Source of the DNA: Cercospora beticola | Taxonomy: Eukaryota > Ascomycota > Dothideomycetes > Mycosphaerellales > Mycosphaerellaceae | Direction of reading: 5' to 3' | Assembly: GCF_033473495.1 (NCBI RefSeq) | Contig: NC_088938.1 | Location: forward strand, 2,604,001-2,668,000 | Length of the DNA: 64,000 bases | Part shown: piece by piece, positions 1-64,000 of the stretch | How the letters are laid out: each line of letters opens with the position of its first letter | Position numbering within the stretch: the first letter of the stretch is position 1 | The notes under the pieces: model-generated | Databases searched by the model: none | Told to the model about the DNA's origin: nothing | Seen by the model: only the letters and a program-made list of their open reading frames with translations | Made by a program: the position numbers and the translations under genes

Positions 1-118
1 GAGGGTACGTTCGTTCTTGTCATTCCAATTATACTTGCAGGTGTAATACAAGATTGGCCTGCGCCTATCTACAATTCGAGATCGTTGGGAAAATCAGAGT
101 CGCGAGAAGAGCAAATAG

Positions 119-676
119 CTGACGTGCCCAGGATATACCGTGCAGCTAGAAAATCATCAATACGTCCACTCCGTCGAATCTGTCCCGGTCAACGAGCGCT
201 TGGCGAACCCAGACTACATTCCGACCTGCTTCACCGACATCCACGCGGATCTCGTATGCTTTCATTGCGGCCACGACCCTACACAAATCGACATTGACCT
301 CGACATGCCGCTCTCATCTGCACCAACAACTCCACCACAACACTTATGCAGCCCATCACCCTCACAACAGCGATCTCCTCCGTCGTTACCAACAGCAAGA
401 CCCAAGGTGCGCATACCACCTGCGCCCGCATCGACACCTAGACAAATCTCTCGTGCTGCAACATGCGAATGGTGCAATAAGACCTTTTCCCGGCCTGGAG
501 GCTTACCAAGACACCAATCTGCATCGTGTCCAAATCGGCCAATCGGTGTGAGGCGAAGTCTGTTCGTCTGTCTTGTGTGTCAGGAGACGAAGCCGAGGAA
601 AGATAAAATCCAATTGCATTGCCAAAAGAAACACGGGCAGCTAATTGGGAAGGAGACGTTCGTGGAGAAAATTTGA
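119..676 (+). CDS. C2H2 zinc-finger protein, 5' end incomplete
   Basis: The frame is open from base 119, just after an in-frame TAG, and has no convincing ATG before the conserved part. It therefore looks like the last exon of a gene whose start lies upstream, possibly outside the window; cag acceptors lie near 129 and 144. The protein has a Ser/Pro/Gln-rich middle and two C-terminal zinc-finger-like units. The first (CEWCNKTFSRPGGLPRH) has C-x2-C-x12-H with an imperfect last ligand. The second (FVCLVCQ to HCQKKH) has C-x2-C-x12-H-x4-H. An extra CFHC pair lies near residue 40. A nuclear DNA- or protein-binding role is family inference; no specific family was recognised. Confidence 0.6.
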   Translation: MTCPGYTVQLENHQYVHSVESVPVNERLANPDYIPTCFTDIHADLVCFHCGHDPTQIDIDLDMPLSSAPTTPPQHLCSPSPSQQRSPPSLPTARPKVRIPPAPASTPRQISRAATCEWCNKTFSRPGGLPRHQSASCPNRPIGVRRSLFVCLVCQETKPRKDKIQLHCQKKHGQLIGKETFVEKI

Positions 677-969
677 GGGCTTGAAAGGGTCTTTTGTATA
701 TTGTGTGGTTGGTGGATGTCGATACCCCTGTTGTATAGCTTTGCCTGAAATATCTGAAGAAGAATTTGATCACCTCGTAATTGAGCTGCGTTTCAATCCG
801 AATCACTTTCTCCGACAGCTATATTTGCTGAGAAACGATATGATTGCGTGCTCCAGTGGCGTGGCAAGTGCGACATCGAGTGAGAGTGGCAGCATGTGCA
901 TGGTCCTCTCCAAGTTGAGCCACACATGAGACTTTAGACTTTGGAGCACAGCCACGCATGCTCGATCGC

Positions 970-2090
970 TCAGTCCTCGTCTTCCTTCTTGATTTTGACT
1001 TCAGTCAAGTGCTTGTCTTCTTCTTCCACAGTCCTTCTGGGGTGTTCCCTCATCACAGTGACTCCAATCCAGTGCTTGTCTTCTTCTTTCACCGTGCCTC
1101 CTGTGTCATGAATGTCTTCTTGCTTAATTGTGACACAGTCACAGCCCTTATTTTCTTCCTCCAGAGTCTCTGCAGTCAAGTACTTGTCGTCCTGTTGCAG
1201 AGTGGTCCTGCGGGCGAATTTGTTCCGGTAGCAGTTCTCGCTTCCTGGCATGTGCTCATGGTACTTGCACTTCGCAGCGGCCAACGAAGCTGAGTCGGGG
1301 TCTTTCTCTTTCAGTTTCTTTTCGAAGTCTGCCAGGAAAGCGGGATGATCGTGCTTGTTGACAGCTCTAGTTGCTTTATGAGTTGTCATTCTGTGTACGA
1401 GAAGCGCGCGTGCCTTAGATCCAGGTGAAGTGAGGTTGTAGAGTATTTTTCGGAATCGCTGGTGGGGTAGCCAGTATCGGTCCTCCTCCGCATCGTAGCT
1501 GCTCCAATGAGTGATCATGGCATCTGTGATCGCGTCGTGGAAGTCGATGTCCAAGATTTTGGTTGCGAGGCGATAGGCCAGAATCAGTCTTGCGGTGACA
1601 CCATTCTTCGCGGGAGTTTCGTTGTCTTTGAGTCCGGCGTAGATTTTCCTGTCACGCAACCAATTTACGTAGAGGTTAAAGGTGGTGGCGCTGATGTCTG
1701 GAAGTTCTATAGGAACAGCGATCTCTGTCTTCGGGTTGGCAAAAATGGCTCTGAAATGTTCCGATGCTTGGCACAGTGTTTTCTTGTGGACAGAGAAAGA
1801 AGCACCACTTTGTCCGACTTTGACTTTGATGGGAGGTGCAGTGAGGCTAAGTATGTTAGCGGACATGTAGATTCTCGAGTGTCTCTCCAATTTGCTTACT
1901 CAGTAGCTTGAGAGGCAGACTGGAGAACTCCTCCAAACATGTTCGGGTCGTAGTGCATGTGATATGTCATGGTTAGTGGAGCGTGGTAGTCATCAAGTTT
2001 GTGAATGTAGGTTAGAAATATGGCGCAGGTTTTGCTGCGTTGACGAAGCTCTGTGAGCTGTGAGACAAGTTCAGTTGCGTTTGGTTTCAT
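970..2090 (-). CDS. BTB/POZ-domain protein with repeated acidic tail
   Basis: Two exons: 1900-2090 and 970-1846. The intron has donor GTAAGC, branch-like GCTAACA and acceptor CTTAG, and the phase is kept, giving 355 residues. After a short N-terminal segment comes a BTB fold (VKVGQSGASFSVHKKTLCQAS, then SEHFRAIFANP), typical of fungal BTB proteins that act as dimerisation or Cullin-3 adaptor modules. The C-terminal 80 residues are a degenerate repeat built on EEDKH, with three sites fitting the sumoylation consensus psi-K-x-E (IKQE, VKEE, IKKE). If the first exon is wrong, an ATG at 1890 would give a shorter protein. The substrate or partner is unknown. Confidence 0.7.
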
Positions 2091-2271
2091 CTTCAGTTCA
2101 CTTGGTGCAGTGCTGACTCAAACACTGCTACCGTATAGTGTACTCACATTCCGCCACAGCTGTGACAAATTGGTGTCATACGCAGTTTTGTGTGAACTGT
2201 CCTCGATATATGCTGTCTTCCCCATAGCCACGTTCATTCATCATGCTTTGTTCATTCTTTGTCTCTTGCAC

Positions 2272-2677
2272 TTATGCGTTGAACCCCAGCTTGCTCTTGA
2301 GCTCCTCCACAAACTCGACGTATTTCTTCTGCGCCTCCTCTGGCTGCGTTCCAGCTTCCACTTCCGCCTTCCAGGCGTTGTACTTGGCCTTGCCCTGAAC
2401 GAGAGAAGACATGTTAGCATATTCGTTCGGTATGTAAGGCGGGATCCATGCGTACAGTCATGTCGAACATGCCAGGTGCAGTGGCTTTGGAGAAGTCTTC
2501 ACCAGTACCAATCTTGTAGAGCGAGTATAGCTGCGCCGCCTGTCAGCTCAACGGTCGAAAATATGGTCTGCAAGATGTGTATTTTGTTACCTTCAGCAAC
2601 TGGTCGTTGGTTGGCTTGCTCTTGAGCTTCTTGCTCTCCTCGGCAGCCTTCTTGAATTCAGCGGATTGAGCGACCAT
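2272..2677 (-). CDS. Acyl-CoA-binding protein (ACBP)
   Basis: Three exons: 2591-2677, 2456-2530 and 2272-2394, all GT-AG and in phase, giving 94 residues, close to the usual 86-90 of cytosolic ACBP. The family signature is clear: LYSLYKIGTGEDFSKATAPG, then FDMTGKAKYNAWKA. The Tyr, Lys and Trp of the ligand pocket are in place. The protein binds long-chain acyl-CoA esters in the cytosol and passes them to lipid synthesis and remodelling. No signal peptide or extra domain is present. The start is the ATG of MVAQSAEFKKAAEES, which fits the family N-terminus. The longer open frame upstream is 5' untranslated sequence. Confidence 0.9.
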
Positions 2678-3088
2678 GTTGGCGGTGGTATGAGAAGTCG
2701 GGATGATGTTCTGGGATGTCCTCGTCGTCGTTGGGAAGATGTAGAAAGTAGTGAGTAAAGCTCCGGAACTTTGCTTGCTGCATCGTGTCCCGCCAAACAA
2801 CCCGCGACTTCCCAGCTCGGTACCCCGCTGAGGTCATGTGCCACGTGCACGAGGGAGCCTTGGCATAGACTACTCTCTTCTTGCTAATCCATCATTTCTC
2901 CATCATCGTGTAACATCCAAGACGAATCACTTTCCACATCTGGCCATCGTAGCACAAGATCACCTGAACCGATATCACCCGGGACCGGCCTTAGAACTGG
3001 TGTTTCTTCACGCGTGAAGCATGCCAACGCATAGCACATTAGGCCGCAGAGGCGAACATGCGGCTAGCTTTCCATTCGCAAAAGTACA

Positions 3089-5058
3089 ATGTCATCGATA
3101 TCGACCAGATTTTACCTGAGGTGGAAAGGCCCCAGAAACCATGCTCCTTTGGATGCCTCCAGGATCAGAATCCTGCGAAAAATAGCTTTTCATGCAATGC
3201 CATTGGAAGCGATTTCATGCACTGACAGCAGTAACTGGGATATGAATCTTGCATATGAAATACGCTCCGCCTCCGAGATCGACAGCTCGCTTCGACAGTT
3301 CTGCCAGGCGAGTTCTCTAGCCGAGGCGAGAGAGAGGGTCGTTGCAAACCAGGATGGCATCGAGCGTAGGTACAGAACTACATGATCATGTCTCAGGGCA
3401 TTATGACCTTGAAACGTCTGGACAAAGCGCGTGAATCCCCATCGAGCATCGCCGCTAAACTTCGTGAGAGGCTACTGACAACTGCTGCTCGAGATGGGCG
3501 CTTTGAATATCAAAGACCAGAACACCATCTTGTTAGCAAGCGAAGGGTACATTCAATCACCGACCGTTATGATATAACGCTGAGAAGTGAAAAGGCGGGC
3601 AAAACATCACATGCAGTATCGTACTCCAGACTCCCTACACATGAACAACAGCTGTTCCCCAAGATTTTTGCCTTTGATCCTCACGAGGAAACCGACATTG
3701 CGATATCACCCGCAGCGGAGTTCAACCTACGATGCGTGCTCCATCGGTCCAGGCCTCAGCACGCTAGTGGAAAAGCAGATCTGCTTCCGTTCGAGAATGC
3801 CAGTACAATGACTGCGCTCTGGGACGGGCTCGCTTTGCCGTCATCATATCTGCATTTGGCTAATGGCTATCTATCCACAGCACAGTCGCACGAAATCCAA
3901 GACGGCGATGAAGGTGCCACGGGGTTCGCACTCACAGTCTACTCCCTCAGTAAGCAAGGAGATTGGTCGATGGCGCTGTCCCACAACTCCCATACCAGGA
4001 GTACCTCGGTATTCTGGAGCCTGCAAGATGGAGTGGATGCTGACACATTAGTCAATGACCTTTGTGACTTCCAGGACTATGGCTGGCATCCAATGCTTTT
4101 ACCCTGCATCATGTTCGCGAGTGTGTTGCGTATGGCCACTGAACGACGGCAGTCTATCAAAGCGCGTTTGCAAACTTTGGAAAAGACTATGGCACGAATC
4201 AATACCTATTCAGCGGACTCCAACATCGCTGAAGTTTTTGAGCAACGTCATTTCTCGCAGGAACTCAAACAGCTGTTCGAGCTCCTTCAAAGCTGTCGAC
4301 ATGATCAGGGGAGTCGCGAAGGACGGTATGACTTCTGGCGAAGTTTTCATACAGTGATCAAGAATGGATTCGAATATGCGAAGCACTTCATGCAGGCACA
4401 AAGGGCACATGCTGCACGAGCACAGGATTACGAGTCTGCATTCGCGCAACACGAAGACCTCCAGGAGTGGTTCACACTTACGTGGATCCAGTTGGAAAGC
4501 ATCATGGCTCGCGACCAGGACCATAATACTCGAGTGGACAATGTTTCTGACATGGTTGGTCTCAATCTCTGGACAATCTGCCGCGTTCTGATCCATGAAC
4601 CTTCGAAATATGCTGAATGCATTAGTTGACAGAAAGTGTAGCTATACAATTTGGTCCAACAACGCGACATTCGCCTGCAATCGCGCATCGCACGAGCTTC
4701 GCAACGCGATAGTCAAGATATGAAGTTCATTGCTCTATTGGGCTCTGTGTTTCTGCCTGCGAGCTTGATTGCTGTGAGTGGACCTCATACGCGAAGCGGG
4801 AAGGCCTATGATGGCGATGCGGCCTACCTTTACACATGTGCTAATTCTCGAGCACAGACCATATTCAATGTCGCGGAATTCGTCTTTATCGAAGGCGCTG
4901 CGCTGTTCGGAGTCTATATAGGGATCACGATCCCTTTTGTTGCCGTCATGTTGATCTTGTGCACGACAAGAGAGGAACTGGGAAGCTGGTTTGGCAAAAG
5001 GATTCATCGGCGAGCGGGTGGGGCAAGCAATGAGAACGGAGAGAAAGGACACAGCTAA
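3089..5058 (+). CDS. CorA-like fungal membrane protein, possible frame break near its N-terminus
   Basis: The main part has exons 3382-4554, 4642-4773 and 4858-5058 (introns 87 and 84 nt; the second ends GTGCTAATTCTC...ACAG) and gives 501 residues from the ATG at 3382. The end is typical of the fungal CorA-like family: a coiled segment with LYNLVQQRD and SQDMKFIALLGSVFLP (first membrane helix), a short loop, then a second helix (ALFGVYIGITIPFVAV). The GMN motif of true CorA Mg2+ channels is absent, so transport is uncertain. An upstream frame (3089-3385) also looks coding and probably encodes the family's N-terminus. It ends in TGA overlapping the ATG at 3382 (ATGA), and I found no intron that joins the two in phase. 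Confidence 0.6.
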
Positions 5059-5357
5059 GTTTCCCACACGTTCACAGTCTGACACAAAACAAGGCAGGCT
5101 TTCTCACTATGGGCGTAATCCTTTCGAATAGATCGCTTTTGATAGGATAGGGCCAGCAACGAACATCTTGACAGCTCTTTTCACGATCTCTGGCTGCGCA
5201 AATGGACTGATTTCAGTGGCATCACGTGCAGAAAGATCTAGTCACATCTGGAGACACCATGACGACGGAGATCCACCGGCGAACACGCTGTCCAAGTGCT
5301 AACAACAGAGGAAGGGGGAAAGATCTGAAGTCGCCTCTCAGTTACGATTCACAGTAC

Positions 5358-7055
5358 TCAATGCAGTACTTCCCTCAGTCGAGTCATGGTACCCCGTAGA
5401 CCACTACTTCTAATTCGCATCGGGGGATTGACGAATGTCTCGACAGCTTCTGCCAAGAGCTCATCCATTGTCTCTGGCTTAGCCACTGGACGAATCTCGA
5501 TATCGATAAAATGGAACTTCTGGCCATTATGTACACGTTCTTCGGATCGGACATGCACGGAATGGAACTTGAGCTCTGCATGACTGCCCATGCGCCTCGG
5601 TGCAAACTTGGATTGCAATGTTTCCAGAGACTCGAGGGCGTCCCCTTCAAGCACGTCGAACGCGATTTCGACCTCGGATATCGAGCCTAATATAAGTATG
5701 AAGGACTCGTAGTCGTATTGACGCTGGAACAGAATCGCTGTCGTTATGGCGCCTGCCGATTTGTCAACCTTGTAAGCCAAAGGCACATCACTCCAAGGCT
5801 GGCGCGCCACTCGCGGGAAGTTCTTGGAGCGAGTGGCCTCTGGCAAGTGTGAACTCGCCACCATCCGGTAATCTGCGAGCTCAGATTTGTCGGTGTCGCA
5901 ACAAGATAATTTGCGGACCTGAAAGAAATGGTATGGGAAGATTCTTTGTGTGGTGGGATCGTGATGCTGGCGCACGTAGATGCTTTCAGGTTTTCCTAGT
6001 TCCGAGCAGGACGCCAGGATTCCGCTTTTGACTCTGGCGAAGAGATTGGAGCCGCCAGAAAGGCGTTTGAGGTACACGGCGAGCCAGTCATTGTAGCCTC
6101 TTCCTGGCACTGGGCATTGCAATGCGGCGAAATACATCCCGTCCTCCTTCTGCGTCAACGGGAGAGTCGCACGAAGGCCCCTTGCGGTCATTGCAAAGGG
6201 AATGTATTCTCCGAGTTGGCTATAAGGTATTGTTGAGCCGGTGTGTTTGAAGTCTCGGGGACTATTTGCTAACAGGCCGCAGCAGGTGTCTTCGGCGTTG
6301 TCGGGCTGAATCCATGCGAAGATGGACTGATCCTCGCTGATCTTCATGATCTCCTCTTGAAGTCTGAGGAACGATGTTCTTTCGCCTTCGCCGTACAGCA
6401 TCGGCATGTTAACGCCAAACAGACCCATCAGACAGTAAGCGATATCCTCTTCTCGAGTTGTCTGTCGGAGGGAGGCCCAGAACATTCGCGATGCGATGCT
6501 TGCATGATGGATAGGCCGAGCTCCTGCCAGATACTCAACGTCGATTCCGGAGATCTGAGAGACACGCGATCGGAGCTGCATTTTATTGCCCAGGAACTCC
6601 CAGTCGGCTGAGAAGAACTGAACATCATTCGGAGCGAGAAGTTCTTGGAGTGTCCAGCCGCGCCGCCACCATCTTGAGGCTTCGAAATCTTCGTCTAAGC
6701 TCGATACGTCGGCAAGGAAAGCGTAGCATATTTCTGCGTCTTGATAATATTTGTACATGGAATTGATGGCTTCGCTCAGCTCTACAGAGCTGGTCTTGTC
6801 AATACAACAGGTATCGATCCAAAGAAAGCCGTACCCATCGAGCACGGCGCGTTCCATAGCCGAGAGCACTTTTGGAAGAGCTTTTTTGTGTTCGTAAGTA
6901 CCGCTCCGTACGTCGCAGAACAGTACTTCATCGTCCGCATCGCTGAACCATGTGTGGGAAAGGATCGCATAGGGCGGAATGTCTTGGCCCCATTTCTCGA
7001 TCAGCTCGAGTTTCGCCTGACCTGGTCGATACGGCCCGGTTCTGAGCAGACGCAT
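5358..7055 (-). CDS. HET-domain protein (heterokaryon incompatibility type)
   Basis: Single exon, 565 residues from the ATG at 7055. The frame stays open to 7451, but the family N-terminus (MRLLRTGPYRPGQAKLELIE, then DIPPYAILSHTWF) fixes the start. HET motifs follow in order: the AILSHTW block, FLWIDTCCIDKTSSVELSEAI, MYKYYQDAEICYAFLADV, and RWWRRGWTLQELLAP, then a REEDIAYCLMGLFGVNMPML block. These proteins trigger programmed cell death in incompatible hyphal fusions; many copies have no known partner. No NACHT, WD or ankyrin repeats follow, so it is a HET-only protein with an uncharacterised C-terminal half. It is head-to-head with the first LITAF-like gene, 290 bp away. Confidence 0.88.
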   Translation of the reverse strand: MRLLRTGPYRPGQAKLELIEKWGQDIPPYAILSHTWFSDADDEVLFCDVRSGTYEHKKALPKVLSAMERAVLDGYGFLWIDTCCIDKTSSVELSEAINSMYKYYQDAEICYAFLADVSSLDEDFEASRWWRRGWTLQELLAPNDVQFFSADWEFLGNKMQLRSRVSQISGIDVEYLAGARPIHHASIASRMFWASLRQTTREEDIAYCLMGLFGVNMPMLYGEGERTSFLRLQEEIMKISEDQSIFAWIQPDNAEDTCCGLLANSPRDFKHTGSTIPYSQLGEYIPFAMTARGLRATLPLTQKEDGMYFAALQCPVPGRGYNDWLAVYLKRLSGGSNLFARVKSGILASCSELGKPESIYVRQHHDPTTQRIFPYHFFQVRKLSCCDTDKSELADYRMVASSHLPEATRSKNFPRVARQPWSDVPLAYKVDKSAGAITTAILFQRQYDYESFILILGSISEVEIAFDVLEGDALESLETLQSKFAPRRMGSHAELKFHSVHVRSEERVHNGQKFHFIDIEIRPVAKPETMDELLAEAVETFVNPPMRIRSSGLRGTMTRLREVLH

Positions 7056-7345
7056 TACTACGGCGAGGAGACGGCTTTGACATTTGCGAGCTGTCCAGGA
7101 GTGTCGATGGCTTAATGCCAAACAGCAGCGTGCTGCGCATTCGAGCATACCTCCAAGCGAGTGGGTCAAAATAGCTCTCAGACATTTGGAACCGAGTTGC
7201 GGCTGAGCCAACCGGTGAATGTCAACTGTTACACAAATGACCTCAGCCTCAATACTGGTCAATATGTTGTCGAGCCCCGCGACTTTGTCTGAGATGCTGG
7301 ACTCGCTTTCAAACGCTTTGTGGCCATTTCGCACCAAGTTGGACT

Positions 7346-7947
7346 TTGTGGTGGGAGTCAAAACCACTCGTATTTCGAGCTGATGGACGAGGTTCACGCC
7401 GCCTCCGATCTCGATGCACAACGAAGAAGCCCGAAGTTGCCCACATAGCATCCGAGGACCATGATTTCATACAGCGTGAGCCTCCGTACGTACTGCTGTT
7501 GACCACTTTGCCATGTTCGATAAACTAATGCTGTTAGTCTAGAATGCGATACCAGCCACTACAAGAACCGGTGCACGAGGCACCACCACTCTTTGTTACG
7601 CCCTTAAGCAAATTAGGAGACAAGCCAGCTCAAGTCGATTGTCCATACTGCGAGAAAGTCGTGCAAACCGAAATTCACAGGTCTGCTTCAAGCGATACTG
7701 GGTAAATATCCTGTCTTGCAAAGATATTCAGCAGCTGATGGAATCCAACAGTATGACCGAATGTCTTATCTGCCTTGTTTGCTGTCCGCTGTTGCTCTGC
7801 TATAGACCGGACGAAGACACCTCTCACCACTGTTCGGTTTGCAAGACGCGTTTGACGCACAGACCACATGGGGGCACTGTTGTAGTCGTTGCTGCAACGA
7901 AAGCTGAGCCCAATCAAGTCGCATCCAAGTACCAACAGAAAGCCTGA
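7346..7947 (+). CDS. LITAF-like zinc-ribbon membrane protein, tandem copy 1
   Basis: Exons 7346-7485, 7543-7701 and 7752-7947 give 164 residues; both introns are phase 2 GT-AG. The LITAF pattern is visible: a first CPYC knuckle (VDCPYCEKVVQTE), a hydrophobic stretch (LICLVCCPLLLCY), then HHCSVCKTRL as the second knuckle, followed by a short tail. In this family the two CxxC knuckles bind one zinc, and the hydrophobic part dips into endosomal or plasma membranes from the cytosolic side. It is the first of three neighbours with the same architecture and identical intron positions. The N-terminal 46 residues are poorly conserved, so the start codon is the weakest part of the model. Confidence 0.7.
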
Positions 7948-8102
7948 CGCGGTGCTGGAAGAAATTGAATCATGTTGTGACCATATATCGAAGCTTGCAC
8001 GTTCGCCTTGGATGCCTAAAGCATTACCGATCAGGTTGCAGCCTGTTCAGACGGATCAGTGCCTCGAGCTTGTAGAAAGCATCACGCAGTATCGTTACTA
8101 CT

Positions 8103-8702
8103 ATGGCTACGGCAAATAACTACGAGTCGCCTGGCAGGATCGACCCACTCGCTCCAACAAATCCCGAAGCTGCGCATCTCTCCTATGAGGAACATCACTT
8201 CTTTCAACATGGACCTCCGTACGTGTCTTGATCAGCCTAGACATGGTAACTCGACAAAGTAAACTGATGCATTAGCCTCAGAATGTAATACCTGCCCCCT
8301 CAATACCCAGGAACCGAGATCTCACCAGTCCTCGTCACACCCCTAAGCAAACTACACGAACAACCGACCCAAGTCGATTGCCCGTACTGCAAGAAAAGTG
8401 TAATGACTGAAACTCGCAAAACTGCATCGAACACTTCCGAGTATGTTCCTCTCCCACTCTCCTTTCAAGCGTGAACAACAGATCCGGCGACTGAATAATG
8501 CCTTCACAGATTCGCACAGTTCCTTCTATGTATAGTCTTTTGCCCTTTGGTGTTTTGCTACGAAGTTGATGATAGAATTGACCATCATTGCTCTGTTTGT
8601 AAGAAGAGATTGGCGTACAAACCGCGCGAGGGATCTACCGTGGTTGTTGCTCAGCCGAATGTTGAGGATAAGGTTCCGTCGAAGTATCAGCCTGCGGTGT
8701 GA
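8103..8702 (+). pseudogene. LITAF-like gene, tandem copy 2, with in-frame stop
   Basis: By analogy with its neighbours the exons are 8103-8218, 8282-8440 and 8510-8702, with the same two phase-2 introns; exon 2 is exactly as long as in copy 1 (159 nt). The domain is intact: VDCPYCKKSVMTE, FLLCIVFCPLVFCYEV, then HHCSVCKKRL and a C-terminus (SKYQPAV) like copy 1 (SKYQQKA). However, the second full codon of exon 2 is TAA (8286-8288), where copy 1 has CGA and copy 3 AAA. No alternative acceptor that skips it keeps the phase. It is either a pseudogene by one substitution or is expressed from an unseen downstream start. The preserved domain suggests recent inactivation. Confidence 0.6.
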
Positions 8703-9108
8703 TTTTGCTCTTGCTACGATATAGTAACGATCAATGAAACTAATGATAAAACACACAAGTACATATGGCTACATTAATGCTCAGGTTTTATGCTAGGGAT
8801 AAACCGATACCTTCTCGATCTACACAACAAACAATCTTCGACAATTCGATGCTTAATGGCCAGTGTTTGGATATGTATCCCGAATTACATAGCTCCGATT
8901 TCTGGTTCCAAGATGCAGCCAAGACGATCGGTGAAGTTCCAGTGTTCCACAGGTGAGCTCAGCCTCTAGCTTTTATCACTGCAGCTCCCTGTCAAAATAC
9001 ATGTAAGTCTGACGTGAAGAAGCAGACATCTGGACATTAGCCACCAGCGAACTTCAACTGACGCACATATCGAGGGCTAAAAACGTACCGCAAGATACAA
9101 GAGCTAGC
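8703..9108. other. Intergenic spacer between LITAF-like copies 2 and 3
   Basis: About 400 bp with no convincing coding sequence. An open frame of 63 codons on the plus strand (from 8765) shows no family features. Confidence 0.4.
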
Positions 9109-9683
9109 ATGGACACTGCAGAGATAGAGGAGGACAACACGAAAGACCCAGCACTCCAGCCTAGCACCAGGAGGAATTCTGAAGCTGGGCATCGCGTGTC
9201 GAACGAACACACCGATCCCATCCAGCGTGAACCTTCGTATGTATTACGTCCTCTCAAAGCGCCCTCCTCAATCGAGAAATTAATATGTTAACCCAGAATG
9301 AAATACGAGGCATCACACGAAGAACCAGACAAACCACACGACAAATCAAACCCAGCCTACTGTCCGCGCTGCAAAGAAATGGTGGCAACAGAACACAGCT
9401 GGGAAACCACACTCTTAGACCGGTAAGTCATCTGTCATTAATCCAGCAACGAAAAATTGCCTTGACGAGGTACTAACGATTCTAGAATAGCTGTGCAAGG
9501 TGTTACCTGTGCCTTGTCTGCCCAGCCATACTTATCTATTGGAAACCCCGCAGTGCTAGGGACCGCTGTGTGAATTGTAATAAATGGTTGAGACCCAGTG
9601 GAGAGAACGATGGAGCTGGAGTCGAGACTTCGACGGAAGCTAAGCCCCATGAAAATGTATCTCAGAATCAGCAGAAGACTTGA
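9109..9683 (+). CDS. LITAF-like zinc-ribbon membrane protein, tandem copy 3
   Basis: Exons 9109-9236, 9297-9422 and 9491-9683 give 148 residues. Both introns fall at the same places and phase as in copies 1 and 2; the second ends with TACTAAC shortly before its acceptor. It is the most divergent copy: AYCPRCKEMVATEHSW, then the hydrophobic CYLCLVCPAILIYW, then DRCVNCNKWL. The HxC of the second knuckle is RC here, so the usual His is lost while all four Cys remain. Exon 1 ends PIQREPS, matching FIQREPP of copy 1. This fits a triplication followed by divergence. Same membrane-associated role inferred. Confidence 0.65.
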
Positions 9684-9986
9684 TCGTGTTAGAAGAGGAC
9701 TTATTTTGAGGGTGTCGGCTCAGGACGCGCAGGGCCAGATAATTGCAGCGGAAGTCCTGGCTCTCTACTATTCGCATCCGGCAATCTCTGGTGACGAAAG
9801 TGATGATCATAGAGGCAAGACACATTCGTAGTGAAATTCATCCTCTGTGCTTGAGAACAAACAGTTGTGCTTTTCCTCCCAATTCGCGAGCAGCGACTTT
9901 CGCATTGCAATTTTGCGTCCGTCATTCATTCATTATGTACATTATTACACATTAGATTCATCTTCGTGGAACGACCTGTTCTGTTC

Positions 9987-12248
9987 TCAAATCCCTGAAT
10001 CAGTCTGCAAGTACTCCGCTTGCTCCGGATAGTAGTCTCTCCAAGTATTACATTGTTGGTTGAAATCTGGCGTGATGGGGTCGATATCCAACATTGTTTG
10101 CTGGCTTTCGATGAACTGAACTGCGAAACCATCGTCTGCGTGCCATGCCTATGGAACACTTTTGTCAGTATTTGTGTTATCAATGATGTAGAGCATAAGA
10201 GCGCGACTTACGATATGACAATGCAGCAACCACGCTCCAGGGTTGTTCGTCTCAAATGCAATCGCCAGCCAGCCATTTGTGGGCAGCATGGCAACATCTC
10301 TCCTCATGGGGTTCTCATAGTTCAGGTTCTGTCTGTCGGCATCTGTCCAAGCACTTTCTCCAGCTCCCAAGACGTAGAAGTCATGGCCGTGAAGATGAAT
10401 TGGATGCGGGATGTTGACTGTGAATGGCGAGCCAGGTGCTTCGGTGATAACCCAGTATGTCCAGCGATTGGCATTTGGCAGGGAGATTGCATTCGCGCGA
10501 TCGGGCCAGTTGGAGAAAGAGCGATCGTTTTGGATCTCACCAAGAGTAGGTTGCGACCAGTCGACGCGGAGAGGTGTGCCATTGACTTGCCAGAAGATGG
10601 TCAAAAGGCCGTTGGCATCGGTGGACTGGTTGATTGCTGTGGCGAGTGTCTCAAACGTGGGGATATTGTTCGCAGGAACGTAAGAGTTCCAGTAGGGAAC
10701 AAGTCCGCGTTCATCTGTACAGCGCTGAGCGTAGTTATGCGCTGTGCTAATTGGGGTCTCGTTCTCGTGGCCTTCATATGAGAAGATGGAGCGAATGTTG
10801 CCGTTGTTGAAGTTGGAGCCGCAGCCGGCGGTGTCTTGAGAGTCAGCGCGGAACCAGTAGCTTCCCGGGCTTTGGTCGGCGGTGATGATCACATCGTATC
10901 GTTGCCCGATCCCAAGGAAGACGCTCGTGGCGTTGTAAGGCACCAGAGGAACGAAGTCAGCAGCGATTACAGTCATGGTGTGGCCGTCCAGAGAGAACGT
11001 GAAGTGATTGTCGACGCCAGTGTTGATGAGACGAAGACGGTGGCGTCTGCCAGCTTTGAGAATCGTGCGCGCGTATGATCCTCCCGAGTTGGATGTCATT
11101 GTGCCATTTATGAGACCATTGTCTGCAGTGGGTGCCAGGGAGTTTCGATGTCTGGCGAGAAAGGACGTTGTGCCGACGGTAGGATAGTACCAATCAGTAA
11201 TGGGAAGGGGTCCAAGATCCTCGTCGTAGTCTGCCGTTGCGGGTCCGTACACGACGATAGGTCCAATGATACCATCACCATACTGGTTGCTGAAATGAGA
11301 ATGGTACCAGCTCGTTCCGTATTGAGTCGCAATGAACGTGTAAGTCTTGCTGCCTCCAGGAACTATGGGACACTCGGTGACACCTGGAACGCCGTCCTGG
11401 CCATTGTTGTGCCACATGCGCAATCCGTGCCAGTGAATCGAAGTTCCGTTGTTCGGGAGCTCATTGTGAACAGTGACTTGAATGGTGTCACCCCAGTTTG
11501 CATAGATGGTAGGTCCTGGATATTGTCCGTTGATGGCATACACCAAACGCTCGAAGCCGTCAGGAGACATGGTAGTGTTGGTGATGGTGAAGTCGTAGGA
11601 CACAGTTCGACCGGTCTCTGGCCAATCCTGGTCAAAATCGGTATCAATATCGAAGCCACCACTCCAGCAGCCTCTCGAGTTGGGACCATTCGTGCATGTT
11701 GCTGTCGGCGCGCTACTGGTGGTCGCCGCAGTGCTCGTGGGGGCTCGAATTACAGTAGTCACTGACGGCAGAGTGTTTGACTGCCATGTGTCGGACACGC
11801 TTGCGCTGCCGCCATTGGTGGGTACAGTGAAAGAATGATCTGGATCCGCTTCCCAAGTGACGGTGCCATCGGTGCCAATTTTGATATACTTGTAGCTGAA
11901 ACTTGTGCCTGCTGGAATGCTGATGGTACCTGACCACAGAGGCCTATCGTTTGTGTACTGCGAAGCACTAAGTGCCACGCCGTTGCTCGTGTCCCAGTTG
12001 CCAAGTTGAGCGATTGACCCAACGACTTGTACTGACTCGCCCCAGGCAGTTTGAGCAAGCTGGTTGAAAGTGACCTGAACACTTGCCGTTTGTCGTCGTC
12101 TGATGTCTCTGCTCTGGCGAGAGACAAGTCTCTCAGATGTGAATGGCGTCGCGTGCTGTGTGGTCCCGGGTTCGTGTAACCGCTCGACTGGAATGACCGA
12201 GGCAGTGGCCAGAGCCAGAAAATTAAGGATAGCGTAGTGTAACCTCAT
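9987..12248 (-). CDS. Secreted laccase-type multicopper oxidase with N-terminal CBM20
   Basis: Exons 10212-12248 and 9987-10148 (63-nt intron, donor GTAAGT), 732 residues. Order: signal peptide (1-18), dibasic propeptide end near 50, a CBM20 starch-binding module (about 56-156, with VVGSIAQLGNW and PLWSGTISIPAGTSFSYKYI), a Ser/Thr/Ala linker, then three cupredoxin domains. All four copper-ligand blocks are present: IHWHGL (271-276), WYHSHF (314-319), HPIHLHGH (615-622) and HCHIAWHADDGF across the splice. The axial position after the last His is Phe, a non-Met ligand. The C-terminus is DSGI, the tail that plugs the trinuclear-site tunnel in ascomycete laccases, which confirms the second exon. 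Function: extracellular oxidation of phenols with reduction of O2; the CBM20 suggests anchoring to alpha-glucans. Confidence 0.92.
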
Positions 12249-14645
12249 GGTGGCTGCAGTGGTTGCAAAACGAAGTCAGAGCTTCAACGAGAGTATTAGT
12301 ACTGCGCACTTGGGAGCGCGTGAATGGCGATTGTGCTGTCGCCTGTGTCTAGTGAATGTATAAAAAATTTATTAACGAAAGGGATCACGCATAGGTGAAG
12401 GTGCGTGGACAAGCAGTGTTTGCCATGTCATGCCAGGAGGCGGACTATGTATTCAATCAATCTTTTTGAGCTGTGGAGACTGTGGTCGAGCACGCACGTA
12501 TCAGGAAAATCCGTGGTGGCGATAACCCACTATGGCTCCTTGGCCATTGCTCCACTCGGTTCTTCTGCCATGGAAATGTGACACGGATGTGCGCGAGGAG
12601 GGGCGCTCAAGATAGAAGTGCTGTGTGACGGGTAGTTGCCATTGTCGGACCAAGAAATCTCGCTTCTCGCGCTGTGCCGTGCTGCGTGCAGTCATTTTTG
12701 AGGTCTTGCGCATGTCGTTGCCGGGATTGAGAGTAAGGAGAGGTGTAGGATAGAGTGCTACACGAGCGCTTGTCGGGCCGGATGTGGCTGTATGATGCCT
12801 GTCGCCGAGCCAGGATGGCAAGCCAAAGTCGACGTATCCGCGAGACCACTACCAGTTGTAATCGGTTCACCACTTGCGATCCGGTGCTGCGATACTGTCA
12901 ATCGGTTTCAAGCCTTCTGTTTGTTCACCTCGGCGAATCCTATATCGTGTGGGAATGCCGGACAGTGGATTTTGCAGCTTCATCGAAGAGATCTACGGCG
13001 CGTCCACGGCGAGGTCCACACCCCTGTCCAACCCACAATGTCATCGGACCTTGACTCCGATTCGATGTGGCTGGTTCTACAAGGTGCGTCAGCGATATGC
13101 ATATCCGCAGGGGTCGCCGAACGAGCACAAAATCGATGGTCAATTCCTCACCGACAAACATTCACCTCCTCGTGCTGGCACACCATGTTGCGCACCAGCT
13201 CGCACGAGACGACCACGCGATGTCACCATCTGAATGCAGCTGTGCGATGATTGTACGCGTATCTCGCGACTGGTGGACTGCATCCTTCCAATAGCGGAAG
13301 CATCAAGGTGGGTGGGACTCGACGACTAGATTGATCCCGTTACATGCCGCGCGAGCGAATCGCCTACAGCAATGCTCTCCGAGTCTCGGACACTACGATG
13401 TCGGCACGTGGTCGGGTGTAGAGCGAAACACGTCGTGCTCTCGGTCCATGGGTCGTCGCGTGGGAGGCTTGATGGTCATGGCAGTGGCGGGAAAGGAAGC
13501 AGATATATTGACCAAGCAAGCGTGCCCGCCATCATTGCCAGGGGCCAAGCTGTGGAATGTTCGCAGTGGACGGCATATGAATTGTCTGGAGATGGTGATA
13601 TAAGATGGTGGCTGCGCTCGCCTAGGCGTCCATTGTGCTTCGCTTGCGCTTTCTGCAGCGCTGCGCGTGACCGCATGACATCTGCTGCCACGTGCAGGAA
13701 TATCGTGCACCGGTGCCAGATCCGTGGACCAGGGGTGGATGTTGATGAGACTTGACGAGTGTCTCACTTCCAAACTGATACAAAACAGATCTCAGATCGA
13801 GGCCAAAATTAGCTCTGAGCGATGAACAACAACCAAATGGGGGACAGAGCACCTTCCTCTTCCAGGCACACGCACTTACTCCTGCCTGCCCTTCCGATCA
13901 CCTTGCGATGTGACTTCCTCTGCAGGCCGAACATTGTTTCCAGTGATTCCCTTTGGCTGGCCGCACTATCGCAGGAACGACAAGAAGAGGATGAATCAAC
14001 TTACAACCCATCAGATACCATAATGAAGCGAAGTCTAGTAGGGAAGAAGATACCGCGAGACCTCAATACCCATCCTGACGTCTCCTTCGATAGGTCCAAC
14101 ACTCGTGGGTCTCTCGATGTAGGACACGCCTGCCGTGTAAGCGGAACATCCCGACTTCACCTCTCCAGCTCTAAAGCTTCTCTGTGCCAGAAGTCCTCTG
14201 CACTCCAGATCACAAATCGTGAGGTCCAGCTTGTGTAATCGAACACGATAATCCTCTTGCAGTACTGTACCAAGGTGCATTCACGAATCTGCACACATCG
14301 AAAAGGTTGATAGAACTGCTCCGGGAACCTTCACCCATTCAAGCGCAGTCATTTTCGCAGAGCAAACCGTGGATTCGGGACTTCAGACAGGACTGACTAG
14401 TTTATCACATGCTGATGTCTGAATGCTTTCCACCACATTCACCAATGCACAATGCAATCAGCACGTGCAGCATGGTCGGAAAAATTGTTTGCCTGGCTGC
14501 CCACAGAGCACATGCACCAGCATTTAACAACTTCTGTCCGCCGCATCTTCGATCCCTCTCGAACCCATAACATCTTGAGAAGCTCCGAACGCCAAATCTC
14601 ACAGAAATCCAACTCATCTCAAAGGCCAATCGACTCACAACCACA
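12249..14645. other. 2.4 kb gene-poor interval
   Basis: No reading frame here shows a recognisable domain, signal peptide or splice structure that I would defend. The longest frames (for example 13822-14238 on the plus strand, 138 codons) have biased composition and no family features. It contains the laccase promoter and, near 14.6 kb, the 5' region of the small Cys-rich gene. Confidence 0.5.
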
Positions 14646-15021
14646 ATGTGCAAAGTCCGTCCTCCAATCCCCCTCCCCTCTCATCCCCTCCCCACCACTA
14701 ACTAACACTCTTCACCAGCTCTTCTGCGCAATCGGCCACGACGGCCCCTACAAAGAATGCACCACGACGCTCCTCTCCTGCGTCGTCTACTGCGAACCCA
14801 AAAAAGGCAAAGCTCCTCTCCGCTACCACCATACCACTTGCTTCCCAAAAGAAATGACTGTCGTCTGGGGACTACCACCAAAGGGCAAGGAATTCTATTG
14901 CAAAGTCTGCGAAAGGATCTTGAATATCACGGAGGAGTCCGGACCGGAGGCGGAGATGGGGAAGGGGTATGTTTTGGAGAAGGGGAGGGGAAGGGGAGAG
15001 TGGAAGGTTAAGAAGGTTTGA
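14646..15021 (+). CDS. Small Cys/His-rich protein, unknown function
   Basis: Exon 1 is only three codons (14646-14654, Met-Cys-Lys). The intron contains CACTAACTAAC and ends CACCAG; exon 2 is 14719-15021, giving 103 residues. The conserved-looking core is LFCAIGHDGPYKEC, then LLSCVVYC, HHTTCFP and YCKVCERI. Together with Cys2 this spaces Cys and His in a way that could bind zinc, but no named domain fits. There is no signal peptide or membrane segment. The tail is Glu/Lys/Gly-rich. Its tiny first exon would be missed by a simple ORF search. The plus-strand frame from 14452 is a read-through of the intron. Confidence 0.55.
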
Positions 15022-15342
15022 GGGGGCAGATCAAGGGGTGTCACTCAGGCGTGGGGTTCGAGGTTGGATGAGTCGTGGACGAGGTTGAGAGGGGGGAGAC
15101 GTGAGCGCATGCGGTGGTAGAGCACATCAAGTCGCGAAGATTGAGATTCCTGTTTCGAGGATGCGGAGGAGTGGTGGACCTCAGATATCCTGGATAAATC
15201 CAGGTCGATTGTTTGTCAACATGTAAGCATGATAAATGAAATGATATTGCGTTGGATAACATTCCGTCGCCCTTCATACTCCGTGAAGCTTACTGCTTGT
15301 TTTCAAAACCACCCCTTGCATGTCAAATGTACGCCAGCTCCC

Positions 15343-16876
15343 TTACGATTTCGGCAAGACCCAAGTCACCACGCTCTGAGCTGGCACCGTCCCACTCCAA
15401 ACCTGCCCACTGGACATCGTCAACCGCAAAAACACCGCATTTGTAACCGTACTCAAAATTACCACTGTCCTTGTCCCATCGGGATTGACAGTGCCGACAG
15501 CCTGCACCATCTGTCCGGTGGAACTCGACCCTCCGCCACTGACCAGTACCACTCGTGCTCCCTTGGGAATATATCGACTAAACTGCGCCATCATATAGTA
15601 CGCAGTGTTGAGTGTATAGGTCCCATCATTGTTCACAGTAACGAGGCCTTGGCATTGATCGCAGCCTCCTTGGATATACGGACCATTGTTCACGTCTGTG
15701 GCAAGGCCCCACGCAATAGAACCAGATCCCCAATTTTGCAAAGGGCCCAGTGTGAACGCGGCTGCATTCCACCATGGTTGTGAGGCAGGCGTCCAGCATT
15801 CGGTCATGTATTGCGTTACGTTTGGATTGGAAGTGCGGAAGTCGGACATTGTGCTCCATGGGGCAGTAGAGTAGCAGTGCCAAGCGACTGTGCTGGTATA
15901 TGCGCCGGCATTGTCGAGGATTGTTTGTGGGTATGACGGTTGGTCCACTGGAATTTGGGCGACGTGGTTAGTGGATGCCGTCTGCGTTGCGCTGTCGCCG
16001 TGCATACTTACGATTATGATCATATGCCCAGATCTGAGTAGATAAACCTGCTTGCGCGAAAGCAGGTCCGAGACGATTCTTGACCAGTAAGGCGTTCTCG
16101 TAGTCATAGACATACATGGTTGGGAACTCGGCAACAGAGTTCAGTGGCTCGTTCTGGAGAGTGATGGCGTTCACAGGAGCACCGGCTCTTGCATATGCTT
16201 GGACGTACTTGACCAAGTACTGTGCAAAGGCGTATGAGTAATCGGTCTCAGTCGAGTTGAGATAAGTGTCTTGCAGATTGTTGTTGGTTGCGTTACCGGT
16301 GAGAACTCCATTTCTTTTCATCCACCCTGGAGCGGACCATGATGACCCAAGAAGTGTCATACGAGGTGCAGCAGTTCTCATTCTCGCCAATAGAGACGCC
16401 ATTGCGGTACCATTAGGACCAAGAGCAAAATTCGTCAACTGCGGATCCGGGTTGCCATTGTTGTCATCGTATGTATAAGCCGTTGCGGAAAGATCAGAGG
16501 ACCCTATGGTATGACGCATCAAGCTAAAATTCGCCGAGTTCGAAGGGCTCGAGGTCATCAATACGTTCATAAGAGATGTCTGCTGACTGCTTGATAGCCT
16601 GTTCCAGTTGACGACTGTGGCATCCGTTATGGCAGCTCCGAAACCAGTAACGCTTTGTCTGTAGGCGGCTGTTGTATCGTTCAAGGACAGATTCCATAGA
16701 GTAGACCCAGATGGCTGAGTCCCCGAACCTTTAGCTGGAGCAGTCAAGCGTGTGAGTTTGTAGGTGCCATTGTAATTGGAGCATATTGCAGATGCGGTCG
16801 ATTGTCGAATTTCGAGCGGTGAGGCCAGTGCTGAGCCACTGAATGCAACGATGAAGGCAAAATTGAGGGCCAACAT
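15343..16876 (-). CDS. Secreted glycoside hydrolase family 30 enzyme
   Basis: Exons 16012-16876 and 15343-15947 give 489 residues with a signal peptide (MLALNFAFIVAFSGSALAS). The GH30 catalytic frame is intact: acid/base Glu243 in TLQNEPLNS and nucleophile Glu338 in YMTECW. Other family marks are QSVTGFGAAITDA near the start and SSWSAPGWMK near residue 180. After the barrel comes the beta-sandwich typical of GH30. Fungal members are endo-beta-1,6-glucanases, glucosylceramidase-like enzymes or xylanases; I cannot decide which. The overall layout is closest to the beta-1,6-glucanase type. The intron (64 nt, GTAAGTATG donor) splits the codon after YDHN. Confidence 0.88.
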
Positions 16877-18448
16877 GCTTTCTGTAGTTGACCAGCTGCC
16901 ACCAGTCTTGTTGAGCTTGTTGATAAAGAATATCGTGTGGAAGATCCAGCCGTCTATTTGTATCGTGTGTGCTTTTCAAACACCACACGTGCCGGCCAGC
17001 ACTGATAACATAGAGTACGCGAGGGCCTCGATCGCTTTCGTTGCCGCTGGGATCATGGGTGGCCTAGAACAAGCCTCCAAAATCGAGCAGGTAGTGAAGC
17101 AGAACCAATGGAGAGCCAGTTTTAACAGTGCGTGATCGGGCGGAGAAAAGCTCGTGAGCAAGACCACAGCGAGAGCGATAAACCACGAGCTTCTGCCAAT
17201 GTCACAACTTTGCTGGCAGCCAGGCTGGCCTGGCAGATACAGTACTCATGATGCTGGCGTGATTGGCAGGCTGTCTGCAGGAGGCTGTAAGGTGTCTGGC
17301 CTATTGCGTCAAAGAGGCCGATTGAGCCGGAACGATTTCTTTTGATAGTGTGAGTGGGTTGGTGTAGTGATGTGGCAGCACGTGTCGTCGTCGGAGGATT
17401 TCTCCATGTCTCGGTCGCGCCGACTCTGGCGGGGAACTGAAAACGGTTCCGCATCATCACCCCACGACATGTCGATACGGGAATATGACTGGCTGGGTTG
17501 TGTAGCCCTAGAGCCAGTTAGTCCCAAACAGTGCTTGTCTCTAGCTTTTTTCCAGAGCAGGTCGAACGAGCAATCAAGGCCACGAGGTCGGCGTAGAGCG
17601 GCTCGGCGGCGCGATCTCGCCTCTTTCGTCCTGGACTGTTGATAGCGGCATGCCACCTTGCCAAGGTCACCAACCACGAATGGATCTAAGAAGGCAATTT
17701 GCACGCGCAAACTGCCTGCGGGGTGGAGACCTGCGCTGGCATTCCCAGCGTGAGGCTGTTTTGGGAGGCTGACCTCTGTGCAAGTTGTGTGAAATCGGCG
17801 TAGTCTTGCACAGGAACGGGATGTATCTCTGTTCCTTCTTGGAGGCCATGACAATGAATTGTGATGTTCGGGGCAGACGCAGACGGCTGCCTTCATGTAT
17901 CCAGGCGACGATAGTTCTTGCCGAACTGCTTATCGTGGACTGCTGGTGGAGGCGCGGCCATATGCTGGTAGCGAAGGCTGTGGTTAGTTGTCGCCGGACT
18001 GCTCAATGCTATTGAACGATCGTGATTCATGGAGCGAGGCGCGCTCACTGACGCGGGATGAAGCGAGGAGAGGTTCATGAGCAGGTTTGATGAGCGGTTC
18101 GTGGCTGCTGTGGTGAGGGAAGACTTGGCGCGCCCAGCACACTTCATCTCCAATGTCTCACCTGTAGACTAGTTCTACCAAGCTCAGCTCCACACTTCAT
18201 CTCCATCTCCATCTCGCCCATCGCATCGAGTGATGGCTGCAGACATGTCGGTCGAAGAACACATCACAGCCTCAGCGCGAAACTGGCCAACCACCGCAGC
18301 CAGCACAATGCACGTCTTTGTCGATCGCCAGTCCACGCCCGCTCGGCGCGCGTCATTTCTTGTGGCTGCTGGGCAGAGCGGTCGCGTCCTCTCCAGGAGC
18401 ACCCTGTTCTCGCTAACATGGCACATCCCAGTCCAGTCGGGAGTTTGA
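16877..18448. other. 1.6 kb intergenic interval
   Basis: Contains the upstream regions of the GH30 and DUF2235 genes, which diverge here. The frames present (such as 17309-17896, minus) are Arg/Ser-rich, lack domains and look like chance openings in GC-rich DNA. Confidence 0.4.
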
Positions 18449-19924
18449 ATGGACGACATGGCAGCTCCTAACCTGACCACTTCTGGACCTTCTCCCGGCT
18501 ACGTACCCAAGAAGTTGATCGTAGCATGCGACGGGAGCTGGAAGAATTCCGATTCAGGCATTCTAGGAGGGACGGGGCTCTCGTGGATCTGGAGAGGTGA
18601 AGAACAAGTCTTGACAAATGTGACAAGGATTGCCCGAGCGATCGAAAGTGTAAACCAGAAGGGACAGCAACAGATCTGCTATTACCAGCCGGGTGTTGGA
18701 TCAGAAGGGAACCTATTCGGACGTGTCGTTGGTGGTGCGCTGGGCCTGGGGTTGGCAGCGAACATCCGAGAAGCGTACTCCTTCATAGCAAACAATTATT
18801 TGCATGGAGACGAAATCATCCTGATCGGATTTTCTCGAGGCGCATTCACCGCACGCTCGGTCGGAGGCCTCATCTGTGACCTCGGAATCCTGAATACAGA
18901 TGGCCTCGATCACCTGGTCGACGTGTTCGAAGACTGGGAAAATTGCGGAGCGGAAGGTTATACGACCCTTCTTGGAAAAGATGAGCCCACGTTCGAGATG
19001 AAAACTGGCCTTGAGGATACGAAAGCATACATCAAGAAGTATCGCGAGGCTCTGGTCAAGATCGCCTACATCAGCCCCCAGGAAGTGCCTATCAAAGCCA
19101 TCGGTGTCTTCGACACAGTCGGGTCGCTTGGCATTCCGGTCAATCCTCTCCTCCAACGTCTCGGCCTCCCTCATGTGCTGCGAGAATACCGCTTCTACAA
19201 CACAGATCTCGATCCAAACATAGAGAATGCTTTTCAAGTTCTTGCCCTGGATGAAACTCGCAGCGCGTACCGTCCCGCACTCTGGCAAAAAGTTCCAGGT
19301 GTTAACTCAACGCTGAAACAGCTATGGACATGTGGTGGGCATACGAACGCGGGCGGTGGATATGCAGACAGCAATCTTTCGGACATTTCACTGGCTTGGA
19401 TGATGTCAAATCTCGCGCCGTTCATCCAATTCACTCCAGGATACGTGCGAAAGCAACACGAGAAAAACCAGCAGCGCCTCCAGCAAGCCAACGTCCCAGC
19501 CAAGGGCCTTCTGTGGGCCGCAGGGCAACTGAGAAATAAAGGAAAAGGAATTCAAGCCCTATTGGGCTTGGTGTCGCGGAACCCAGGCAGATACCACGTG
19601 CTGGACAAAAAGACATTGAAGGAGAGACAGGAAGAGCCACTACAGAATACGAATGAGCGCATCCATGTTGCCGTGCGCTCGAGAAAGAAGACCGGCGGGT
19701 TGAATGAGAAGAATGAGATCGTCAAGTATGAGCCTAATGGCCTCGCCGAGGAGGACTATGAGCTTGTCGATGAGAACGCGGAGCCGGGAAAGGCGATGTG
19801 GAGGTACATTGGGAAGGATCCTCAATTCGCCGGGTTGATCCTGCTAGAGGATGAGTTGGGAATATTTGAGAGGGAAATTTTCGAGGATTGCGTTTCCAAA
19901 ACTGCTGTGGAAGTGGGAAAATGA
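18449..19924 (+). CDS. DUF2235 (Tle1-like) alpha/beta hydrolase
   Basis: Single exon, 491 residues. The DUF2235 features are clear: KKLIVACDGSWKNSDSG at the start of the domain, an ICYYQPGVGSEG block, then the nucleophile elbow IGFSRGAFTARSVGGLI (G-x-S-x-G with Ser). GVFDTVGSLGIP and VLALDETRSAYRPALW follow, all typical of the family, with WTCGGHTNAGGGYADSNLSD as the probable catalytic-His region. Bacterial relatives include T6SS phospholipase A effectors; fungal members are intracellular and mostly uncharacterised, so lipase or esterase activity is inference. No signal peptide. The C-terminal 120 residues are charged and lack a known domain. An in-frame Met four codons later is an alternative start. 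Confidence 0.85.
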   Translation: MDDMAAPNLTTSGPSPGYVPKKLIVACDGSWKNSDSGILGGTGLSWIWRGEEQVLTNVTRIARAIESVNQKGQQQICYYQPGVGSEGNLFGRVVGGALGLGLAANIREAYSFIANNYLHGDEIILIGFSRGAFTARSVGGLICDLGILNTDGLDHLVDVFEDWENCGAEGYTTLLGKDEPTFEMKTGLEDTKAYIKKYREALVKIAYISPQEVPIKAIGVFDTVGSLGIPVNPLLQRLGLPHVLREYRFYNTDLDPNIENAFQVLALDETRSAYRPALWQKVPGVNSTLKQLWTCGGHTNAGGGYADSNLSDISLAWMMSNLAPFIQFTPGYVRKQHEKNQQRLQQANVPAKGLLWAAGQLRNKGKGIQALLGLVSRNPGRYHVLDKKTLKERQEEPLQNTNERIHVAVRSRKKTGGLNEKNEIVKYEPNGLAEEDYELVDENAEPGKAMWRYIGKDPQFAGLILLEDELGIFEREIFEDCVSKTAVEVGK

Positions 19925-19964
19925 GAAACGCTGTCCGAGCGGTAATGTCGTGGACGTAGAAATC

Positions 19965-20393
19965 TCACCAATGTAATGCTGCTGTGTACCTCCTCGCCAC
20001 CTCTGCACTCTCATCAACTTCTCGAAATTTCTCGATCCCACTGCTTGCGCCTTGCTCATCTACTGCCCAGTGTCCTTCCTCGATCATCCGCCTCCAGCTA
20101 TTGAGTATCAAATGCAGCTGCGTTCGATGTCTGGGAATGAATGCATTGATCTTCGTCTGGTAAAGATCTGTTCTCGGAAGGCGTTCGACTTTCAGGTGGT
20201 CATTGTACATTGCGTGACTATCCTGACCGCCGACATCGAATGGCAGAATCAGCAGACTGACGTCTTCGTGTGCGGTTGCGCACCAAGGGCGAGATTTGTC
20301 GAGGTAGAGACCTGCGGGGAGCTCATGAAGAGAATCAAAAGGACGCTCGATCGTGTGCTCCGCGGTAAGGCGTCTTCCGTAGCTCGCATGCAT
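19965..20393 (-). CDS. Hypothetical protein, 142 residues
   Basis: Intact frame with balanced composition (charged, Trp- and His-containing, no low complexity), tail-to-tail with the DUF2235 gene and 40 bp from its stop. No domain, signal peptide or membrane helix is visible. It may be the last exon of a longer gene, as no upstream exon could be excluded. Included because its composition looks more protein-like than the surrounding chance frames; function unknown. Confidence 0.4.
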   Translation of the reverse strand: MHASYGRRLTAEHTIERPFDSLHELPAGLYLDKSRPWCATAHEDVSLLILPFDVGGQDSHAMYNDHLKVERLPRTDLYQTKINAFIPRHRTQLHLILNSWRRMIEEGHWAVDEQGASSGIEKFREVDESAEVARRYTAALHW

Positions 20394-20491
20394 GCTTAGT
20401 GACCAGACAGGGAGGTGCTATGCGATGTGTCTGGTCGCCACACGGAGGGTGTGGCACAGCTGTCGTACTGCGCATGATTTCGTGCACTGCG

Positions 20492-21109
20492 TCACAAAAT
20501 CATCGGCCGTTCATCCTTCTCGCAGTCTCCTTGTGTCGAACACATTGGCTGCACCAGCTGACGCCGTGATGCGAGCGGCCGACACAGATCCCATACAGCT
20601 GCGATGATGTACATGATTAACATCAACGGCAGGTAAACAACCAAAAACGCCAGAATGATGTTCTGCACTCCGCCGTCCTGAACAAACCTGTCGTAGCGAA
20701 GCGCTCCTGAACGCCACAGATCGATCAATTCATCTTTCGCACATGGCCACGAAGTAGTCATGTCGAAAGGATGAAATTGTTGCGCTTGTTCGCAGGTACT
20801 GGGCAGGATTTGCGGTACCAGCGTTAGGCCGGCAACATGGACTCCGTTGTGTATGATGTGCGCCATGAGGATCGGCGAAAGCATACCAAGGATGATGATA
20901 GGCCAGAACCAGAGCAGCACTAACTCCTTGATCGAGCCTACGCCATGGCCTGGGAGACTCAAGAATGCAGGTGCTCGTTCTAGTATGTGCGTGGCTATGA
21001 AGATGGCCGCCATGATGTATCCCATAGTACCGAAGAAGAAAGTCCATTCGGCTATGGTGGTTGCTAAGGTTATCTCGGCTTCCGTCAAGGTAGAGTTCGT
21101 GTTGTCCAT
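20492..21109 (-). CDS. Three-helix membrane protein, unknown function
   Basis: From the ATG at 21109 (MDNTNSTLTEAEITLATTIA) the protein has 205 residues and three clear hydrophobic segments: WTFFFGTMGYIMAAIFIA, LVLLWFWPIIILGMLSPILM and IILAFLVVYLPLMLIMYIIA. A hydrophilic loop with three Cys/Trp-containing stretches separates helices 2 and 3, and the tail is charged. The frame is open further upstream to 21364, but that part is Cys/Pro/Ser-rich and unlike a membrane-protein N-terminus. The N-terminal Asn-Asn/Ser-Thr motif could be N-glycosylated. No family recognised. Confidence 0.65.
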   Translation of the reverse strand: MDNTNSTLTEAEITLATTIAEWTFFFGTMGYIMAAIFIATHILERAPAFLSLPGHGVGSIKELVLLWFWPIIILGMLSPILMAHIIHNGVHVAGLTLVPQILPSTCEQAQQFHPFDMTTSWPCAKDELIDLWRSGALRYDRFVQDGGVQNIILAFLVVYLPLMLIMYIIAAVWDLCRPLASRRQLVQPMCSTQGDCEKDERPMIL

Positions 21110-21593
21110 CTCGAGCAGAATGACGATTTGTAACTTCTGATCGCCACTGTGTGTTGGCGTGGCCAGTGGAGAGAATAGTCTGAGGTGCAGAAGGACGGGA
21201 GCCGGAGAGCGAGGGCAAGATGGACAGCAGCCAAGCGGGCCAACCGGAACCACTCTGTTGCTTTGGTAGCAGGTAGCACAATTTTGTCCGCGATCGACCT
21301 CACGAGCTTGCAAGCTTCCATCTCTGCAAACAAATGTTTTGTATGCACTCTGCGATCCGACCACCGGCTACCTTAGTCAATCGCAGTCGGCGGAGAAAAA
21401 GTATTGTGTCGAAATGGTCATGCGTGATACACCTGCACACAGCCGTCGGAGACTACTACACTGAACTCCTGCTCAGACAAGTCCTAACAGCGCATTTTGG
21501 GCCGCAGTCAACCTCGCAAGCTAGGAGGTCACTATACTCTCAGAGACAAAAGTGGTTTGCATGGCGATCGGTGTTCTGAGTGAACGCACCTGG

Positions 21594-24227
21594 TCAGGAT
21601 CTCACCCTCACCTCCTTCGCGACAGCATGGCATAGTTCCACTCTCACGCCGGCGCTCGACAACACATCAATCCACATTCTCTGCGTATCACTCAACCGAT
21701 CGTTCTCACTCTTGACTTCCGAGAACATGACCTCACCCTTGCCCTCATTGCCATCCTCCCTCTCCAGCCTCCACAAGAACAAGTCCGGTACACCACCCCC
21801 TCTTTGCCCATACTCTTGCACCATGACCTTCATCACCGTGCTCAGCGCAGCGGGCGGGAAGCAAGACGCGATCTCCAATAGGTCCGATAACTCGAATGTC
21901 CAATCGAGGCCCACCACACACGTCTGCCTCTCGTAATGAGCGTCCCATACACCTTGGATCAACTTCGTGGCATCGCCATTGCTGATCTCGTTCAAACGTG
22001 TGTTGACTTCGCTGATCCGACTCGGATAGAATGCGTCCGTATGTAAATCCAAGGGACAGGTCTGGTAGGCTGTTTGAAAGACGTTGGGAATGTAGAGGAA
22101 TAGAATGTCGAAGAAGAGATAGGCGAAGAAAGTCCGGAGAATGCGACCCTCTGAGTGATATCCTTTCCAGCCGAGAGCGCGGTAGGAGGAGAGACACATT
22201 TCCTCGACAGAGCATTCGCCCTCCAATTCGGGCGTCGCTTGTCCGCTGTCGGCTTCTGCTGTGGGCGAATCCTCGTCTTTCAACGGGACTTCGACTTTGC
22301 TTCTGCTCAAGGCAGGATCGAGCCAAATTGTCTTTGCTCCACGAAAGCCAGTCGGTTTATTCTGTTCGCTATTGCGACGACTTCCATTCGATGCGCTGCG
22401 TTCAATACGGATACCCTCGAATGTGCGCTCCTGCGCTTTAGCAAGGCGCACATGCTCAAAATCATGCTGCTGACGTTTTGGAATTTTCAAGCTCTTCTCT
22501 AGCTTTGTGATGCGCTTCTGAAGGTCTCTGTGGAAGATGAGATGCGTCAACTGGTCTTGCAATCCCTCTTCGCAGGTAGCCAACGCTACTCTTTTGAAAT
22601 GCTTCTTCTTTGATTCAATGTCCTTACATTCAGGAGGACATGGCAGATGGAGATGCATGTAATGTTCCTCGAGGAGGGCTTTTCTTTGGTACCAGTCGCC
22701 GCGCCGAGAGGTGTGGAAAAGCTTCTGTCCAAGCAGCTCGCACAACACTTCATGCTCTCGCTTGTGGTCTTTGAACTTGCCCAGAACATATGCTCCTTTG
22801 TGCACGATCCTTGTATAGACCCAGGCGGGCGAAAGCCGACGTAGATACGCTCCCTCCCCAGTACTGTAGATGCTGTCTTCTTTCCGTTGTTCTTCAGCTA
22901 GCAGGACACGCCAGCGTGGCAAGACCTCTTCGCAGATGCCAAGGACATCTTGTAGAGTCTCCTTCGTGGGTGTTCCATTGAACTCCAGCACATTGTCCAC
23001 TCTGAATTGCGTACGCACCGAAGCCTCGAATTCCAACAGCAAAGCACGAGAAGGGAAAATGCTCGCAGAACGCGATACGATGTATTCTGGGAAATTTCGG
23101 CGCGCGATACGAGCGAGGATGATGGTCGTCAAAGACTTCTCAGTCCACTCTGTCGATCGATAAAAAACCAAGTGAACACGCTCAAACAGCTTGAGCGTCG
23201 CCAAAGAAAGTCGTATACATGGTCCTGTTTCCGCCATGATTTTGTCAAGGAAATGATTATCGCGATTCTCCAGCTTACCGGGAGTGGCCTCGCGGCTGTC
23301 GTCTTCTCCATGCTCAGAACCGCGCGATGCTGTTGTCTCGTCGGTGTCAGATCGTCGTAAGCTGCCAAAACGTGATAGCGCGGTCTGGGATCCGCTCGTG
23401 CTGCGCAAATTCTTCAACAATTCCTTCTTGTTTTTGCCTTGTACTTTCACTTCCTTCGCAATAGCCTTGAGCTCGTCTAGTAAAAGCAAGGACGAAGCCT
23501 CTTCGAGCGTTGTGATACAGTCCTGGGACCGATCCGCAAACGTGAAGCTCTCACCAAGGGTCGTGCCTTCGGGAGGTGCCAGCTCGCCAGGATGCTCTTG
23601 ATCCTGCGAAGAAGCTATAGGTAGGTCGCGGACCACTTGCAGCTCTTCAATAGCCTTAGGTAAATCTGCGATATCGCTGTGGTATCCAAGACGAGTGATT
23701 CGATGCCAACTCGATGTCTTTCGCAAGAACAGACGCACATACAAGTATTGTGCTTCGTATGTCAAATCCCGCCACTGCTTGAACACAGCATGTTCCGCCT
23801 CGTCGAAGAGATGGCTCTCTTCCTCCAAGACTGTCTCGAGCGCAAGGTTGAAAGCGTCGACATAAATGGATGTCTTCCCTCTTGTCCATTTCCGCCCATC
23901 CAGCCGCTCCTGCAGGCCCAGTTCTGCCTGCTCGGCTGCTTTGGACGCTTCGTACGCTTCGATGGCCTCTTTGTCTGTCTCGATTTGAGGAAGAGCAGTT
24001 TCCAGGTCTGTCCGCCTTGCATCTTTAGGTTCTGCCGATAGCTCTATATCGCTGCCGTCCTCCGAGTCTGGAATCTCATCTCTGGCGATACGCGACGCGC
24101 CTGTCTTGACGCGCTTCGGCGGAGGGGTGGGAAAGTGGTCATCGTCGTCGTAGTTGGTGGATTTTGGATGCGCGATCTTTTTTCCTAACATGGCATTATG
24201 TTTGGATGTATTGCTGTCCTGCAGCAT
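21594..24227 (-). CDS. FAN1: FAN1-type structure-specific nuclease (VRR-NUC)
   Basis: Single exon, 877 residues. The C-terminal VRR-NUC domain is diagnostic: GGGVPDLFLW near 811-820 and FSEVKSENDRLSDTQRMW near 835, forming the PD-(D/E)xK metal site. Upstream are the FAN1 block LYVRLFLRKTSSWHRITRLG (about 161-181), a SAP-like helix pair (LLLDELKAIAKEVKVQGKNK, about 247-266) and a TPR-like helical middle. FAN1 is a 5' flap endonuclease and 5'-3' exonuclease acting in interstrand crosslink repair. The acidic, Lys-rich N-terminus (PPPKRVK) could hold a nuclear signal; no UBZ finger is visible, as is usual in fungi. A second Met (residue 13) is an equally possible start. Confidence 0.9.
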   Translation of the reverse strand: MLQDSNTSKHNAMLGKKIAHPKSTNYDDDDHFPTPPPKRVKTGASRIARDEIPDSEDGSDIELSAEPKDARRTDLETALPQIETDKEAIEAYEASKAAEQAELGLQERLDGRKWTRGKTSIYVDAFNLALETVLEEESHLFDEAEHAVFKQWRDLTYEAQYLYVRLFLRKTSSWHRITRLGYHSDIADLPKAIEELQVVRDLPIASSQDQEHPGELAPPEGTTLGESFTFADRSQDCITTLEEASSLLLLDELKAIAKEVKVQGKNKKELLKNLRSTSGSQTALSRFGSLRRSDTDETTASRGSEHGEDDSREATPGKLENRDNHFLDKIMAETGPCIRLSLATLKLFERVHLVFYRSTEWTEKSLTTIILARIARRNFPEYIVSRSASIFPSRALLLEFEASVRTQFRVDNVLEFNGTPTKETLQDVLGICEEVLPRWRVLLAEEQRKEDSIYSTGEGAYLRRLSPAWVYTRIVHKGAYVLGKFKDHKREHEVLCELLGQKLFHTSRRGDWYQRKALLEEHYMHLHLPCPPECKDIESKKKHFKRVALATCEEGLQDQLTHLIFHRDLQKRITKLEKSLKIPKRQQHDFEHVRLAKAQERTFEGIRIERSASNGSRRNSEQNKPTGFRGAKTIWLDPALSRSKVEVPLKDEDSPTAEADSGQATPELEGECSVEEMCLSSYRALGWKGYHSEGRILRTFFAYLFFDILFLYIPNVFQTAYQTCPLDLHTDAFYPSRISEVNTRLNEISNGDATKLIQGVWDAHYERQTCVVGLDWTFELSDLLEIASCFPPAALSTVMKVMVQEYGQRGGGVPDLFLWRLEREDGNEGKGEVMFSEVKSENDRLSDTQRMWIDVLSSAGVRVELCHAVAKEVRVRS

Positions 24228-24596
24228 CGCTGTATCATTACATTAACTCGTGCAAGTTGGCAGTTCAAGTGGACGGCGAGTTGTCGAGGTCAAAGTGGAG
24301 ACGACGCGGGTGAAGCGCGTCAGCACGAGATTTCGTCATTCACTTTATCGGCGTCAAGACGAGCATCGACCACAGTCATGGGCTCTACTCCCGGTCGCTG
24401 ACTTCACCTCGTCCTTTGTCACCGCCGTAACGACACCTGATATGCTCATACAGCGCTTAATCGACCCGCGAGAGACGTATATTGATAGAAGTTCGCTGGC
24501 CCCGTGATCCCGCAAGCGAGTGACGTATCCGACCTTTCCACCTCGAAACCAGCTCCTCTGTTTCTAGCACTACATATATCTTTATCGCTACCGAAT

Positions 24597-25259
24597 ATGC
24601 GGACCTATCCCCTGCCGCTCACCATTCTAGCCCTCTCTTCCGTCTCTCACTCACAGCTTGTTCCGTTCTCCTCTCTTTGGTCACGAAAACCCGCAAACGA
24701 GCTTCAGCAGGCACCCATTATGGCAGACACGAACGGCCCTGGAATTCAGCTGCCTCCCTCGTCCGACGGCAATCCTCCACCTCCACCTCCCAAAGGCGAT
24801 GTCATAATATCTGACGTGATCGGAAACACACGGCAGATCAACATCTTCGCCGGCTTCACGCGAGACATCGACACAATCTCATCCCGCTTAGACGATTCGT
24901 CTCAGAATAGCACCATTCTTGCGCCCCTGAACTCTGCGATTTCCGCACTGCCACGAAAACCCTGGGAAGATCCCCGAGAGTATGCTGCGCTAGGTGCGAA
25001 CGCGTACGAGGGCAAAGATGGAGAGGACCGGGCTCACCGAAATTTGAGGAGATTCACGGAGGCTCATGTCGTACCCGAAAGCCCATGGAAGAAGGGGGAA
25101 AAGGTGAAGAGTTTAGGTGGAAACGTACTGTGGTGGGACGTCAAGGACGACGAGAAAGCGTATGTGCAGCCGGGAGATGTGGAGGTGGAAAGAGTCGCGT
25201 CCATGGTGGGCAACGGAGAAGTGTGGGTGCTGAAGGGAGTCTTGAACTATGCCAGCTGA
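24597..25259 (+). CDS. Secreted FAS1 (fasciclin) domain protein
   Basis: From the ATG at 24597 the protein has 220 residues with a signal peptide (MRTYPLPLTILALSSVSHSQ), a Pro-rich segment and one FAS1 domain. FAS1 marks are the ISDVIGNTRQINIFAGFTR start, STILAPLNSAISALP (H1-like), and the closing AHVVPESPWKKGEK and VLKGVLNYAS (H2-like). Fungal single-FAS1 proteins of this type are found in the secretory or vacuolar pathway and are thought to act in adhesion or membrane binding; the precise role is unknown. The frame is open 31 codons upstream, but the signal peptide fixes this start. Confidence 0.8.
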   Translation: MRTYPLPLTILALSSVSHSQLVPFSSLWSRKPANELQQAPIMADTNGPGIQLPPSSDGNPPPPPPKGDVIISDVIGNTRQINIFAGFTRDIDTISSRLDDSSQNSTILAPLNSAISALPRKPWEDPREYAALGANAYEGKDGEDRAHRNLRRFTEAHVVPESPWKKGEKVKSLGGNVLWWDVKDDEKAYVQPGDVEVERVASMVGNGEVWVLKGVLNYAS

Positions 25260-25509
25260 GGAGGAGAGTGTTGATGAGGCTTTACGAATGATGAACACAA
25301 TGACATTACGGCGGTAGCGCTTTCTATGCTTCGAGGTAGGCCAGACCCAAAGTCGTAAAGGCACAATAAACGATGGTTGTTCATGCGCAGAAGAACAAAA
25401 GGCGTATCATCTGATTGAACAACAGGCCCGCCTCCCAAGCACGAACCTCCCGACACCCGAGGACAACAGTCTGATTTCCCACAGTTTTGTGCTGCAGATC
25501 TAGCACTCA

Positions 25510-26244
25510 TTAACAGCTGTACCAGGACCTCTTGTTCAGCGCCTTGAGAATCTTCGCTGCTTCGTTATTGCTCGCCTCTCCAGCCAGCGCCCTGAATCTT
25601 GGTCGCTGCTTGCCTCCTCCATTTCTGTAGGTCCCAAAGTCGACCACATACTCGAAATCGAGTTCCTTTCCTCTCCGATCCGGGTCATCAAATCTATCAA
25701 GCCAGCGGTTCAACTGCGCTCTAGTACTCTGCTTGGTAGCAGAATACACCAGCGTGATGCGAATTTTGCGTGGAGTTCCGGCTGGTGTGTCCATTTCATC
25801 CTCCGATGTGCCATCACTCCCGGGGTTCGACGAGATACGTCGGAACTGTGCTTCGGACAGTGGATTCAGAAACGTAACGACGTGGGCAAAATTGTGGTTC
25901 TTGACTGTCGTCTCGATCACTGGCGCATGGAACAAAAGCGCGTCGAGAAATTCTTGACAGATTTGGTCGTTAACTCCTACTAGCCCGGTCTTGGTTACAA
26001 GATTTTGCTTTTGCAGACTCGTGGCTGCTCCATCGGAGATAATGATGTGCCTGTAGATCTCATCGCGGAGCTCGAGTGGCAATGAGAGGAAGGGAAAGTG
26101 CGAGCCGGTATCTCCTGAACTGTTGCGTTGTTTTTTGGGTTCGCGTTGTTGAGTTGGGCCCTCGGATTGGCATTTGCGTTTTCGAGCGATTGTAAGAGCC
26201 ATGATGAGAAGCTGCACAGGTTCAGCTGCATTTATCATCGCCAT
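25510..26244 (-). CDS. 2EXR/F-box-like protein
   Basis: Single exon, 244 residues (230 if it starts at the second Met, 26202). After a basic N-terminus (ARKRKC, REPKKQR, a likely nuclear signal) comes FPFLSLPLELRDEIYRHIII, the F-box-like 2EXR start common in dothideomycete lineage-specific families. The rest (ITLVYSATKQSTRAQLNRWL and FEYVVDFGTYRNGG) has no named domain. F-box-like function in protein turnover is family inference only. Confidence 0.65.
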   Translation of the reverse strand: MAMINAAEPVQLLIMALTIARKRKCQSEGPTQQREPKKQRNSSGDTGSHFPFLSLPLELRDEIYRHIIISDGAATSLQKQNLVTKTGLVGVNDQICQEFLDALLFHAPVIETTVKNHNFAHVVTFLNPLSEAQFRRISSNPGSDGTSEDEMDTPAGTPRKIRITLVYSATKQSTRAQLNRWLDRFDDPDRRGKELDFEYVVDFGTYRNGGGKQRPRFRALAGEASNNEAAKILKALNKRSWYSC

Positions 26245-26559
26245 GTATGCTTTCAGATTGATATGCTCTTACCAAAGTGCGCTAGCGCCAGGCTACACCA
26301 GGCAGCAGTAAGTGCCAAGACATGAATCCTTCGATTCCAAGCACACTCTTCCCTTTATGCTCGTTGCCAATTGAACGATAGCAACTCATTGATATTACAT
26401 ATTCGTCGAGCAACAAGCCTCAACTGAGAACCTGTGATCCCACAGCACGAACAAGAACAGGTTTGAACGAACATGGGCTGCAGAAGCTTTTCCAGCGACA
26501 AAGAATTACCGTGCATGGTGTCTATGCAATCTGGGAAATGGTCACGTTGTCGTCTCTGG

Positions 26560-26856
26560 TCATTGGTGCTGCAACATGCAGTCCGAGTAGCTCGTGCTTG
26601 ATGATGTATTGGTTGCATATTTCGTGAACCAGTCGGCATGTCCATTCATCGTCGCCGGCTTATCTAGCATGTCGCTGACCCTTCGGGCTAGCCCTTTCAC
26701 TCTCCTTCTGGTCCTCTCGTCAATGCCGACCACCGTCCCGCTCATAGTGCCTGGAAAAATGTACCTGCTGTCATATCTTGCACTTCTTCTTCCAATCGAG
26801 AATGGTCGATCGCATTGGCTACACATCCCGTGCTCCATGGTCATGATTTCTATCAT
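26560..26856 (-). CDS. Possible small protein downstream of the importin gene
   Basis: Ninety-eight codons beginning 15 bp beyond the importin stop on the same strand. It contains CSQCDRPF and a basic stretch (ERTRRRVKGLARRV), but no known domain. It lies where the importin 3' untranslated region should be, and the opposite strand is also open, so it may be chance. Confidence 0.25.
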   Translation of the reverse strand: MIEIMTMEHGMCSQCDRPFSIGRRSARYDSRYIFPGTMSGTVVGIDERTRRRVKGLARRVSDMLDKPATMNGHADWFTKYATNTSSSTSYSDCMLQHQ

Positions 26857-26870
26857 CAGTGCATGAATCT

Positions 26871-29800
26871 CTACATAATGCCTAACTCACCAAAGGCCTT
26901 CACAACCTCTTTGTCAACGTTCACCAACCACAATTCTTGGAACTGTGCATGTCCTCCACATGCCTCAATCGCTTTTTGCAAGTAATGCCGGATGAATTGC
27001 GGCAAATTGACTGTATGCACCTCATCTCCCGTCGTCAAGACCCTTCTTCTCGCATCTTCTGGCGTTTCGGGGCCGTACTCTTCATTTGCGGCATTGTCTT
27101 TCCAAACGAGAGTATCACTGCCAATATCTGCTTCGTCTTCTCTCAATTCAAGAAGCATACTCGTCCAAATTGTCATGAGCGATTGTAAGTTCTCGAGCAC
27201 GACGGGCAGATTTGTTTCGAGCAGTTTGGTGAGTGCCAAACACATCAGCTTCTTTCGTGATGGGTCACCGATGTTTTCGAAATGTGAGGTCCATTCTTCG
27301 AGAAGCCATTTAAGTGTTGCGGACAGGTCAGGTTGATTAAGTGTGCCTGATGCGACGGCTTGGAGGGTCGGTACGAAGCCTTCGAGAGAGCCGAGAATGG
27401 CTCGGGCGAAGATGGCGAAGTAGTCGGTTTCGACGATCCCGTCTACGGGAGCCTCTTGAGCATTGGGTCCGGTGCTACAGTGCGCGGTCCAGCTTCCATG
27501 AAGGCCTTGAAGAAGTTTGGAGAAGAAGCCGAAGTTGCCGTTCTCGGGATCGGTGGCGGATGCCAATGTATAGGTGACAAGGTACGAAGCGTTGGTGAAC
27601 TGGCCAAGAGGTAGTGATGATGCTACATCCTGTCTTTGGACGAGCCGTAGGCTGGTCTCGATCACATTGCACACTCTCCCGTTTGCGTCAGCTTTGAGAC
27701 CACCAAGTAGGGCCGCAAGCGCACGGAACATATCTGAGCGGACAGGATCTGAAAGCATGTGCTGTGGTGCTGCAAGCACGTAGGATTCGGCGATCTCCAA
27801 TGCCTTCCGGAGATTCTCGGACCCAAGCTCGAAGATCTGGTAGAGGTACTGTACGAGATCGAGCAACTCGGGAGAAGCAGATCCGTCGGGTGTTTGGGTT
27901 AGGACGGCGTGCCACAGCTCGAGGGCATCTTCAAGAAGATAGACTTGCGTCTCCGATCCAGGTTCTACTGCACCTCTGATGATTGGAACGACCATTGCGT
28001 GCAGAGGCAGTGATTCTGCTCTCATTGCGTTGACTAGACGGGCCAAGATCGTCAGAATGGATTGTTTCATCAGGTGCTCCTCTCCAGATTGATCCCATAG
28101 TGGCGGCAACAAGGTCACGATGCGATCGGCGTATGGAACGACGTGGATGTCCAATCTTTCAACAACGACACTAATCGTATTGAGGAGTGCCATCTTGGTC
28201 TCTGTCAGCTCCACTTCTCCGATGAGAGTCATGAGCTGTGTCAATATTGTTTGAGCGTATGGCAAGAATGCCTCTGCTTTGAACTCCCAGTCATTGGCAA
28301 TGTTGGCGAATTGTCTGCCAGCAGTCACTCGCACGACTTCGTCATTTAGTTCGTCTCCGTGATTCAGTAGATGTTGGAAAATCTGATACACGAGCGGTCG
28401 GCTCGCATCGGACACCTTGACTGAGATCCATTGTCCAAGCAGGATGGCTGCTCTTCGTCGGAGTATGTTGTAGCCAGGAGCTTGCTTCTGCACTTCCTGA
28501 ACAAGCACGTCTCTGATAAAAGCATCAAAGTCCAGCTCCTGGTGCACGACGGATGCTGCCAACCCGATTGCGGTGTACACGGAGTCCTTGAACAAGACGT
28601 TATCGTTCTCAGGATTGGCCACTGAGTAGAACACATTTAGGAGAGGTGCGACGATTATTTCCTTGTAGTTGATGGCGAGATCCAGGAACAGCTTTTCAGA
28701 GCAAGATCGTACTGAAAACTCCCAGTCTTCGCCATCCCCTTCTTCACGCTTCTCCCACTCCTCGGGCTCTTCCAGCCATTCGCGAAGGTCACTCTCTCTG
28801 AAGACGAAGAATTTGGTGACCATAATTTCCATTGCCTCTCGCACAAAGTCCTGTGTGAGAAGCGTCTCCTTGATGACATCGGTCGCCCTATTCTTCTCCT
28901 CTTTGTCCTCTGGTGTGCGATACTTGAACGTCAACGCGGGGCTGTGCACCATTTTGGCACATGCGCGGATGATGAGCAGACCTTTCAGGGCAATCTTCTC
29001 CATGAACGGCTTGTCATCCGCGGCGTCGCCGTCGGAGCCGATCTTAGAAGACAGAGCAGAAGCAACGGCCTCCTTAGAGCCGAAGACGTTGCCGAGTTCT
29101 TTGATCAAGCCCCAGTAGTGCTGTGTCAGCTGCAACGAGTTGGGTAACAAGATGAAAGCCGCTGGTTGACTCTTGGCCATCTCATGATGCAATTTAGCAA
29201 GCTGAACAGCGTGACGACCTACCAAGCGCAGAGCGTCTCCTGAAATCTGAGGATTGGCTGCAGTAATGATGGGCAGGAAAGTGCCAAGCTGTTCAAGCGA
29301 CAAGTTCCAGAACGCGACAACATCCGAGTCTCGATTTGGATGCTCATATCCTGACACAAGCAGTCGGCGCAACAGTTTGATGGCGAGCAGACTTTGCTGC
29401 ATCTCGTCTAGGTTCATCGCGCTCTGCCATGACTGCACCAAGCGAGCGTAGACATTACCCACAACTGACACAATCTCTGGCGTAGCTGCTTGCAGATACT
29501 GTCTGGTGCGCTGCAACCTTCCAGTGGACAACTCCTTGACAATGTGAAGCAGTGTGAGCAGTGATCGTGCGAGTTGTATCGGAGATGCATCTGCTTGGCG
29601 GATCGCCGAGACGAAGATGGATACTGCGTCTGGCCAGTCCGCGGGATACTCATACCTGGCGATCTTGGCCACCACTAACGCAGCTTGCAGTGCGAGGCGA
29701 TTATCTTGCTGCGTGAGAACGGACTCGGGCAGTCTGGAGCGGATGGCTTCTTTGTCCTCTTTAGAAACTGCGTTCGTGGCTGTTCTTCGCCAGTACTTGT

Positions 29801-30041
29801 CGATTCCATTTTTGAGTTGAATTATGGCCAAGTATCGGACCTCGACTGGTAGTTGCGGAGTCAGATACGCGCTTTGGAGATGCCTGTAGAAACCCGCCTC
29901 CTTCTCCCATCGCGCGAGCTGTTTTGTTCCAGTCTGAATTTGGGTGGGATCTGATGACGCGGCTGATCGCAATGTGTTGAAGAGAACGCCTTCGAACAGC
30001 GGTGCCGCCTCGCCAGGCACTTCAATGGCGAAAGACGGCAT
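26871..30041 (-). CDS. KAP120: Importin-beta family karyopherin, Kap120/importin-11 type
   Basis: Single exon, 1056 residues, close to the family length. The importin-beta N-terminal domain is at about 35-115 (QLARWEKEAGFYRHLQSAYL, then VRYLAIIQLKNGIDKYWR), followed by HEAT-type helical repeats throughout, with ILLGQWISVKVSDASRPLVY in the middle. The acidic insert SDLREWLEEPEEWEKREEGD (about 420-440) is typical of the importin-11/Kap120 branch. The protein carries cargo through nuclear pores with Ran; the yeast homologue imports ribosome-biogenesis factors. The start MPSFAIEVPGEA is the only early Met. The symbol is assigned by family, so orthology is likely but not proven. Confidence 0.88.
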   Translation of the reverse strand: MPSFAIEVPGEAAPLFEGVLFNTLRSAASSDPTQIQTGTKQLARWEKEAGFYRHLQSAYLTPQLPVEVRYLAIIQLKNGIDKYWRRTATNAVSKEDKEAIRSRLPESVLTQQDNRLALQAALVVAKIARYEYPADWPDAVSIFVSAIRQADASPIQLARSLLTLLHIVKELSTGRLQRTRQYLQAATPEIVSVVGNVYARLVQSWQSAMNLDEMQQSLLAIKLLRRLLVSGYEHPNRDSDVVAFWNLSLEQLGTFLPIITAANPQISGDALRLVGRHAVQLAKLHHEMAKSQPAAFILLPNSLQLTQHYWGLIKELGNVFGSKEAVASALSSKIGSDGDAADDKPFMEKIALKGLLIIRACAKMVHSPALTFKYRTPEDKEEKNRATDVIKETLLTQDFVREAMEIMVTKFFVFRESDLREWLEEPEEWEKREEGDGEDWEFSVRSCSEKLFLDLAINYKEIIVAPLLNVFYSVANPENDNVLFKDSVYTAIGLAASVVHQELDFDAFIRDVLVQEVQKQAPGYNILRRRAAILLGQWISVKVSDASRPLVYQIFQHLLNHGDELNDEVVRVTAGRQFANIANDWEFKAEAFLPYAQTILTQLMTLIGEVELTETKMALLNTISVVVERLDIHVVPYADRIVTLLPPLWDQSGEEHLMKQSILTILARLVNAMRAESLPLHAMVVPIIRGAVEPGSETQVYLLEDALELWHAVLTQTPDGSASPELLDLVQYLYQIFELGSENLRKALEIAESYVLAAPQHMLSDPVRSDMFRALAALLGGLKADANGRVCNVIETSLRLVQRQDVASSLPLGQFTNASYLVTYTLASATDPENGNFGFFSKLLQGLHGSWTAHCSTGPNAQEAPVDGIVETDYFAIFARAILGSLEGFVPTLQAVASGTLNQPDLSATLKWLLEEWTSHFENIGDPSRKKLMCLALTKLLETNLPVVLENLQSLMTIWTSMLLELREDEADIGSDTLVWKDNAANEEYGPETPEDARRRVLTTGDEVHTVNLPQFIRHYLQKAIEACGGHAQFQELWLVNVDKEVVKAFGELGIM

Positions 30042-31481
30042 TCCAGGCGAGGATGAGTGGGTGCATGTGTCAGGTTCTCATCGTGGGTGCTCTTCACGAT
30101 GATACGTTGGTTCGCCGGCCCGGACCATTCCGCCGCTAGTTCATCAGTCAAAATCACAAACGCTAATGCAATTCCTTTCTCTTCGTTACATTACACACCC
30201 ATGGCAGAAATTGGCACTTCATGTACACTCCTCCTCGATGGATGAACTGCTGAAAGAATTGGGCAGAACGACATGCCTGTTTAAGAAGTGATGCGATCGC
30301 ACAGCACTCTCATCACTCCCGTTGAATGCAGATATCTCTAAGACCTTCGCCGGCGAGCATGACGGCGTGGTACTATGCTGCTGGTGTAATGCCTGGCCAG
30401 CAGATCGAATACGTGACACTGGTATAGATGCTTGAGGATCCTACGATGCGGACGGTCGTGTGTTGACGAGTGACCGCGCATTACCTCTTCTGCGTGTAAA
30501 GGCTACGTACGCATGCAGGATCTGATCGTGGTGAGAGATTGAGCAATCTCGAGACACCTTGGCCTTGCAAATCCACATACTAGCCATGCAACACGAAAGG
30601 GCGTCCAGACACAGATGGTCTGTGAAGCTCAGCCGTGTCAAGAGGACACAGCGTGGCTGCTCTTCATCTTTGTTTCTCCTGGTGTGACGCTTGGCCGCTC
30701 TTGGTTTTTTGATTAAGCTCTTGATTTTTATCGATTCTGTTCGATGTGTTATTTTCAATCATTATCCATGTTTATCTTCCCTGATTCAAGCTCTTAATTT
30801 GCCCTGTCGTCGCCTGTGAGACCTATTACATTTCTTCTGATGATGACACGACTCAAGACTGAGGTAGTTCGGAAGGTACTAAAGCAAATCTGAATTGCGA
30901 TTACCTCGTTAGTATCATAAGAATCCGGGGAACGATATCGATGCATGTTCGTAGCACGACTCCATTGCGCGCCACTACTTGATCAGTCTACCAGAATAGC
31001 CCAGCAACCCAGCAACTGGGGGCTTCTACACATCTGGTAGAATTCGCAGTTACCTCATTGTCATGACAATGTGATCGAGATTGAGATCACCTCCCAGGCA
31101 ACGAGTCCGGTGCATCATGCGAAGTCGCCCAAACACATAGGACATCACTCATTCTTCAGCGCTAGCGTCATCCTGCCATTCTGCAGCGTTGCTCTCATCA
31201 CTTTCCTTTGTTCTCGACTTTCCTCCAGGTTGACTCTTCCTCGGTTGAGTCGTCTCTTCTCACGAGTCGTATTCTCGTGTTCATCGATGCGATTGTCGGC
31301 CTTCTGGAATGATTTTGCAAGATGATCTTGACCCTCAGCCTTCATTTGGTCTCGGATGAAGGCAATGCCGATCGATCACTACCTGGCGCGTTGTTGGTTT
31401 ACGGTTCCCGTGGAATTGTAACCTTAGACTGTCAATCATGCTGTCGTAGGAGTCGCCCGTAGATGCAGGCTCTGATACGCC
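30042..31481. other. 1.4 kb intergenic interval
   Basis: Nothing convincing on either strand. It contains the importin promoter; the rest is relatively AT-rich with short chance frames. Confidence 0.4.
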
Positions 31482-32481
31482 TTACATTGTGACATCGCCG
31501 GCCGGCTTTCTGGGATGCCTTCTCTTCGCACGTGGCTTCGCAGGTGCGTCTGCTGTCGAGTCGAATGCTGAGGCTGAGAGATCTCTGCCACGTTTGTTTG
31601 CAGTGGTGCCAACGGTCCTGGGATCATCGGCCGCAGCGTGGTACTCAGCAGGAGTGGTGGCCTTTCTGGCCCTCGATTTGTCACGGGCGCTGGTCCTCGG
31701 AGTGGCAGTGAGTTCCGCAATGCCAGCCTCATCATCGTTCGGCCCACTCCCGTCGCTGTTGCTGTCTTCCTGGCTCTTATCCTCACTAGTGTCAACGCTC
31801 TCGATTTGCCTGAGGCACTTTGTCGCTTGGACGATATAGGCAGTTCTCACAGCTCATTTGCTCGCCCAGCAGATGGCAAACTTCCTCCGAGGTGCGTTTG
31901 GTTCCTTCCTGGTTGTAGCAAAAGTCGATGAGAGACTTACGATGGCCCTCACACAGCTGTCGACAGGTGTGCCCTGGCGATTGACTGCACCTTTGACAAC
32001 AAGACATGCCATCATCGTTGAAGATAAGTGAGCAAGGGATGTCATGCGATTTAAGGATCTTGCTGGAGGGTGGATGACTTGGTTCGGATGTTGTCGTCGT
32101 TGGATCATGTTCAGCAATGTCGACATCTGGGCTGCCCTCATGCTGCGAGGTCGAGCCGCATGTAATGCCGGGGAGCTCGGAGATGAAGTCTGGAGCATAG
32201 CAAATGATGCACGGGGTATATCGGAGTAAGGTTTCGATGTGATTAGCGAGCTGCCTGTACTCGCCTACGTCCAGTGCTCTTATAGCGTTCTTCAGCAAGG
32301 CCATTCTCGATACGACGTCCTAGTACTTATGGTATGTCAGGATAGCCGGGTCGGCTTGTATACAGGCGCATATCGTCGAGCTAATGTCGAATTGAGCAAT
32401 GGACACCTTGTGCGTAATGCGCAACAAGTGCGTGTGATTGTCTCGCTGCTTAACGATTTGCTGCGCGACTTTTCTAGGCAT
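31482..32481 (-). CDS. Unrecognised Cys-containing protein, 3' structure uncertain
   Basis: Exon 1, 32407-32481 (MPRKVAQQIVKQRDNHTHLL); 87-nt intron; exon 2 from 32319. Exon 2 is open to a TGA at 31792 (200 residues in all) and carries a Cys/His cluster (MSCCQRCSQSPGHTCRQLCE). Alternatively a strong donor (GTAAGTC at 31940) can be spliced in phase to 31852. That adds a charged, disordered tail with a basic end (AKPRAKRRHPRKP) finishing at 31482; its acceptor (GAG) is weak. Both variants look coding. No named domain; the tail suggests a nuclear location. Confidence 0.45.
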
Positions 32482-33012
32482 CCCTGCAGGGTCTTAACGT
32501 AGATATTGTTTGCATGGAAATTTTTCTTGTCGGCACCTAGACTGCGCCTGCGGCTGTTAGCAAACATTCAACTCGCCCTGCAAGGGTACTTACGAGATTT
32601 CCTTGCGAAGTGTTTGAGCACATTGCGCTCCTTGGAGGGGTATGCGTCTCAATCGGGCATCCACATAGTGTGGGTCGGATTTGAAGAGCACAGCAGCCGT
32701 CCTTAGTTGTAAAACGGCCGCGGTCGCCGGATCAGTGATTTGCGGTGGCCTAAACGGCGCATTGGTGGTTGAGCTCTGGCGGAGGCCGATCCTTTCGGCA
32801 TCGCGTCTCGAGTCTCTGTCAAACTTCTGCTTCCGAAGAATTGTAACACGATATTTGAAGTATTCAGCCTGCAGGCCAAGTGAAACCTGTTGGACTTGGA
32901 CGGCACGACCCTCTCGAGCCCATTGCTTGATTTCGATCAATGTGGGTTGAAGTTCACACTACCGCCTCGCACCCCGTTCGCGCGTGATAGGCAGCATGGT
33001 AAAGAACTGCTC

Positions 33013-33802
33013 ATGCAGAACAAGAGCTTGATGCGAGAACACGAGGATCGCGCCCTCATCGCGGCCAAGAAAACTCATTTTCCCCAGGAGGGTCGACGGT
33101 TCGACATCGTTCATTTGGACAAAGTCCGCACAGCAGGCGTCAGTTCTTCATGTTCTTGGAAGGAAGACTATCATTTGAGCACAATCAGCACACTGGTCGA
33201 GCCCTTCCTGAATGGATCAAATTCCCAGGGTCTCCAGACGGAGGAAATGCGTCAGGCGACCGAGATCCAGCGTGCTACGTGTGACTACCTGTACGTGGTA
33301 ATGTTCAGGTTGTATTATCTCGAGGGCAAGGACGTCTGGTGCGTTGGCCTGTACGGCTTGTATCAACGGTATACGGCGAGCTTCCGCCATCAAGCAGCGG
33401 CGCGTTTGGTATTGACAGATCCGCGACCAGATGCCCCTCGTGGTAGCTCGTCTAATGTATTCAACCAAGAGCAAGGCAGGGGACCTCTGCGGCGACCATG
33501 CGAAACTAAAGTCGCCGCTGGCAAAGAAACATCGCCAGCTCTGCGAGCACAAGTTCTTGCGCCTGTGTGGAGCCACGATGTACTATCGTGTGTGGAAGTT
33601 TGAGAACTGGAAGTGAGTGGCTGCATGTTGAGCCTCATGGATAGTTCAGGCTAACATTCGTAACCGCAGGGAACCAGTCTACGATCTGTTCAGGACTGTG
33701 CCAATGGACGCTGAGACCATGGACGCTGAGACCAAGGACGAGATTGGGCTGTCTCTGATTTCATGGACACACCCGAAAATCATTCGAGGCTGCGAGGGAT
33801 GA
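33013..33802 (+). CDS. Unrecognised protein, 202 residues
   Basis: Exons 33013-33294, 33419-33612 and 33670-33802. The second intron is strong (GTGAGT, AACCGCAG); the first is plausible (GTGGTA, TTGACAG). Features: a charged N-terminal helix (MQNKSLMREHEDRALIAAKK), then DLCGDHAKLKSPLAKKHRQL and CEHKFLRLCG, whose Cys/His spacing resembles a zinc knuckle, and an aromatic YYRVWKFENWK. Near the end the pentapeptide MDAET is directly duplicated by a 15-bp tandem repeat (about 33703-33732). It is head-to-head with the preceding unrecognised gene, which has a similar Cys/His style. No family recognised. Confidence 0.45.
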
Positions 33803-34534
33803 ACCATAGAAAGAGTGTGTTCCCACAGGAAGACGGGTCGTTCACCCTGAACAATAAGGGGAAGGCATAGGTCAGCTGTCTGGAGCGTAGATGAGTTCCA
33901 ATGGACGTTTGGAGAGCCAGGGTTACATTAGAAATCCTGAGCGTGAGGCCAGATAAGTTGCATCATGATGTGAGATATGAGTTTGGAAGTCTTTGAGGTA
34001 CACTCGACGTGATGCTCTGGGATGTTGTCGCAGTGCTTGTTGATGACAATGCATCAGTATGGCGGCAAAGGGATGGCGGATGGTGAAGGAAGGAAGAAAG
34101 ATCTGCCGATGATCAGCTGATTCGACATCAGCGCCACCTCGTCTCGTGATGCCATGCGTTATGCTCTTGTCTCGTCTCCGCACATCTCACTCGCGCTCTC
34201 CTCCATTCCCTCCGTCACACGCTTCCATGTCCCTCGCCGCTACCCTATCTCTTCACTTCCCCTCGAGCAATCACCACTCATTCCTCGATCTTGCAGTCGG
34301 CGCGAAAATGGCTGCTTGAAAGATAGGTCACGCGACGATGGCGGGGCCTTGCAGACTGCGGCATTGCGTCTACAACCAGATTCATTGAGCCACGAGAAAG
34401 AGCGTGCGAGTGCGAAAGTGTCGATATCAGCTCATTCACTTCGACGTGGACGCGACAAGCGTCCCAGGGATCACACCGGAAAGAGCCCTTCCAGCTGATT
34501 CGGATCTCACACGAGGAGGCCGAAGCTGCTTACT
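33803..34534. other. Intergenic interval
   Basis: About 730 bp with no defensible coding sequence; upstream region of the following 2EXR gene. Confidence 0.4.
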
Positions 34535-35451
34535 ATGGGCAAGCATCGGAAAGCGGTGCCCTCTGTGGCATCCAGCGCCATATCATCCGCCATCTCTTCG
34601 CGTATGACATCCGCAGCTCCATCCCGAGCTTCTTCGCCACGCCCGGCGATCAAGCCGTTCCGCTTCTTCGATCTGCCAGCCGAGCTGCGGATCCGAGTCT
34701 ATGAGCAGTTGCTGTGCACCAGAAAGCCATTGGATCTTGGTAAGCCATGAGAGTGGCCTCCGCTGCTGGAGCGGCACTGACTGGTAGCATTGCAGACCCT
34801 AGCAATTACCGTCTCGTCCACCCACGACTCTCGATCTTCCTCGTCTCACGCCGCATGTACGAAGAAGCTTACCAGATCTTCTACGGCCAGACGATCCGCC
34901 TCTTCCCACATCCATACCACGGCAAGTTCTTCAACACGAAGAAGCCGCTACTTCAGCGATTGCCAGTGAAGTACCGGGAGGTCATCACGAGCATCGAGCT
35001 CCTGTTAGGACCTGGCTGGCACAAGCCGCCGCGCTGCCATAATGTGCTCCCGGCACTTGGATTACGCGATTGCATCAGCCTACGAACCTTGAAGATCTGG
35101 GTGGATTGCGACCCTACTGATAGCATTTTCAATGGCTTCCGCGGCCCGAACGCGACCGAGGATACATATGTCTGGTTCTGCGTGGACATGCTACACGGCA
35201 TTCTCGAGCAGGTCCCTAGTATGGAGACTGTTCAGATTGATCACGATGAGCGAGTCAAGAAGCAGTCGCCATTGACGGCAGCTCTAAAGAGAAAGGTGGA
35301 AGAGTTTCACAAGAGATTCGGTTGGGGACCTTGCAGAAATGCGATCAAGGACAAAGATGTGGTTGATATACCAGGGCTGGAGAAGGCTATGGCGAGTATG
35401 GGCATCTCCAATGTCAACGAACCACCAAGAGTTGTTGAGATCCTGGCATAG
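34535..35451 (+). CDS. 2EXR/F-box-like protein
   Basis: Exons 34535-34739 and 34796-35451 (56-nt intron, GTAAGC donor, TGCAG acceptor) give 286 residues. A Ser-rich N-terminus leads into FRFFDLPAELRIRVYEQLLC, the F-box-like start, then HPRLSIFLVSRRMYEEAYQI and YGQTIRLFP, the standard second part of this dothideomycete family. The C-terminal half is helical, with no named domain. Likely intracellular; its role is unknown. Confidence 0.75.
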
Positions 35452-36060
35452 GATGGCGAGTACATGGCGTACGGCGTCAAATATTGAGGACTTCGGGTCT
35501 GACTTGTGATGGGCATGGTTCGTGGTTGTGCACGTGAAGCTAGGATACACACTTTCACTGCAGCCACACTCTTCCGGCTGCATTATGGGAACTGTGCGAT
35601 CGTCGCACACCACTATTGAGCTGTTTCTGCTTGCAAAAGTCGCTGACACGATCGCCCATTGACCACACAACATCATGTCCGTCTCCTGGGGAACATTTGT
35701 CTGCCGTTCCACGTTGTATCTCTTCAGGTCGGCTTTCTTACAATCAGTGAACATTGATTAGCCGAGGCATTCCAAGCCGGCGATAGGCGGCGATTAGCCT
35801 GGCATTAGCCACACGTCTTACGAAAGTGGGCTGTCGCTGTTTTACTTCCGAGCAGACAGATAGGAATCGTCGGTGGGGCATCATCGATTCTCATCAAATC
35901 TCCGTGGAATACAAAAGCTGCCTGACACTCGAAAGTTGTTCGACAAAAGAAGACATTAGCCCACTCCTTCACCTTGCTCTTTCCACACTTTTCTGAGCCA
36001 GCAGACGAACACACCCGACCACAAGGACAAAACAAAAGACAAGTCATCCATTCGACAATC
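35452..36060. other. Intergenic interval
   Basis: About 600 bp without a convincing gene; 3' region of the 2EXR gene and promoter of the alcohol dehydrogenase gene. Confidence 0.4.
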
Positions 36061-37367
36061 ATGGCCGGCTCCACGGATTACAGCTTCGAAGGTTGGATGG
36101 GCCTTGACAAGTCCTCTGCTGAGGGCAACATGGTCTGGCAAAAGTTCCCGAACCCCAAGACCTGGGAGGAAACGGATGTTGATATCGAGATCTCGCATTG
36201 TGGAATTTGTGGAAGTGATATCCACACACTGCGGTCCGGCTGGGGTCCAACTCTCTATCCGTATGTACCTCAATGGCTACCACTCCTGCCTCGACAACAG
36301 TATGCCATCGAAGGCATGAAGCATAGATGCTAACACGAAGCACACAGAGTCTGCGTCGGCCATGAAATCGTCGGCAAAGCCGTCCGTGTTGGATCGAAAG
36401 TCCCAGCGAGCAGAAACATCAAAGTTGGTGATCGCGTGGGTGTAGGAGCTCAAGCTCTTTCGTGCCTGAAGCCCGATTGCGAAGAGTGCGAGGCTGGTCT
36501 TGAGCCTTACTGTCGGCACAATATTGGTACTTTTGGCTCCAAGTATCCTGACGGCTCAATCAGCTATGGTGGCTACGCGGACTACAACCGGACGGACTCT
36601 CGCTTCGTCTTTCGCATCCCAGATGGAATAGAATCGGCGGACGCCGCTCCCATGCTGTGCGGAGGTATTACGGTGTACAGTCCATTGAAGCAGAATGGTT
36701 GTGGACCCGGGAAGAGGGTGAGCATTCAAGTTCACCTCAAAATCTGCTGATGTACTTTTTGCTAATTTCCTTAGGTCGGCATTATCGGTGTCGGAGGTCT
36801 AGGACACTTTGGTGTCCTGTTCGCAAAAGCCATGGGCGCCTCGAAGGTCGTCGGGATCTCTCGAAGAGCCGATAAGAGGGACGATGTGCTAAAAATGGGA
36901 GCTGACGAGTACATCGCCACCGAAGAGGATAAAGACTGGAACAAGAAGCATGCTCGATCGCTGGATCTGATCGTCTGCACTGTTTCTTCTCCGTCGATGC
37001 CGTTGTCGAAGTACTTGCAGCTTCTCCGCACCAAGGGCGAGTTCATCCAGGTCGGGGCGCCGGAGGACAAGTTGCCTGATATGAAGTATGTTTGAACCCA
37101 GCAACTCCTCAGCATTTGGAAGATTCTAATACTGACAAACTCTGTTACAGTGCTTTTGCTTTCATCGGCAAGGGTGTCAAGCTGGGTGGCAGCATGATCG
37201 GTTCTCCGGCAGAAATTGAAGAAATGCTTCAACTTGCCGCGGACAAGAACATTAAGCCTTGGATCAACAAGGTGCCCATGAAGGATGCCAACAAGGCAAT
37301 TGTCGATATGGAGGCTGGAAAGGCGAGGTACAGAATTACCTTGGTCAACGAAAAGCATGCTTCCTAA
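36061..37367 (+). CDS. Zinc-dependent alcohol dehydrogenase, ADH6/cinnamyl type
   Basis: Exons 36061-36260, 36348-36717, 36775-37085 and 37151-37367 give 365 residues; all junctions are GT-AG and in phase. Medium-chain dehydrogenase marks: HCGICGSDIHTLRSGWG and VGHEIVG (catalytic zinc Cys and His-Glu), CLKPDCEECEAGLEPYC (four Cys of the structural zinc), then Rossmann VGIIGVGGLGHFGVLFAKAM. Basic residues after the beta-strand (ISRRADKR) favour NADP(H). Such enzymes reduce aliphatic and aromatic aldehydes, including lignin-derived and fusel aldehydes; the substrate here is unknown. Cytosolic, no signal peptide. Confidence 0.9.
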
Positions 37368-37599
37368 GGTTGGACTTGAGCTGCAGTTGCGGGGAAATTC
37401 TCAGGCAAATAACAAAATCATCTTGACGATAGACTGGGAATAATTCGAGCTTCGTGGCCAATAGTTACTCTTGTTATGGCCATCAAGGTTGTCCATCAAC
37501 ATCTCAGAACCAATCAGGGATGTCGATGGAGCACCGCATTCGAGGCTACGACCAATGCCTCACCCAAGTAACTACAGAGAGACCACGTGTGCTTTCCCG

Positions 37600-39176
37600 C
37601 TACGTGTGACCCGTCAGCCAAGGATGCTGAAGAAGTTCACGAGCAGTCTTCCGATCTCGCGGTTGCCATTTGAGCATAGCGCGTAAGAAGGATAAGAATT
37701 CCGCTTTGCTTTGGCCACTGAGACATGTCAAGCGGTCTTCGAAGGTATCTGGAGAGAGCGGTGGGTCATTCTTCCATTTGCCTGTTGCCACCCCGTTAGT
37801 TCTGAAACTCATCGAGAGCAAGGCGAAGGCAAGCAACTTGACCTGACCTTGTTCGTCAAGGACCTTCGATGAATGGACACTTTGACGTTGCATTTCCATG
37901 GGCGGATGGCCTAGCAGGCCAACCATCTCTCCGATGTCTACTCGATTATTGTGATAGCCTTCTTCATCGTGGCCGTCGAAGAGATGCGAAACTTGTAGCA
38001 TATCCCACGCCTACAAATGTCAGCTAGGCTGCGGAGGCAGAGAGGCATGGAGTCTTACCACACACGCCGTATTCCAGATGTCTACTTTATGATCCCAAGG
38101 TAACTGAAGCAGTATTTCTGGAGCTTTGTACACCTCCGGTTGGAGTTCTGTGTAGGGGAACGTCGATCCGATTCGAGCTTCTCCGAAGTCACAAAGTATT
38201 GGCCTTCCGAAAGCGTGCCCTTGTGGATGTGGCAGTTTGCGGGAACCATAGATGGTTCTCCTCTCATCGATCACTTTGCGTGGCACAGGATCAGTTCGTT
38301 CATTCTCGGCGAAGGTGGAATGCACGCTGGTGTCTTCGATTTCCAACATGATATTTGACAGCTTGATGTCTGGTCACTGTTGTTAGACGTGAGAGCATGA
38401 GTCTTGTAGACAGCAGGGGACATACCACAATGCGTCAGACTGGCCTCGGTATGAAGAAAGTCCAGAGTCTCCAGCAAAGAGGAGATTGCGCCCTTGACAA
38501 GGTCTTCAGGGAATGGCCGTGGCGATCCTCCGAATCTCTGGAGGTTGAACAGGGTCGTGTGTAAAGGCTCGTGGACGAGACAGTAATGCCTGGAGCCATC
38601 TGTAGCAGGTAGATAAAACCAGTCCAGCAGATCTCGAATGCCGAGTCGGCCAGGGTGGGAAGATCGTATTGAACTCAAGTGGTCGTACGCCAGCTGCTCG
38701 AGATGGACATATTGTTGTGAAGTCTTGACGTAAACTTTGATTGCGACAAACTCGTCGTTGCTACAAGTTATATAGTCAGCGACACGAATTCGTTTGTGAG
38801 CGATACAGATGTACGTCTTATCTCGACAGAGCCAGACAGTAGAATTAGCTCCGTATCCCAGCTTGCCCACCACAACATATCGTGACTTTAGAGTATCCCC
38901 GATGTGTATGGGGTAGAACTGTTCGTGGCTGTACCCAGGCAGCCTCTCCTCCTCAAAAGGCTGTTCCGTCAGCTTGGTTTTGGTCGTAGCAGTTCTTCGT
39001 ATGCTCGTTCCACAAGTGACAGGAGAGAGAATCCGGCGAGTGCTCCGCACAATACTGTGGTAGACCGGCCGGGGCAAGCGTTTGGCGACTTGCGAAGAGT
39101 GTGAAGCGACAAATATACGCGGACACGTTCTCTGTAAAGTCGGGTTCATCGTCACGGGCGGCGCTATGACATTCAT
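37600..39176 (-). CDS. SRPK-like serine/arginine protein kinase
   Basis: Exons 38815-39176, 38426-38760, 38059-38369 and 37600-38010; 472 residues. Kinase motifs in order: YSHEQFYPIHIGDTLKSRY (the fungal SRPK lead-in), Gly loop GKLGYGANSTVWL, VAIKV lysine, catalytic loop HCDIKLSNIML split by an intron, CDFGEARIG, and KAPEILLQLPW. The spliced C-lobe (DIWNTACV, then AWDMLQVSHLFDG) completes the fold and ends ELLQHPWLTGH. The first intron (54 nt) is a multiple of three and stays open, so unspliced reading adds 18 residues. The N-terminal 80 residues are basic and could be a mitochondrial or unstructured leader. These kinases usually phosphorylate SR-type proteins. Confidence 0.85.
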
Positions 39177-39745
39177 TCACTTCCTTCGGGGTCATGGCTG
39201 GATATTCCGGACATGCTCAAGCGGGTGGCACAGCAGCGAACTTGCGCGGCTGGACCCGCATTGTGAAGGAGACGCGAGTCTTACAGTATCGAGACGACTC
39301 ACGCATATCCGCAATATGATGGTGGTGGAGAGAGAAAATCGGGTTCTTGCGCGAGTGTTTTTCCCGGAGAGCCCATGTAATGTGGCAGTCTTGTGGGCTC
39401 TTGTTGTTTTGCCGTTGACAGATAGCCTATTGTGTCGTTTGCCGTGGTTGTTGATGAGGAAGGTTCAATAATTGATTGGAAGTTTCCCGCGGCAGAGCTG
39501 TGCTCGCTCGCTGACCCACTTTCTCATTTGACAGCCAATGAACATCCTTCGATTAGTCTTTTGAGCCTGCGTGCTGACCCTCGCGTTCTACCTCGGCCGA
39601 TGGAGGGACATTCGTCTGGAGGTAGAGATGTTCGCGAAGATGTTGGTGTTGTATAGACCCTTTCCGTTTGAATCAACTTCTCTTTGTGGCCAAAAGTCGC
39701 AATTCCAGCACCACAGATTCCAGCCATAGCACACATTCATTCACA
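39177..39745. other. Divergent promoter interval
   Basis: About 570 bp between the kinase gene (minus) and the cytochrome b5/acyl-CoA dehydrogenase gene (plus). No coding sequence supported. Confidence 0.4.
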
Positions 39746-41456
39746 ATGGGAGGAGGTCCAGCATTGACGCGACAGGAAGTCGCCAAAGTAATGCTACACA
39801 CGCCTGTTTGCCACTCTTGCCACTGCTAATAGCTTGCCACAGCACACTTCCGAAGAAGATACTTGGCTCATCATCGACCACAAGGTCTACGACGTCTCCG
39901 ATTTCCTCGAAGCCCACCCCGGAGGCGAAGTCGTCCTTCGTCAAGTCGCCGGTCAGGATGCCACCGAAGCCTTCTACAACCTTCATCGCCAGGAGGTTCT
40001 CACACAGTATAAATCGCTATGCTTGGGAACATTAGATGGCGAGAAGGAGGAGGTTATCACACCTCAGCCAGGCGACCTGAGCAAGGTCCCTTACGCCGAG
40101 CCATTGTGGTTGAACCCAGTTTTCAAGAGCCCTTACTACAACGAGAGCCACAGGAAATTGCAGAAGGAAGTGAGGAAATTCACCGAGCAACACATCAAGC
40201 CCGAGGCCAGAGAAAAGGAGGAAGATGGAACCACGATATCGCAAGAGCTGATCGACAAGATGGCTGCAAACAACCTTCTGGCGTGTCGACTGGGGCCTGG
40301 TAAACATTTGGTCGGCAGAGAGTTGTTCGGTGGTGCAGTCAAGGGAGAAGATTTCGATTACTTCCACGACTTGATCGTCACCCAGGAAATCGTGAGGACG
40401 AACATGCGAGGCTTCCAGGATGGAAACATGGCCGGTATGACCATCTCTTTGACTGCTGTACATCAGTGGTGTAAGGATGATGAACTCAGGGAGAGAGTTT
40501 CGAAGGAGGTGCTTTCAGGAAAGAAGAAGATCTGTCTTGCTGTCACTGAGGCATTCGCCGGAAGTGACGTGGCAGGTTTGAGGACGACATGTGAGTTGAG
40601 CGAGGATGGACAGCACTACATCGTCAATGGCACGAAGAAGGTGAGTACAGCGGCGCGATTTGTGGCGGAATGTTGCCAATACTGATTGTCCTGACAGTGG
40701 ATCACCAACGGCGTTTTCTGCGACTACTTTGTCACTGCTTGCAAGTCGGACAAGGGCTACACTGTGCTGCTCGTCGAGCGAGACGACAATGTCGACACCA
40801 AGCTGATCAAGACTTCGTACTCGACTGCTGCCGGAACGACTTACATCGAATTCAACAACGTGAAGGTACCAAAGAGGAACATCCTCGGACCTGAGCACGC
40901 CGGATTCCAAGTCATCATGGCCAACTTGTGAGTTAAAGTCCTCCTGCTTCAAAATTTATATCAATACTGACACGAACACAGCAACCACGAGCGCTTCATG
41001 ATGTGCGCCATGGTCTCCCGCTGGTCTCGCACCGTTCTCGAAGAGTGCCTCAAATGGGGACACCAGCGTATCGTCTTTGGCAAGCCTCTCATCCAGCAGC
41101 CAGTCATCAGAGGCAAAATTGCAGCCATGATCGCCAAAGTCGAAGCCTGCCAATCCTGGATCGAGTCTATCACATATCAAATGACCAAGATGTCTTATGC
41201 GGAGCAGTCCAAGCAGCTCAGCGGCCCTATCGCACTCTGCAAGTTCTACTGCACGCGGTGCGCTCACGAGATCGCGGACGATGCCACGAATATTTTCGGT
41301 GGAAGAGGTATCACCAGGGGCGGAATGGGAAGCGTAGTTGAGATGTTCAACCGAACGAATAAGTTTGATGCCATTTTGGGTGGTGCTGAGGAGGTTCTGG
41401 CTGATCTGGGTGTGAGGCAGGCAATGAAGTTTATGCCAAAGGGAGCGAAATTGTAA
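39746..41456 (+). CDS. Cytochrome b5 - acyl-CoA dehydrogenase fusion
   Basis: Exons 39746-39787 (14 codons), 39843-40640, 40698-40927 and 40982-41456 give 514 residues. The first 90 residues are a cytochrome b5 domain: heme ligands in EAHPGGEVVL and YNLHRQEV. The rest is an acyl-CoA dehydrogenase: ICLAVTEAFAGSDVAGLRTT (FAD/substrate loop), WITNGVFCDYFVTAC, FNHERFMMCAMVSRW and IFGGRGITRGGMG. This b5-ACAD layout is known in fungi. The b5 domain could pass electrons to or from the flavin, though the substrate and electron acceptor are not settled. No obvious targeting signal. Confidence 0.9.
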
Positions 41457-41537
41457 ACTCGAATGTTTTGTCTAACTCTACTTGCAGCATCACTTGCATG
41501 TATATACTTCTGATCTGTTCTTGCACGACCCTCCTGA

Positions 41538-42310
41538 TTATGCTGGAAGACCTCCTTGGTAGCATTGGCTGGTGAGTGGCGCTTGCGCGTAAGTGTCATC
41601 AGCGCTAGACGAATGTCAGATATTGAACTCATTTTAGATGCAGACGAAACAACTACTTACCATCTCGGCACAAGCATAAGCTCAGCACATCCTTTTGGAG
41701 TCGTTCCCGCAGCATTGCGATAGAAGAGTCTGGGGCCATACAGCTCACCATCCGTCCAGCAAGTGAAGAACGTTCCAAATTCGTCGTTCTGGTCCGCTGG
41801 ATTGTCGTAACGCACATGGAAGATGCCCTTCTCTCCACCGTTGTCGATGCTGAATCCAGGTGTTCCGATCTCAGGTCCACAATCCCTGTTACTCCAACCC
41901 ACGTTCCTCCTGCCGAGCTCGTCTACCTCATTAGGGCCAGAAATGAGCATGCTTGCGAGATAAGCGTTGAGAGTGACGAGAGTGTTGCAGTCTGGGTCAG
42001 GGTTGGTGGCATTCACACTCCATCTTCGATAGCCGCACTGGTCTGAGCCATAACAGTGAGTTCCAACATAGCTCGTGAAGACGTAGCGGTTGAAACAATC
42101 AGTAGTGTATCCTCCGGTCTGGGAACCACTTGCTGTTGCCAGTGGCTGTCGTCTGTCAATGTCCCAGTTTGTTACACGACCCTCGAGTTCGCCGGCAGTG
42201 ATTATTGGCCAGAGCACGAAGCTCGTTGATGAGGAGAGAGCTTGTGCTGTGACTGAGCTGGTCGTTGCCAGGATGGCCAAGATGTTGCGGAAAATGATTG
42301 AGGACAACAT
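41538..42310 (-). CDS. Small secreted Cys-rich protein
   Basis: Exons 41661-42310 and 41538-41604. The 56-nt intron has donor GTAAGT and acceptor GTCTAG; without it the protein would stop at the TAA hidden in the donor. The spliced form has 238 residues, with a signal peptide at its N-terminus (MLSSIIFRNILAILATTSS) and nine Cys in the mature part (for example THCYGSDQCGYRRW, DPDCNTL, FFTCWTDGELYG, PRCADD, SQCYQGG). No catalytic domain or repeat is recognised. Size, secretion and Cys content fit an effector-like or cell-wall protein, which is inference. The second exon adds two of the Cys. Confidence 0.7.
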
Positions 42311-43024
42311 GATGGGCGATTTGCTGTATCTGGTGGAGCTTGCAAGACTCTCAGCAGTGGAAGAAATCAATACTACTTATATTTGTGTCTCCTGCCCTTC
42401 CAGACGAGAACCAACGCCTATCGCCGCGAGAGAAGTCGTCTGGTCGTACAAGGAATGTTAGAAGGATTCGCACTTCTGCGAGAATGGCCATATCAAGGAT
42501 CTTGGTGGGTCTTGCCTCGCTCGAAATAGCAATTTCGATATAGCTTAGCGCAATCGAATTCTCTTCGCTTGCAGAGCGTGGGATCTGGCCTTTCACAATT
42601 CGCAGGCAGAAGCAGAACGGCACGGAATAATGGCCGGTTGTCATACCCAGATACTTTCACTACTGCAACCTGTGGCTGGGAACACAAAGCGAAGGATTGT
42701 TTTGTGGTTACAGTGGATAGGAAACGGCATGTTCGGAGGCTTGATGCCTTGGCAGACTTTGACAAGCCAGGTCTGCTCCATTCTTATCATCCATATTGTG
42801 AGCAGAAGGACGCGGAAAAGAAGAATAAGTATCGTCGCGATCAATTACGATGAGAGATGGGTCGAAGATGCACAGAGCGACCAGCATTCAGATCGAACAA
42901 GCATCAGAGCATTGAGGAGGCAAGATGCTTGAGGCACGCTAGTGAATATAAGGATGCACTAGGAAGCATTTACGACAGTGGAGAAGAAATACATGGACGC
43001 CAGGAATAGACTGAATTGAGAATT
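42311..43024. other. Intergenic interval
   Basis: About 710 bp, promoter of the secreted protein and 3' side of the next gene. A plus-strand frame (42569-42853) has no support. Confidence 0.35.
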
Positions 43025-44093
43025 CTAACTGTTGACGATTCTATACGCTCGTTCCAAAGTCAGCACTGAACGACGGAGATACGTCAATCGCTCTTGCGGA
43101 GAGACGTGAGCCTTCTTGTCAATGGAGAACTCCACTTTATCCCTTGAAAGCCCAAGTTCTGCCATACTTTGAACCATCATTGCCAACTCGAGATGCTGAG
43201 GTCCACGGGACGGTGGGTGCGTGTTGAAATAATCTTCGACGGGGCTCTGAGAGTATTGCAACTTGAACAATCTGAAGCTTTTCCTTGCGCCAGGAGTGTA
43301 CTTCACAGTCCCGAGCCACCTATGCAGATGGTAGAGCCTGACCTCGTCTCTCATGTTGACAATGATTGTTTTATTCTCGAAGTAGAGGCTGAGATACTCG
43401 TGTCGAATTTGTCGGCAGGTATGTGCGATGCTCGGCGCGATGGGCTCGAACCAGTCCAGCTTGATGTTACTGGGCATTCCGGCGATGGATGTGGTGTATA
43501 TTTGATTTCGAATTTCGGCTGGTAAGTCCAGGAATCCAATAGCACTGCTTGCATGTTAGACACCTCGAAGAATTCGAAGATTGTATGTTCAGGACTTACC
43601 GCTTCGGGGCTGAGTGAAGAACTGCATTGAAAAGGGCTGGATGTATACCGCCGGCCGTGCTCGGATGAACTCGCGGGTGTTTCAGTCGAGCAGCATCGTC
43701 TCGCCGGAGCACCGTCTTCGAAGACGATGTGGCTCGAGGGAACCTATCGTTGGAAGCCTTGTGACCCATGAGCAGCGTGAGAGCCGCGCAGGCGAAAGCG
43801 TAGAAGGCAGTCATGATTGTTTTCCAAAGACCCTGGTCATCAAATGCTTCCATCGATGCTGCTGGACGAGTTTCATCGTCAAGCAAGGTCGTAGCTACTG
43901 CAGCCTTTGGCGATGCTTGAAGGTACGAAAGACCTTTTGCTCGCAGCATCTTCGAGCGTCTGTCTGCAAGCCTAGCAGCCTCACGGGCACGCCACCCAGC
44001 CTCTACATCCTCCCAGGCCTGCTGCTGAGCGATATTGATCTGGCGTTCTTCCAGGAGAAGAGGGATTTGACTCGACGGGAAGAGAGAAGCCAT
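43025..44093 (-). CDS. 2EXR/F-box-like protein with a predicted membrane helix
   Basis: Exons 43600-44093 and 43025-43544 give 337 residues from the ATG of MASLFPSSQIPLLLEERQ; the intron has a GTAAGT donor and GCAG acceptor. Order: an N-terminal helix rich in Ala, Arg and Glu (QAWEDVEAGWRAREAARLAD), a hydrophobic helix (IMTAFYAFACAALTLLMG), a basic linker, then the 2EXR start AIGFLDLPAEIRNQIYTTSI, which crosses the splice site, and IAHTCRQIRHEYLSLYF. The helix before the F-box-like part is unusual in this family. The upstream open frame to 44312 is likely untranslated. Confidence 0.65.
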
Positions 44094-44716
44094 GTTCGAC
44101 TGATCGGTATAGGAAGGCGAGATCTTGAGCTGTATAGAGCGCTGTATGTGTCTCGATGCTGGATCGCCGATTTGTGGCGAAGGGAATATGAGGCTTCCGG
44201 TACAAGTTGTTGTACTGATGAAGAGGAAACGACGTTGATTAAGTACTCGAAACGCGGGCTGCGGAGTGAACAAGTGCAGGTGGCGTTCACCAATCGAGGC
44301 CCGGGCCATCATCTAATACATTCACCCTTCCGCGAGTATAGCGATAAGCATTGGCTGATTAGTGGGTATAGAGAAGGGACATCGACGGATAATCAATGCT
44401 CCAAGTTCCATGATCTCATACCAAAAGAAAATTGGCATGTGGGCCTCGTAGAAACAAGATGGCACGTTGAACGTGAGAGGGAGGAAAGACCACCCATCAG
44501 CCAAGTAGTTGTGACTTTTATCGGAGCTTTTGGTTGCTGTTGCATTTCGCATGACAAACATCCTCGCCCATCATTGAAAGCCATACAAGCTTGCAGCAAT
44601 CGACTGAAGTGTTTGGCATAACTGCGTGAGTAATTTAAAACTTCGGGAACTTTCCAGGCATTGCAACTGCAGCTCGTTGAATTGCGGCCGCGAACAGAAC
44701 TCGAACGCTCAGTAGA

Positions 44717-47440
44717 TCAATCCGATCTAGCCCTGCGACAGGTATCGACAACTCCCTGCAATAGCTGCAACCAAGCAGCATTCACGCCCCAACACCTGAG
44801 AGAAGCCAGCAGTTTACATGCTTGCGCCAGAACTCGCTCGGGTCCGCGGGCAGCGTAGAGGTCTCCGACGCCGGTAAGATGTGCTTGCATATTGTGTCCG
44901 TTGCGGATGAAAGTCTGGACGAGTTCGTCATCGGTGGGACGATCAATGAGTATGATCTCGCATGTAGCGTCGTCACTGCTGCTATGCTCTGCTTCATTCT
45001 CGCCAGGAAGTTGGTGCTCCGATTGTTGTGGTTGATGATGGCGTTTTGCGGTTGTCTGTTGTGTTCCCGAGCCGCTCGCCAAACTCTTGCTCCGGCTGGA
45101 AAATGTGCCAAAAGCCCAGAGAACCAGAGCAGCCAGACCAACGGCCGGAGCTTCGTGAAAGGCATCGATAGTGTATCTGCGGACGTGCCAAAAGACCACA
45201 CCTGCATGTATGGCGGCCAGTCTTGCTTTAAACTGATGCTGAGAAGCCCACCGGGTGATAATCTGCTGATCTGTCCTCGCAGTATCGAGGTGCGCCGTTC
45301 CATTCGCCACGTGCTGAGCCAGGCTTACAATGTTTTCGTATGGAGTCAGTAATACCGTTCTTGCAAGGTGTAAATGCAATACAGTAGGGTGCTCAAGGCC
45401 ACTAGCTTGTCCAATGGTAGCGTTCGCTTGCCAGTGCAAGATGTCAAGAGCATCGCAGGTCACATTCTGCCATTTGACGAAGGCCGGTACACCAGGAAGC
45501 CACACTGGGGTCGATGGCAGCACGTCTCCACTCAACTGGCGGCTTGCCGTAGGTGTCCATTGGCTGAGAGGGTTGCTGAAGTAGCGTGCACACTCCCAAA
45601 TTCGGTGATAGAGACCGTGTATCGTGATGATTCGTGCAAACTCGCCTCGTTCGTGTGGTAGTTTCTTGTCCACGTATAACTCCTGCAAAGCAGTGCAGAG
45701 GTCAGGCTGTCGTGTGTCAAACGAGCGGTGCGACTGCCATTCCTGCTCCGTCTCTGCCTGCCACAGCTTCTCGTGGCATGGTAGAGGCAAAGTACTGTCT
45801 CGTAAAGAAAAGAGAGGGCTCTGCTGGAACTCATACGCGAGTTTCGCGTCCAGTAACCAAGCAGCATGAGCCAGTCTCAACTTGCTCTCTCGCCGTACCC
45901 AACTTGACCATGAAATGTTGCTCGTTGGACCACCAGTCGCTGGAGCAACATCGGCGCCGGCTTGACGTACACAGTCGGTCACGACCTCACCTAGTCTTGA
46001 CCGCATCTCCATAGCAGATTTGATCAGTCTTTTATCGCTCCCATGTGCCGCACCTACGATGTGCAAAACTTCAACGCCACTGCCGACCAAGTCTCTGGCC
46101 AAGGTCGTCGAGGCATCTTCCCTGGCGTAGAGTATGCAGCGACGTGTCATCTCGTGGAATGAATCCGCCAGTGATGCTGATACTGCGCCTTCAGGCAGAT
46201 ACTGGCATCCGAGACTCGCCATAGCCAGCACGAGTATACTGTTCTGAGGACCAGTGTTGAGCGTGCTTTGATGCAAAAAAGGCAGAATCTGATCGAAATG
46301 CTTGAAGTAGAGCCCCAGAAAATGTTCGAAGACTTCCTGCGCGGGTAAAGCAATCGGTTCATAGGACGGCCATGGCTGGGGACATTCGATACAATGCTGC
46401 CGGTAGAGGTTTTGGAGGTCGTTGTAGGTTGCCGAATTGATCTTGAAAAAGTCTTCCGCACCAGCAAGCAGGCCATCGGGTATCCGTAAGGACAAGCAGT
46501 GTGGACTCGTCAGGTCAGTAGAGCGTCTGGTAGTAGAAGTTTTGCGTCGTTTCACTCTAGGGTGCCTCGCGGGTTCACCATCCACGTAATAAGCTCCAGG
46601 CTTCGGCAATGGTTCGTTCTGGCTTCCATGACTCGTGATGCTGTCCGCAACAGCATTCGAAGATGTCGAGAATATACTCTCCGGAGAGTTGCTATGTGCC
46701 TGAGATTGATTCGCAACATGTGTGTGGGGATTTTGCAGAGCTTGCGGATGGGGCGTCGCTTCGACAAAGCCCTGTTGATTGGCAATGGGATTTCCGAAAC
46801 CAGGGAACGGGCTATAGTTGCAGTGAGCAAGATCGCCATGCTCCAGAACTTCGAGCCAGTTTGTGCTGGAGACGACGTTCTCATGCCAGAAATCGAATCC
46901 GCCCATTAGACTGGCGTCTGCCATGTTTGCGGCGCTGTGGAAGGAGCCCTGCGGAGGCAGTGGTTGATTACCGTGGGTCTGTGGCGGATATTGAAACTGA
47001 TGCGCGGCCGGGCTCGGAGACGGGGCAACGGTCTGGCCAGTATTCGATGGAGTTGCCTCTGCTCCAGCTGGGTAGACACATTCAGTCGCACGCTCCTGGC
47101 AACGAGTGCATTGGACATCACCAGAGCACCGAGCCTTCGCAGCGGCACATAATGTACACGCCCTGCCGCCCCGGTGCAGCAGAGAGGGTGTAGCATTGGT
47201 GTGTGTGCTCTCGTGGCGGTTCAGCGCGTCTCTGCGAGGATCGTCAATGAGCCTGTAGTCAATATGAGAGTCAGTGGACGCGTTCGCCTACCGCCTGACA
47301 AAGTCCTTGGAGCAATACTGGCACTTGAAGGGCTTCTCTCCTGGCACATGGATCAGTTTGTGCCGGCGAAGATGCTCAGCACGGCCGAAAGCTTTCGAAC
47401 AGAAGTCGCATCGGTAGTCCTTCGGGTCCGGGACAACCAT
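44717..47440 (-). CDS. Transcription factor with two C2H2 fingers plus a Zn2Cys6 cluster
   Basis: Exons 47292-47440 and 44717-47231 (60-nt intron), 887 residues. Finger 1: [19 protein letters not shown]; finger 2: [19 protein letters not shown], completed across the splice. Then a perfect binuclear cluster C-x2-C-x6-C-x5-C-x2-C-x6-C, starting [11 protein letters not shown] and ending ECVYP. A Gln/Pro/Ser-rich linker, a basic patch ([12 protein letters not shown]) and the fungal-specific regulatory domain ([20 protein letters not shown] onwards) follow. The combined C2H2-C6 type is a known fungal class. It is divergent from the GH127 gene, which, with the sugar porter next to it, suggests a local pathway regulator. 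Confidence 0.88.
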
Positions 47441-47520
47441 CGCTACTGCATTCCGTGCATCGTGAGATTGCTAGAGACGTGTGGGTGGACACGAGGATGA
47501 GGGTGCCAACACCCCCAGCC

Positions 47521-47530
47521 CCTCCGGAGG
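47521..47530. promoter_or_regulatory. Palindrome CCTCCGGAGG, copy 1
   Basis: Perfect 10-bp palindrome with a CCG/CGG core, 81 bp upstream of the regulator's ATG. An identical copy lies in the same divergent interval near the GH127 gene. CGG half-sites are what Zn2Cys6 factors bind; binding here is inference. Confidence 0.35.
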
Positions 47531-47978
47531 GTGGCGAGTTTTGACTTCGCATTGGTTCACATCCGGAACCAAAGTCTTCCACCACTTAGTTCTATCACGT
47601 CCGCAGCTCGGGCCTTCCCGGATGGCTAGACAGACGCATTTGGTGCATGCTAGTCGCGTGGCGGATATTTTGGAGCATGTGAATGTAGCTGTTATGGAAG
47701 CAGATTCAGTCAAAGTAGAAGAAAGGGAGAGAGAGAGCGGCAAGCATGTAAAAAGCCATCACACCGAGAAGCCTGAACACGTGACGTTCTCTTGGCATCT
47801 ACCGTCCTCTTCCTCTTCGTTTTCTCTTTCTCCAGCTTCCAATGTCTTCTACAAACACCTTCAGACCGCGCTGTGTGCAGCACCAGCTGTCATGGCCGCT
47901 TCAAAACTTCCAAGAATATCGCCGGCCTGCCGAAAACACGTAGAAGCACGTGTCTGCCGGCATCGCTCGTCCTCTGGA

Positions 47979-47988
47979 CCTCCGGAGG
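47979..47988. promoter_or_regulatory. Palindrome CCTCCGGAGG, copy 2
   Basis: Second exact copy of the 10-bp palindrome, 192 bp upstream of the GH127 start codon, in the region between the divergent regulator and enzyme genes. Confidence 0.35.
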
Positions 47989-48179
47989 AGAGGCGCTAAT
48001 TGGAGCCATCGCTTCGCCGCACCGTCACCGCCGGCCATGGCAAGTGCTGTCGACGGCATCATGAACAGAGTACACGTGGAATGGTTCAATGTAGCGGTCT
48101 TCACCTCATTCTGTGCTAAATTTCACTCACCCTGCATTTCTCTCGCACCGCATCACATTCCCTCACCACTACATAGACT

Positions 48180-50226
48180 ATGGCGTACCCGCAGACGACT
48201 TTTGCGCATACTACAATCGACGAAGATTGTCTGATAGGCCGAAGGCAGAAGGCAGTATGCGCAAATACTCTAACATATCAGTTGCAGGTGCTCAAGCAGA
48301 CGGGTCGTTATGACGGCTTCAAGCTCAAATGGCACCCGGTCTACGACGAGCCGCCACTGGTAAAGCAATGCACGTTTGTGAATGTTTCCTGGAGGCTGAC
48401 CACTATCCCAGGTCTGGCCTATACCAAATCACCTTTTCTGGGACTCTGATGTGGCCAAATGGATTGAGGGAGCTTGCTATTTTCTGAAGCAGCACAGTCT
48501 CCCAGAAGTTGAGCAGGCAATCACAGAACTCGTGGAGATGATCATTGGAGCACAGCAGGAGGATGGTTATCTCAACATTCACTACACTGTCGTTCAGCCC
48601 GGCAAACGCTTCACTAACCTGCGAGACATGCACGAGCTCTACAATTGTGGCCACCTGATCGAAGCCGCGTTAGCTCACCATGATCTATACCACAACGACC
48701 AGCTGATGCGGCCAATTTTGAAATACGTGGACCTTCTCTGTCAGACGTTCGGGCCTGGCCTTGAGCAGCTCCACGGATACCCGGGCCACCCTGAGATCGA
48801 GCTTGCCCTACTTCGTCTGTACGAGCGCACTGGCGACAAGAAGCATCTGACTTTGGCTCGTTTTTTCATCACCGAGCGAGGCACCAAGAGTCAAGAAGGT
48901 CTGAACTATTTCGACTGGGAATCACTCAAACGTGGCGATGATCCCGCGAAACGACCTGCTTTCTACCCAGAGCCTCGCTGCTTGTGGTATCACCAGGCTC
49001 ATGCACCAATTGCAGAGCAAGAGACCATCGAAGGTCATTCAGTCCGCGCAATGTACCTTCTTATCGGTGCCGCCGACCTGGTACGCTTAGACCCTCAGTT
49101 CTCAGGCACAAAACTGGAGCAAGCAATCTACCGACTTTGGCATAACATGATACAGCGAAAGATGTATGTCACTGGCGGTGTAGGATCCATCAAGCAATGG
49201 GAAGGATTCGGACAGGACTATTTCCTGCCCCAGGGCTCGGAAGAAGGCGGTTGCTATGCTGAAACATGTGCATCTATCGGTGTCATGATGTTAGCACAAC
49301 GTCTATTACAGAACAAGCTCGATGGCAGCTTTGCAGACGTGATGGAGTTATGCCTGTTCAACACCGTCCTCACCTCAATGTCCTTTGACGGCAAAGCGTT
49401 CACCTACGACAACCAGCTGGCATCCTGCGATGCAGATCTGTCTAAGCGCTGCGATTGGTTCACGGTCTCCTGTTGTCCGCCCAATGTGTCGAGACTGCTT
49501 GGGCAGATCGGTGGGTACGCCTGGTTATACAACATCGATGGCGCAAAGTCATCGGCTTCGGTGGTGGCTCATTTGTACGTGGCAAGTACGTTGCAGTTCT
49601 CGGTGACTGACAAAGACGTACGAATAACGCAAAAGACACAATACCCCTGGGTCGGCGACATAGATTTTGCACTCAGCAACACTGGAGTTGAAGTTGAACT
49701 GAAGCTGCGCATTCCTGGTTGGGCATCATCTTACAATCTTGAACCACCTTGCAACGAAGCGACACTGTCCGATGGGTATCTCACTCTACCTGCGAAGTGG
49801 CTGGCAAATCATCAGTCTTTTCGCCTATCGATCCCGCTTAAGTCAAGATGGATCGCTCAGCATCCCTTCGCCAATCAGCACACCCTCTCTCGAGCGCGAG
49901 GTCCTGTCATATATTGCGTAGAGGACTTCGACAATCCTTGGGTCAATGATCACTTCAAGAGCGTCCATCTCGACCATGAAGGCACCTGGGACGAAATAGA
50001 AACAACAGACGACGCCACTGGAGATAAATATGTTGCATTGACGTTGCACAATGGCGCAAGGAGACTTGACCCAAAAGTTGTCGCGGGCAGCCCTGTCATT
50101 GATGCGAAGGAGCTGCAAGCCCATTTGGAAGCATCGGAGAGGATAGAAACGCTCAAGTTCGTGCCATACTATTTCCGAGCAAACAGAGGCGGCAAGGGGC
50201 ACATGCGAGTTGGTTTGAAGCGATAG
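48180..50226 (+). CDS. GH127 beta-L-arabinofuranosidase-type enzyme
   Basis: Exons 48180-48359 and 48412-50226 (52-nt intron) give 664 residues. GH127 (DUF1680) marks: FWDSDVAKWIEGACYFL, MHELYNCGHLIEAALAHH, and RKMYVTGGVGSIKQWEGFG. The metal and catalytic residues known from the bacterial family are present: Glu and Cys in CYAETCASIG and the Cys pair in VSCCPPNVSR, one of which is the nucleophile with bound zinc. No signal peptide, so it probably acts inside the cell on imported arabino-oligosaccharides. It is followed by an MFS sugar porter on the same strand and divergent from a zinc-cluster regulator, a layout that suggests a sugar-utilisation unit. Confidence 0.9.
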
Positions 50227-50688
50227 ATTCACGCAGGAATAATCAAGACAGTATACGAGCCTTTGCGCAAACTTCATCAACATCTTCCGATACCATCGCG
50301 TTGCCGCAGAACATACAGTCCAAGACTTTCAACAGCTGCCGTTACGTGTTCCGCGGTAGCTCCATGCACTGGCGTGCACAAGCACATCCGGATATTGCAA
50401 GCCACATGGCATAGATAAAGTTGAAAGATACAGTCTGCCATTGGCTGAGGTTCTTGGCTTTCACCCACCGGCCCCACAGCAGCGACGCCATGCACCCACT
50501 ACAGTCTCCTCCAGGCCCTTCTCCGCATTTGACTATGCATCTCGAGCTTCTATACAGCTTCTATATGAAGACTTATATCAACATGTCGCCGCTCGCAGGA
50601 ACTTGATCAGCATAGCATCATCTGGCAGTGGCCGACTTTACTACAATACTGCGCAACAAGACTAGGCACAAGTCCATTGGCCGCCATC

Positions 50689-52545
50689 ATGGGTCTTCTG
50701 GAGAAGTTCCTCCCCAAGGAGGACCGCTTTGCGGCTCTTCTGCTTTATGGCATGATCTTTAGTACCTGCTTCAATGGTGCGTGTACTTCGATGCTGTATG
50801 TTCTCTGCTCAGACATCTGCTGACACCGACTAGGCTACGACGCGGGTATCATGACTGTGATCCTCGCGGACGAGCAATTTACAGACTACTACAGCATCGA
50901 TGCCGACAAGCAAGGTCTAGTTGCTACCATACCATGGGCCACGACCGGACTCGCACAGCTTTTCGTCGGTGGCATGTTAGCGAGCTGGCTTGGGAGAATC
51001 TGGGCATTGAGGATCTCGATCCTGTTTATGTGCTTGGGCGTGTGAGTTGACTTGCATCTTTCCAAGCGTACAATCAATATGAGTACGGAGAAGCTGACAT
51101 GCTCCACAGTGTTGTCCAGGCCGTTCCGAACACCTACACCGTGCTCATCGTTGGCCGACTCATGAACGGTCTGGGCTTCGGATGCGTATACATCGCCTCA
51201 AATCTCTACGTCGCCGAATGCTCCCCTCGCAAACTTCGAGGAAGTTTTGTCGGCACTGTATCGCAATTTGGATATCAGCTTGGCACTCTCATAGCTTTCT
51301 GGGCTGGATATGGAATGTCTTTCCACAAGTCGCCATACAACATCGCTTGGAGAGTATCGAATCTCATCCAGATCCCGATCGGATTGATGTTTGTCGTTTT
51401 GACATACTGGTATCCTGAGGTAAGTTCAATGCTTAAGCGAACGGATATCGTGGAGCTAGATGCTAATGTTCTGGCTTTCTCCAGAGTCCACGCTGGGTGC
51501 TCTCGAAGCATCCTGATGACCCCTCGCGAGCGTTGAACATTCTCGCCAGATTGCGGTCGGGCTCGCCTTCTGAGCCTCGCATCCAAGCCGAGTTTCACGA
51601 AATGGTCGCTTCGCATTCCTATCTCGTCAGCAAAGGCTCTGAGACAGGCTATACTGCTCTGCTTCGCAACCCTGCTATGCGCAAACGCTTGGCTTATGGA
51701 TTCTACGCCATGGCCTTGCAGCAATTTGGCGGCATTGCGGCCTTGACAATGTTAGTACCTCCTTTCTTTCTTGCCATCGAGTACCGTCATAGTCGTCTTC
51801 GCACCCTGGCCCAATATGTTTAGACTTCTGCTAACATGTCGAAACGAACAGGTACGCCACCTTGATCTACAAATCACTCGGCTGGGACGATGGCTCCCAA
51901 GCCTTGGCAATCAACGGCATCCAAGCAGTCCTTCAACTCTTTATCGTCCTGGTGAACACTATCACTGTCGACAAATTCGGACGAAGACAACTTCTCATTG
52001 CCGGCTTTACCATTCAATCTATCGCCCTACTCATCCTCTCCTCATTGACTACAAGCTTTCCCACGAACGAGAACAAAGCCGCCGCCGTGGTCGAAATCGC
52101 AATGTTCTTTATCGTGGGGCTTACGTACTGCTGGAGCAATGGACCTATTCCACCTGCGATCGCGAGCGAGATCTTCCCGCAACATGTTCGCGATAAGGGA
52201 TTTGGACTCTCGTTGTTAGGGCAGACAATTTGTCTGATCGCTCTGACACAGCCATGGCCGAGGTTCAACGACGAAGTTGGACAAAAGAGTTATTGGTTGT
52301 TGTTTGCGTTGAATGTCGTGGCACTGTTATCAGTGATTACAATCTTGCCAGAGACGAAAGGAATCAGTCTGGAGAGAATGGACAAGATATTTGGTCAAGT
52401 TGATGCAGTTGAAGGCGGAGAGCAGGAAGATGGTAAAGAGGTAAAAGAGATGGAAGTGAAAGGGTTCGAGCAAGCGGACGTCTCTGGTGATATCGAGAAA
52501 ACGAGGGCCGTGGACCATGTCGAGATTGATACGAAGGCATCATAG
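50689..52545 (+). CDS. MFS sugar transporter
   Basis: Exons 50689-50776, 50834-51041, 51110-51419, 51485-51750 and 51852-52545; 521 residues, 12 hydrophobic segments expected. Sugar-porter signatures: CFNGYDAGIMTVILAD, GRLMNGLGFGCVYIASNLYV, ECSPRKLRGSFVG, PESPRWVLSK (joined by splicing), FGRRQLL and LPETKGISLERMD. The cytosolic tail is long and acidic. It lies 460 bp after the GH127 gene on the same strand. By family it is a proton-coupled hexose or pentose importer; a substrate such as L-arabinose or its oligomers is suggested only by the neighbourhood. Confidence 0.9.
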
Positions 52546-52918
52546 TCGGCTGTTACACGACTACGCTCTGCGGAGCAAACAGCAGAGATGAACATGCGGC
52601 CAGAATCAAACACATTCATACATCACAAGTTTTCTCCACGCAGTCAAACCCACGAAGACCGCTCTCGATGCTCCTTGCAGATGTTTTATCGAATGTGGCT
52701 TGCACAGACTTCATGGCTTATGCAGACCCCGCCCAGCTGAGGCTCTTCGAAGCGTAGCTGTCAGAGCCTTGGAAAATGCTTAGAGGGCTCGTCTGCCCTC
52801 GCCAAAACAACACTTCTTCTTCCAACTCAGCTAAAGTTCTCGATAACAGGCTATCATTATTCGATTGTTACAATCTTCTAGGCTTCCAACTTGGCCGACA
52901 GAGGCAATCTCGTCAAAG

Positions 52919-53578
52919 ATGGGCTTCGGGCGACGACTGCTCGATAAAACGATAAAGGCATACACAAACGCGCCAGAAGATGTCTGGTTCTCTCGCGACA
53001 TCAACAATCAACAACTCCAACACTGGATGATCATCGTCAAGTATCATAAGCTTGAGCTCGTGCGCGAGGCAGAAAACAGCTTCCGCCTCCGACACGAGTA
53101 CGAGCGTGGATGGACTCCTCAAATCGAAAAGGACAAGCCGATCACGAAAACTCGAGGCCATCGAGGGAATGGCCTGGACTGCTGGGTGTTGTGTGGAATA
53201 GGCTGGTGTCACTCTACTGACCTGGTCGTCGACAAATACATTTCTGCGAAATGCGCCGAGCACCCACCAACGAAACGATTTACCTGGACAGAATGTCAAC
53301 AATTCTTGCGCGAGATCGAGGATATGGTTATCCACAAACGCGATGATCAAAATTGGAACTTCTTCTGGAACAACACAGATGTGAGAAGGCAGACTGTTGA
53401 CCAGCTTCCTGCGCCCGATGTCTTTCGCCAGCCGCAGACAATGGCTCAGGCATCGGGTAATTCTGGACCAGATATCAACATGTTCAATAAGTATCAGAGC
53501 AGTTACTTTGCAGCACAACAGCAGAATATGGCCATGAACGACCAGCTCATGCAGAACCAGCAGGGACCTGGTTATTAA
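52919..53578 (+). CDS. Hypothetical Gln/Asn-rich protein
   Basis: From the ATG of MGFGRRLLDKTIKAYTN the protein has 219 residues; the frame is open 18 codons further upstream. The N-terminal two-thirds looks globular (VWFSRDINNQQLQHWMIIVK and NGLDCWVLCGIGWCHSTD), while the end is low-complexity Gln/Asn/Met-rich (AAQQQNMAMNDQLMQNQQ). No signal peptide, membrane helix or named domain. It sits between the sugar porter and the acetylesterase genes, but nothing in its sequence links it to sugar metabolism. Confidence 0.6.
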   Translation: MGFGRRLLDKTIKAYTNAPEDVWFSRDINNQQLQHWMIIVKYHKLELVREAENSFRLRHEYERGWTPQIEKDKPITKTRGHRGNGLDCWVLCGIGWCHSTDLVVDKYISAKCAEHPPTKRFTWTECQQFLREIEDMVIHKRDDQNWNFFWNNTDVRRQTVDQLPAPDVFRQPQTMAQASGNSGPDINMFNKYQSSYFAAQQQNMAMNDQLMQNQQGPGY

Positions 53579-53972
53579 TATGGTAGTTGATACCAAGCAC
53601 TGCCAAGGATGAGCCGTCTCGCCCGTATTCCTCAGCTCGAGCTGTCAACGTGACGTCCAAGACTTCTTCGGACCTGGATCTCCTCTGTCGCACTGTACCG
53701 AATGCTTGCCACTTCCTTTAGGTCGCCTCTGGCTATTACATCAATACATTGGCTTCATGTGGAATCGCTTTTCTGATTGGTGGAACAGGCGGGTTTCATA
53801 CAGACATCCCGGGCATCGATGTACCGAAGTGCAGCTGCATGGCCCAGATGGTCGTTTGGGGGACTGACGGCAGTACGGATGTCTACTGCCAAGGTAGACG
53901 GTATATTACTTGGCCCGGGTGTCGCAAAAGTAGAGCGAAAATTGATCCTTCCAGCAATCGCCAGACAACACC

Positions 53973-54761
53973 ATGAAGCTCCTTACTCTCACGCATGTTT
54001 CTGCTTTCTCACTCTCTCTGACAGCGGCAAACCCTACCTCACAGTCAACACGAGCTGAAAAGCCACCTTTCTTTCTCCTTGCTGGCGATAGTACTACGGC
54101 AAAGCAGTCCACGGGCGGTGGAGGCTGGGGTGCAGGTTTCCTCAACAAGACGCTCAAGTCTCCAGCAAGTGGCTTGAATTACGGACACAATGGTGCAACC
54201 ACTGTCTCTTTTCGCGATGGCGGTGATTGGGACACAGTTCTGAGCCAAGCATCCTCACATATCGACGACTACAAAGTCTTTGTGACTATTCAATTCGGCC
54301 ACAACGACCAGAAAGCGGACAAGGGCATCAGCATCGATGATTACAAGACCAATCTGGGTGTGTTCATCGACGAAGTCCGCGAAGTCGGCGCAGAACCAAT
54401 TCTCGTAACGCCATTGACTCGACGCGGCTTCAGTGGCACTCCGCCCAGGATCGTGGAGAATCTGGCTGCGGAACGAAATGCAACGATCAATGTTGCGAAG
54501 ACAAAGTCGAGCAAGTATATTGATCTCAATCTGGCGAGTACGACGTATTGTAATGCCATTGGGCCGGAAGCTTCATGGCAGTATAATTTGATCAATGCGA
54601 CTATCGATGGCGATAGGACACATCTTAACGATTATGGTTCTGTCGTTTTTGGAAGATTGGTTAGTGACTTGCTGGTGGACAAGTATGGCAAGCAATTCAA
54701 AGAATGGACTGTGAAGAATAAGACGCTGAGTGCGCTATTGGCGAAGGGGATTGCTGCTTGA
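53973..54761 (+). CDS. Secreted rhamnogalacturonan acetylesterase (CE12, GDSL type)
   Basis: Single exon, 262 residues with a signal peptide (MKLLTLTHVSAFSLSLTAA). SGNH/GDSL blocks: FLLAGDSTTAKQ (block I Ser), NYGHNGATTVSFRDGG (block II), FVTIQFGHNDQKAD (block III Asn) and DGDRTHLNDYGS (block V Asp-His), as in CE12. The enzyme removes acetyl groups from rhamnogalacturonan I so that lyases and hydrolases can reach the chain; it is secreted. Its closeness to GH127 and the porter supports a pectin/arabinan theme for 44-55 kb. Confidence 0.88.
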   Translation: MKLLTLTHVSAFSLSLTAANPTSQSTRAEKPPFFLLAGDSTTAKQSTGGGGWGAGFLNKTLKSPASGLNYGHNGATTVSFRDGGDWDTVLSQASSHIDDYKVFVTIQFGHNDQKADKGISIDDYKTNLGVFIDEVREVGAEPILVTPLTRRGFSGTPPRIVENLAAERNATINVAKTKSSKYIDLNLASTTYCNAIGPEASWQYNLINATIDGDRTHLNDYGSVVFGRLVSDLLVDKYGKQFKEWTVKNKTLSALLAKGIAA

Positions 54762-55164
54762 GCGAAGGAGGGCTGTCCAGTTATTGTATTTTGCTGTTCA
54801 AGACTGCAGATGACTCAGTTCTGCTACCTCAAGCATTGAATAGCACTCAATAACAGAACCGAGATGAGATGATATACGAGAGAGAGCAGCTAAAGGATCT
54901 GAAAGTTATTTGAGCTTCTTCATACGCGTGTGGTGAAAGTCTTTGGTCGGACGTTGGAACACATTTTGGTACAACGGCTTCTCATCTCGCTTCCTCTTGA
55001 GCAAGACATCTATTCCAAATGCACCTCGTAGGGCATTCCACTATTCTCTAAGTGTTTGACGTACTATTAGAGCAAAGGAGATCTCGCCGAGTCACGTTTT
55101 GGCAGCACATGAGCATCCATTGGTCGCCAATCGCTACCCAATTTTTGTTTACTGATGAAGGCTT

Positions 55165-56232
55165 TTATTTCCTTCCCTCATGAACATTCACCACCATCTC
55201 CACATTCGCCGGCGGATGACTCAACGCCCACCTGATTCCATCATGCATCACCTTATCCCAATCCGCACTCAATGAAAGTTTTTCTCCAAACCTTCGGAAG
55301 CCATGCGGCACACCTTTGAATAAGTGTACATCCGTTGCCACGCCATTCTCTGCCAAGAACTTCGCATACAACAACGCTTCGTCACGCAGAGGATCTAATC
55401 CTGCGATACCAAACGTGGTAGGAGGAAGACCTTCAACTTCTTCGGGTGAAGCTGCGCCAACATTGACTCTTCGATCCTCGATACTGGGCTTCTCAGAGAA
55501 TAAGAGGCCGTTCATGAGATTAATTCGGCTGAGAGGCAGAATGGGGGCGAATTCATTCTCTTTGTAGGATGAGACGCTGGGGTCTTGTAGTTGTTTAAGT
55601 TGATGGTCGTAGGAGTCAATGTTTGCGAGTGCTGGGATCATTAAGACTTGGCCTTTGATGCTGTCGTAAGATGGAGCCTTCTCTCGCTTCTTGGTCAAAG
55701 TGAGAGCGGCGGCGAGTTGTCCTCCCGCTGATATGCCTCCGACGACAATACTCCTGGGATCCCCGGAGAAGCTGTTTGCATTTGCAATGACCCACTCGAA
55801 GGCATCTTCGGTATCATGCCATGCAGTAGGATATCGCCATTCGGGAGTGTGCCGATAGTTGATATTGAAGACGACCACATCTGAGGCGAGTGCTATGCGA
55901 GAGCATGTCGCGTCTTCTGAGTCCAGTGTACCGAATATAAACCCGCCGCCGTGAAAGTGAATGTAAATCGGCAATGTGACGTCTAGTGGGATGCTCTTGG
56001 GTCGATAGCTGCGAGCTGCAAGAGCCTGCCCGTCTCGTGCAGGCACGACGTGATCCTGAAGCACGACTTTCTTCCCTAGAGTAGCCATTTCCTTCTCTGA
56101 CGTGTCTTCTCGGCCTTGGTTCGTAGCTCTCTTGAGCTCTTCGATTCCGGTGTCAGCTGCGGGTGCCGGTAGCGTTCCCAGAAGATCCAGGAGCTCCTGG
56201 CTTGCACCACCATACTGAGAGAAGTCACACAT
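55165..56232 (-). CDS. Alpha/beta hydrolase, HSL/HGGG family
   Basis: Single exon, 355 residues, no signal peptide. Motifs: IYIHFHGGGFIFGTLDSEDA (oxyanion HGGG), YRHTPEWRYPTAWHDTEDAF, VGGISAGGQLAAALTL (nucleophile Ser in G-I-S-A-G), GLDPLRDEALL (Asp) and KGVPHGFRRF (His). This is a complete triad of the hormone-sensitive-lipase family. Such fungal enzymes hydrolyse short-chain esters or act in secondary-metabolite tailoring; substrate unknown. It lies between the CE12 gene and the hydrophobin and could belong to either neighbourhood or neither. Confidence 0.88.
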   Translation of the reverse strand: MCDFSQYGGASQELLDLLGTLPAPAADTGIEELKRATNQGREDTSEKEMATLGKKVVLQDHVVPARDGQALAARSYRPKSIPLDVTLPIYIHFHGGGFIFGTLDSEDATCSRIALASDVVVFNINYRHTPEWRYPTAWHDTEDAFEWVIANANSFSGDPRSIVVGGISAGGQLAAALTLTKKREKAPSYDSIKGQVLMIPALANIDSYDHQLKQLQDPSVSSYKENEFAPILPLSRINLMNGLLFSEKPSIEDRRVNVGAASPEEVEGLPPTTFGIAGLDPLRDEALLYAKFLAENGVATDVHLFKGVPHGFRRFGEKLSLSADWDKVMHDGIRWALSHPPANVEMVVNVHEGRK

Positions 56233-56601
56233 GTTGCTGTTGTCTCAATTGTGAAACAATTCTCTGCGCGTCAATATTGACCGGGGCATTCGTGAGAATT
56301 GTGATACAGTGTAGCTTTGAGCTGCCCCGCAATTCAGGCACTAGACCGGCTAGCTGACTATTTGTTGCTCTGGTAAGAATTTCAGTCGCACGAAACAAAA
56401 GAAAATGAATACAAGCAAGTCTCTCTATTACGCCACGCAGAGAACAATAATCTAGCAATATGTACACAGATACTGTTCATCAAGCTCATCATCTTTGGCG
56501 CCCCAGCCATACTGCCGAATGGCTCATAGATCAGTGATCGTAGAGAGTAGTTGTCGTGGTGATACAGTAGGCCGTAAATTGTCTTTGTCGCCAGTTCAAG
56601 C

Positions 56602-57693
56602 TTAGATGTTGATCGGGATGCAAGGAAGACCAACGTTGATGTCACCCTATTGGAATAGGTCAGCTTGAGTTTGCAGCAGTTAGAGGGAGCTGATCTTACG
56701 TTTTGGGTGGTAGGGCAGCAGAAGCTGTTTCCAGCGTTGCAGCCGTTTCCGAGAGCAGCGGCGAGGACTGGGATCTGGAGAGAGCAAGAGCCACCAAGGA
56801 CAAGGCTGAGAGCTGAACCTTCGCTGGCAGTGTTGCAGCAAGAGACGGCGTTGCCGACACCGCACTGGCTGGCAATGGCAGTTCCGTTGTTGGCAGGCTC
56901 GTCGACAATCACCTCGTCGTCGTCAGTTGGGTCGACAACATCTGGAACCTCGTCGGCCTCATCGTCGACCGGTGGCTCCACCTCGTCTGGGAGTGGGACC
57001 TCTGGAAGATCCTCCTCTGGGTAGAGAGGCTCAGCACGGCCCTTGGGGTAGGCAGCCGCGGCATCGTAGGTTGGCTTGGCTGGGTCGTAGTACTATCAGG
57101 ATTGTTAGCAAACGCTGAAGCTGAGAATAAATCGAAAAGCTTACGTGGGTCAGAGTTGGGTAGGCTGGCTTGTCCTGCACTGGGTATGGCTTGTCTTCTG
57201 GCTTGTACACAGGGTAGGCCTCCTTGGCTGGGTAGGTCTCCCTACAGGCCACTGCATTAGCATGTTTACTGGAGATCACTGCGCGATAGACTTACTTTGG
57301 CTCGTAGACTGGCTTGGACTCATAGACCGGGGTTGGCTTATAGACAGGCTTGTCCTCGTGGTAGACCGGCTTGTCCTCGTGGTAGACCGGCTTGTCCTCG
57401 TGGTAGACCGGCTTGTCCTCGTGGTAGACCGGCTTGTCCTCGTGGTAGACCGGCTTGTCCTCGTGGTAGACTGGCTTTGCCTCGCCGTAGGTGGCCGGCT
57501 TCTTGTCGTTGCCGTATCCGTATTGACGCCTGGCGACACCGCCGAGGCCTCCGAGGGCACCGAGAGGGCCACCCTTTCCGCTGGCAGCGCCAGTGGCAGT
57601 CTTGAGGAGACCGCCGGCAACGTTGCCCTGAGGAGCGGGAGCAGCAAGGGCGCCAGATGCCAGAGCGGCGATGAGAGCAGCGCTGAAATGCAT
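56602..57693 (-). CDS. Long class I-type hydrophobin with Pro/Tyr repeats
   Basis: Exons 57296-57693, 57145-57241, 56700-57092 and 56602-56646 give 310 residues, far longer than the usual 100-150. Order: signal peptide (MHFSAALIAALASGALA), a Gly-rich stretch, six copies of KPVYHED, more Pro/Tyr repeats (PVYKPEDKPYPVQDKP), an acidic linker (DEADEVPDVVDPTDDDEVIV), then the hydrophobin domain. All eight Cys are present in the hydrophobin order: QCGVGNAVSCC, GGSC, NGCNAGNSFCC, and the last Cys in VGLPCIPINI, supplied by the 15-codon final exon. Hydrophobins self-assemble at air-water or wall surfaces; the extension could reach into or crosslink with the wall. It is divergent from the first UstYa gene. 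Confidence 0.85.
57349..57474. repeat. 21-bp minisatellite, six units
   Basis: Six head-to-tail 21-bp units inside hydrophobin exon 1, encoding KPVYHED on the minus strand. The first five are identical in the listed sequence and the last differs at one base. Such near-identity suggests recent expansion and likely length variation between strains. Confidence 0.95.
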
Positions 57694-58498
57694 TTTGATT
57701 GTGTTTTGCGTGTTGGAACGAGTGTGTGGTAAATGAGTGTGAGATGCGCAAAATTCAGAAGACTGCTGTAAGGACGCTGGGATTGATGCTGATGCTGATG
57801 AGGAAAAGGAAACCAGAGTGCAGCACCTACCTCTTGATATAGCTTGGGACTCAGGAGCCGTGATGGCCCAGCATGAAGAGATGCATGGTCGGCGCCGTTC
57901 CCATCATCGAGCGTCTCATCTACCCCAGCGCGGTCGACGCGTTCCGCATCGAATGGTAGACGTCGAACAGGTCCATTTGTGGGAGCAGCTGCAATTCCGG
58001 ACGCAACGGCTCCTGCAGTATGCGGCAATCCAGCGCGGCGATCGGGAGCAGTTCTTGGTACGACGTGCTTTCCAGCGGCCTCGACATTTCCACTCTTCGC
58101 TGCAGCTGTTTCGCATGGCAGAGCGATCGTCGGCAGCAGACGCGGGAGCGTGGTGATGAGAACGTATGTTGCTAACTTAGACATGAATAGCAATCGTCCA
58201 GTCTTGGCGCGTCCCGTCCCACCGCTTCTCCCAGCGCCGCTCGGCTCTCTTCCACCGCCCGCAAACCTTCCCCTTCGCGCGGAGACTGGAACGCTCCAGA
58301 TGGAGTTAGCCAGCGCCACGCACCACCCTTCTGGCAATGTAAGCGACACTGGCGCCATCATGCGCCTCTGGGCTCCTGAGACAAATGTTGCCCATTCGAC
58401 CTCTTCTTCGAGGCGTTGGGCACACCTCATCTCGATGAAGGTAGGTCACCACCGATATTACAACGCACGCCCGAGGCATCATTAAGAGACGGGAGAGG
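57694..58498. other. Divergent interval between hydrophobin and UstYa-like gene 1
   Basis: About 800 bp of promoter sequence for both neighbours. A long minus-strand frame (57276-58430) crosses it but is a read-through of the GC-rich repeat region, not a gene. Confidence 0.5.
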
Positions 58499-59439
58499 AT
58501 GGCGATGAAGGAAGCGAGTCTGCAGAAGGCGCCGCTGCTGGTGGAAGAGGAGAGCGAAGGGGAGAAAGAGAAGTCATGGCAGGTCTTACTGAGAAGTCCT
58601 AGGACAGACCGGCAGCGTGCTGTGCGACTGTACTGCCTGCTCGGTCTCAATGTAATCCTGTTCCTGTCCTCCCTGGCGCTCTACATCAGAACGGTTTCGT
58701 TGCAGGGCAAGGAGACTGCCACTCTGCCACCATGTGTCCACCGGACGGACATGGAGGATGCTCGCTCGGCGATCGAATACGAGGAACAGGAGTACACTGG
58801 GGCGCTGGTCTACGATCCGGAAACGCATACGGCTGGCCGCAGACACGATGCTGATGTAGAGTACTTTGGCCCGCCGACACCACTCCTCGACGAGAACTGG
58901 CACCAATTGCTGCATGGTAGGTCTGCCGATGTAGTGAGCTTCTGCACGACTAACCCGTCTTTTCTTCAGGCGAGATACCGACCATGACAGATGAGGAGGC
59001 TGAGCCCTACTTGCCTGAGCTGCTGCGCATCCCAAAGACGAAGTCTTACCACTTTGAGTACGATGCTCCCAAGCTTGGTGGAGTGAGCGATGCTGACTTT
59101 GAGAACAGGCCCGATATGTTCCACACCCTGCACTGCCTGAACGCTGTACGCCTGGAAGTATCGAAATCGCTTTACAACACGACCTACGTCTCACAACATC
59201 ACTCCACTCACGGCAACTTCCCCGAAGGATGGGATGCAACGCATCTCGAACACTGCCTCGATCGACTGCGCCAGAGTGTTATGTGCCATGGAGACTTGAC
59301 GCCCTCACCGCTTTATTATTGGAAAGGATTCAATCTTGCATTGGGCAGAACTGGGAAGAGAACGTGCCGGAAGTGGGAGCCGATCAGAAAATGGATGGAT
59401 GAACGTGGTAAGAGAGGGAATGTATTGGAGTCATTCTAG
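58499..59439 (+). CDS. UstYa-family (DUF3328) oxidase, gene 1
   Basis: Exons 58499-58916 and 58970-59439 give 295 residues. A cytosolic N-terminus is followed by a membrane anchor (LYCLLGLNVILFLSSLALYI) and the DUF3328 domain. Both hallmark HxxHC motifs are intact: MFHTLHCLNAVR and THLEHCLDRLRQ, followed by VMCHGDLTPSPLYYW. UstYa-type proteins are the oxidative cyclases of fungal dikaritin RiPPs (ustiloxin, phomopsin, asperipin) and also act on some other peptides; they work in the secretory pathway. It converges with a second UstYa gene, and a repeat-peptide gene lies 2.5 kb beyond its stop. Confidence 0.88.
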
Positions 59440-60290
59440 ATGCTAGGTATAACCACAATGCAACAATGTTTGCACCGGTGGCCGCTGCAATGCGAGCATA
59501 TCCCAGCATAAGCTATACGCGCCAAGCCATTGACGCTGCTACCCAAGACGCATCGAGACTGATCGCTCTTGCACACCAGCGATGATGCCAGCCCAGGATC
59601 AAACGCCACCACAGGACCAAGGAATGGATCGGATACCACAATACGAGTGACTGCCTTTGATGATGCAGCCGCGACCCGACAGCCTGCGCGCATAGAGCAT
59701 TGTCAACCCCAGAGCTTCTCAGCTATTAGCGCAGCCAGCTTCACCTTGGACTGCTCCAATACGGACTGATGTGTGGTCACGCTCATCTTCAATGTCGAAT
59801 ACGAATCTTGGCTACTTAGCTTTCAAATGTACCTTGGCATTGCAGCACGCCATCTCCCGTCTGCATATGTATAGCTGCCGTCAAGCTCAGCTTGCGGCTT
59901 CGCGGATTGCAAGGATCCCGTGCAAGCGACCACATTAGAGGACAGCACAGCGCAGCGCAGCACAACACAACACCGCCCCATTAGCATGCGAGAAGTGCGC
60001 CGAAAACAGCAGCTCTACCAAACCGCGGGGCAAAACAAAGCGTCTCTCGAAAATCAGGCCTCGGCGATCTGACACGTGAAGGCTAGATTTGTGGGTAGCA
60101 ACAAGGATATCATATCGGAGGCGCGGCAGAATACGAAAAAGCGACCTCCATCACGTCAGCGCTTGCTACACTCTCACAATCGTCGAGCTGAAGGTTGAGC
60201 TGAGAGGATGTCTTGGACCGCAGCGAGATCGAAACTTATTATTGGCTACGCTAGAACGCTGCACAGTCTATAGACACGACGGAAGCGTCT
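59440..60290. other. Interval between convergent UstYa-like genes
   Basis: About 850 bp containing the two 3' ends. No coding sequence is supported. A short run of direct repeats with core gcacagcgcagcgcagcaca lies near 59944. Confidence 0.4.
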
Positions 60291-61249
60291 TCATGGAACA
60301 TGGTCCAGGATCTTGTCTCCTGGCCTTGGGCTTTGGAGAAAATCATCTGGAACCTCCATTGGGAGCTGCCGCTCCTCCGCCCATTGCCGTATGGCATCGA
60401 AGTTCTTGCAGACATGTTTTGTGTTGAAGTCCACAAATGCCTCGGGCTCCTCCTGGTCTTTTGGCTGCCACCAGACCTGTCCGAGCACTCCGATATCAAT
60501 CTGGCACATCAGCTGCTGGCGAATGATATCGAGACAGTGTGCTGCAACGACAATTAGCTCGAATTAAGCTGTGAAAAGTGACAGCAACACTCACAGACGT
60601 GCAGTTGCACTATAGGCTCACTGTTGACGAATGCGCCCTCTCCTTTCGCTCGATAATAGTCGATGTTGTAATACAACGACTTGCGGACCAGGTTCAGACA
60701 ATGGAGCTGATGCAAGCCTTCGACATTTGCAGGATAGCCGCCACCGTACTTTTCTTTGATTTGGACTTGTTCTGGTCTCAGCCCAACGGAAGAAGCGATA
60801 TCTGCCGGAACACGAATTCCTCGGTCTACGGGCACTGGTCAGAGGATGTGGCGAATCTCTGAAAAAGCTCACTTACAATCAATGCCCAGCGCAGCCCAGG
60901 CTGCGTCAGTCTCGTTGTTGCCCTTTTTGCGATAGATGTTCTCCTCCATGAAATTTCCATCGAACCGAGTTTCGTGAAATGTGATATCCACATCTCTGGT
61001 AATCGGCGAAGGTGCGAAACTTTGGGAGAATGCAGGCCCTCTATTTTGCCAGCTCAGAACAACCACCACTGCGACTCCCGCTGACAGACCGATTGTCACT
61101 GCCAGAAGAACTGCGAAAAGACAAGCCCATCCGATGTTCTCTTTTCGCAGTAATTGTTTTCTTCGATGATTTAGCGGAATCTGGCCAGAGTCGCTGTAAT
61201 CATCGTCTGAAGGCCGTCCCTCGCTTTTCATCAGAGGTGTTGATGACAT
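60291..61249 (-). CDS. UstYa-family (DUF3328) oxidase, gene 2
   Basis: Exons 60877-61249, 60595-60825 and 60291-60541 give 284 residues; all junctions are GT-AG and in phase. A single membrane helix (WACLFAVLLAVTIGLSAGVA) precedes the domain. Typical blocks: WAALGIDYRGIRVPADIA (across the first splice), GLHQLHCLNLVRKSLYY and the second HxxHC, HVSHCLDIIRQQLMCQ, which is formed only by splicing. The end has WWQPKDQEEPEAFVDFNTKH, usual for the family. Its start lies 745 bp from the start of the divergent repeat-peptide gene, so shared control is likely. It differs strongly from gene 1, so the pair is not a recent duplication. Confidence 0.9.
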
Positions 61250-61994
61250 TGTCTTTGCAAGAATTTATGTCGTGGGAACGAAAGACGACAAACATGGGCA
61301 CGGGACAAGTTTGACAGCTCTCGGCTGAGCTCCAATATTTGGATCTTGCATGACGCTTCCTTCTGGACTTTTGGCTCTTGGAACACGAGCTCCATTTTTG
61401 GATGTAAGATCTAGCTCCTGCAAGCTTCTCACACACTCCCAGGTAGCATCGGCTGAGCTGTACACGGCGGAGGAGGCGTTAGCTAGACCTGCAGGACCGT
61501 GCGTCGCTAGCGCGGATCCTTAGCGTCTTTGGTTCCGGAGTGCCGTGCTCTACGGCTTGGACGAAGCCACGACCACGACCAAGCGATAAACTTAGTATCG
61601 ATGTACCTCAATACAGCAACGATACTGGCGAGTCGTTGTCATCATGCTGCATCCTGTCGTATAGGATTGCCCCGCGCCAACGCGGCGGCTTGGAGGCACG
61701 CAGCGGCGGAGGCGAGGGTGCGTCCACAAGGTTTCGATAGTCATTGAGGTGGTCACGAAGGGCGAGACGGGCATGACGTGCTGAGAGACCGACCTGAGGA
61801 TGAGCTGGACGCCCGCGGCGAGGTAGGCGAGGTACGTGGGCTGACTGGCGGTTCATAAAAGAGGTGACCGCTCCCACGCTGAAATGAGAAGTACCATCGA
61901 ACAAACCAGTCTCTCAGCATCAGAACAAGATTCTCGATATTCCAATCGTTCTTCCCCTGCTCAAGACTCAGCCATCACTCCTACTTCGTTCAAG
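61250..61994. promoter_or_regulatory. Shared divergent promoter region, UstYa gene 2 / repeat-peptide gene
   Basis: 745 bp between the two start codons, transcribed outwards. A CATAAAAG sequence about 140 bp before the repeat-peptide ATG could act as a TATA element for that gene. No open frame here is supported. Confidence 0.5.
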
Positions 61995-63300
61995 ATGAAG
62001 GCCACCATCCTCGCCCTTTTCCTCTCCGCCACCGGTGCCCTCGCCGCTCCAGTCGCTGAGCCAGAAGCTGAAGCCGCTGGTGCCCAGACCTACGAACACT
62101 ATGGCAAAGTGAGCAGCTATGATTTCAGCAGAAAGGTCCTTGAATAAGTGCAGTACTGACAAAAGTGGAACAATAGTACGGGTTCGTGGACCAGACACTG
62201 AAATTTAGTCTTCTAATTTGATGCTGACAATTAATCGCAACGATTAGCAAATACGGGCACGTTGAGCCACTGGGAATTCTCCTTGTTGATGCTGATGCTG
62301 ACTGTTCCTTCTAGCAACTACGGGTAGATCAAGCCCAGTCCTCCGACGAATATCCAGACTGATCTTGACCTCCCAGCAAATACCCAAAATTAGAACATTA
62401 CGGCAGTGAGACACTACTACGAAGCTTGGTCGTTGATGGAAGCGCTCTAACAGTCCGCTAGCCTACGAACACTACAAACGCGAACCAGAAGCAGAGGCCG
62501 AGCCCGAAGCCGCAGGTGCACAGAAATATGAGCGCAAGTCAAAATCCCCACACGATTTGATGCAATCCCTTTGCTGATTCGAGAACACAGACTACGGAAA
62601 GGTGAGCACGACACTCAGCTTCTGAGCTACGATCCTCCAGGACTCCAACGAGTGTGATGCTAAATGATGCTTGTTGAATCAGTACGGTTCCTACGGGTGA
62701 GTTGCACATCCTTTGATTATTCACAAAGAGTGCTGCTGATGCTAATTGTGTACGAAAAGTAAATATCCTCACCTGGAACATTACGCTTGTGAGTTTTTCG
62801 AGGCTTTGTGGCATGGTGTTTCGATTTGCCTCTAACCAACATTCAGCCTATGGCCATTACAAGCGAGAACTCGACGAGATCGATGCCGTCCTTGATGCTG
62901 TCTATGCTCTCAAGGAGAAGCGAGAGGCAACAAAGTACGAGCGTGAGTAAAACTCTGGTATTCCAGTGGAAGAACTTGGCTAATAGCTCTGCACAGACTA
63001 CGGCAAGGTAGGCCAACCTGAACTCGTGATAACCTGACAATTTTGATACTAAACAACCTTAAAAACAGTACGGCAAGTACGGAAACTACGGTAGTATGTC
63101 GATTGCCTTCCACCGAGCTTGATGATGAATCTGTCACTAACACTGCTCCAGAATATCCTGAGCTGGAACACTACGCTTGTAAGCTGGAACGAAAGTGCTT
63201 TGAGGAAACGTTCCCTAATAACGCCGCAGCGTACGGCCATTATGCTCGAGAAGCAAACGCAGCCCCAGAGGCCGCTCCTGAGCCAGAGGCAGAGTCTTAG
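61995..63300 (+). CDS. Secreted Tyr/Gly/His repeat protein with kexin sites: candidate RiPP precursor
   Basis: A model of 14 exons: 61995-62108, 62177-62181, 62248-62256, 62315-62323, 62377-62405, 62462-62533, 62591-62601, 62683-62696, 62760-62788, 62847-62942, 62997-63007, 63069-63093, 63152-63178 and 63230-63300. It gives 173 residues and stays in frame. The signal peptide is MKATILALFLSATGALAA. Then come three repeats, each running YEHYGK, YG-x-YG, KYP-x-LEHY, (Y)GHYKR or YEHYKR. Lys-Arg sites and spacers such as EPEAEAEPEA (like Ste13-trimmed pheromone leaders) separate them. No Cys or Trp. The last repeat ends HYAR, without Lys-Arg. Donors are strong except in repeat 1 (GTTCGT, GCACGT, GTAGAT), so its tiny exons are the least certain. 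The function is not known; a peptide precursor is inferred from processing sites and neighbours. Confidence 0.65.
62091..63249 (+). repeat. Three intron-containing tandem repeat units
   Basis: Units at about 62091-62481, 62524-62866 and 62933-63249. Each encodes the same Tyr-rich peptide and is cut by introns at matching places: after YGK (phase 0 in all three), after YGxYG, and after KYPxLEHY plus one residue (phase 1 in all three). Introns have diverged far more than exons. Confidence 0.7.
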
Positions 63301-64000
63301 ACGATCGAGTCGATGGGTGCGATGCATGAGAGACACGGTTGGAAACTTGGCATTTGAACATGACATGATTAGCAGATCACGATCCTTACGAGCTTGACGA
63401 CATAGAGAGCAATGACCTTCATTAATTACCATTCGAAATTGTGCCCCTCTGATCAGCATTTGTTGCGGTCAAATGAATATCCTGGGCACTCTGACCAACA
63501 TCCGCTGCATCGATATTGGTCAAAGGAGCATGTTGGCCAAGTCCTTGGCCATCTCCAGTATGTATGCAGCTATCGGAGCTTTATCGAACCAGTGCCGCGC
63601 TTCTAGGCTGCCATAGATCCATGGTGGCGTGGGTGGCAGTCTGCATCTATGTATAGCTAAGCAGGTGAAGTCGCATCCTGCAGAAAAGCGGAGAAATGTC
63701 TTGGCATGACAGCTCATTGGCGTGCCTTATGTTGCTTTTACACCACCTTCTATGCGCCTTTTATTGAACTTTAACAACTTTCTTTCCGCCCGACTAAAGC
63801 GGGAGATCATCACTAAACAGCAAATGCACCAGATCAGCTGCCTCATGAGTGATGACAGCTACATTCCCGAGCCCAAGACGCTTGGTGGCTGGCTGCGCTC
63901 ACCGGAAGATGAGCTGGACGGCGAAGCCACGGGAACTGTACAAGCATGACCGCGAAAGCGAAAGCCAAAATACGACAACGGCAGCGGATGACCTTTCTAC
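63301..64000. other. Right-hand end of the window
   Basis: About 700 bp with no supported gene. Short frames on both strands lack domains or clear splice sites. A gene entering from the right cannot be excluded. Confidence 0.35.

Follow-up and report, generated by a model that had tools for sequence, protein, structure and literature searches.

At one end of the window (the whole 64,000-nucleotide stretch of Cercospora beticola DNA analysed here), two genes of the UstYa family adjoin a gene for a secreted repeat protein, which a preliminary description had read as the precursor of a RiPP. UstYa proteins are oxidases that cross-link Tyr-containing peptides of dikaritin pathways. Does this locus make such a peptide, and if so, with which of the two enzymes? 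The best explanation, to which we give a probability of roughly 0.6, is that the repeat gene (hereafter the YG gene) and one neighbour, UstYa-B, form a RiPP-like unit, i.e.: a dedicated, co-inherited divergent pair in which UstYa-B would oxidise the tyrosines of the YG protein.

An intron-rich repeat gene

The YG gene lies at 61995..63300 (+ strand), adjoining the UstYa genes and carrying three units, as had been claimed. Read as an exon chain with its translation, it comprises 14 exons and 13 introns and encodes 173 aa. Exons 1-7 are placed at 61995-62108, 62177-62181, 62248-62256, 62315-62323, 62377-62405, 62462-62533 and 62591-62601, and exons 8-14 at 62683-62696, 62760-62788, 62847-62942, 62997-63007, 63069-63093, 63152-63178 and 63230-63300 (all +), the border of exon 12 being set with public gene model P0001. 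Expression, splicing and cleavage are predicted from sequence. The product has an N-terminus that is signal-like by eye, a YEHYGK..KYPxLEHYxxYxHY unit in three copies and, in addition, three Lys-Arg sites, and it shows the leader and repeated core motifs of a dikaritin-type precursor. Unit 1 (YEHYGKYGKYGNYGKYPKLEHYGTYEHYKRE; 62091..62484, +) is split by introns 1-5, with a 5-nt exon and two 9-nt exons among its pieces, while unit 2 (YEHYGKYGSYGKYPHLEHYASYGHYKRE; 62527..62869, +) holds introns 6-9 and unit 3 (YEHYGKYGKYGNYGKYPELEHYASYGHYARE; 62936..63252, +) introns 10-13. Lys-Arg follows unit 1 (62476..62481, +, then EPEAEAEPEA) and unit 2 (62861..62866, +) and precedes unit 3 (62918..62923, +, KEKR followed by EAT), at aa 61, 103 and 122 of the protein. 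The Lys-Arg spacing first reported is there (n=3), but not the unit length of about 26 residues: counted from YEH.. to ..RE, units 1, 2 and 3 have 31, 28 and 31, and unit 3 ends in Ala-Arg, without a C-terminal dibasic site.

One could suspect that so fragmented a gene is a decaying pseudogene, its many introns an artefact of a forced reading frame. The splice sites of unit 1 are weak (weak or GC donors at introns 2-4) and the public models P0001 and P0202 both fail to cover the gene, the two reaching only fragments of it (89 and 104 aa); P0202 seems to run through intron 2 into a stop. Against this, each of the 13 introns has GT-AG or GC-AG borders, 12 of them contain an in-frame stop, and the junctions produce the same peptide across the three units: unit 1, read via its three tiny exons, yields YGKYGNYGKYP, just as unit 3 does with fewer interruptions. 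Most codon changes from unit to unit are synonymous (14 v 5, 13 v 5 and 7 v 3), with dN of 0.10-0.12 and a dS of 0.69 in one pair and saturated (not estimable) in the other two, and the units look to be under purifying selection. Introns at matching places of the units resemble each other no more than introns in general do. The threefold unit, the matching junction peptide, the synonymous bias, the unlike introns and the relatives in other fungi (see below) all speak against a chance reading. We regard decay as very improbable.

Recurrence of the UstYa-B/YG pair on three contigs

Both UstYa genes (DUF3328, PF11807) have their two HxxHC motifs intact, in agreement with the preliminary description. 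UstYa-A (58499..59439, +; two exons, intron 58917-58969) carries HTLHC at 59122-59136 and HLEHC at 59242-59256 and matches PF11807 at E 1.4e-34; UstYa-B (60291..61249, -; exons 60877-61249, 60595-60825 and 60291-60541) carries HQLHC at 60698-60712 and HVSHC, read across intron 2, and matches at E 1.9e-57. The two proteins score 120 and 195 bits against a curated cut-off of 25. UstYa-B is head to head with the YG gene, with 745 bp between start codons; the divergent intergenic region (61250..61994) is a candidate shared promoter.

In the C. beticola genome we found 34 UstYa loci. Three genes are UstYa-B-like (in the window, at C1:965930 and at C2:1582253), on three contigs, and all three are head to head with a secreted YG gene, a pairing that is new; start codons in the two other pairs are 647 and 605 bp apart. 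A DNA pattern for the YG stretch, Y[G/A]xY[G/A]xY, has 27 matches genome-wide, three of them no more than 2 kb from a UstYa locus, and these are the three pairs. The next-nearest match is 22 kb from a UstYa locus, and the uninterrupted motif is absent within 10 kb of the remaining 31 loci. The probability of a match within 3 kb at both non-window loci by chance, computed post hoc, is about 2e-5. A reversed-pattern control outnumbers the pattern (79 v 27 in the relaxed form, 38 v 8 in the strict one), so genome-wide counts are uninformative and only the positions of matches inform; by eye, 6 of the 8 strict matches are not secreted YG genes, and the C2 match was the one inspected among the 19 further relaxed matches. 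The paired YG genes also have introns in common in position and phase, one between GK and Y in phase 0 (window and C2) and one at HYA-S-YG in phase 1 (window and C1), which argues that the three partners are homologous. The C1 and C2 genes are not kexin-repeat proteins: what stays constant across the pairs is the YG stretch rather than the kexin repeat. The proposal of a RiPP precursor beside a UstYa gene stands as regards a secreted, repetitive protein with dibasic sites, and the three head-to-head pairs make the coupling stronger than first proposed, though the kexin-repeat form is not constant.

The claim that both UstYa genes belong to the locus is not supported. Nothing links UstYa-A to the YG gene as a second partner: in the 10 kb around the C1 and C2 pairs there is no further gene matching PF11807, and other matches to UstYa-A in the C. 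beticola genome are distant paralogues (at most 41% identical). Of the two enzymes, UstYa-B is therefore the one with support as the partner of the YG gene.

The boundary of the UstYa-B group is partly our choice. The next paralogue, at C8:1143k, is 42% identical and long-branched; the tree keeps it in the same weakly supported fork, and its flanks, as far as read, show no YG motif. Including it would give three of four genes paired rather than three of three. Branches are very long and the tree was used only for close grouping: the window and C1 genes group closely with Septoria and Cercospora (fork 100/99), Pseudocercospora (90/83) and Zymoseptoria tritici (92/92) join with less support, and support for where the C2 gene falls is weak. 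UstYa-B has no sequence relative among solved structures at E 1. Foldseek with a model (mean pLDDT 80) of the C. kikuchii protein, which is 97% identical, gave no match at E 0.001 or better, and its 92 matches up to E 10 (best 0.82) do not illuminate the mechanism.

Relatives in other fungi and known systems

A profile search places the YG protein in a family of secreted YGxYG proteins without a functional name, found in many fungi (Fusarium, Glarea, Xylographa, Geoglossum and others among the database matches), whose records give no function. The same C. beticola genome searched with two natural relatives returned nothing useful, missing even the window gene, so that these negatives carry little weight. 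Z. tritici encodes both a YG repeat protein (P0157) and, on a contig of equal length (1,546,792 bp), a UstYa-B homologue (P0028). In Glarea lozoyensis, GLAREA_12949 (YG protein) and GLAREA_04213 (the UstYa-B homologue listed) are on differently sized contigs, and in Rachicladosporium the tags B0A51_07261 and B0A51_06508 (YG protein and UstYa-B homologue) are far apart, so that in both the listed homologue looks unlinked. Aspergillus holds UstYa-B homologues, with no named YG protein among the matches listed. A repeat gene conserved without a UstYa gene nearby had been named at the outset as evidence against the RiPP reading; Glarea and Rachicladosporium may partly present it, with Z. tritici on a same-sized contig.

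These apparently unlinked homologues favour an alternative in which the YG protein acts unmodified after secretion, as a wall, adhesive or signalling peptide, its UstYa neighbour being incidental or having another substrate. UstYa is moreover the sole tailoring enzyme among the ORFs examined, and 78% of kexin-processed repeat proteins (KEPs) in the survey of PMC7329392 have no DUF3328 neighbour. An incidental neighbour is nevertheless hard to reconcile with three of three UstYa-B-like genes having a head-to-head YG gene, against 0 of 31 other UstYa loci with an uninterrupted motif within 10 kb, and with the homology argued from common intron positions; we find this alternative unlikely.

The YG protein resembles KEPs in its signal peptide, tandem repeats and Lys-Arg sites (PMC7329392 and PMC6339444). 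PMC7329392 defines KEPs by a signal peptide and three or more repeats, each 8 aa or longer, lying between dibasic sites; the YG gene has three repeats parted by three Lys-Arg, with no dibasic site behind unit 3. The same paper places 22% of 7878 such proteins near DUF3328 genes and finds Tyr commoner in DUF3328-adjacent repeats (65.6% v 38.2%). That 2020 survey used annotated proteins, so genes with fragment models are likely to escape it, and the YG family is not named in the available parts of either paper. In the open-access PMC literature, the YG motif strings have no match, and Cercospora beticola together with Kex2-processed returned nothing. Epichloecyclins offer another likeness, GigA having imperfect 27-residue repeats within a secreted protein, and a DUF3328 neighbour; set beside the YG locus by its description in PMC7317419, the GigA cluster differs in having its own kexin gene and in yielding cyclic nona- and octapeptides.

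Dikaritin RiPPs (ustiloxin, phomopsin, asperipin-2a) share with the YG locus a secreted repetitive precursor, dibasic cut sites and a double-HxxHC UstYa, and two such UstYa genes in the window would suit an ordinary dikaritin-type cluster using both of them on short Tyr cores. The cores of these three are short, whereas the conserved YG block spans about 30 residues and has a period of YGx; we rejected short cores on the sequence of the YG protein, and the unlikeness first pointed out holds. Nor do the related YG genes of the genome encode kexin repeats, a further difference from dikaritins. The absence of peptidase, methyltransferase and tyrosinase genes reported for the locus extends to 20 longer flanking ORFs (9 between 43.6 and 57.1 kb, plus 11 from a 20-kb stretch downstream of the window): we found no tyrosinase or methyltransferase domain in them and no peptidase domain above cut-off, a Peptidase_S9 match in an alpha/beta hydrolase at 55.2-56.2 kb being sub-threshold (16.5 bits against 22.6), and one sugar-transporter exon at 51.8 kb. 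In PMC12048977, the double HxxHC marks dikaritin clusters, a five-gene definition cited there includes tyrosinase, methyltransferase, and transporter or peptidase genes, and working clusters without some of these are said to have been reported later; the YG locus lacks that five-gene set among the ORFs examined. With the other two pairs also lacking a further PF11807 match in the 10 kb around them, an ordinary dikaritin cluster is decidedly unlikely.

A proposed role for UstYa-B and the YG stretch

Under the reading of a dedicated UstYa-B/YG unit, the YG precursor would enter the secretory pathway, a kexin-type protease would cut it after the three Lys-Arg sites and the Glu-Ala/Glu-Pro stretches would probably be trimmed. 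Membrane-anchored UstYa-B would then oxidise tyrosines within the YGxYG stretch, a step suggested by the published roles of UstYa in dikaritin pathways, and Tyr cross-links within or between YG peptides would be the most likely product.

The YG stretch occurs in three settings: in a predicted kexin-released peptide in the window, as a short segment by itself at C2, and as the C-terminal tail of a Cys-rich secreted protein at C1. A paralogue of the C1 protein, at C5, ends in a GPI-like tail in place of YG and has no UstYa locus within 150 kb. Tentatively, UstYa-B-like enzymes might be oxidases for a portable YGxYG module rather than toxin-makers, their Tyr cross-links coupling secreted proteins mutually or to the cell surface. 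If so, UstYa use would go beyond small cyclic peptides and, were the C1 tail a true substrate, UstYa chemistry would reach larger secreted proteins. We found no substrate assignment for the UstYa-B type in the open-access literature; the pair offers a concrete candidate enzyme-substrate assignment for this widely occurring type, the candidate being the widespread YG peptide family. An intron-shredded precursor of this kind can escape annotation-based RiPP mining.

Tyr-containing repeat proteins with dibasic sites, secreted by eye, were also present at 4 of 9 other UstYa loci (about 20 kb read at each). UstYa-A itself is head to head (805 bp) with a gene for a secreted hydrophobin-like protein (56602..57693, -; 8-Cys pattern by eye, no Pfam match at E 0.01), which bears six HEDKPVY repeats and is a possible but unproven partner of that enzyme.

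Recurrent pairing of UstYa-B and YG genes

The two UstYa genes of the window, UstYa-A (58499-59439, +) and UstYa-B (60291-61249, -), match PF11807 with E values of 1.4e-34 and 1.9e-57 and, as the preliminary description had stated, carry two HxxHC motifs each. It also made both of them partners of the repeat gene (61995-63300, +), taken to be the precursor of a Tyr-crosslinked RiPP. This is supported for UstYa-B, whose pairing recurs on contigs C1 and C2 of the same genome, but not for UstYa-A, for which we found no tie to the repeat gene. Upstream of the UstYa gene at C1:965930, on the opposite strand, lies a secreted-looking protein with two Cys-rich repeats and the C-terminal stretch GYGSYGTYEKYPTHYASYGKYDYKTYQNYGSYKKE; upstream of and divergent from the one at C2:1582253 lies a 92-residue secreted-looking protein containing EGYGKYASYGTYKGTYNNYPGLG. 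Start codons are 745 bp apart in the window, 647 bp in the C1 pair and 605 bp in the C2 pair. The YG genes of the window and C2 have in common a phase-0 intron at GK|Y, and those of the window and C1 one of phase 1 within the Ser of HYASYG. These shared introns speak for homology of the YG parts of the three genes.

As a DNA pattern, Y[G/A]xY[G/A]xY is not enriched in the genome overall, with 27 matches vs 79 for the reversed control. Three of the 27 fall <2 kb from a UstYa locus, and these are the window, C1 and C2 pairs; the fourth nearest is 22 kb away. The PF11807 matches of the genome (at least 63) merge, at 10 kb, into 34 loci, among which the post hoc chance of three out of three is 1.7e-4, and that of two out of two without the window 1.9e-3; for a match <3 kb from both other start codons (C1 and C2) it is ~2e-5, also post hoc. 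The 31 loci negative for the motif are not absolute negatives, because intron-broken motifs would escape the pattern; flanks were examined at 10 of the 33 other loci, over ~20 kb at nine of them and over 7.5 kb at the tenth.

Our best-supported claim is that of a dedicated UstYa-B/YG pair whose divergent layout has survived at least one duplication, that of window and C1, and probably also an older one, that of C2. Since neither the C1 nor the C2 partner is a kexin-repeat protein, the feature in common is the YG stretch rather than the kexin repeat. Going by the UstYa roles described in PMC12048977 and in PMC7329392, UstYa-B would oxidise the YG tyrosines.

The repeat gene and its protein family

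In the C. beticola genome (36.07 Mb, 10 contigs), the window spans 2604001-2668000 of C4 (4,172,263 bp), and its repeat gene has 14 exons and 13 introns, with splicing inferred from sequence. Introns span 51-81 nt (11 GT-AG, two GC-AG), and 12 of the 13 contain an in-frame stop. The 173-residue product, with 27 Tyr, fits the secreted-type protein of three Tyr-rich repeats described beforehand: its N-terminus is signal-like by eye, and it has three Lys-Arg sites and three units (YEHYGKYGKYGNYGKYPKLEHYGTYEHYKRE, YEHYGKYGSYGKYPHLEHYASYGHYKRE and YEHYGKYGKYGNYGKYPELEHYASYGHYARE, in order).

Although its pieces include one 5-nt and two 9-nt exons, unit 1 still reads YGKYGNYGKYP, as does unit 3. Synonymous vs replacing codon differences number 14 vs 5 (units 1 and 2), 13 vs 5 (1 and 3) and 7 vs 3 (2 and 3), with NG86 dN of 0.10-0.12 and dS of 0.69 for units 2 and 3, not estimable for the other two pairs. 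Between units 2 and 3, introns at matching places score 0.53-0.57 (median over all intron pairs, 0.53). Of the four exon pieces compared, three show one to three mismatches, not counting gaps, and the one from the variable end shows 6 in 21 bases. With exons conserved over introns and codon changes mostly synonymous, selection appears to act on the peptide that the gene encodes. Introns separate successive YG triplets in unit 1 (62109-62376) and are missing there in unit 3; skipping either symmetric 9-nt exon would alter the peptide by three residues. Two C. beticola database models cover parts of the gene: P0001 (RHO25_006695, 104 residues) matches the 3' part with two introns read through, and P0202 (CB0940_04790, 89 aa) matches the 5' end and apparently runs on through intron 2 to a stop.

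Searching with the precursor returned 21 proteins at E<=1. Among them, P0015 and P0016 resemble capsule tyrosine kinases of bacteria and have YGKYGKYG-like Tyr tails that probably arose by convergence, and P0020 has ATPase domains; we regard all three as unrelated. A profile search found 109 proteins at E<=0.01, from sources including Zymoseptoria, Rachicladosporium, Glarea, Amylocarpus, Fusarium, Geoglossum, Xylographa and Exophiala. The majority of the 40 examined (18 + 22) are small and begin with a signal-like segment; their YGxYGxY blocks often have YKR or REAEPEPEA nearby. Some entries are broken or fused gene models. YG proteins tested against Pfam gave no family above its cut-off, and none of six YG strings occurred in an open-access paper. 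The UniRef name of P0212, a Cryphonectria YG protein, starts 'Mating factor alp', hinting that the family is confused with pheromone precursors.

Relatives of UstYa-B and the surroundings of UstYa-A

For UstYa-B, 494 relatives reach E<=1e-10. Identity ranges from 43 to 97% among the best 120 of these; those beyond Cercospora and near kin, from many genera of Pezizomycotina, are mostly at 47-65% over local alignments. Within the genome, two paralogues stand out, at C1:965930 with 60-75% identity by exon and at C2:1582253 with 48-59%; C8:1143k and C1:580k follow by score at 42-43%, and one 61-residue stretch at C5:296k is 50% identical. In the tree, UstYa-B and the C1 gene form a group with genes from Septoria and other Cercospora (100/99); Pseudocercospora and Z. 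tritici branch outside this group with lower support, and the C2 gene stands elsewhere among the homologues, weakly placed. The border of the group is partly our choice, because the long-branched C8:1143k gene, with no YG motif within the flanks examined, shares a weak fork (84/81) with all of these genes. Outside Cercospora, the one hint of UstYa-B/YG linkage comes from Z. tritici, where the contigs of both are equal in size. Against linkage, the contigs of the two are of unequal size in Glarea, and their tags are distant in Rachicladosporium; in both, UstYa genes other than the listed homologue may be near.

UstYa-A faces head-to-head, 805 bp apart, a hydrophobin-like secreted protein (56602-57693, -) with an eight-Cys pattern by eye, six tandem HEDKPVY repeats and no Pfam match. 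Being Tyr-rich, it is a possible second UstYa substrate, a partnership that its position can only suggest. The 20 ORFs tested include no tyrosinase, no methyltransferase and no peptidase above its cut-off.

UstYa loci and repeat proteins elsewhere in the genome

Secreted-looking repeat proteins with dibasic sites occur at four of nine other UstYa loci (~20 kb each): 30 copies of QYVWSP near a UstYa gene group (L021, C4:726850-728533, -), five of DYQYLV (C9:90.5k), six of FLGRTW (C3:401k) and six of EVGLTY in two frames (C9:620.8-621.5k). The C1 pair is another of the nine; UstYa-repeat pairs are thus common in this genome. This is in line with the figures given in PMC7329392, by which 1758 of 7878 kexin-processed repeat proteins (KEPs) lie near DUF3328 genes, with Tyr in 65.6% of those repeats vs 38.2% elsewhere.

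The C1 YG-tailed protein has a paralogue (best match E 3.3e-8) at C5:450.6-452.0k (L038, -), a secreted, multi-copy protein rich in Cys. It lies >150 kb from any UstYa locus and, by eye, has a GPI-like hydrophobic tail where the C1 protein has its YG tail. This leaves room for the YG module as a Tyr cross-linking site on secreted proteins generally.

Separately, the window encodes at 10152-12275 (-), in one frame, a multicopper oxidase with a CBM20 starch-binding domain, to our knowledge an unusual combination of domains.
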